Source: Nannobrachium achirus (Eukaryota > Chordata > Actinopteri > Myctophiformes > Myctophidae). Taken from it: DNA of 64,000 bases. Under the pieces are notes generated by a model. It saw only the letters and a program-made list of their open reading frames with translations. It did no database searches and was not told the DNA's origin. The stretch covers positions 40,293,340 through 40,357,339 of the forward strand of contig OY997642.1 in the NCBI GenBank assembly GCA_963921795.1. Direction: 5' to 3'. Shown piece by piece: positions 1 through 64,000 of this stretch. The translations under genes and the position numbers were made by a program. The first letter of the stretch is position 1, and each line of letters opens with the position of its first letter.

Positions 1-60
1 TATATCGTGCAATGGTGTTGCTTGCCAAAAATAACAGATTTTCAGGCTAACAAAGCATAG

Positions 61-245
61 CTGGGGCGCCCTGATGGCTCACCTGATAGAAGGCATACGC
101 TCAGTCCTTGAGCAGCTGGCCCAGGTTACAATTTGACCTGAGGCTCTTTGCTGCATGTCCTTCCCCATCTCCCTCTGCTTGTTTCCTGTTTCTCTCTCAC
201 TGTAACTAGGTGAATGAAGCATGAAAATGCCACAAATAAATCTAA
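61..245 (+). repeat. tRNA-derived SINE, degenerate
   Basis: The head reads like a tRNA promoter (A-box-like tggctcacctg, weak B-box ggttacaattt). The body, gctctttgctgcatgtcc followed by a C/T-rich tract and cctgtttctctctcactgt, is the body seen in the SINEs at 14579 and 59945. It lies in the first intron of dipk1a as far as can be seen. No clear A-tail or target duplication was found. Confidence 0.65.
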
Positions 246-552
246 AATGCAAACTTGAAAATATTTTGAATTTTTTAGTCACACACTACTGAGTATATTA
301 GGCTTTATGCAGCTGTACAGTAGAGTCGTCTGTCCTGCTGTGTACCCGAAACCAGCATTGAAACTATAATTAAAATATAAAGAAGAATTCTGCTGATACC
401 TAGACTAAGGCAAAGTGGTCTAAGACACTCACCTTTGAAGTTTGAACCATGTATACCCTATCTAGCCTTGGCTCAGATCCTGCCAAAGATCTTACTCCTG
501 TACCTGAGGAGGTCACCAATGGATGATTTTTGGCAGAGATGTTATTTTTTAT

Positions 553-559
<7 letters not shown>

Positions 560-620
<61 letters not shown>
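560..620. repeat. (CA)n microsatellite
   Basis: An uninterrupted CA dinucleotide tract of about 60 bases in dipk1a intron 1. Open frames across it are only His-Thr repeats and are not genes. Confidence 0.97.
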
Positions 621-622
<2 letters not shown>

Positions 623-1193
623 TGGGGTGGAGTTTTCCCTTTAAGCCAAAAACAGGAGGCCCCTGAATCCCTGATTATGGCTCACAATGACAACAGTGTA
701 ACACATCAAAGTCAAAGGCATTTTTGTCCCATCTCTTTCATATTCCAATGGGATTTATTTAGTAACAGCAGCTGTTGGGCCGAAGTACTACAGAATAGAT
801 AAGTTGTTGTTGGCAGTGTAGCTTTTTCTGCCAAGTGTAGTGCAAGTACAGGGATTTGTCATTGTCAACTTACACATTAACGTAACATGACTGTATTTGT
901 AATGATCCACAATTTCCCTCCCAGTCCCGTATAGGTACAGTGCCAGACAAGTGACATTTGAAACCTGTGACAAAGATTACTGTAATTTAATGTTTTTTTT
1001 TTATCAGGTCTAACCCTTAAGTCTTGAATCACATGTCATGTCAGACTAAATAGAATTTCCTTGGTTTTCGTCAAAACTGAGCGCTCCTAAATAAAAGGGC
1101 CATTGTTGTTGACTAGTTGCTGTTCATTCACTACATTGCTATGGGACTCCCACCCTGCTGTACTGCATGTGATCAGGGTTGATTATTTTAAAT

Positions 1194-1662
1194 CCGTATG
1201 CCAGGGAGTGAGGGGACTTCAACATTTTCAGGCCAAGGACCCCTTAGCTGAGAGAGAGATGAACAGGGACCCCCACAACCTTTTCGTAGATTCCATATAG
1301 TTTCATCGTTTGACAGCACCATCGTCAGTGTATGTTGGATTCATGTCAATTTGTGTTTTCAGACATTTAACCACTTGAACCGTCAATACTTAAAAAAACT
1401 TGACCTTTCACTCTGTACCTAGTCTGCTCTTTTTACCCTCTACACCAAACCTCTTTGTCGAAAATAGATGATCTACAAGCTCACAATGTAGATCTGCTTT
1501 TTGGCTATAGTTCTCAGAATATGGACGCTAGGGTTTAAATGGTTAATATAAAGAAGGAGAAAAAAAACTTTCTATCACACAAAGATTTGGAGGACCCCCT
1601 GTAGTAACTCTGAGGACCCCCCAGGGGTCCCGGACCCCCTGTTGAAGACCCTTGCCGTATGC
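1194..1662. mobile_element. Non-autonomous hAT element, 8-bp TSD ccgtatgc
   Basis: The element body is 1202-1654. The same 8 bases, ccgtatgc, stand immediately outside both ends (1194-1201 and 1655-1662), which is the target duplication length of hAT transposases. The ends carry gggacttcaac and, inverted, gttgaagaccc. The body includes two GGACCCC-rich blocks and the recurring core gatctacaagc at about 1470. A close relative with its own exact duplication sits at 38035-38456. No transposase is encoded. It lies in dipk1a intron 1. Confidence 0.88.
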
Positions 1663-1823
1663 AATTAATAAATAAAATGAGTGTCTGTAATACAGTGTAC
1701 TGTATATGTAATGTATGTAAACAACAATTAACACATGGGATTTATGTCCTTCACAAATTTAAAGTACAGAATCTTGTGGTTTGTTCCATCCTTTCTTTTT
1801 AAATTGTGCTTGTTTTTTTTTAG

Positions 1824-6177
<4,354 letters not shown>

Positions 6178-8437
6178 GTCAAGCGAGATCGAAGATATTT
6201 CTGTTAATGAGGTGTAAATTATGAAGGTCCTATTGTACAGCTGAAAAATACAAGCAAACACTTTGATAAAGCAATTAGTCAATTATTTGGTTTTAGAATA
6301 AAGTTGACTGGCAGATCCTACCTTCTCTGCCTGAAATTGGGTCACTCCTCACAAAGCTTTGGGATACATACAGTATGTGTGCTGTGCAGTGAGATATTCA
6401 CTCGGATGAACACAATATTTGCATGTTTGGGGGGAGGGGGGGGGGGGGGGGATAACAATAAGTTACAATAGGAATCACATTTGGATCCATTGACATCCAT
6501 ATCATCTCTACACATTTTCTACCACACTGGATCAGAGAAATGATATGATGAAAGTGATTATACTAAGTTCATGTTGGAAACAACTGCTGTTTTGACCTAG
6601 TCATGCTGTTGCAATCTGAGATTCATGATGTTATTATATGGGCTTTGTACCCTCACACAAGTTTATTCCATGAAGGAACATGGAAGTTGATTAACTCAAA
6701 GTGATTGTTGCTGTATGAACTAGTGCTGGGTGATAAGACGTAAAGACCAATGGTCCATGTCAATGTAAAAAACTGTGCAATTCAGCTTAATGTTATGTAT
6801 ATATTTACAGAAATCAGACTTGACAAACAAAATATCTAGATTAAAATCTCTAATAGAAATGGTCACTGACTCAACAATAGATTAGAAGTCAAAGATGCAT
6901 TATTTGGAAGGAGACTTGGTGAAATCAAGGATAAATAAAGAAGTAGCGGAGAGACTTTTTAGGGAACATTATTCACTTTCACGTCATTGAAAAATACACC
7001 AGAAATATTATAATATAACAGTAATATTGTAATTGTCTATTGAATTTTTGTAACATAAAATTGTGTATACGGTAACTCAAATATCACCCAGCACTGGACC
7101 ACTTTGAGAGATTATTACATCCTAAAGTTAAACAAGTATGGTAAAGTGAAGCAGTTTTTGAAGCTTCATATTTGATCATTCACAATGATGGTGAATGTTT
7201 TGATTTTCAGTATTCCATAGGGATCGTATCTGTAGTCAGTATAATTGACTGTGCTGGATATTTCACAGACTTGACGTTGACAATGCTGCATCAAGAGTGA
7301 AGCTAGATTTCTTAAAGTTGCTGAAGAATGACAATGAAAAAGTCCAATTTGTATTAACTTAAGTTTTTCAATTTATCTATGGTGCCATGAAAAAGAAAAA
7401 CCGATGCTGAAAATAGACTCGATGAATGTTTACCACTGATGACGGTACATTTTAGTCTGCGGAAGTTTGGACAGATTGTTTTTATGGAGCTTCTGTCCAC
7501 AATTAAGGAGATCTTGGATGACAAGATCTTGGATGACAACTGTGATTTAATTGATCAATCCACTTTGATGCACACTTATGCATATATGGAGGTCTTTAAC
7601 CACTTTAGATGTTACTTTGGTAGTCACACTAACAAGAGGAATGAATGTGTCTGAAAATAGATTTCACCTATAAAGCATGTCACAGAAAAAGAAAGATGGT
7701 CATCATGACCAATGTGGCTGTTTAAGTTTGCAATATTGTGAACGTGTTTACCATTTTGAAATTGAAACCAGCATGATTTTGCACAATAAAGTCCAACTAA
7801 AATTTTCAATGGATTCATATTTTCAAATGAAAACCAGGCTGGATGCATGTGGCAATTGTTATAAGTCAATGGGCATGTCATAGGCAGAAAATGTTTCAGA
7901 TCTACAAAGCTCACGGCCTGAGCAGTTTGATAAATGGTGAAAATCGGATGCAAATGTATAACTGAATTCAAAATTCCCTTTAACAATTTTAGATTTGCTT
8001 ATAAGCTCAATGTGTGCCAAATAACATGTTATTCTTTACTCACTTGTGATTCATCCTTCTTAAAGGGCCACTTCACCTTTGGGACACGATCAACACAATC
8101 CTGAGTTATTTGTGTTCAATCTGTTTATTTTAGTATTTCAGCATGACTAGTGATTCATTTTGCATCATCAGTGATGCGTTTTGCATCATGCAAAACGCAT
8201 CACTAGTACATGCTGAAATACAAATATATCTCAAAACAGATTGTGAACACAAAAAATAATCGGGTTGTCCCAGTGGTGAAGTGCCCCTTTAAAATAAAAG
8301 ATTTCTAAAAGAATATATATATATTGGCACTATCAAAATCCAAACTTAAGTACATTATACAGAATGCTTAAGACAGAAACATTCAATCATGAATTGAGGA
8401 GACAAAATATTTGCATTTGAGATTTATTTTCTGTGAT
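6178..8437. other. dipk1a 3' UTR and convergent gap to rpl5
   Basis: Holds the dipk1a 3' UTR with AATAAA at 6297-6302, a G-run near 6428-6450, the MITE at 8060-8292, and the short 3' UTR of rpl5 on the other strand (AATAAA complement at 8423-8428). The remainder, 6460-8050, is AT-rich and shows no gene. Confidence 0.75.
8060..8292. mobile_element. Palindromic MITE
   Basis: Terminal inverted repeats ttaaagggccacttcacc and ggtgaagtgcccctttaa bound the element. The middle folds back again around gcatgactagtgat and atcactagtacatgc, with gatgcgttttgcatcatgc near the centre. It lies between the dipk1a and rpl5 3' ends and has no coding capacity. Confidence 0.8.
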
Positions 8438-11400
8438 TTATCCGTCCCCTTCCTCTTGTTCCTGCGCTCGTAAGAAGCTTGCCTTTTTCTGGGCAACGCG
8501 GTCCTTCCTCTGTGCCAAGGATAACTTGGCACGGTTCCACCTGCCACGGGAAGAGGAAACAATGAGTCCATTAACATTCAGTAGAGCAGAGGAAGGAGAC
8601 GCCAATTCATTCTGCATTTTGATGCCCTCCCAGTCCCCATTATTCATGACTTCTAACATGCACTTGGAGGGAATGTTATTTTTTCTCTGTATTAATATTT
8701 AATGCTGGAATCTAGTCCAGTATATAGCTAAAATGCCACCGTGTTCACGGGTTGATGATTCGGTGGCCTTCTGGATAGCAAAAACATTCCCAAAGAAATC
8801 TCCAACACCTTCCAAGACCTTTGATTTTGTTTTAACAAAGCCTATGGAGCTCAGAAACCCACCTCTTCTTTTTGATGTCTTTCTTGGGTTTCTTTTCATG
8901 AACAGGATTCGCTCGGATTGCAGAATGTGCTTTTTTGTACATCTCTTCTACCTGAAAAAGATCAAATGAACCCCAGTTATTAAATATGGTGCATATATAT
9001 CATGCAGCACTGGATCCCAACAGGATCATGCTTCTTTCAGCCCCGTCTTGAAAGGACAGTAAACATCAACCAATGCAAATGAAGGACCAACTACATTTTG
9101 CTCAGCTTGATTAGTATAATCATTAAGAAGCAGATAAACTGACAAAACATACTGTTGTGAGTGAAACTGACAAAACATACACTGTTGTGAGTGAAACTGA
9201 CAACTCAACACTGGGTTATGTGGGCTACATTTGAAAAACCATGATAAGTCTTACAGTGTCTGCTGTGACGCCGTTTTTGATGAAACGTGAAAACTGCTTC
9301 TTGTAGGCCTCCTCGTCCTCCTCAATCAGGTACGACATGTAGTCTGAGATGTTCATGCCCAAGATGTGTTTGCGATGCAGTTCTGCATTGAACTCTTTGC
9401 TCTCTGCATCGTAACCAGGGAAACGCTTGAGGCTAGAACAAAGACGACAGAGATCAATATTTGTTCATACTGTACAGTATGTTGATTATTTAACAACTGA
9501 AACTATTCTCCTGCTATGCTTTGGTTCATGCAGCTTCTCTCAGCCCCGTCTTGAAAGGACAGTAAACATCAGCTAATGCAAATGAAGGACCAACTACATT
9601 TTGCTCAGTGTGCTTCTTATCATCATCAAGAAGCAGAGAACCAGCCAACACAGTATCATATCAGTCATTAATAACAGGGTGATTACTTTGTTTCACCGTC
9701 CCATAGTCAATGGCCTAAACACACCAGACCACTTACTGGTAACTTACTTATACTTTTCACTGACCTGTGAGGGATAGCAAGCCCACCATCAACAGCTCCC
9801 TTTAGTGCTCCAAACACCTTATTGCCTGTACTGGTTCTGGCTAGGCCTGCATCCAGGAAGCAGGTAAAGGCACCCGGCTGTCCATCAATGCTCTCCACAT
9901 TGAATTCGTCACCCGTCACCTCCACCTGGCCCTCGTACACCTGATCTAGGCCAAACTTATTGAGCAGCTGATGAAAGGAGAAATAACGAGGGAAAAAAAC
10001 GTAAGGATCCCAGAAAAATAAACTGGTTATAGTTTATGTTGTGTACCTATTGTATTAAATAAATCGCAACACCTCAACAGCCTCCTTTTGGCAGCCCAAA
10101 ATCACTGATTTGAAAAAAATTTAAAACTATACGAAAGCAACATCTGCTGTGCTCCATCAGCGCAAAACCAGCATTACTGGGCATGGGGTGGCTGATCATA
10201 GGTGCCGAACTGCCAACATCAGCAAATGTCACTTATGTGGTGTGCTTGTGCATATGCGCGTCATCCCTTACCCTCCGGGCCAGCAGCAAGCCAGTGCAGT
10301 ATGCTGCAGCATAGTTTGTTAGGCCTACGGGAATCCCATATTTGGGCAGTTCGTGAGAGTACGCCGCAGCTACTATGTGGTCTCCCTCAATCTTGGCATA
10401 GGCAATCTGAAATAGACACAGGCAGAAGTGTTGGGTATGATGGCAATGTTGGTGAACACTTTACACCAAAAAGCGCTATTTTTGCAAACAAAGAAGTCAC
10501 AACTGTTGGCAAAACCACCCATTAGCTGAGCATACAATGACGTTAAGTACCAACTAAGACATGAATTTACTTTAGGACACTGGTTTGGTGTTTCAACCAA
10601 CCTGGCAGCAGATATCCCTGTTGGAGAACCTAACTATGATGCGGTATTTGGGCGTGTTGTACTTGTTCTTCTCCTGAATGACCAGGCGCTTCCGGGCAAA
10701 GTAGTCCGTTTTGCCCTCTGTAAAAAATGGTGACAGTTATTTCAGTACCGTCTTAATTACGAAAATTCTAATAAGGAGGGCAACACAATGGTACTATGCA
10801 GCAGTTTCTAAAACATGCATTATTTGGTAATTAATTTACCTCGCCTCCTCCTGAACTTCACTTGGTACCTCTTGAAATATTGCTTGCTCTTCACCACTTT
10901 AACAAACCCCTGCAGACACACAAGCATATCACGTTAGAAATATGTCTACAACATTCTTTAATAGGGCAAGTTATATTGTTTAGGTTAAACCAATGTTGGT
11001 AGTTGATACAAAGGTTAACGCACTATATTCATGGCTTGCATTAATGTTGTAGTCCTACACCGGCCATGTTGAGGACCAACACACTACAGGTGATCTGATT
11101 GGCGTAGATTAGAACATTAGTTCTATGCCAATCAGACAAATTGAAAACGCCTGTGTTGGTCCTCAACATGGTCGTTTAGGACTACAAATGAAACGACTAC
11201 AAATGAAACGCATGAATTCTGATGGTAATCATTGCTATCGAGCTTGAAAACCACCATTCAAAGTATAATACGGTTCAATTATGGATAAGTGGCGCCATGT
11301 TCTATTCGGTTCCTCCACGGCAAGCTGTAACAGCCAGGGGTCGCTCAAGTCTCTCCAGACCAGCTCTTTAGTAAACAGAAAATATATTTTCAGGCGGCTT

Positions 11401-12069
11401 GCCAATTTCAGGCAATCAGAAAAGATTAGGCTACACATAGTGCAGCGTATTGCGTCTGCTCACATCCAATTAAACATATTCTTCTGTATGAGATTCAAGC
11501 TAATGTATTGCTATCCCGACCTGAGAAATGCATTTTGTGTTTCCATTAAGAGGTGAAGAGACACCTGGTACTACTGACCAATTGCTCAGCTCTAACTGTT
11601 AGTAGGCCTACAGTATTTTTTCGAAAATAGAAGATGTACAAGTCCGCGTTGTGAGCTTGTATATTTGGCTATTTTCGTGGTGTATTTGCTAGGGGTTAAC
11701 TAACTTTAACTAACGTCAAAAACTGCCCAAAAGATAAATGACATCCGATGACATATCCAAAATGACACTTGCTCAATCTACAATGTTAATTTACACAGAT
11801 AGTGGTCAGCGTCAAAAGTATCGTATAATCTTGTTGCGGTGATTCTTATTAAAAAAAAAGAACATAATCGTAGGACTCTGGGCAGGCAGGCAGACACGGC
11901 CATTTGCGCCACGCTGGAAGTTTTCGCAGAACCGGCAAAACATAACGCAGCCAGAATCCGACGCCATCTGAACACCAAACCACTATTAATATGAACGTGC
12001 GTTTGAAGTACTTGTTTACACATCCAGTTGTCTTGTTTTAAACGTATATTAATGTTATTTGCTTACCAT
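8438..12069 (-). CDS. rpl5: 60S ribosomal protein L5 (uL18)
   Basis: Complement of 12067-12069 (ATG only), 10840-10909, 10602-10717, 10272-10406, 9765-9967, 9255-9432, 8863-8951, 8438-8540. Total 897 nt, 298 residues (human 297). Reading [19 protein letters not shown], then [11 protein letters not shown], the glycine-rich [17 protein letters not shown]-type segment (here [17 protein letters not shown]), [16 protein letters not shown] and a basic C-terminus. The start codon occupies the last three bases of exon 1, as in mammals. The C-terminal residues (QEQEEGDG) differ from human. RPL5 binds 5S rRNA with RPL11 and is built into the large-subunit central protuberance; free 5S RNP inhibits MDM2. 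Introns 5 and 6 each carry a SNORD21-like snoRNA. The poly(A) signal is at 8423-8428. It is convergent with dipk1a and divergent from gfi1, as in human. Confidence 0.97.
9030..9131 (-). ncRNA. snord21: SNORD21-like C/D box snoRNA, copy A (rpl5 intron 6)
   Basis: On the minus strand a terminal stem gcttctt/aagaagc encloses a box C-like aatgatta (one base off RUGAUGA), D' ctga, C' ttgatgt and D ctga. The D-adjacent guide tttcaagacgggg matches the SNORD21 guide for 2'-O-methylation of 28S rRNA. It lies between rpl5 exons 6 and 7. A second copy with a perfect box C is in the intron upstream. SNORD21 is hosted by RPL5 in mammals, which supports the call. Confidence 0.85.
9533..9634 (-). ncRNA. snord21: SNORD21-like C/D box snoRNA, copy B (rpl5 intron 5)
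   Basis: On the minus strand the stem gcttct/agaagc encloses box C gatgatga (perfect), D' ctga, C' gctgatg and D ctga, with guide tttcaagacgggg before box D. About 70 bases are nearly identical to copy A at 9030-9131, so one arose from the other. This is the better-formed copy and sits in the intron between exons 5 and 6, where I recall human SNORD21 also resides. Confidence 0.9.
11047..11187. repeat. Inverted repeat (fold-back) in rpl5 intron 1
   Basis: Outer arms of about 36 bases (catgttgaggaccaacaca and its complement, with a few mismatches near the tips) enclose inner arms ctgattggc / gccaatcag around gtagattagaac-att-agttctat. The right side is followed by a 15-base unit gactacaaatgaaac present twice (11180-11209). 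Probably a MITE; no target duplication was established. Confidence 0.75.
11625..11690. repeat. Copy of recurrent palindromic core element (rpl5 intron 1)
   Basis: cgaaaatagaagatgtacaag and, inverted, cttgtatatttggctatttt form a hairpin related to the core found in the hAT elements at 1202, 38035 and 44565. The surrounding element could not be delimited. Confidence 0.5.
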
Positions 12070-12276
12070 TTTCAAAGGTATATCACGTCCTCCTGGATCG
12101 ACAAGATTTCAATACGGAAGCCCGCTGACGAAGCAGATTTTGAGCGATTGCCTCAGCTGTTTAAACGCCATTTCCTGTCTCTTTAGCGCCCGCTACTGCA
12201 CGGGGGCTGAACTGAAGCTACACGACTCAATAGGGGGCAGCAGTGTATGTATTAGTAAAGTATAATATAGGCTATT

Positions 12277-12381
<105 letters not shown>

Positions 12382-13432
12382 ATTTACGCAAGAGACTGAG
12401 GTACACTGTCTTCATGTCTATATTGTTGTTTGGATATTTAAACCTTTTAAATAATAATAATAATACAATTTGTATTTTTCTTAAATTATATAATACATAA
12501 CTGCAAAATACTTCACCAACTCTTTTATACCAGTAAACTTGCATTGTGACAATAGAGTGTAAAGTTGAGTTGTAAATAACATGCAACAAACTGCATACTG
12601 TAACTATATTTGTATGAGCATAGTGGTTGCAGCTCTTCTGGACAACTAGATCTCCTTAAAATTATGCCTATGGCCCATATTGGTCGGATCGAGGGTTCTG
12701 GACAACCGCCTATCCGACTGCGGGCATGTCATGACAGTTGTTTGAACGGTATCCGGTCACCTTGCCAAAAATCCAATTCGCCAAATTGTCCACGCTCATT
12801 GGGCAGGCTTGTCAATGCTCCTGGATTTGCCAGGATGATTGGCAATTACATCTACTAAGGATGTCTTACTTTGCTTATCAAATCTGTACACCTACATTTG
12901 GCATTTTAAGGCTGAAATTGTACCCGCCTGATAAAAGTATCAAACATGCACAAAATTCAACAGAACACAGGAAAATATAGGCTATAGGCCTATCTGTTAA
13001 GAAGTTTTGGGGGGAGGACCACCAGACTCCGGTTGGGGAGTTCTGTGCACCCCTTAAAAAATGAATCTCCTGGATTTTCCTGACTGACAGTCCAATGTTG
13101 ACAACCCTGCTCATTGGCGAGGTGTCCTATAGCAAGTTGATTTTTGGCGAAGTGACCTGTATTTGTTTGAACGTTTTTTTAGATAGTGAACTACAGACAC
13201 ACGGACAGAGCATTCATAGTAGGATTAGTCCCCACCAGGCTGGATGGCTTGACGGAGAGACACACTTAGACAGGGAGACAACAATCCATGTGTGTATCTG
13301 TAAACAGCTAGTCTCTCAAGAACAGCCTAACTGAGCTCGAGACTGAGCTCCAGTTAAAAGGATCGACCTTTTCTTTGACGATGGCTAGCCAGATTGGTAA
13401 ACAGCTAATCTCCGGCACCATTTAACCTATCA

Positions 13433-13790
13433 TCATGAAACTCAGCAAGCACACTCCCAGAAGGCAAAGGAACACCATAAACATTTTTAAATTGGCCTCA
13501 TGGTGGCATGATAACAGCTCGCTTCATGTTTTGGCCTATAACTCTTGAATCTTAGGTTGTACAATCAAATTATACTTTCCCTGAATTTCTTGGATCATGT
13601 ACCAACTACCCATATATGAAACTCACACAAATCAGGGCACATTAAGTCATGTGATCAGATTTTCCATATTCCATTCAAATTGGCTATGACTGCCTACAAC
13701 GTTTGTGGGCCCTGGCCCCTGGGTAGGCAACCCGGCCTGCTGGAGACCTGTGCTCCAATGGCCGCACGTTTCTAGTTATTACTATTATTA
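13433..13790. repeat. Dispersed repeat of the 'cctcatggtggc...ctagtt' family, partial
   Basis: Shares several lines with the larger copy at 30310-31370: tggcctcatggtggc, tcatgtgatcaga, catattccat, gattggct-like aattggctatg, gagacctgtgctc and a terminal tttctagtt. Here only one unit is present. Family not identified. Confidence 0.65.
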
Positions 13791-14578
13791 TTGTTTTGTT
13801 TTTGTGGAGGCAGCTTAAACTTTGCATTCTTCTTTGGTTAAAGGAATGGGTTCATAAGCTCTGAGAAGCTGTGTGAAATCACACCAAGAGTTTAGGTTAT
13901 CTCTATGTATCATTTTTATTTTATTTAGAATAGAATAGACCCGACTCCTTGGGGTGTTTATTATGTACCGACTGGTATGTATACACATAAAGTAGGTGAA
14001 ATTATAACTATAACCTATAACAACTTTGAGCAGTGAGCAGCTATAGGATTGAAAGGATTCTACAGTGCTCGGGAGGGGTTAAGAGTCTTGCTCAGGGACA
14101 CAAGTTGACATTGCTGGTCTGGCCTGAAAACATGTCAGTTATTAATTTCATGAAAATCTGTTTTGAGAGATTAATCTCTCTTTAACAGCCAGGATAGCCT
14201 ACTTATCATTCATCTGGGTTGTGAAATTTCACATTTCAAAAGAATGCTGAGTTGGGGTGAAATAGGCTAATGAAGAAATATCTTAACATTGGGTGGAGAA
14301 GTCAGGAACATGGTGAATCTTTTCAGAGCATGAATCAGAACTTTTGTCAATGCGTACTCTAGAATTTCTTTAGCACACCATCATGCAGAGCATGAGTCAT
14401 ATTAGGCTAGATTGAATGTTTTCCCAATATATGACCAGGTTTGGATCTCACATTATGCATACTTGCATAAGTCAGCCTGAATAAAAAGATTATTGTTCAG
14501 TAGACGTCAGATTATAACCTGAAAGTCCAAAATATTATGTTGTTTGAAGAGACACTCAATCTTAAAAGGGTCACATTA

Positions 14579-14760
14579 GGCCCGGGCAGCCGGCGTGGTA
14601 ATCCAGGCACCCTAGGCTGCAATGCCAACATGACAGTGCGTCGCTGTTTCGAATCCCGTTCCCGACAACCTTTGCTGCGTGTCACTCACCATCTCTCTCC
14701 CCTTTTCCTGTCAGTCTACTGTCCTATCAAAAGGCATAAAAGCCCCCAAAAAGAAATTTT
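14579..14760 (+). repeat. tRNA-derived SINE
   Basis: tRNA-like head with B box gtttcgaatcc, then ctttgctgcgtgtcactc, a C/T-rich stretch, cctgtcagtctactgtcct and atcaaaaggcataaaagccc, ending in A-rich sequence. Same family as the reverse copy at 59945-60157. Confidence 0.8.
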
Positions 14761-15533
14761 AGGGGGAAAAACTTCCTGTTAATGAATATTTATATAGTAA
14801 TTGTGGGTGAGCCCTCCTCTCACTATTAAATCATAGTTTACAAGGATGGTCATGAGAAACCTAAATGACGGATTCAGCTTGTGAACTGTTCTTGAACCTA
14901 AAGAAAATCTGTTGTCATTGAATCTGTTGACCACACCTAACCAGCAAATTGGTAATTATTATTATCACAGCAAGGAATTTGACAATGATAGTAAGCCTCC
15001 TAATTCCTCATTCACTTTTTCCCAGTCAAGGCAGATGCTGTCTAGAGCCGCCCTATATGAAACATCCTCTGCTGTGATTAATACAATAGATGTGGTCATT
15101 CACAGAGTTCACCATAGACCGCAATGGTCATAAAAGAGGACTGGAATGTAATAAGAAGTATCAGAATGCATTGATTACACATTTTAGGCTGAAGGCCAGT
15201 TCCAATAGCAGCATGTACCATGTCAGAACTCAACATGAAGCATTATATTTCAGAACATGGCTGCTTTTAACATACCATTGTTTTATATACAGTTATGTCG
15301 ATGGAAGAGTCAATGGTTGTTATGTGTTGTTGTTGATCAATCCTTTGGTGACTTATTAGCCACAGTAGAACAGAATCCCATGCTTTTCTAATGTTTTATC
15401 TATAATCTAGCGCTGTGAGTGTGAGTGGTTAACATTGGTTACAGGCAGCCATGGAATGCAAGGCCTCTTTTAGCTTCTCTATTTTCCAGTAAAAGTGGAA
15501 AGCTGATCAATGCTCATTACTCACAGTTACAGG

Positions 15534-15535
<2 letters not shown>

Positions 15536-15588
<53 letters not shown>

Positions 15589-15627
15589 ATATATTTTATA
15601 TATAATTTTTTTTTTTTTTTTTTTTTA
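15536..15627. repeat. (TA)n microsatellite with poly-T
   Basis: About 50 bases of TA repeats, degenerate TATATTTTATA, then about 22 T. Intergenic. Confidence 0.95.
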
Positions 15628-18069
15628 TTACATCCATTGTCATGTTACATCAGTTTTCATGAGTTTTTATATATCTTTCATTATTTTCACTCTATATTGT
15701 TGACAATGATATTAATTAATGAAAATACTGGAATAAGTTCAGGGAATTTGTAGACAAAAAGTCAAAACAATCAACTGTCTCACGGGAAGAAAGAAATGTG
15801 GTGAAAGATTGCTTTACAAAAAGTTAACTGTCAAATGAAGGTTGATCAGCTTATCAGTAAATACTATAAAAAGGAAACAGAGTCTTCTGCTTTTCTGCCC
15901 ATGTGAGACAGATAAGATTCTCCTCTGTCATTCTCAGTGCAGATGGTCCAAGCTTTAGATAGGAAAGTTCAAGTCACTCAAGTGTACAACTTGGTGCTAT
16001 GCTTCTGATTTCACAATAAAGTAAAGCAACCGTCAGTTGTCCCCTTATGCCACTCCAGTACTGTATGTTACGTACGGTATATCATCAGAAGGCAACAACC
16101 GAATTGGAGAAACAGAACAAATTGACATATCACACATTCAGCGTAGTGACATGATACAGTAAATTAATGTTCAATTTAGATCAGAGAAACCTGGTGCTGC
16201 TAACTGAGTTAGAAATGGATAAATTAACAATGACGATTTGAGAAAGTGTCAGTATAAGACCATGAACAAGAACCAAGAGATTCTGAATGACAGGGGTGGG
16301 AGGTGCTTTTAAAAGAGATAGGTTTTCACATTTCAGCTTAAATATGAAAGATCTCTGCTGCTCTGACTGCAGTAGAAATAAATAGCAATACCAAATCAGT
16401 TTAACTTAAACCAAAATGTGTTGTGCTGGCTTTGACACCAGACAAAAATGGACCGTTATGTATCGCACTCCTCCAGCTGTGCAGTTGAGACATAACGCAT
16501 ATAGGCAGACGGAAGTTTTCATAATTGAGATTCAGACCACAGATTTCCGCACATCTGAAGAGGGAAACTAGAGTAGATATGTACAGTATGTAAAAAGGCC
16601 CAGTGTCTTTAAGATGAAAAATTACAGCACATTCACAACATATATAAAGGCAACAATCTACAGTATTCTGAACATAAGCCATGGATGTATTGCTTGCTTT
16701 ACTGTGAATACAACGTGATCATGTTGCTAGACACCAATGGAAAGGTTTCTATTAGCCTACAATCATGAACACCTAACACAGGAATTATTTAACTCTTTGA
16801 AGGGCGCACCAAGAAAGAAGCTGTCAAAAAATAAAATCTTTGCATTTTCTATTCCCTTTAGGCATTAATAACAACAATCAATTGTTTTTTTTTACAATTC
16901 ACCCACCAGTTTTTAAAATATAAGCCTCTACCAAACTGTAGACATGTCCGTTAATGTTATGGTGCATTTAATTGAAAGATAATTAACTGATAGCTAGAAC
17001 AATGAAACTTCCCCAGTTGATTACTTACATAAAAAATAAAAAAAACGTATTACAAGTTTTCTGAAACTTTATTTTTAAATATCCAAATTAGGCATTATAT
17101 GCGCAAAAATGCCTAATTTTCATGTATTTTGGGGACATATATCTGAAGATTGGATAATGGCAAATTCAAAAATATTGACTTAATAATCCTACTAGCTTTG
17201 AAATTCCTGCAGGAGAGAGCCAAGCTGTCAGGACTGTTTTGCTTGTGTAAGATTTCCTATGTGTCACATGACTTGGAAAGCATGCTGTGTGAAGTCACTG
17301 CACCCTCAGGTGGATATTATTGGCCATCAAACACCTCAACCAAATGGTAGAGATGGCTGAATGAGGTTGAGTTAATTTCAGCATTGTTTTCAATGAGAAA
17401 TATGGACTTAAAATGTGCTCTACCATTTGGTTGAGCAAACCTAATGAGTAGGCTTATACACTGATAATTTGTCATCTGCATGCTCTCTGCTCTGACCACA
17501 ACATCTATATCAAACCAATGACAGGAAAGCTTAGGACCTGAATACAGTTGTTGAACTCTAACCTTTCAAATGACCAACTTAACCCCCGACAAATACCAAA
17601 AGACACAATGACCAGGAAACCGTGAGTAGGTCCCTGCATGTCCGTAGGCCACTGCCTGCGATGGGGTCCCTAGTATTTGGGTTGAATTTACAACCAGAAA
17701 TGGTCCGGTTGGCTAACAAGGGCACTTGTTGATCACAGTGATGGATGGTGGATTCTGTCAGAATGATTTGTGGACTGTTTATGGCACATGCTCAGAGATC
17801 TGTTGAGTGTAACTAATGGTAATTTGGGTTTTTAACACTTTTGTGGTAGTTCCTTAGAAATCACACAAAGCTGACATTCTGTCTATTCTCAAAATAGCAG
17901 AACTCATGTAAGAGAGGTATGGTCAGCAGACGTGATCCTTAAAATTTCAGAGAAAACCAAATACGGCCCAAAGAACCTAAGCAAATAGGAAATTATTATA
18001 ATTAGATATAGATAGATACATGGATAGATAGTTAGTTAGATAGGAAATACAGGAAATATGTAAAAATAG

Positions 18070-18155
18070 TAGGGGACTGACATGCGGATCACAGGGACTT
18101 CTGTCAGATATTAGGCTATAGCCCCTAGGTGCCCTAACCACTCAGCTATTGGGCA
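18070..18155 (-). repeat. SINE head fragment
   Basis: Read on the minus strand: A-box-like tagctgagtggttagggc, then ctaggggctatagcc and B-box-like region, ending gacatgcgg-complement as in other SINEs here. Followed by an (AT)n tract at 18156-18181. Confidence 0.5.
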
Positions 18156-18601
18156 TATATATATATATATATATATATATACTGAATACAAACATATCTG
18201 ATTTAAGAAGAAAAATCATATGAGCTCAAAGATCGTAGACACGTTGAGAACGAACAACCAGGCCACAGCATAAACATATATGTTCTTGCCATAACTATGA
18301 ATCACTAAGCAGACATGGCATGATTTTAGATGACGAGGTTGGCGGGGACAAGATGTTATGAACCCTCTGTATGACAAAGTGTCTTGTGGTCAGTTGGGGG
18401 TGGGGGTGTGGGTGTGTGGGGGGGGGGGGTCGCTGTCCAGTAAATCATGCATTGTGTTCACACTCCGTTCCTATCTGGTGGCTGCAGTTGGTCCCTCTGA
18501 GCAGTCAGTCAGATTTGGCTTGCATGCTGGTATGGAGGTATGGAGAGCGAGAGAGATGGATGAATAGAGAGAGAGAGATTGAAAGAGAGTGGAAGAGAGA
18601 T

Positions 18602-18792
<191 letters not shown>

Positions 18793-18917
18793 TGGGAGGG
18801 CAGAGAGGAAGGGGAGGGGGTGTCAACACACTCTTGCATGAGTGTCTGTGTTTTGCTTGTTTTGTTCTTGTTTTGGGGAAAAACGTTTAGCTGAATCAAT
18901 GAGATTGCTTGTGGTAT

Positions 18918-19090
18918 CTTTTTCTTTATCGATCCTGCAAGGGAAATTCAGGTTGCAGGGACACCACAGCAGTTTAACATCACAAAAAGAAACCAACAAT
19001 GATTTAAAAGGTATACAAACATTTATCACCCTATCCTATACAACCATATATAATATACACCCTATACTCAAACATGTGGTGACTATATAC
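18918..19090. repeat. Dispersed 'ctttatcgatcctgcaagg' repeat
   Basis: ctttatcgatcctgcaaggga followed by aattcagg and an A-rich tail resembles the unit after the GATA tract at 2234. Boundaries uncertain. Confidence 0.4.
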
Positions 19091-19301
19091 AGCTCTTATA
19101 TTTTAAAGGTTGAGGATTGCACTTTCACATGTATGTGGTATTGAAGCTCAAGCATTGGTTATACTTGGTCATAGGGTCGAGGAGTCACTCTGACCGCACC
19201 AGCGTTATCTCTGAGCATCAGAAAATATCCGACAGCTCGGTCTATAACTGAGAGGTGTTCATTTCTATTTTAAATCACATTCTCGCTGTGAGAATGAGGA
19301 G

Positions 19302-19463
<162 letters not shown>

Positions 19464-20562
19464 AAGAAAGAGAGGTTATGGTTAGGTGATAGTCCCTTCA
19501 ACTTTGCTTTCTTTTCTCTGTTAGGCTACACTACACTGCCACAATATCTTCTGTCTCTCTCCTATTTTACAAACATGTCATCTCACAGTGATTATAGAGT
19601 GTATTAATTGCAATATTTAACAATAACAGCAAATCAAAGTTGAGAGCAAACCGTATATGGACCCAGTACAGGTATTTGAGACTCTAAATTGATAATCGAA
19701 AATGTGGTTGAACTGTTAATGTGACAGGCCAAATCTGGGGGGAAATGTAGGAATTTGGCATGACAGCGTTCTGGTGTTGCCGAACCCAACCACTTTTCTG
19801 CAAAATAGGTATGAGAATCTAAGAGTTGTGAGAATTTTCAACAAAGAGATTTTTGAAAGCGGGCTAGAGTAGCTGTTGATCATGAAATACGCCTTGCTAC
19901 AATTGGAATATGTGATAGATTGGTTTCTTAATATTCTTGAATGGATTGATTTGAATAGTCATCAATGAAGATAAGTGAAACTGATGTAATGCAACCAGTC
20001 ATCCTTCTAGATGCATTTCATCAAGTTATGTATTATAATCAATAATTGAGCTTCTTGACCTCACCCATTGAACACTAAATTGAAACATAGATATTTGAGA
20101 CCAATATGAAATTTCACAGATTTGTGTTGTGATTTGATGATCGCATACTGTAGGCAATGGGGCAACAATTGCCTCACACATTCATTACCAAGGAATAGGA
20201 TAACATCCTGTTATATTAATTTTCACATGGAAGTTCTTGTGTTGTGATGATGACAGTCGCCAACTGATTACACTAACAGACATTTCTGTCAGAGTTGTCA
20301 GTTTCAGAACTTTGCCAAATAATGTACTCTGCAATGTAGGAAATTCTTTAGTCTATAGGTCAATATACAAGCCATATATAAGCCATAATTCACGTTTTAA
20401 AATGTATTATAACCCATGGCCAATGGCCATGCACACATTTTGACAGGAGGCCCCAACCAATCACTGTCTATAGCTATAGTGTAGTGTGTGCTATTAACAG
20501 CCTCACTTCTCTGCAGTCCATGTGATAATTTTGGTTCTTCAAACAATTTCCTGGACGTCAGA

Positions 20563-20742
<180 letters not shown>

Positions 20743-21860
20743 TTGCACGGGTGTGACTATATGCTGCTTCTCTCTCTAACCAATACTGTATAACTGAATG
20801 ACAGCAGCATATTATAGTTCAGCTGCAGTCAGATTGTGACTGTATAGGATGACAGCTTCTTGCCTACTGAAAAAGTGACTGGTGTGAGTATCGAACATGT
20901 GTTTCATCTTTGCCTTTGGTTATCTCAACTTAACGGGTTTACTTTACAGGTGCATCAAACAAACTTTTTTCTCATGGGCTAGAAATCGATAACGCTTTGC
21001 TTTCACCCAACCTTGAACATTCAAATAGCCGCAAAGATTTGAGGCTTTCTGATTTCGGAGGGACTGTTTTTATTTTTTATTTTAAACCCCCTATCTAGCG
21101 CTCTGATGCTATAGGGGGAGCTTTGAGGATGTAAAACAATAGTTATTGGGGTAAGACAAGGCAGTATAACTCTTGTAAGGGATACCTCGGGTCCCCATTA
21201 GCAGGCTGTTGTGCAGACAGGCCGCTCACCGTGCCGTTCGCGTGTCATTAACTGGATACTGTCACCAGAGTGAGATCACTTTACCTTGCTGAAACAAATA
21301 GGTCATTATCCAGGAGAGCTTGCTTTGGCAAAATCCACAAACACACAACCAACTCCTTAAATCGTTGTGTCTTCTCTCAGAAGAATTTTTAAAGGAACAA
21401 AAATGATTTGAATGATTGAATTTAATCTAATTCATGTTATAAATCTCGGCTATATTCTAATAGCTGCCATGCGCAAAATCTCGGTTAAATAACGTATAGG
21501 CTTACAATATTATAGGCATATATCCTAACAGTAGACTTCCTTCAATGAGTTTAGCCATATCACTTCCAGAATGTCGTTTTTTGAAATCCTATCTGTTTCC
21601 ATCCTACAGGTTATTGCCCCGGAGACCCTGCGGGACCTTGGTCTCTTTTTTGGCCACCTGCCCGACGACACCTGTTAAACGATACAGTTGTGTTGCGCAT
21701 GCGTAATCGTCTGCCAGAAATCCTAAAGCTGGATCGTCTATCAACCAATGGTGTTCAAATCTGTCCAGAGATAAAGTCAGTTAGTCAGTCAGGCCAGTGT
21801 GTGGAGGGAGAGGATTCATAACAAACAGTGACTGTCTGACACACCACGGGGGAAACAACT

Positions 21861-24811
<2,951 letters not shown>

Positions 24812-26142
24812 GTGAAGAGAACAGAAGAACGCTTGTTTGTATTGTACTCGAGACGCACTTTTTCTTTTGATGCACTGAATGCAGAAATTGTATTATGTTT
24901 GTTGTAGCCTATATATTTATAGGCCTGGCCTACTCAATTTTCTACTGCAGTCAGATGTTCGTTTGGCTAAGGTATTTGGTTGATTTTGCGGGCATAGACC
25001 TATACGAATTTATTTAGGCTATATTGAAATTATTCTAAAAGTGTTCTTTATATGAAATGTTATTTATAATTAATTAAGTGGGTATATGTTTATGCCATTT
25101 TCCTGAGGCCTATGCAAAGCAGTGATTTTTAAAATGATTTAGTGGTAGCTGGCTAGCGTGTCCATTAGCCTACGTTTTTAAAATAATTACTGTGCTGAAT
25201 TTTATGATATGACCCTTTATATCGAAAACAATCACTTAAAAATAAATGACAGAAAAATGGCTCGTTTTTCTAAATTCTATGATAAAAGAATTGATTGAGA
25301 AATTGATAGGCTAATTATGTGCTTTAAATTAAGAACCAGCAACGTCACTGTAAAATGATCCAAACTCAACATGCTGATTGCTGAATAGGCTACAAACATT
25401 GCAACACTCACTAGTTAAACATCAATGTGTGCATTGTAAAAAATTGAATCTGTAAGCAATCAATCACGTCTTAAGGGCCAGGCTATATGACAGTCTGGTC
25501 GAAATAAAACCCGATTTAAAGTTATCTCCCGGATAAAAAAACTAAATCGGGAATTCTCCTAGCGAGAGCCACCTGGTCAAAACCAAATATTTTCGCCCGC
25601 CAACAAATGAAGTTATGATACCATAAACCTTCGAGTGAAGGAAGTCCAGAGAAAATAGCGTCACTTTTATTACTCCACCAGTTCTTTATAGCATTAATCC
25701 CCGTGGCCACATGACGTTCCCTCAGTGGGTGTGATTTATTTGCTTGAGCTTTAAATCATCTAGGATCTGATTTAGACGCATCCACATTGTAGACTACAGT
25801 ATGTTTGTGTATGTTTTACAATCCAAGATTACTTGAGCAGCTACAGTATAGGCTACACCAGGTTGATACAGTATATGCACCTGTCAATTTAAAGAGATGT
25901 CTGTCTCTTCAAATAATGTCTATAGGTCTATAATAATTATAAATGGGAATTAGATTCTTGGTGTATATCTAAAGAAGAATGAGAGAGAATGAAATCTGCA
26001 TCAACTGACAATCCAGTAGTACAGTAGAAGCTAGGTAAGCATAAAATAAGAACACATTCCGAGAAACGTTCAATCCACAAAAATACATAACATTTATTCT
26101 GAATTTTAGAGTGAGAATCACAGACAACATCTGCCATCTCTA

Positions 26143-26322
26143 AAGCCCAGTCCACAACCATGTTTTGCAATGCAACGAGTTGCAGCCTTCAACTATTTGC
26201 AACCACTTGCAACAAAAGCCCAAAACTGCTGCAACCTGCAATTTCAGATCGCTGCAATTTCTCTCTGCAACATATTGCAACGGTTTTGTTTGCATCACAG
26301 ACCATTGGTGTGGACTGGGCTA
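26143..26322. mobile_element. MITE with gcccagtccaca ends
   Basis: Ends agcccagtccaca (26144) and tgtggactgggct (26308) are inverted. The middle is rich in ttgcaac / gttgca motifs. A truncated relative, aaagcccagtccacagcaatg, is at about 2140. Confidence 0.75.
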
Positions 26323-26402
26323 ACAGATTTCCTGTTTATTTACATACATTTTATTCCGACATACTGTAGAATAGTGTGTGCATGACAGAGCAAGAAAGAG
26401 TG

Positions 26403-26567
26403 TAGGGCAGTCCGACCACCAAACCTTTCACAACATCTGGGAGTGCAGCTTTCCGAACTCAAATTCGGGGTAATGCTTTTCAGAAGTTTCAAGTGACATC
26501 GTTTTGTAGTTGAACCGGTCCTTTCCAACGAAAGGTTTGGTGGTCGGAGACAGTATGGACTGCCCTT
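26403..26567. mobile_element. MITE with agggcagtc ends
   Basis: agggcagtccgaccaccaaa near 26404 faces tttggtggtcgg (26534) and gactgccct (26558) in inverted order; the right arm has a roughly 10-base insertion. It lies just downstream of the rpap2 stop codon and could be within its 3' UTR. Confidence 0.7.
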
Positions 26568-26671
26568 GTGTATGTGTTAGAGAGAGCTATATATATAAAA
26601 AAGAAAAAGACAGAAATAATCGATAGTTGCAGCCATAGTCAGTAGATCAGAAAATAGTGTATGTGTGTGTG

Positions 26672-28591
26672 TCAGAGAGCTGAGGTTTTGATCAGCTGGA
26701 CCAGGGTCAGTAGATCTTGCTGCTGCAGTGTGAGTTCCTGCATAAGGGTGTTGAGGTACTCTACTGATGCTGTGCTCTCCAGGGCCTCACAGACCACCGG
26801 CGACACCTCAGACAACCTAAAACACATGCACACACAACTGTAACATTGCCTACATCACAGACCAAGTATTAAGATCATACATGGCACACCCCCCAAAAAA
26901 CATACTCTACACACATTTCTTGCTGCATATTTCTAGTTAGGCTATTAGCCGCATGTAATATTGTCGCAAGACCTAGCTTTCAAATCAGCCTTTCAACCCT
27001 GTTTTCCCTGAACTTTAGATCAAGTCATCTTTGCACTGCTTAAATGCTGGATGCAAAATATTATGTGTGGGGCGTTTATTGCTAAAATGTGAGGCAAGAG
27101 AAATGTATGGACAACGCAGATTACCACACACTAACGGGGTTTATTGCTAATATGTGGGGTTTATTGCTAAATGTGAGGCAAGAGAAATGTATGGACTATG
27201 CAGATTGCCACACTCTAACAGACAGATTGCATGCTGTGATATTGTATAGACACACACAGGGGGAAACGTACTGGGCCATTACAAAATCACAGGGGTGTTC
27301 AAGAAAGAGGAACTTGGCCGCAGTGATGCACAGAGGGATAGAGATGCATTAATTGGGTGAAGGGATTAATAACAGTATGAATGTATGCCTCTAGTCTAGC
27401 ATATACACAACTAAAGTAGTTTTGCATACAATGTTCATTTTGAGTTACAGTATGGGTACTTGTAGTGACTATTTCTAGCTGTGAGTTCCAGCTTGTAGTA
27501 TTGCATGGAGGCACGCTTCCGACTGGCGTGGTTACATTGCCTCCTCCCTCCCCCAGCTCTACCTCTACCTGTGTATAGGTGTACTGTTGGCCAATCTCCG
27601 GTTCACCCCGGGGTCTAGAGTTGCAGGGGGGGCATCCATTATTCAGTTGGTCACAACAATAGGGGCCAGACCTACTCCACAGCTGCCAGGCAGCAGATAG
27701 ATAAGACGGCACGTCAAATTATTCATGACAGAGAAGGACGCACAGGTTAGGGCAGTTGATTTGGGACACTAAAGAAATCATCTACAGTACAAATGGGACA
27801 TGTGACTCGGTGAGGAAAAAAGGACGATGACGGGGCGGTTGCCAATGTGATCAAAGCCAGTTGAAAAATAAAAGGCTAGCAGGTGAAATGTCCATTAGAC
27901 CATTTTGTTTGTCACGGAGATGTGCATTCTAATGGCTTGGCTTTCCTGTGAATCTTTGACATCATATTGATGAAGTCAGTCTTGCTCAAATATGGAGATG
28001 GTGATTGGTAACATACACTGCCCTCCAAGTACGGCTCTAGACTGACCATAGCATGGAGGGACAGTGGTTCTGAGTTAATAAAAACAACAAAAAATAAAAG
28101 AACAATGTTATAGTTAACCAATTTGAAAAATATTCAGGGATATACAAAGTCACAGACGTGTAGTGGTTTGTAAGATTAGCCTATTAGCCTTACTGTTCAG
28201 AGATCTGTTGTGGCATTAGCAGGATAATTAACACAATAATTCTATATACATACTTCTTACAGTTTGTTAATCTACCCACAACGGCCAATACTCTAGAATC
28301 TAGATTGTTATAAATCAGAGTTGTAGTTTAAATGGTCCGTTCTCTGTTCATTGTTGTCATCTCACTTAGGCATCAGGTGGAATGTTTCCCAGGACATTTT
28401 ATAGTCTGTGTATTTAGATTGTCAGTGTATTTAGCTTTGAACGTCTACAGGACATGGGCCTGTGTATGTGCTACTCCATCACGGATATAGAGGGAGCAAT
28501 CAGACGGAGATAAGGCCAGGAGTTGTCTGTGTGTACTCAGACAGGAGCAGCACGGAACTGTCCGTAAAACACACACGCACGCACGCACGCA

Positions 28592-28631
<40 letters not shown>

Positions 28632-31600
28632 ATGCCATATGGCACGGGTCATACAACATTATATCAAGTAGCTTTGTCTGCCACAGAACTCCAGGAAGAG
28701 TGAGTTATTTGGACAAACATTTACTTTTTTTTTTTTTTACATTTACTTTTAGTACAGTGTGTGTTATGATGTTTATGATGACTAAGGGGGGTTTGTTAGA
28801 GAGAAAACAATGTCTCAAAATCACTAAGACAAAGTTGCCCGCATACAACAGGTCTAGGTCTCATTACCAAAAATCTCAGGACCTTCTATCTTTCACATGC
28901 ACATACAAACATGGAACACATGCATGGAGTGCAGACCCACTCAGAAAAATCACTTTGCTCCAGTCGTGGTGTTAAGTTTAAAGATTGGGTGTTCCTCCAT
29001 ACAGGACCCCCCCCCCCCTCTCCTGTTCTCTTGGCCCGCTAGGGCAGTGGTTCTCAACGTTTTCAAGCCACAACCCCCAAAATAATCATATTTTAACTGG
29101 GGACCCCCCCACCCCCACCCTACGAGCAATAAGAGTCGAGTTGTTGAGTTTTGTGTTAACACAGTTCTATTGGGAAAATAGCAGATCTAGATTGGCTATT
29201 TTCACAATTTCTGCCTCTAATATTTGACAATTTAACCAATATTTAATTTGTCATTTTAGAGGTATTAAAAAGTCCTCAAATTGTTACTGTAGAAATGTGC
29301 AGATATACTGTCTATACACTTATACTGTATGTTGGTTTGTTTAATATTGAGTGAGAAACCAATGTTTCACATTTCATTTAGGGACCCCCCTGGGGGTCCC
29401 GACCCACAGGTTGAGAACCACTGCACTATAGGGAACAGGTTGTGCAGCTGTTATCTTATGGAACCATAACACACACACATGCTATGCTGTACTAGTACGC
29501 ACGCAGGCACGCACGCACACACTTACAAATGGAGAAGCACCAGCGCTAAAAGTGTCCATTCTGGGGTTTTGTGGATTATGTTGGTGTTGGTAAACCTACA
29601 GAAAACAAGAAATGATTTGAATAAATCATTATGCCACAGGTGAACACTTGCAGAGGAATTTATGTTCAGAAATTTGCTGTGTTCACACAAACATTTTAAA
29701 TTGTTTATGTCTCACATAAAGAGCAAATACAAAAACATACAAATACAAAAATACAAAACGCATATGTCATTACATAGTGACATATTAAGACATAATTTGA
29801 CAAATATTTAGCCATTATGTGACAGGCAATATGATTAATAAAAGACAGTCCAACAGTTGTGTAGTGTTCGTCCATGGAGTGCTGAGGCTGGAGGAGAGTG
29901 TTTACAAGACACCATTGTACAACTGAATGGGAAAGAAGGCGAACAAACTCTTCGAGTCAGAAAACAGTGGCAGACTAGAAAAAGCTTGGAGCACAGGTGC
30001 CATATCGTCCTTGGCCTTTCACGGCAATTGGACGCTGGGTTCATGATATTGTTCCAAGTGTTTTGCAAAGACTGACCTCCTGTTGGCACTATAACAGGCC
30101 AATGTGAAAAGGCTGGCACAAAGAGTAAAGGTTAAATTGCAATGGTTAAGATTTGTTCAGTTTGACTTTCTTCACCAATGTGTTTGTCTACTATCACCTC
30201 TGAACTTTGTCAAGCCCAGCTCAATTGGGAAACTTTGTGGGAGCCAAACAAAGTTGGGGTCTTATTGACTTTACCATACAGGAAAATAATAATAATAAAA
30301 TAAATCTGCTTTAAGTAGCATGTGAGGGGTCAAACTATGGTTGTCTCCACCTGCCGAAGGCATGGGGGAGAGTATGTTTTCCCTTCCGTCCGTCCGTCCG
30401 TCCGTCCGTGCGTCCTTCCGTGCGTGCGTGCGTCCGTCCGTCCGTTATTTTTCACATGGGCCTGTTCTAGCGCCACCAGGAGGCCGTTTTTTGCAAAACG
30501 AACTATTGCCAGTACTCCAACAGATTTTGTCCAAAAATCACGCAAATCGGTAGACATTGTCTCTACAGTCATGTGATCGACATGGATCTGTCGGACTTTC
30601 CATATTCCATCCTGATTGGCTAAAACTGGCTTCCAAAGTTAGCAGGATTGGTCAGTTTTGAATAAAATGCCTGAAATCATGAACGCAGTATGCGATTTTG
30701 GTAAAATTGTGCATGCACATTCCCAATAGGCAGAGGAATAAATGCCACTTAAATGTTTTCGAATCGGCCTCATGGTGGCGCTATAATAGGCCGATTCGTG
30801 TTTTTAACTATAACTCCACTGATCAGTGTACAACTTTGTATGTGCACTCCCTAGAGGCCAAGGAAAAACCTTTGCCCTGATTTTTTCATATCTGCCTTTT
30901 ATAGCGCCACCTGGAGGCCGACTTATGTAAAACACATTTTTTCCTATTATTCCTTGAGATTTTATCCAAAAATCATGCAAATCAGTACACAGTATCTCTA
31001 TAGTCATGTGATCAAGACAGATCTGTCGATATTTCATATTCCATCCTAATTGGCTAACACTGGCTTCCAAAGTTTGCAGGATTGGTCCATTTTGAACAAA
31101 ATCACTTAAATAATGAACGCAGCTTGTGATTACAGAGAAATTCTGCACGCACATTCCCACTAGGTCAAGGAACAAATGCCACCCTTTTCACTTTGGCCTG
31201 TTATAGCGCCACCAGCAGGTCGACTTCTAACAAAATGCCTCAAGTCATGCAGGGTCACATTGCTGTTAAAGTCCAAAGAAGACATGCCACCCTTTTCACA
31301 TTTACTGCCACCAGGACCTGGTGGAGACCTGTGCTCGGAAGAGCACTGCTTCTAGTTTTTTCATGATTCTGATGTGTTTTTTTTTTTGTGTTTTTTTTCT
31401 TCTGTATAGTCAATGAGACCCCAACTTTCCCAATTGAGTTGGGTTTGACAAAGTTCAGAGGTGATAGTAGTACATTTGTGAAGAAATCTACTGGTAAGCT
31501 AGATTGGTCAAAGACTCGGCTAACTTTCCCTAACTAGCGGTTACCTCCTCAAACACTAAGGCAAACTGACTGGTTTCTGGTTGACCCCAAACTTTAGTAA

Positions 31601-34600
31601 ATGCAGACCATTTATCATTTAGCTTGACAAACTGTTGTAAATACAGAATCAAAGTTTTGGCACTATAGAGATGTTTGTTCAGGAATCTGGTAAATTCACA
31701 CAACAGTTTGATACTGACCGTATATAAACTAAGAAAAGAGAACAATCATTAAATCTGACGAGGTCCTACCAACCGTCGGAAATCTCTCTTTGTCAATAGA
31801 GTGGTGATGAATGGCTCTCCAACAGGACTGTGTACATTATACAACTCTTATAGTTTACACCTCAGGGTCCATTTCAGTGGGAGCAGCGAGCAGCGAAAGA
31901 GAATTCCTGGAAGCAGGCTTCTTACTGGACGTGTTACTATGCTGCTATTAAATCACTGCCATGGGAAGTCAACTGCGTTCTGCCAATTACCACTTCCTGC
32001 TGATGGCAACTGGGCCAGCCAATCACAATCTGCAAATGTCTATGGCAGGAAGTATGTTACATTTTGGTATAAGCTTTTGATTTGTGTCATTTTATAAAAT
32101 CTGTAAATAAAATACTACTAGCTACTGTGTATGTCACTATTCCCTTCTATAATAATAATAATTCTTACATTTTCAAAACAAAAACTTTACAGTTGAAAGA
32201 CCCTGAGAGAGACTAAAGAAATGTCTCTATGACTGAGAATCTAGGTACAGTAGGTCTGAAGGGAGGGTATATAGGCCTATGTACTCACTTGAAGGTCCTG
32301 ACAAGGTTGTTGAGATCCCTGGTGATGTCATTTATGGTGAGACGCAGTGGTCCCACAACGTTTATGAGACTGAAAAGTGTCACAGATAGACAGATACGTA
32401 CAGTAGATCAGTCCAAGTAAAAAAAGAAACGTCAAATTCGTTTGTATTAATAATATTGAGGTCCAACTAGAATCAATACATTGCTCATACATTGAGGGAT
32501 CACTCACAGACAAATCAAATTAGCAAATGAAACCAAATGAATGCTGTCCCATCCCATTCATACCTTTAGCCACAATGACAGCAGATGAGATAAATGGTTC
32601 AAACACAACTAACAAAGAAATGTAGCAGTTTTATCATATTAGTTGTATAGCTACTTGCTACAGCTATTATTAGGTTTATTAATGTTACATCAATAAACTG
32701 TGCATGTGAATTGAAGTATCAGCTTCCTTTGCACATGCAGAACACACACACGCACACCCCTACCTTCTGGTGAGCTTCTCTACAGTGATGCGTTTCTGAA
32801 TATTGGCATTGGATTCAATGAGAGGTTCATTCCGCTGCTGCAGAGAAGACAAGACACAAAGATAAAGTAAAGCCCATTAGGTAAATGAAGACCCTGCCTA
32901 TCAATTCTCTACAATCTAGTCTAGTCTATAGGATGTTTACAGCGCCCCTGAGTGGCCAGTGGCACATGCTACAAACCAATGTTAACGTCTTCCCTCCTTC
33001 ATTCTTCTCTAGACATCCATCCTCCTTCCTCATAATCCCACCTTGCTAAGAGAAAGCAGGGGGCATTTCTAAGCCTTTATTAGATGGTGATAGTGGAGAA
33101 AGATGAAATGGCAGGATAGATAGGGAAGGACATGCAGCACAGGGCCTCAGGTCAAACTCTATCCGGGTCAGCTACACCAGGGGTTTTCAAACGTTTTGGA
33201 CTCGGGTAAATAACCTTTTCATCCACGGCACCCCAGAATTAATAATTACACTGTTAATGTTTAGAATCTTAAATCGTATTACGCAAAGTAAATATGCACA
33301 TCTTTCTACTTGAGATACGGTAGGCTACGTCACGGAAAAATATCTGTTTCCATCAGAACTGACTGAAAATAACACCAGCATCACTATTAGGGGGGGAAGG
33401 TTCACCAAAAATAGTCGATCTACAAGCTCACAAGTTGGCCGCCGATGGAAAAAGAACTTATCAAGTACAGTGCAAATTAGGTCTGTTTTACTAAGCATAG
33501 TGAAGTGATATTGATGTAGTGATATTGATGAAGTATTCTGCAGCACCCCTGGACTGGCATCACGGCACCCACTTTGGGAAACCCTGGGATACACAACAAG
33601 GACTGAGCCTTAATGGTACAGTATGTGCTCTACCAACTGATCCACTGGCACTGATGCTGAAATAATTTCCATTTTCAAAAAACTATGTTTTGATTTCAGT
33701 AATTCTCCAGCACCTCTCACCTGAGTGTTTTCTGTAGGCTGTTTGTTCTCCTCAGGCAGCACCCTTGCGCCCTTGTAATACTCGGTGACCCTCAGCTGCA
33801 TCTCCTGGGTCTGCTTCCGCAGCCTGTCATAGTCTGGAACTGGAGCCCGCGGCCTCTCCTGCTGCCCTGGAAGCCTTCCCTCTACCACCACCTCCTCCTC
33901 CTCATCCTCCAAGTCATCTTCATCCAACTCCTCCTCCTTCTCTTCCTTTCCTTCTCTGCTGATCTCAGGGGACGGGCCAGGGAGGGGGCCGGGACCGTAC
34001 AGGAATGTCAGCGTCTCCTCAGTCCTCCATTCCAGCAGCGTTCTTTTCAGGCTTTCTAGGAGGTTCTGCCGGAAGGCGTCGGGCCCAGCGGCTCGGGCTG
34101 AGTGGTGTTTGAGGAGGTTGCGTAGCCCCGCGGCCCCTCTCTGGCTCATACCCACCTGGGTGATGTTGAGGCCTGGTCGGGCTGTGCTGGTGTCGCCTTG
34201 AGTAGCGGGGACTGGGAGTGGTTGAGGTGGAGCTGACGGTTCCAAATGAATTCTGTTTTCTGTTGAGTCAGTATATGCAGACTGGACAACTGCAGTTGTG
34301 TGTTCTTCCTGCAGTTTATCCTGCTTCAGAGCTGGATCTCTGTCTGGAGGAGCGCTGTCAGTGATTGCCTCTGTTTTAGTGTTCAAATTAAGCTTAGCTA
34401 CTGCCTCTTCCAAAGAATGCCCCTCAGGCGAAATTCGCTCCATGCAGACCACCTGCTGCACAGTGGGCTGATCCACCGCTATAGAATTAAGTTGTCTTGC
34501 CATGTCGGCACCTGGTTCTGTTTTAGAAGCAATACACTCTTTACTCTTCTGCTTAGTTACATTTTTATTTGGAGTCTCTCTTCCTCGATGCTGCGTCTCC

Positions 34601-36412
34601 TTTTCATCCTTCTCTCCCTCCACATTCTCCTGCCTCGCCCCTTTCCCAAGCTCTCTTTGCTCTCCCTCATCTGTGCGTTTGGGCAGTTCACCCCAGTGCA
34701 CTCTGGGTCCCTTTCGCTGGGACACCACACTGGAGACAAAGTCCTGTTCCTGTTCTCCGTCACTGCTGTCACTGTGGACAGGGCCGGCTGCAGGGGCCTG
34801 ATGCTCTACAGGTGAAGGGGTCTCGATGTCCTCCTCACGGAGGCACCTCGCTGAAAGCCTCACCTCCTCACCTGAGCTACCACTGAACACAGGAAAGGAG
34901 GCACATTTGTTTGTTTGTTTACCGTGCCCATTATTTATAGCCTGCGCTATATAAGACACACAAACTCTTTATATGTGATCCTTTGATGGAATCTAATCAT
35001 GGATTGAATAAAACAATAATACATACCCATCTCCTTTCTCCATCAAAGTGATTCCTGGAGGGCTGTTGGTGGGATTGAAAATAAAGACAAGATGACGATT
35101 ACAAGATACAGGATGGTCTTAAAATAGTAGGGTCAACATTCCATTTTTAATTAATTTGTTTAACTTCCCTCTGGCAGGCAATCACAGAGGTTTGTCATCC
35201 TAATTCTCGAAATTGTACCATTTCTCAAACGATGGCCAAAAATGCAATAAGTATCATGTCATGTCCTTAATGTTTTGATCAAGTGGTCATTGCATCTCAT
35301 CTGTCTGTTGGTCATTATGACATGATGAAGCCAATATACATAATGTACTTTTACATTCATAATATATTGAATTATATTGTAGCACATTCTATTGTATTCT
35401 ACGGTCACATCAGTGTTTTGTATGGTGTATGTTTACCCATCATGCTGTCTGAGCCACAGGGGCGTCTTTGGTATTTGCAGCTCAAACTCTTTGGATGCTT
35501 TGTAGCAGAAGTTACTGCAGAAGCACTGAACAACAGGAAGGCAAAATTAACTTAATTGAATCGCTTATATATATATATATATAAAAAAAAAGCAATACAC
35601 CATTAAATATCTGATCCATACACACTTGTTAAATGAACAGAGTGTTTTGCAGTGTACAAATAACTTACCTTGCGTTCACTGATGTCATATACTTTATTGT
35701 TCTTGGTGCTAATTTTGAACTGCTGAGTGGGGATCTATGAAATAAATAGCAGAAATGAATTACAGTCAAAACATACTGTTCTGTACAAAGCTTAATCACG
35801 ATAAGATTTAGGGCTCTCACCTTCCCTAGTTTATTCTGGCATATAGGATAGCCACACAGTTTAATGATGGATCTCTCCTCTATGGCATCTTTGTAATTGT
35901 CTGCAGTTATGAACTTAGCCTGCAAAAGGAGGAGAAAGGAAATGGGTGAAAAACTCACCAGTAAACTTTTATACTGTACTATGCTATACGGTGAGATAAG
36001 ATGATCTAGTGGTTTGAGTGACCACCACATCTCCCTTACTATGTTTTTATATATGTTAAGTAAATAAGTAAATCAAATAAAAATAGCCAATATACTCATC
36101 GCGATGAGATGATTAATCTAAAATGTAATCGACAGAATAATCGCTAAGAGAATGATCTATATTTTCAGTCCTATTTGACTGTACTTACACAGCTGATGAG
36201 AAAGTCTTCAGTCACACTGTCCTCGTCTAGGAGACGTTCCACCACCTGAAGAGCCCTCTTCTCCAAATCCAGTTTCTCCCTCAGTGCATGCTTTACAGCC
36301 TCTCTTCTGTCATTGGACAAAGAATAGAATCATATGAGGGGTGGGGCAATTGGTAGAGAATAATATACCAGTACATACAACAGTATATTAATCACTACCT
36401 CACTGTGCACCT

Positions 36413-36444
<32 letters not shown>

Positions 36445-37178
36445 CACCTACACACCTTCTTGCTTCCTCTTCAGCGTTCAGTGCTTGTTTTCTTGCTTTG
36501 TCACCTGGCAAAATGATAAAAAATAACGAAATACACAAACTAAATACACTGATCAATATATACAGTGATTCAGACAGACAGATAGACATATAGAAATACA
36601 TGTGGTTGTTGAAGTAAGTTGACATTTAGTGTTGCTGACGTTCTGTGAGAATGTTCAAATGGATATATTACAGATAAAAAAAAGATCTGTGACAGATATT
36701 TTTATCTGTATCTTACCATCCACTTGAATGGAGACAGATATGTTTTATCTGTTTTTCTGGCCCAGTGGGAATGGGCCTTTGGGACCGTACCTATGTTCCC
36801 CAGGTTCTATGTTCCCCACTTACCACCTACTTACCTAACAACCCTAACCTCACTAAAACTAATGCTGTGAGGTGGCCCGGGGAACATAGAGCCTGGGGAA
36901 CATAGAGAGGACCCCGGGCCTTTAGCCCTGAAACATAAATGTCAAATATCGGTCATGTTTCGCATGGCTAGTATCATGTTGACTACAGAGACTACTACCA
37001 GTAAATATGAGTCAGCCAGCCTAAAACAGGTGTTCTATCAACAAGAACAGCGAACGAGGCAACGAGCACTAACGAATTAATAGTTTTACTTTTGAAATTA
37101 CTTCCTTTATCAAAACGGACCTTTTTTAGAGGTTTTTGAGGAGCGGCTGCTCCGTCTTCTCTCATCACTGTCCTCCAT
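26672..37178 (-). CDS. rpap2: RNA polymerase II-associated protein 2 (RTR1-type CTD phosphatase)
   Basis: Complement of 37121-37178, 36456-36504, 36189-36306, 35821-35919, 35669-35734, 35437-35525, 35027-35062, 33721-34882, 32764-32837, 32289-32369, 29527-29595, 26672-26816; 2046 nt, 681 residues (human 612). All junctions are GT-AG and in phase. The RTR1 zinc-binding domain covers roughly residues 60-160: [51 protein letters not shown], with candidate zinc ligands Cys97, Cys102, Cys133 and Cys137. The 1.16 kb exon encodes a low-complexity acidic middle containing [13 protein letters not shown] and a run of Glu/Asp. The C-terminus ends [12 protein letters not shown]. The family removes Ser5 phosphate from the Pol II CTD and helps nuclear import of Pol II. 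The exon 2 donor abuts a (TG)n tract. Head to head with glmn, as in human. Confidence 0.95.
27070..27225. repeat. Local tandem duplication in rpap2 intron 11
   Basis: gtttattgctaa and gtgaggcaagagaaatgtat-ggac followed by gcagatt-ccacac-ctaac occur twice (about 27071-27135 and 27155-27222), with an additional short tggggtttattgctaa copy between them. Confidence 0.75.
28569..28631. repeat. (CA)n / (CACG)n microsatellite
   Basis: cacacgcacg repeats followed by pure CA. In rpap2 intron 11. Confidence 0.95.
29045..29423. mobile_element. hAT-like element, cagtggttctcaac ends (rpap2 intron 11)
   Basis: Left end cagtggttctcaacgttttc and right end gttgagaaccactg are inverted and match the familiar hAT-Charlie end consensus. 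The GGGACCCCCC blocks near both ends and the core gaaaatagcagatctag (29175) link it to the elements at 1202 and 38035. The flanking 8 bases are not identical, so the insertion is old or the ends are slightly off. Confidence 0.75.
30168..31487. repeat. Inverted-repeat element containing an inserted repeat array (rpap2 intron 10)
   Basis: Outer arms (30168-30287 and 31398-31487) are inverted copies: cacctctgaactttgtcaa and ctcaattgggaaa on the left, their complements on the right; the left has about 17 extra bases. Between them lie a (TCCG)n tract (30384-30446) and three starts of a tagcgccacc unit at 30468, 30902 and 31204 with shared lines such as tcatgtgatc and ttggctaa. The inner array ends gcttctagtttttt like the relative at 13433-13790. 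Confidence 0.75.
33105..33650 (-). repeat. tRNA-derived SINE split by a hAT element
   Basis: On the minus strand the head (33587-33650) reads ggatcagttggtagagcaca, a good tRNA A-box, then ctcagtcc. After the hAT at 33178-33586 the body resumes (33105-33177): gctgacccgg, gacctgaggccctgtgctgc, catgtcc. Joined, this is the same SINE type as at 61-245. It lies in rpap2 intron 8. Confidence 0.75.
33178..33586. mobile_element. hAT-like element nested in a SINE
   Basis: Ends caggggttttcaaacg and, inverted, tttgggaaaccctg. Flanking octamers agctacac and ggatacac agree at 6 of 8 positions, consistent with a decayed target duplication. The recurring core aaaaatagtcgatctacaag is at about 33407. Confidence 0.75.
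36411..36448. repeat. (CA)n tract at the rpap2 exon 2 donor
   Basis: Read on the gene strand it is a (TG)n run starting a few bases inside intron 2, right after the donor aag|gtgtgtag (36455). Confidence 0.95.
36772..36927. repeat. Inverted repeat, probable MITE (rpap2 intron 1)
   Basis: ctatgttccccaggttctat and gttcccc on the left (36791-36817) face ggggaacatagagcctgggg and aacatag on the right (36879-36906); outer gggccttt / aaaggcc-type lines extend the pairing. Confidence 0.75.
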
Positions 37179-37943
37179 GCTGCTTCTGTTGGTTGTTTTG
37201 CCACAGAGTTCACCTCTGAACTATGACGTTTTTGGGTCTACGGCAAGTAGTTCAGTCAAACGCAAAACACTTCCTCGCTTTCATTCACACACACAACCAT
37301 GCATCTTCACGCCACAGCCTCTCTCTGACGAGACTGATGTAAGTAACCATAAGGATCTTTTCAAAACCTTCCTCATTTAGCAATATTATTACAATTTTTA
37401 AGCGTTGGACTTGTGTACAAACTACAAAGTAAATATCGTGGTACTGGAACTGGCATGCTAAGCTAACACAAGTGCATTGTCTTGAAATCAGTCAGTCTCA
37501 TAGCCCTAGAACATTCATTGGTTCTCAAAGTGGGGTCCGGGGACCCCCAGGTGTCCTTGAGGGAGTTCCAGGGGGTCCCCAGCTAAATGATAGTTTGGAA
37601 CCAAATGGACCCTAATGGGTCTGTAACTCAGAGAGTGTAATATACATGAATTGTAAGATCACAGACATTCTAGGGCTATCAGTCTCATTACATTTGTCAT
37701 CTGTATGACTTTTAACAGAATAAAGTGTTTAACAACTGAATAAACCAGTAAACTCTTAACTGGATCTTCACATATAGGCTACATGCAACCAGTTAGCTTT
37801 GGCTTGGCTTGAACATGAACATAGGCTGTCTGTGAGTTGTCTAATAATGTATTAATAATATACCCTCGCTTTTCTTCCTTTAGACTAATCCTCACGGTTT
37901 CTGAGACCACCAATCCCTTAAAGACACTTTCTGCTAAGCGGTG
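37179..37943. promoter_or_regulatory. Probable bidirectional rpap2/glmn promoter with non-coding glmn exon
   Basis: The two coding starts face away from each other 765 bases apart. A donor gat|gtaagtaa at 37338/37339 and an acceptor cctttag at 37881-37883 would make a non-coding glmn exon ending at 37338 and a second exon starting at 37884 that carries the ATG. If so, the shared promoter is only about 50-150 bases around 37190-37280. RPAP2 and GLMN are also head to head in human. A hAT-like end (tggttctcaaagtggggtcc, 37513) lies in the inferred glmn 5' UTR intron. Confidence 0.55.
37510..37590. mobile_element. hAT-like end fragment (glmn 5' intron)
   Basis: cattggttctcaaagtgggg, then ggggacccccagg and ccagggggtccccag resemble the terminal part of the hAT elements described here. 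No partner end was found. Confidence 0.5.
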
Positions 37944-40900
37944 ATGGCATTGGCGCTCGAGCAGCTCAGTGATGTCGTCCAGAGATGTGTGAGTCACAAT
38001 AGCCCCTCAGGCAACTAGACCAAGTTCATTAGACCAGGGGTCTTCAACGTTTTCAGGCCAAGGACCCCTTAGTTGAGAGAGAGATGAAGCAGGGACCCCC
38101 ACAACCTGTTCATAGATTCCATATAGTTTCATCGTTTGACAGCACAATCATCAGTGTATTTTGGATTCATTTCAATTTGTGTTTTCAGATATTTAACCAC
38201 TTGAGCCGTCATTACCTAATAAACTTGACCTTTTACTCTGCACTTAGTCTGCTCTTTTTCCCCTCTACACCAAACCTAAATGCCGAAAATAGCTGATCTA
38301 CAAGCTTGTAGATCTGCTATTTTTGGCTAAAGTTCTCAAAATATGGACACTAGGGTTCAAGTGGTTAATATAAAAAGGATTTGAAGATTTGGAGGACCCC
38401 CTGTAGTATCTCTGAGGACCCCCTAGGGGTCCCGGACCCCCTGTTGAAGACCCCTGCATTAGACCATTCTTTAATTGTCACAGAATCCCAGCCTCCCCTT
38501 CTCACTCTGTTATCTATTATCATCCATCCCATTCTCATCACCGTAAACATACTGTAGTCCCCTGCCTAGTGTTTTTAAGACAGAGCATCTCACCCAGTGC
38601 TTGCCCTCTCTTTCACACAGCAAACAGTCGAAAGTGATAACTACACCCCTGAGGATTATGATGTCTTCATGATTGCTGGAAGGACTTGCATAGAGCAGGG
38701 AGACTGTGCTCAGGTCCTTAGTATTGTTGTGGATGACAACAATAAGGTAAGGAAGAGGATTTGTGTTTACCGTACGTACTATTGTCTGCTGACTAATCTT
38801 CATCCAAATTGTTGGTGGAAAAACCCACATGTAATTTTTGTTTTCATGGCATATACTGTATATTTGTTATGACTGCTTATCTGTGTATTTTTTTTTCTGT
38901 GTTATTTTTCCAATATATCTTTGTTCACGTCATGAAACAGTGTAATTAATATGTAGTCCCTTCATTCTTCTCAGGCCATAGTGAGATGTATGGGCTGGAA
39001 CCTACTGCCTCCTCTGATCCAAGTTCTTCTAAAGAAGGAGGACAAGAATCTTCCTCACTGCCTGGCCATTTTCAAACACTTGATCAAGGTCTGCTTCTCA
39101 CTCCCGCATTGAACACATTGACGCCGTATTTAGAATTTTCATTTGAAAACAAATTGGGCTTTGTTATTATTGTTTTTGCATATTACATAGGACTGCTATA
39201 CTTTTGCCAGTTCTGTCCCATTTGTTGCCATTTACATCTGATACATCTGATATGTATTTCTGGGGTTTAAATTAAAATAGCACAAGTCAAAGAAATATAG
39301 TATAGATGTATAGTATAGTGGCAATTCTGGCAAATAGTCCTTAAGTTAAAAGGTGTTTTTGGTGTATTTGGTCAGGTCTGTAGTCCCAAGGAGCTGCTGG
39401 TTGGCTTATTGGAGCAACTGGATGAGGCCCAACCGGACACCATAACAGACACCATTGTTCTCCTATGGAAACCACTACAAGACGGTAAGGAAGATACACT
39501 TTACACATTTTTATACCCATCTACACACATACATCACTATGGGCTACATGGCTTGGAACCTTTTGTTCCCATGTGTACTTACTCTTACTTTCACACACAT
39601 ACATCAACATATAAACACACACTGAAACAGTGAATCCTTTTCTGCACCTTGGTATGGAAGACACAAAATATGAGCTCACTGTCCCAGAAATGACATGTCT
39701 TTTTCACCTCCATCTTTTTGTCTCATTCCTCACATCTACCGCCTGATTTATGCATTGTTGGTGTTGACGTTGCATGCCAAAAATAGCCGCTCCGCAAGCT
39801 CCCAACATGTTACAAACACGAATCATTGTGAACTTGTTGATCGTCTATTTTCGGAACATGCAACAAACTGAGCTTACTGTTTCTACTTGGCTCTACCCCT
39901 AATACTCCTACAACACTCCCTGGATATTTCTCTGTCTCTATGTGTCTCTTCTGTCTCCCTTCCGCTCCCAGTGCTGGGGCGTCTTGGCAGCCGTAAGGCC
40001 TCTTCTCTGGGCATGGTTCTGTCCACCCTGCTGGAGCAGGTTGCCAAGCTGCCGGCCCCCAAGACCAAAGAGCAGGAAACAGATGAGAACTTCTCCCTGT
40101 GCCGCTGCTGCACTGTTCTCCGGAATTTCATCATCCCCCTTGTCCACGAGGCCAGACAGAACATCCTTAAATTACGTAATGGAGAGGAGGATGAGCTGAG
40201 TACAGAACTGACAAAGTTGTAAGTGGGATTTTCTTTGTTCCACAACTCAGGATCGTTCGGTTTATTATAAGTTATTAAATCTATGCCTTTTCTGTCTTTC
40301 TATACTTGAGCTGTATGAAGAGTCTGTGTGAACCACTCTTGGATGTTGTGCTGACAGATGCGGACACCCTGGATGTGTCTCCCATTAGGGACTTTGCTGA
40401 AGAGATATTGGTAGGACATATTAAAGAGCCCAATAAAAAAAGAAAAACATTGTTTGAGTTGTAATACAGCACTTTACAAATAACTGATAAATGCACAGAC
40501 GTGCTACACAATATTTACTAACCAGAATGACAGCATTTGCAGGTGTGTTTGCTGCACTGGAGTTGTGACTGCACTATCCCTTTTTTCTGGTTTGTGGCAA
40601 TGCATGTGTGTGGCTGTGTGTGCGGATGCCTGTTTTCTATAGTTCAGTCTAACACAAATTGGGGAGCCGCTCCATAAGCTGGTGTTCCACCCTGTGCTGA
40701 AGAGGAAAGTGGTACCGGGGTTTCTGGAAGAAGAGGTGCTCTACCCCGAAGAGTCTTTAGCCAACCTGGCTTATCTTCTGTTTGTCAATCACCTTGCTGC
40801 CTTCCCTGCTGTGTTCAGGTAAATTCATCTTATTTTAACCCCAGAGTCTGTAGTGATGTGCTACACCATCTTCAGGCAGTTTTGGAGACACGCCAACTTT

Positions 40901-42774
40901 ATGTTCGTCTGAGCGAGTTTCTTAGACATATTTCTTAGACATTTTCATCATAACAGACGTCAAAGGAATTTATAATGTATTTGTATGTGCTTGTTTTCAG
41001 CCGTGTGTTTTTCTTACGGTGTAATATGGAACACATCAACCTGCTTTTGTCCAGGTAACCACTGTACATAACTCAGTATATCAACCAAACCCATTTCCCT
41101 AAATCATCTTAACATTGTAGTAAAATGACTCTATTTTAAGTTGTAGACGCCCATGTTTTACCCATGTTTTCTGTTGTTAGAACTGATGAAACATGGCTTC
41201 AGAAAGGATTGGTAAGTCTTCTAAGCATCACCTGACTTACTTAATTTCTCACTTAGTCCTATTATTGCATGGGTGCACACTGCACAGCACACATAAGTAC
41301 ATAAGCCTCTACATGAAATACAACCTACAATGGGTAGTTGACTGCCTACAGAATCCTTTACTTTCTGTATGTTGAAGGTGTATGTTTCTCTGTCACCAGG
41401 AGTTGTATCAGAAGAGTCTGATGAGAGCAGAGGATGCCAGTCTCTCTGTAAACCTACTGAACATCAAAGCCTTCATCAGTGTCCCACAAGTACAGTACAC
41501 ACAAATATACCCTCACAATTTGAGCATTTCAATAAGCATATAGTATTGTTCTTATGATATGCTCTTTGACTGTAACAGCTACAGTACAATCTGGGACTTA
41601 GTTCTAGAATATAACAGACAGCCTTAGTAACTCACCCTGCATAGCACACAAATAAGGCTCTTGTCCTTCCCAGTTTCTCAATCGTGGGTCTTTGCTGCAT
41701 GTCATTTATTTTCCTTCTTTCTTTCTCACCTTACCTGTCACTTTCTCATTGTTAATATATCAATCAAAGCTGAAAGATGCTTTAATACATGATCTAGCAC
41801 TACTTGGACTTGGTCTCTCCCTTCCAAGTTTCAACATTGGTGTTATATGGTGTTATATGTCAACATCTCTCTGTCGGAAGAGGGAAACAATGGACATAAA
41901 ATGTACAGCTTTAAAGGTTTTTACATGCTGTCCATTTTTCTGTATTCACTTATAAAATGTGTATACTACTGTTTTACTGTGGGGGGTGGGGATAAAAAAA
42001 AGGTTTTGGTAAACATTAACATGGCTTGGCATGTGTTTCATTTTATTTTCAGAACTTGGTTAACGTTATGACACTATGTCCAGCACACCATTTGGTAAGT
42101 GTTTCAAATGTTTCCATTCATTCTTTGCTAACACTAAAACCATCTACAAACATAATTGTCTGCTGTTACACTAAATATAATTCCCTCTGGATACAAGCAC
42201 TGAATATGTTTAATCATGTTTAACATTAGATAAAACTATTGGTTGATCTGGTTAATTTAAAAAGCTTTTGGTTGCGAAATGTTTACTTTTTCTTCTGTTG
42301 TTGTTTATGTTAGAGAACTAAAGGTCTACAGGTGTTACAGCTGAGCATTGATAAGTTTGAAACTGAGGCCAAGTACAAATTCTTTCAGTAAGTATCCTAT
42401 TTCTCCCTTGAAAATCTCACTCTCCACACTCTCTGCCTCACTCCATACAGATGCCTATTGGTTGTCTTGTTTCAGGTGACTATGCTCTCTATAAACATGT
42501 CTGTCGGTTGTCTTGTTTTCAGTTATATGCTCAGGATCAGCAACCACTCAGGAGTGGAGGGATACATAATCAAAAACATCAAAAACCAGATAGACTATTC
42601 CCTGAAGGTAAGACCAATGTTCAAAGGCAGTATTCCCTATGAAGTAAAACATCAGGTCTGCTACAACTGGAGAAATATGGGTGTGTTATGTGAGAAGATA
42701 GAAAAAGCCTCAGACATGCAGTGGGATCTTCTGTTTGTCTTTCTCGATCTCATTATTTCTTTATCTGTTGTACC

Positions 42775-42830
<56 letters not shown>

Positions 42831-44225
42831 CTCAGCCAGGAAACAGTAATGAATGGTTCCAGGGGACACATCTGCTCCCCCTGCTGCGCCAGGTGCTGCG
42901 TCTCCCTGACGGCCCAGAGACAGACCTCTTACAGTACATGGACAGGTCAGTCAGTACACACAATATACACATATACTGTAGTTTGTATGGGCTTGGTAGC
43001 ATGGCTAGAAAAGCCATGATTGGTCAGTGGGACGCTTGAAATTAACTCATAAATAGCACCGCTCACTTCACACTAGGTTTGATTTTTGAAGCACTATACT
43101 TAACTCTAAGTCTACTTTTCTTGTTCTTCACAGAGTAATGGAATCTCTGAACCTCCTGCGCTATTTGGTCATCAGAGACAAAGCATCAGAGAACCAGGTA
43201 AACCAGGTTTAGTCATACTCTCACTGACAATCTACAGCTGGTTCTGCTTTGGGACATGAAGTTTGATTTGTCTATGATGTCAGGACACAAATGTACTGTA
43301 TGTGTGCTTGGTATCCAGTGTTTATCAACCACGGGATGAGAAACACTGACTTAGATACTATAGTATATACTGTACAGATGCTATATCAGTTATAATGGTA
43401 ATTATATTGTCTTATTACCCAGCTTATATTAGTTGAATGCTTGATTCTAATTGGTCAAGCGCTGAAATACTTTGTTTTTAGTTTTGAGTCAAATTATACA
43501 TTTTAGTTAGTAGCTGGCTAATAATCGGGATAGCGACTGGTGGTTCTCCAGAAATAACAATACCGACAGCCTGATGAAAAGGTTATCAGGCTGAAGGGAT
43601 TGTTATTTCCGGAGAACCACCAAGGAGCCAGTCGTTATCCCTTACACATTCGTCATATCTGTCTGCTCTTCTCATGCTTCTAGACAGGCATTTGGACAGA
43701 GCTGTGTAAGATCGAGGAGAACTTCCTGAAGCCCCTGCGTGTTGGTGTGAACATGTCCAGAGCTCACTATGAGATGGAGCTCAGAAGCACCATGGACAAC
43801 AAGAAGACCAAGGATATAGGTACAACATGCTACAGTGCGAAATCATGAGTTCTGTTGAGTTAAATTATTACACGGGATTGTACACTCACCCCTATGTATT
43901 CTTACTGCTCACAACTAGTCTTCTAACTGCACACATGGATTCCTTCCACAGGCAGTTCAGCACTTTCTGTAACTGTTGGTGAGGAGAAATTTGCAAACAT
44001 GACCAAAGACTCACAGATACAGGTAATTAGTGATGCACTTTTTATTGTTTATACAAATGGACATATTACCTGCAAATACATGATGGTCTTTTTAGCACAT
44101 TAAAGCAGAACACGTCATGTTTTATTACTTTTAACTTGTTACAGGCTCTGCACTCAGCCCTGGACACGTTCGACATGATGGAGAGTGTTTTGGCGCGGAT
44201 AGAAGAACTGTCCTTAGGAACTTAG
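37944..44225 (+). CDS. glmn: Glomulin (FAP68), FKBP- and RBX1-binding protein
   Basis: Exons: 37944-37988, 38621-38746, 38975-39088, 39376-39484, 39972-40218, 40311-40410, 40643-40818, 41001-41054, 41181-41211, 41400-41489, 42053-42094, 42314-42387, 42523-42607, 42836-42945, 43134-43197, 43684-43819, 43952-44022, 44145-44225; 1755 nt, 584 residues (human 594). Landmarks: DVFMIAGRTCIEQGD, CSPKELLVGLLEQLDE, ANLAYLLFVNHL, ISNHSGVEGYIIKNIKNQID, LPDGPETDLLQYMDR, VMESLNLLRYLVIRD, NFLKPLRVGVNMSRAHYE, ALDTFDMMESVLARIEEL. It is an all-helical HEAT-like protein; the C-terminal half binds RBX1 and blocks E2 access to cullin-RING ligases. Human loss-of-function causes glomuvenous malformations. The first coding exon has only 15 residues. 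A hAT element sits in the intron after it. The exon at 42836 has a (CTGT)n tract as its pyrimidine-rich acceptor region. Confidence 0.95.
38027..38464. mobile_element. Non-autonomous hAT element, exact 8-bp TSD cattagac (glmn intron)
   Basis: Element body 38035-38456. Left end caggggtcttcaacg, right end (inverted) gttgaagacccctg; both are followed inward by GGACCCC blocks. The octamer cattagac flanks both ends exactly (38027-38034, 38457-38464). The body is strongly similar to the element at 1202-1654, including catatagtttcatcgtttga. The core is a clean hairpin here: aaaatagctgatctacaagc facing gcttgtagatctgctatttt. No transposase. Confidence 0.92.
39776..39863. repeat. Copy of recurrent palindromic core (glmn intron 4)
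   Basis: gccaaaaatagccgctccgc and, about 50 bases on, gttgatcgtctattttcgg form a degenerate version of the core hairpin of the hAT elements; outer ttgcatg / catgcaa are also inverted. Confidence 0.5.
41669..41775 (+). repeat. SINE body fragment (glmn intron)
   Basis: ggtctttgctgcatgtca, then a C/T-rich stretch, cacttacctgtcacttt-like sequence and tatcaatcaaagctgaaag match the 3' half of the tRNA-SINEs in this window. The tRNA head is not recognisable. Confidence 0.45.
42776..42830. repeat. (CTGT)n microsatellite at the glmn exon 14 acceptor
   Basis: About 13 units of ctgt run straight into ctctctcctcag, so the microsatellite supplies the polypyrimidine tract of the 42836 exon. Confidence 0.95.
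43425..43650. mobile_element. MITE with long inverted arms (glmn intron 15)
   Basis: gggatagcgactgg and tggttctccagaaataacaat face attgttatttccggagaacca and ccagtcgttatccc. The left is preceded by gttgaatgcttgattctaat, a line I associate with dispersed fish repeats. It lies 30 bases upstream of glmn exon 16. Confidence 0.7.
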
Positions 44226-44556
44226 GAAGCATCTGAGTTTGTTTTCAGTTATGTTACTTAAACATATTGATATTATTTACAATATGTATGTGTTCCTTTC
44301 CTTACATTTGAACTTTGGAGGAGATGCCTGTTGTATGTTTATTTGTCTCTATCTCAACTCATAAAGGACTTTTTTGTTCTGTTGATTCACATTTTGTTGG
44401 TTTTCAATCCTTATTAACATGGAAGAATCATAGAAAAGGATTATCGTGTGTAATACTTTAACAACACCATTTGTGAATTCTACATTTCTACTATGCAATG
44501 AGGGATATGATGGGGGAAGCAGAAATTCTGGTGATACTGGTTTGAAGAAAACATGG

Positions 44557-45045
44557 GTGTACTGCAGGGTTCCTCAATTAGTTTTCCCCAAGGGCCGAAT
44601 TATGTCTACGGTACCAAGCCGAGGGCCACACCATTGCAGGGGGCGACGGTGGCGTTCCCGCTACTCCAGCAACAGTTCAGATATCGTCGTTGTCGGGTGA
44701 AAATCTTGTATGTCCAAAAACCGCAAATGCAACTGTTTTGCATTTATCATTTTAAAAATGATTTAAACTAGTGAAAACAGCCGATCTACAAGCACACAAC
44801 GCCTCGCACCCGAGGCGAGGCGTTGTGTGCTTGTAGATCGGCTGTTTTCACTACTTTTGTGCGACGGCCTTGTATGATTTGCGAAAGAACGTACACATTT
44901 GGAGATACGAGATTTCCACCCGACAACGACGATATACTAGTGTTGTTGCTGCTCTTATACCACCATTATTGCTGGGGTTGGTGGGGGCCAGACAGTAGCC
45001 CCCTTGCGGCCCGCGGGCCGCCTATTGGGGAACCCTGGTGTACTG
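44557..45045. mobile_element. hAT element with perfect 38-bp palindrome, exact TSD gtgtactg
   Basis: Body 44565-45037, ends cagggttcctcaatta and, inverted, attggggaaccctg. The octamer gtgtactg is present exactly at 44557-44564 and 45038-45045. Inside, 44770-44807 and 44815-44852 are perfect reverse complements (38 bases each, 7-base loop) and include the recurring core gccgatctacaagc. The ends are flanked by gggccg / cggccc blocks rather than GGACCCC, so it is a different subfamily from the 38035 element. It lies just past the glmn 3' end. Confidence 0.92.
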
Positions 45046-45080
45046 TATGTAAACTAATGACAGTTATCTGTAATACCGGA

Positions 45081-45640
45081 GTAGCTATTTACAGTCCCAG
45101 TGCAGACACTTTTGTGTGTTAAGTGTGAGAGATGGCAGTGACAGATTCTCTTAATCGTTGGTTTTCTAATCGATGAAGAAGAGACTGCGGCTGTACTGGT
45201 GGAGGATGGCGTGCATTTAGCATGAAGTGGTGCTTCAGAACATTGAGCGGGCTGTGCAGGGTAGGTTGTGAGGTGGAGGCAGTGGTGATTGGGGGTCTTG
45301 ATGGTGCCTTATTGCTGTGTGCCTTAACCTTAAGTCCACCAAAGAATACCTGATTGATTTTACTTGGCATACATAATATTCTATACTGTATGTAAAAGGT
45401 TGGGACATGAAACATACCGTACCTGGATGTACAATCGCACTTCTTTATTATAATTCACTGTTTATATAGCAAAAAACAAACATAAAACCTATAACACATA
45501 GTTATAATATGCTTTATAATTAAGCAAAACACATAAAAATATACTGTAGGTATGACTGTCAGAAAGAGTCCTGGAGGATAATTTCGCCCTAAAAAAGATA
45601 AAATTGTAAAAACATTTTTACTAGGGATAATCAGAACAAT
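45081..45640 (-). pseudogene. Duplicated fragment of cdc7 exon 6 and adjacent introns
   Basis: The stretch matches 58567-59133 in the same orientation. The exon part (about 45100-45365) keeps the Pro/Ser/Thr-rich kinase-insert sequence (SRPPITTASTSQP on the minus strand) but has lost roughly 90 bases covering the end of the DFG region and what follows; the reading frame then shifts and the C-terminal part differs from cdc7. Intron sequence on both sides is present (agggataatcagaaca near 45625 and 59119), so this is a DNA-level duplication, not a retrocopy. Not expected to be functional. Confidence 0.85.
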
Positions 45641-46100
45641 TAAAATGAAATGGATAAACAAATGTCATCTATAATGTATTTGAAAATTACCAAAATGGAA
45701 ACAAAACAAAAATATAATAGCTAATGACATGCGAAATATTGTATTTTTTTCTTTTTGCTCCCTCCGTTTTGTTTTTATAATTGTATCACACATTCGACAT
45801 TACAATGTTGTCTGTACTTGTCTGTGAGTAAAGCTTTAACATTTTCTTTTTCATTGTGTAAAGCTTTAATATTTTTGTATTTTCGTTCCAATGGACATCA
45901 GGGACCTCCACATCTGGGAAAACACAGAACTCCATATTTGGGCATGACTGATGACATAGTGACATCATAGTGATGATGTGAGCGTTGAGGGAGCTAATCT
46001 TAAAATCAGACCCCAGATGTTTTGTTTTTGGCTTGGCACTAGTGCATATTTGAGTGAATATTTGTATGACTTTGCATACATAGAAATAAAGTGCAGGAAG

Positions 46101-49100
46101 ATGAGACTGAAGGAGATACAGAGGACAGCCCACCAGGCCTGGAGTCCTGCAACTCACCATCCCATCTACCTGGCATTAGGGACGTCGGCTCACCAGCTTG
46201 ATGCTTCCTTCAACACCACTGCTGCACTTGAGCTATTTGAGGTGGATATTTCTGATCCTTCTCTGGACATGAAGCTCAAAGGATCATTGCCAATCCCAAA
46301 CAGGTTGCACAGTATCATATGGGCCAATTTTGAAATGGGAGCAGATGGTTCTGGAGGAAGACTGGTGGGTGGCAGTGAGAACGGCATGTTAACGGTATAC
46401 AACCCAGAAGCCATAATATCTTCTGGAGTAGAGGCGATTGTGGGACAGTCTGACAAACACACAGGTCCCATCAGAGCACTTGACTTCAACCCCTTTAAGA
46501 GCAATCTCCTTGCATCAGGAGCCAATGATTCAGAAATATACATCTGGGATCTCAACCATTTTAACAACCCAATTATGCCAGGAACAAAGACACAGCCTGC
46601 TGAAGATATCAGTGTTGTGTCCTGGAACAGGCAAGTTCAGCACATCTTGGCCTCCGCTGACCGCAGTGGCAAGACAGTTGTTTGGGACCTGAGGAAGAAC
46701 GAGCCCATCATCAAGATCAGTGACCACAGCAATAGGATGCACTGTTCAGGAATGCTGTGGCATCCTGATGTGGCTACACAGTTGGTGTTGGCCTCTGAAG
46801 ATGACCGTCTGCCGGTGATGCAGATGTGGGATCTGCGCTTTGCCACATCCCCCCTCAAAGTCTTCGAGAACCACACAAGGGGAATTCTGTCCATATCCTG
46901 GAGTCAAGCAGACTCAGAACTCCTTCTCAGTAGTGCTAAAGACAACCGCATCCTCTGCTGGAATCCAAATACTGGGGATGTGATTTATGAACTGCCAACT
47001 TCCAACCAGTGGTGTTTCGATGTTCAGTGGTGCCCCAGGAACCCAGCTCTGCTGTCGGCAGCTTCGTTTGATGGGAGGATCAGTGTATACTCTGTGATGG
47101 GAGGCAGTTTGGATGCTCAGCAGCCAAGTACGGTTGATACGTTACCATCCTCATTAGACTCAATGGACCCCTTTGGGACAGGACAGGTGCTCCATCCCCT
47201 GCAGGTTCCGCAATGTGCAGGGCAGACCACCATTGTTCACCCCCTAAAAAAGCCACCTAAGTGGGTCCGCAGGCCAGTGGGGGCTTCATTTGCTTTCGGT
47301 GGGAAGTTGATCGTGTTTGAGAACCCCAAGCTGGACCCAGCACAGCGCCCTCACCCCGTCCCCAGACGGGTATTTGTTAGCCAGGTGACCACGGAGACCG
47401 AGTTCCTCCAGCGCTCCATGGACCTGCAAGCGACACTGCAGTCGGGGTCCTTCATCAGCTACTGCCAGGCTAAGATTCGAAATGCATCGACAGAGGCCGA
47501 TCTGGACATATGGAAGTTCCTTTTGGTCAAATTTGATAATGAACCCCGCATTAAATTCCTAAAACTTTTGGGTTTCAACAAAGATGAATTGGACAGAAAG
47601 ATTTCAAAATGCCTGGGGAAGAATTTGCAGTCCAACGGACATGAAGTGGATGTTAAAGATTTGTCTGAAAAGATGCAGCAGCTTTCCACAGAGAGGTCTG
47701 ATGAGGCCAGTGCTACAGGTGACATCAGGACATCTGATTCTGCCTCACAGTTGGACTTCTTCAGTAACATCCCAAAGGAGAGTCCCAACTTCCAGATCCC
47801 TGTCTCATCTGATACCGATGGCCTGATCAGCCAGGCTCTGCTGGTGGCCAACTTTGAGGGAGCTGTGGAACTATGTCTGAATGAAAGTCGCTACGCTGAG
47901 GCCATCTTGCTGTCGATCAGCGGGGGAGAGGAGCTTCTGAAGAAGACCCAGCAGAGATATCTGAGCAAGCAGCGGAACAGCATCTCCATGCTTATATCAT
48001 CAGTGGTGACGCAGAACTGGAAACACATCGTGCAGAGCTGTGAGTTGGACAATTGGAAAGAGGCCCTTGCAGCTCTCCTGACCTATGCTAACGAAGAATT
48101 TGCATACCTGTGTGATACTCTGGGAGCACGTTTAGAGGGTGAGGGCACAGAGCAGCGGCGCCTGCATGCGTGTCTTTGTTACATATGCTCTGGGAATGTC
48201 GAGAAGCTGGTGGAGTGCCTTACTCTGCAGAAGGACAGCTCCACCCCCCTCTATCTAGAGGACCTAGTGGAGAAGGTGATGGTCCTGCGCAAATCGATTG
48301 AGTACCTTCACAACATTGAAGTGACAGTACAGAGCCCCATCTTGGTAGAAAAGCTAACTTATTATGCTGGTATACTGGCTGCAGAGGGAAGCCTGGCCGC
48401 TGCCATGAACTACTTGCCTGAGAACTCAGACCAGCCTGGGATCATGATGCTCAAAGACAGGCTGTTCCATGCTCAGGGAGGGGCACCTGTCGGACAGCAG
48501 ACCCCTGTCCACTACAACAATGTCGATGTGTCTCCAGCCCAGCCCACTCCTGTTGCTCAGCCCCCCACACAAGAAGCACCCCCTATGCCATCAGCACCTC
48601 CTATGCCATCAGTATTTACTCCACAATCTGATTCTGCCAACACTGGGCCTGGCCTGCCTCCTTCCTCAAACATGCTCCCCCCTAGTGCACCACACCATGG
48701 CTTACAGCTTCCATACCTCCAACATCCCACAACGAGCCCAGGAGTCCCTCAACAGCCATTCCACCCTCAGCCAGTGGGCGGATCCCCGACTGTCCCTCTG
48801 CCGGATGCTTCTATACCATCCACTAATGTATTAGGACCCTCACTGCAGTCTCCATCTTTCGCCGCCGGGGGCCTGCCCCCCATGCCTAGCCCTGGGGTGC
48901 CACCAATAGACTTCATACCCTCAACATCTTTGCCGTCAAGCCCCATGCCTCCAAACTCCCAGCCTATAGCCTCTGTCCCCATGTACCCTCTGGCAGTGCA
49001 CAACCAGGGCCCCGCACTACCTTCCATAGCAGCTGGTCCATACCCGTCCCTTGGTCCAGGATATCCACACGGAGGACCTGGGTCTTCTGCTGGCAATCCC

Positions 49101-49679
49101 TACCCTGCTCCTGCTGTCCTTCCACCTCCCACAGGAAACTTTCCTTGGCTGAGTTCCCACTGTGATGATCAACAAGGTGGGCCCAGTAAACAGGGGATCG
49201 CTGATAACTACTCCCCACCTGCCCCCATTACGTTCCTCCCAGGAGAGGCTCCTCAACCACATGACCTCACCCAGGTTCCTCCAGGGACCCCTCAGGAGCC
49301 CAATGTACAGCTCCTCCAGCAGCTGCCGGCAGAGATCATAGAGCAGGAGATCCCTGCTGAACACGTGGTTCTCAGAACTACCTTTGACAGCCTTGTGCAG
49401 CGGTGCCAGCTAGCAGCAGCCAATCTACAAACAAAAAGGAAGCTGGATGATGCACCCAAGCGTTTGGGCTATCTATACGACAAGCTGAGAGATCAGTCGC
49501 TCTCACAGCATGTCCTCGGTGGGCTCCATGAAATCAGGCGCTGTGTGGCCAGCCAGAACTACCAGCGGGCTTTGGAGGTCCACACCCAGGTGGTCAGTAG
49601 CAGCAACTTCAGTGAGATCTCTTCCTTCATGCCCATCCTTAAAATAGTCATGACCACCGCCAAAAACCTGGGTGTCTAA
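46101..49679 (+). CDS. sec31b: Intronless SEC31B-type COPII coat protein (retrogene, intact)
   Basis: A single open frame of 1192 residues, co-linear with human SEC31A/B over its whole length. Residues 1-335 are WD40 repeats (SGANDSEIYIWDLN, WNRQVQHILAS, VVWDLRKNEP, SDHSNRMHCSG, SEDDRLPVMQMWDLRF). KPPKWVRRPVGASFAFGGKL follows, the blade that completes SEC13. About 540-790 is the helical ACE1-like region (GLISQALLVANFEGAVELCL), 800-1060 is proline-rich, and the last 120 residues (RTTFDSLVQRC, TKRKLDDA, LKIVMTTAKNLGV) are the conserved end. KFLKLLGFNKDEL, GQQ and NGMLTVYN favour SEC31B over A. SEC31 genes normally have over 20 coding exons, so this is a processed copy. ATG 46101 matches the family start; an in-frame ATG at 46017 would add 28 unrelated residues. 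AATAAA at 49892-49897. With SEC13 it forms the outer COPII cage at ER exit sites. Confidence 0.93.
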   Translation: MRLKEIQRTAHQAWSPATHHPIYLALGTSAHQLDASFNTTAALELFEVDISDPSLDMKLKGSLPIPNRLHSIIWANFEMGADGSGGRLVGGSENGMLTVYNPEAIISSGVEAIVGQSDKHTGPIRALDFNPFKSNLLASGANDSEIYIWDLNHFNNPIMPGTKTQPAEDISVVSWNRQVQHILASADRSGKTVVWDLRKNEPIIKISDHSNRMHCSGMLWHPDVATQLVLASEDDRLPVMQMWDLRFATSPLKVFENHTRGILSISWSQADSELLLSSAKDNRILCWNPNTGDVIYELPTSNQWCFDVQWCPRNPALLSAASFDGRISVYSVMGGSLDAQQPSTVDTLPSSLDSMDPFGTGQVLHPLQVPQCAGQTTIVHPLKKPPKWVRRPVGASFAFGGKLIVFENPKLDPAQRPHPVPRRVFVSQVTTETEFLQRSMDLQATLQSGSFISYCQAKIRNASTEADLDIWKFLLVKFDNEPRIKFLKLLGFNKDELDRKISKCLGKNLQSNGHEVDVKDLSEKMQQLSTERSDEASATGDIRTSDSASQLDFFSNIPKESPNFQIPVSSDTDGLISQALLVANFEGAVELCLNESRYAEAILLSISGGEELLKKTQQRYLSKQRNSISMLISSVVTQNWKHIVQSCELDNWKEALAALLTYANEEFAYLCDTLGARLEGEGTEQRRLHACLCYICSGNVEKLVECLTLQKDSSTPLYLEDLVEKVMVLRKSIEYLHNIEVTVQSPILVEKLTYYAGILAAEGSLAAAMNYLPENSDQPGIMMLKDRLFHAQGGAPVGQQTPVHYNNVDVSPAQPTPVAQPPTQEAPPMPSAPPMPSVFTPQSDSANTGPGLPPSSNMLPPSAPHHGLQLPYLQHPTTSPGVPQQPFHPQPVGGSPTVPLPDASIPSTNVLGPSLQSPSFAAGGLPPMPSPGVPPIDFIPSTSLPSSPMPPNSQPIASVPMYPLAVHNQGPALPSIAAGPYPSLGPGYPHGGPGSSAGNPYPAPAVLPPPTGNFPWLSSHCDDQQGGPSKQGIADNYSPPAPITFLPGEAPQPHDLTQVPPGTPQEPNVQLLQQLPAEIIEQEIPAEHVVLRTTFDSLVQRCQLAAANLQTKRKLDDAPKRLGYLYDKLRDQSLSQHVLGGLHEIRRCVASQNYQRALEVHTQVVSSSNFSEISSFMPILKIVMTTAKNLGV

Positions 49680-51332
49680 ACAGTGATTTATATTTGGTCA
49701 TACGATGGTATTGCTTGCGCACACGCACGCACGCACACAAACATTTAAAATGCAATAATGATATGTAATCTACACACTCTTGTTTTTAGCCTATTTTATT
49801 TTACCAAGACATCTGGAATCTCCTTTACCTGGCCATAGCAGCCACATAGGAATAGAACACAGATTGTTACACATTAAATAATACATTCTACAATAAACAT
49901 TAAAGAAAGCTGATCAAACATTGTGGACTCCTTCACCAGATCTTTCTGATGCCCTTAAAATGCATCAATGAATATGATGTCTTTAGATTTTTTGTCTGTC
50001 TTAGTATTTTGTATTTAATTGTACCATTGTGGTTTTCAGAATGTTATTCAATGGTGACATTGACTTAATACATACATTTGTCTCTTAGCACATTCAAGTG
50101 AGTGTTTTCACGTGGTTTAGAGGAACTTTGCATTGTATTGATGTTCCATTCTGTATATATGTGGGTTCCTTACATTTTGAAAGAGATGGTTTTCTCTTCC
50201 CAACAAACTCAAACGTTTGTCATTCTGTTGAAACTGGGCTCTTACAATTCCATGGATGGCGCAACTAAAAACACAAATAGTTTTAAATCACAGTAGGTAC
50301 ACGCAAGGCACTGCTACCATTTCACAGTGGCACTTCTTAACAGCCCATCATTACTGTTGTTTGTGATGTCAGAATTAAATAACTCATTCTGGTTCATTGG
50401 AATTTTATTTAAAAAAGTGTTTTTTACAAACATGGGTAAACTCTAATGCACAATCTACACATGGTTATTGACAGTGTTGAGTCCAGCTCATGTGTCATCT
50501 CCCTCTCTCCAATGTATACTCAATTAGACTAAACATCCATCACATGCCATACGTTTCTAAACAGTCACACCCTGTATTCTGAGATGAGATTAAATAAACG
50601 CTTAAAATGTTTATAACAGTCAGTGGGTAATTTGGTCACATTACAAAGGGAGCTAGGTCAGGATAAAACTGAACATAAAAAAAAGACAATAATTTAAAAG
50701 TTTCTCTCGACGTGGATATGCAAACTTCCATTTCGATCCACCCTCCAAGCTGCATTGTAGGTCTATAAACAATGGTGGGGCGTATTCTGCTGGGAACCCT
50801 GTTTTTGTGTGCCTGCTTGAAAACACCTGCAGCAAGGTTGCCATTTGAGAGGGCCAATAGAGGAACAGTGTTAGCAAGAACATTATCAAATGTACCCCCT
50901 TTGTCCACTTACTCATTATACAGTATCTGCTTGTTAAATTCAAACAGTTACCTGAGATATTTAACTTGGAGTTGAAGGTTTAAAGGGATAGTTCACCCCC
51001 ACACCCACAAAATATATTGATTACTCACCCCATGGAGACTTGGAGTCATGGATACGTTTTGTTTTTGACACATTCCTAATTCCCAAACCCATCATTTGAG
51101 GAGGCCCTTTGTGTCTCCATGGGGAACAAAGGAGACTATTTGTGTTTCCATAGGGAACCACTGCTGGTCATCAAATTATTGGCTTAGGAATGTGACAAAA
51201 ACAAATAAATATCCACAAATTCAAGTCTCCAATCTACCATGGGGAGAGTAATCGATAGGAAAAAACTTATTTTTGGGTGAACAATCCATTTAAGGATAGG
51301 TCTTTGAACTGTGGGTGCTGCAGGCTGAAGGA
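49680..51332. other. sec31b 3' UTR and convergent gap to cdc7
   Basis: AATAAA motifs at 49892-49897 and about 50593-50598 could end the sec31b transcript. A complement AATAAA near 50405 might serve cdc7. The MITE at 50980-51293 lies at the cdc7 side. No further gene seen; open frames here are short and without similarity known to me. Confidence 0.65.
50980..51293. mobile_element. MITE with ttaaagggatagttcaccc ends
   Basis: Left end ttaaagggatagttcaccc and right end gggtgaacaatccatttaa are inverted. The inside contains catggagac and ctccatgggg lines, inverted in part. This end sequence is common in fish genomes. It ends 40 bases from the cdc7 stop codon. Confidence 0.8.
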
Positions 51333-61471
<10,139 letters not shown>

Positions 61472-63188
61472 GCTGAGAGATATGTATCTAAAAAGAAAAT
61501 TAAATCGAAATGCTCATAGTTGATGCTGCTTGTCCATCATCAACGCAGCCCATACATTATACCAGTAAGGCTGCCAACACTGATTCCCCTTTCCATGATT
61601 ACTGTGCAGTTGACTTTTACAACTTTCTGACCCTTTATATTTCCCCAAAAGATGACCTAGCCTTGGATCAAGACTATCATAGATGTATTTTATCGATTTG
61701 ACATTTGCATATCAAAAATACATATAGGCTGGTATAGTCTTGATTCAAGGCTAATACTGACCTATTGGTTGATTGAATACTTTATTAGTTTGCAATTTGC
61801 ATATGAAAAAGTACAGGACAGTATGCATAGTACTGTGTCCTATCCGTCTGTAATCAATGTTGAGATTATATACATATAAAAGGGTTCCTGTGTAAATAAG
61901 CCGAAAAGCTTACTAGGATCTCCTTTTACTGTTGACCCTAGGCTGTACCAATGAATTGTACTGTTATGAAACTGTACATTTTCCTATGCAACATTCTATT
62001 AAATAAACGTTTCAATCAAACAACAACAAAAAAGTACAGTTCACTGATACAATGTCAACTAAAAGAATAAAGACTACAACAAGAAAGCTGTTAGGCTTGT
62101 TTGAATTGGGGTACTTTGAACTCAATAATTCATAAAACACCTACAGTAATGAGTAAGGAACAAAAGAAAAAACCGTTAGCGAGTTTATTTTATATATACA
62201 CACACAGCTAGTAGTTGTTTATGCCTTTTCAATAGCAGAGCTAAAAAATAAAATAAAAACTAGCAGCAATAAAAGCTAGTTAAGATAGACAACCTCGTCT
62301 GGGCGCAAACAAATAAACTTACCCCTGGCCTGTCTTTGATCGTAAAGTTTAACAGTTTCTCAGATGGACACTTCGTAAAAGTGCATGACACAAAGTAAAA
62401 AAATATACAAGTAAAAATATCTCTAGGAGAGGTTTATCTCCACTGAAGACGTGTCTTTCAGTAAAAAGAGTAAACAACAAACTCCCCGCTAAAAGTGACG
62501 TCAGAGACAAAAAGGGGTTACTTATCATTTCCGGCTGAATGTACATTATGAAGCCAAGTGTAATGCTGCCCTCTACCGGCAAGGGGTTACTCTTCGCTGT
62601 TTTACTTTAATCCTACACTTTTGACCAGTTGACAGGATAGAAGACGATTTCACAAAAATAGGTTGAAAATGTATCATCTACCTCTTACTTTTATCAGATG
62701 TCTAGACTGGAAAATAATGAAGACCCCTTTATTCTTCTGTCCACTCCTTTTTTGCCACTGGAGCTGTAGTTTTTCTTTGCAAATACTAAAACATTCTCAT
62801 TTTCCCCACTTCAGATCAAATTTCTTTCATCATAGATTCCTTGGCCAATCTGTCAAGAATGTAATTTGCCTCAATCCCTGAGCACCCAGGTACCCACAAA
62901 AGCCCCACATGACATCAACTATTTTCTGTAGAGTAGTGCTTATGCGTATAATGAGTATAAAGTGAGCATAACACAATCTTCATTATCTTTGAATCATCAA
63001 CTTTAATTCTATAAAATAAACAGGTTTCATTACACCTTTAGAGAAAACCAGTGAAACTTCATTAGTTTACATTCTGTTCAACTATTCATATAGGCCTAAT
63101 AAACAAACAAGACCGTTACACAAAAATAGTGAACAAAAAACATGCTACATTATGACAAATCCTCCATGTCAGAATCAGATAAGCTTTT
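61472..63188. other. cdc7 5' region and gap to the next gene
   Basis: On the minus strand a donor ccaggg|gtaagt at 62323/62322 suggests a non-coding cdc7 first exon of about 62323-62470, placing the promoter near 62450-62580. The 5' UTR intron (61472-62322) is AT-rich with no gene. From 62600 to 63188 lies sequence without features apart from an ATTAAA complement at 63002-63007 that may end the neighbouring minus-strand gene. Confidence 0.55.
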
Positions 63189-63640
63189 CTAAAATATCCC
63201 ATCAAATATCCCCAGGAAAGCCTCCTCTTCTTTGCTGTTGCTGTCAGTCTGTAACCTGAAAAGACAGGTGGAATGCAAAAGCGTAATAAGACATTCATAT
63301 AAAATTGTGCTGGATATTACTTTAAAAAATATATATCTGTAGCTTCAAATTACAACATGGAATTGTAAGTACAATGCTAATGTCTTCTACCTGCTTATGC
63401 CAGATGAACTCTGTGTGGTTTGGCCACTGTTTGAGAAGAAATCAAATCCTTTAGCCTGTGGGGTCCTTCTTGTCACATTTTGGACTGGAACTGATTCTGG
63501 TGCCTTGATTGGGAACTCTGGACTCTGCACTATGATCTGTGCCTGCAAAAGGAGACAAAAGACATGTGACACATACTTTCTAAGTGTGATACTGTATATA
63601 AAACATGCGCACACATGCACAAATCCACCCACCCGCCCAC

Positions 63641-63706
<66 letters not shown>

Positions 63707-63813
63707 TGTTATCCAGCTGGTCCCAGGGACGAGTCAGCCTTTTCTGTGGTCTGATTGTGAGGGAGGGGGTTCCTGATCCTCTGATGTCAGGAGTGACAGG
63801 TGGTGAGATTAAC
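63189..63813 (-). CDS. Unidentified gene, last three coding exons (partial)
   Basis: Complement of 63705-63813, 63391-63542 and 63189-63255 (stop 63189-63191). The junctions are GT-AG and keep one frame (phase 1 entry, then 0 and 2), giving 109 residues: ISPPVTPDIRGSGTPSL, TIRPQKRLTRPWDQLDNK, then QSPEFPIKAPESVPVQNV, KGFDFFSNSG, and a short acidic-hydrophobic end EEEAFLGIFDGIF. The sequence is Ser/Thr/Pro-rich and looks unstructured; I do not recognise the family. In human the neighbours of CDC7 are HFM1 and TGFBR3; HFM1 is possible but unsupported, and its human orientation relative to CDC7 differs. The first donor shown opens directly into a (TG)n tract. Confidence 0.6.
63646..63704. repeat. 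(CA)n microsatellite starting at a splice donor
   Basis: Read on the minus strand it is (GT)n; its first GT is the 5' splice site of the exon ending at 63705. Confidence 0.96.
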
Positions 63814-64000
63814 CTAAAACAATTATAAATGTCATGACATCAAACCTCTGTTAAAACTTTTGGGAAATCCCTTTTACTTTGACCTGCTTGTAGGGTCTAA
63901 GGTGGTTTTTACACGAGGACGAATTCCCTTGTGACCGATTTTTACTTTTACAGTTTTTACTAGTGATTCGGCCATTTTTACACACAGAGACGCGTTTTCA

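Follow-up and report, generated by a model that had tools for sequence, protein, structure and literature searches.

An intact, intronless sec31 frame between glmn and cdc7 in Nannobrachium achirus, probably a functional retrogene

The stretch of Nannobrachium achirus DNA analysed here (64,000 nucleotides of contig OY997642.1, hereafter the window) carries at 46101–49679 on the plus strand an intact, single-exon Sec31 coding frame. It translates without a break through 1192 codons to the only stop, the terminal one, and contains no N; this bears out the claim of an earlier note on this DNA that the whole of SEC31 is encoded in a single 3.6 kb frame without stop or frameshift. The other five frames over the same positions contain 33 to 68 stops apiece. 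In 200 first-order Markov sequences with the make-up and length of 46101–49679, no frame of the six stayed free of stops for more than 247 codons, and in 50 Markov sequences modelled on the whole window the maximum was 220 codons; these maxima rule out a chance origin of the frame. A disabled sec31 pseudogene is likewise ruled out, as the frame has neither a stop nor a break. The frame stays open in the 5' direction as far as 45963 and includes an extra in-frame ATG at 46017, but the alignment with the Sec31A structure begins at the ATG at 46101 and not at the upstream one.

The encoded protein has the domain order of Sec31 (all coordinates on the plus strand). The N-terminal WD40 β-propeller, residues 1–336 (46101–47108), aligns end to end with Sec31 and is identical to PDB 7sul_A (Sec31A) at 233 of 336 residues, with one single-residue gap. 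The alignment with yeast Sec31 extends to residue 405, and a second, weaker stretch covers residues 528–948, its end being of low complexity. Residues 376–405 (47226–47315) align with yeast Sec31 chains and presumably form the counterpart of the Sec13-docking segment of yeast Sec31. An α-solenoid at residues 576–772 (47826–48416) is recognised by Pfam as PF12931 (E 4.7e-8, 33.6 bits against a cut-off of 22). It is followed by a proline-rich stretch, residues 801–1083 (48501–49349), for which no Pfam family was found; proline makes up 25% of residues 801–1090, and the frame contains a single PPP motif, at residue 1008 (49122–49130), and a single PPAP, at residue 1039. The C-terminal stretch, residues 1084–1192 (49350–49676), gave only sub-threshold Pfam matches, namely Prp18 (E 0.0011), myomixer (0.0068), SRA1 (0.026) and three weaker ones. 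The SRA1 match scores 14.7 bits, where the cut-off is 23.3, and is weaker than that to Prp18; a search of solved structures with residues 801–1192 at E up to 10 returned a single unrelated match (E 0.063) outside the SRA1-like domain. The SRA1-like C-terminal domain stays a candidate, though a likely one. Judged from these alignments, the structured parts of Sec31 are all in place. Scans for relatives yielded one pattern match in viral contigs and 11 in prokaryote genomes, none of them confirmed, as expected for a vertebrate gene.

Within the proline-rich stretch, Trp1016 (49146–49148) is the candidate tryptophan of the active fragment. It is the sole tryptophan within residues 801–1090, and the local letters read FPWLSS, with leucine after the tryptophan, exactly as the earlier note had reported. 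The SEC31A motif at this point is GWND, in which asparagine follows. In yeast, W922 and N923 of Sec31 reach into the Sar1–Sec23 active site (PMC7594496; papers are cited by PMC number). According to the same source, shortened yeast Sec31 constructs did require the WN pair or the PPP motifs, whereas in full-length Sec31 deletion of the entire active fragment and/or substitution of all PPP motifs caused no growth defect. By analogy, leucine in place of asparagine may lower GTPase stimulation without necessarily crippling the protein; the full-length yeast data make a strong functional loss doubtful.

The frame lies between glmn (plus strand) and cdc7 (minus strand), at the 3' ends of these converging genes. 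Further upstream, a FAM69-type kinase exon occupies 5.4–6.2 kb (PF12260, E 9.2e-62) and rpap2 lies on the minus strand at 33.6–35.0 kb (E 1.7e-23 against an RPAP2 chain). The glmn gene was recognised from three stretches on the plus strand at 39.3–43.0 kb (PF08568), one of which exceeds the cut-off and which follow the profile in the correct order; two cdc7 exons lie on the minus strand at 51.3–51.8 and 58.6–59.0 kb (E 2.7e-21 and 1.8e-6 against CDC7 chains). These assignments come from a non-exhaustive scan of 10 stretches of the window, three of them scanned twice. With E values up to 0.1 allowed, five of the 10 had no match in Pfam, and the structure search put a name to two of these, rpap2 and cdc7 at 58.6 kb. 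The other three (22858–23346, 38950–39267 and 45122–45454) received no name from either search, the last of them falling within the cdc7 duplicate described below.

Published gene orders of several fish place sec31b elsewhere. The corresponding cattle block runs MTF2, DIPK1A, RPL5, EVI5, GFI1, RPAP2, GLMN and, after GLMN, C3H1orf146, BTBD8, EPHX4, BRDT, TGFBR3 and CDC7; in the part of PMC11331311 available, this MTF2–CDC7 block includes no named SEC31, some of its entries being unnamed and small RNAs being present. Mandarin fish and some other fish have a scd–sec31b–ndufb8 cluster (PMC11431013), and Synorth lists SEC31B and NDUFB8 with pax2b in the examined fish except zebrafish (PMC2745767). 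Relative to these published cattle and fish orders the site in N. achirus is new, and neither scd nor ndufb8 was recognised among the 10 scanned stretches.

The 5' flank of the frame is formed by a decayed duplicate (45041–45701) of the cdc7 sequence at 58544–59203, which comprises an exon and the intron next to it. The duplicate has the same orientation and 64% identity over 703 columns. When aligned with gaps, the exon side matches at 230 of 322 ungapped positions, with 33 gap columns, and the intron side at 155 of 252, with 31; the best part is identical at 189 of 231 positions, and part of the exon has been lost. This resemblance indicates that the region underwent a partial duplication of cdc7, of which the sec31 upstream flank is partly made. 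Insertion of sec31 into an intron of the duplicated cdc7 was considered, given that the 5' flank matches cdc7, but an empty site is not demonstrable; the 3' flank (49680–51300) gave no match to 51350–64000 at E up to 1. Abutting the duplicate, 44560–45040 appears transposon-like by eye, with roughly inverted ends, and holds a 93-base inverted repeat at 44765–44857. Elsewhere in the window, a large inverted repeat lies between the two cdc7 exons (51855–53301 and 53722–55384; 95% identical along 840 columns and 78% along 595 more), and a direct repeat at 1211–1655 and 38036–38457 (86% over 448 columns) is probably a dispersed element.

No CpG island adjoins the ATG at 46101: over 45251–46250 the observed/expected CpG ratio is 0.28–0.51 and the GC content 0.31–0.41. 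The ratio rises to 0.89–0.92 at 44501–45250, about 1 kb upstream of the ATG, within the transposon-like stretch and the cdc7 duplicate. A spliced 5' untranslated exon ending just before the ATG (CAG/GAAG) was rejected as weak, with 30% pyrimidine in the preceding 20 bases. On the 3' side, a candidate polyadenylation signal, AATAAA, is found on the plus strand at 49892–49897, 213 bases past the stop.

The sec31 copy lacks introns; for comparison, zebrafish sec31a has at least 21 (PMC11463966). Given these, retroposition, the origin put forward in the earlier note, best explains a whole frame without introns in a location foreign to sec31b. Physical marks of the event did not emerge. No poly(A) tail is present, the best A-rich 20-mer in the 1.65 kb past the stop having 15 A of 20, a count that 43% of 500 background draws attained as well. 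Nor is a target-site duplication clear: the longest exact word common to the flanks 45601–46100 and 49680–50700 has 10 bases, and shuffles gave a mean of 10.0 and a maximum of 15. An imperfect 15-base pair at 45431 and 50324 (87%) brackets sec31 and is taken as chance because a third copy of the same family lies inside the frame. Tails and target-site duplications are often lost from old retrocopies; their absence lowers the retrogene claim without excluding it. What stands of the earlier proposal is upheld by the location and the zebrafish introns, and the missing marks weigh on the other side. The same lack of marks favours another history, in which sec31 was moved here by rearrangement and then lost its introns in place through recombination with its own cDNA; the broken synteny of sec31b/ndufb8 with pax2b in zebrafish (PMC2745767) indicates that the region rearranges. 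Against it, neither scd nor ndufb8 turned up in the scan of 10 stretches, which was not exhaustive. Loss of every intron at once is, moreover, a rare event. We hold in-place loss to be quite improbable, and a retroposed copy at a new site fits better.

The earlier note also read the intact frame as implying selection. Selection on the copy is plausible, but by itself the lack of a stop rules out no more than neutral drift past about 0.024 substitutions per site. At that divergence, which takes about 5.8 Myr if the rate is the zebrafish one of 4.13e-9 (PMC3091775), the chance of having no stop has fallen to 5%, counting one-step stop mutations. Among simulated neutral copies, the fraction without a stop was 0.33 at 0.01, 0.105 at 0.02 and 0.0125 at 0.03 substitutions per site. 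The first of these values would suit a recent retrocopy that is still open because too little time has elapsed for decay. Such a copy should, however, display a tail and a target-site duplication, of which none is clear, and 103 of the 336 propeller residues here are not those of Sec31A, though most of these differences may predate the copying. A recent origin is accordingly very improbable in our estimate, and an old copy under selection is favoured on indirect grounds, since one young enough to stay open by drift should still show its tail. The choice of parent is a separate matter. Descent from sec31a, which would leave the retrogene reading otherwise unchanged, could draw on the 69% identity in the propeller, a comparison with Sec31A alone, as no Sec31B was among the 60 structure matches listed of 429. 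On the other hand, we take the ALG-2 site to have the form PGF, and PGF is absent from the proline-rich stretch (none after residue 740). Rat Sec31B is not conserved at the ALG-2 site, unlike Sec31A (PMC10750190), which is a weak indication against a sec31a parent. The SEC31A/SEC31B split itself is older than the teleost/tetrapod split in a published tree (PMC3112091). From the sequence, the parent mRNA was more likely sec31b, a sec31a parent being rather unlikely; the name SEC31B is consistent with the frame, though the evidence for it is weak.

Taken together, 46101–49679 is probably a functional sec31 retrogene, a member of a known family produced by a known kind of event. An already spliced sec31 mRNA, more likely that of sec31b, would have been copied into DNA by reverse transcription and integrated between glmn and cdc7, the insertion marks later eroding as the frame was maintained. 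The intact frame, the domains and the site are direct observations; the mRNA origin, selection, expression and function are inferences. The protein would pair with Sec13, its propeller and solenoid building the edges of the cage, and its proline-rich stretch would contact Sec23–Sar1. Transcription could start from the copy's own AT-rich 5' flank or result from read-through of glmn on the same strand. If the copy is both expressed and selected, a core subunit of the vesicle coat is supplied by a retrogene, and its Trp–Leu site offers a variant of the Sec31 active fragment that arose in nature. If not, the copy is unremarkable and matters chiefly to annotators, who could mistake 46101–49679 for the orthologous sec31b. 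The earlier note had raised replacement of the parent, or a tissue-specific role, as possibilities. A bolder reading, in which the copy has taken over from the intron-containing sec31b in this lineage and yields a coat with an altered Sar1–Sec23 contact (Trp–Leu in place of Trp–Asn), few PPP motifs and slower GTP turnover, seems to us distinctly unlikely; if true, an intronless gene would be the sole source of one of the outer coat's two Sec31 proteins.

Several studies give context for Sec31B. Its depletion in rat cells cut transport by 15% (PMC10750190), zebrafish sec31b is reported to be abundant in early embryos at the level of expression (PMC11463966, citing Niu 2012), and a proteome lists Sec31b of medaka (PMC8217707). 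Searches of the literature on sec31b retrogenes, intronless sec31 in fish, teleost sec31b and the glmn–cdc7 region listed no account of an intronless sec31b. Such an account is likewise lacking from the available portions of PMC11431013, PMC2745767, PMC5318412, PMC8217707 and PMC3112091, and no word starting with "sec31" occurs in the main texts of PMC8207432 and PMC3091775.

Compared with known systems, the window copy shares with SEC31A and SEC31B of the COPII outer coat the propeller, the Sec13-docking segment, the solenoid and a proline-rich stretch with one tryptophan; it differs in having no introns, in its site between glmn and cdc7 and in the leucine after the tryptophan. Whereas yeast Sec31 has six PPP motifs and one PPAP (PMC7594496), the window copy has one of each. 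Intact retrogenes are common in zebrafish, where 440 of 652 retrocopies were intact according to the available part of one survey (PMC3091775). With such fish retrogenes the copy has in common that it is intact and intronless, and it stands apart from them in its long frame of 1192 residues and in encoding a core coat subunit.
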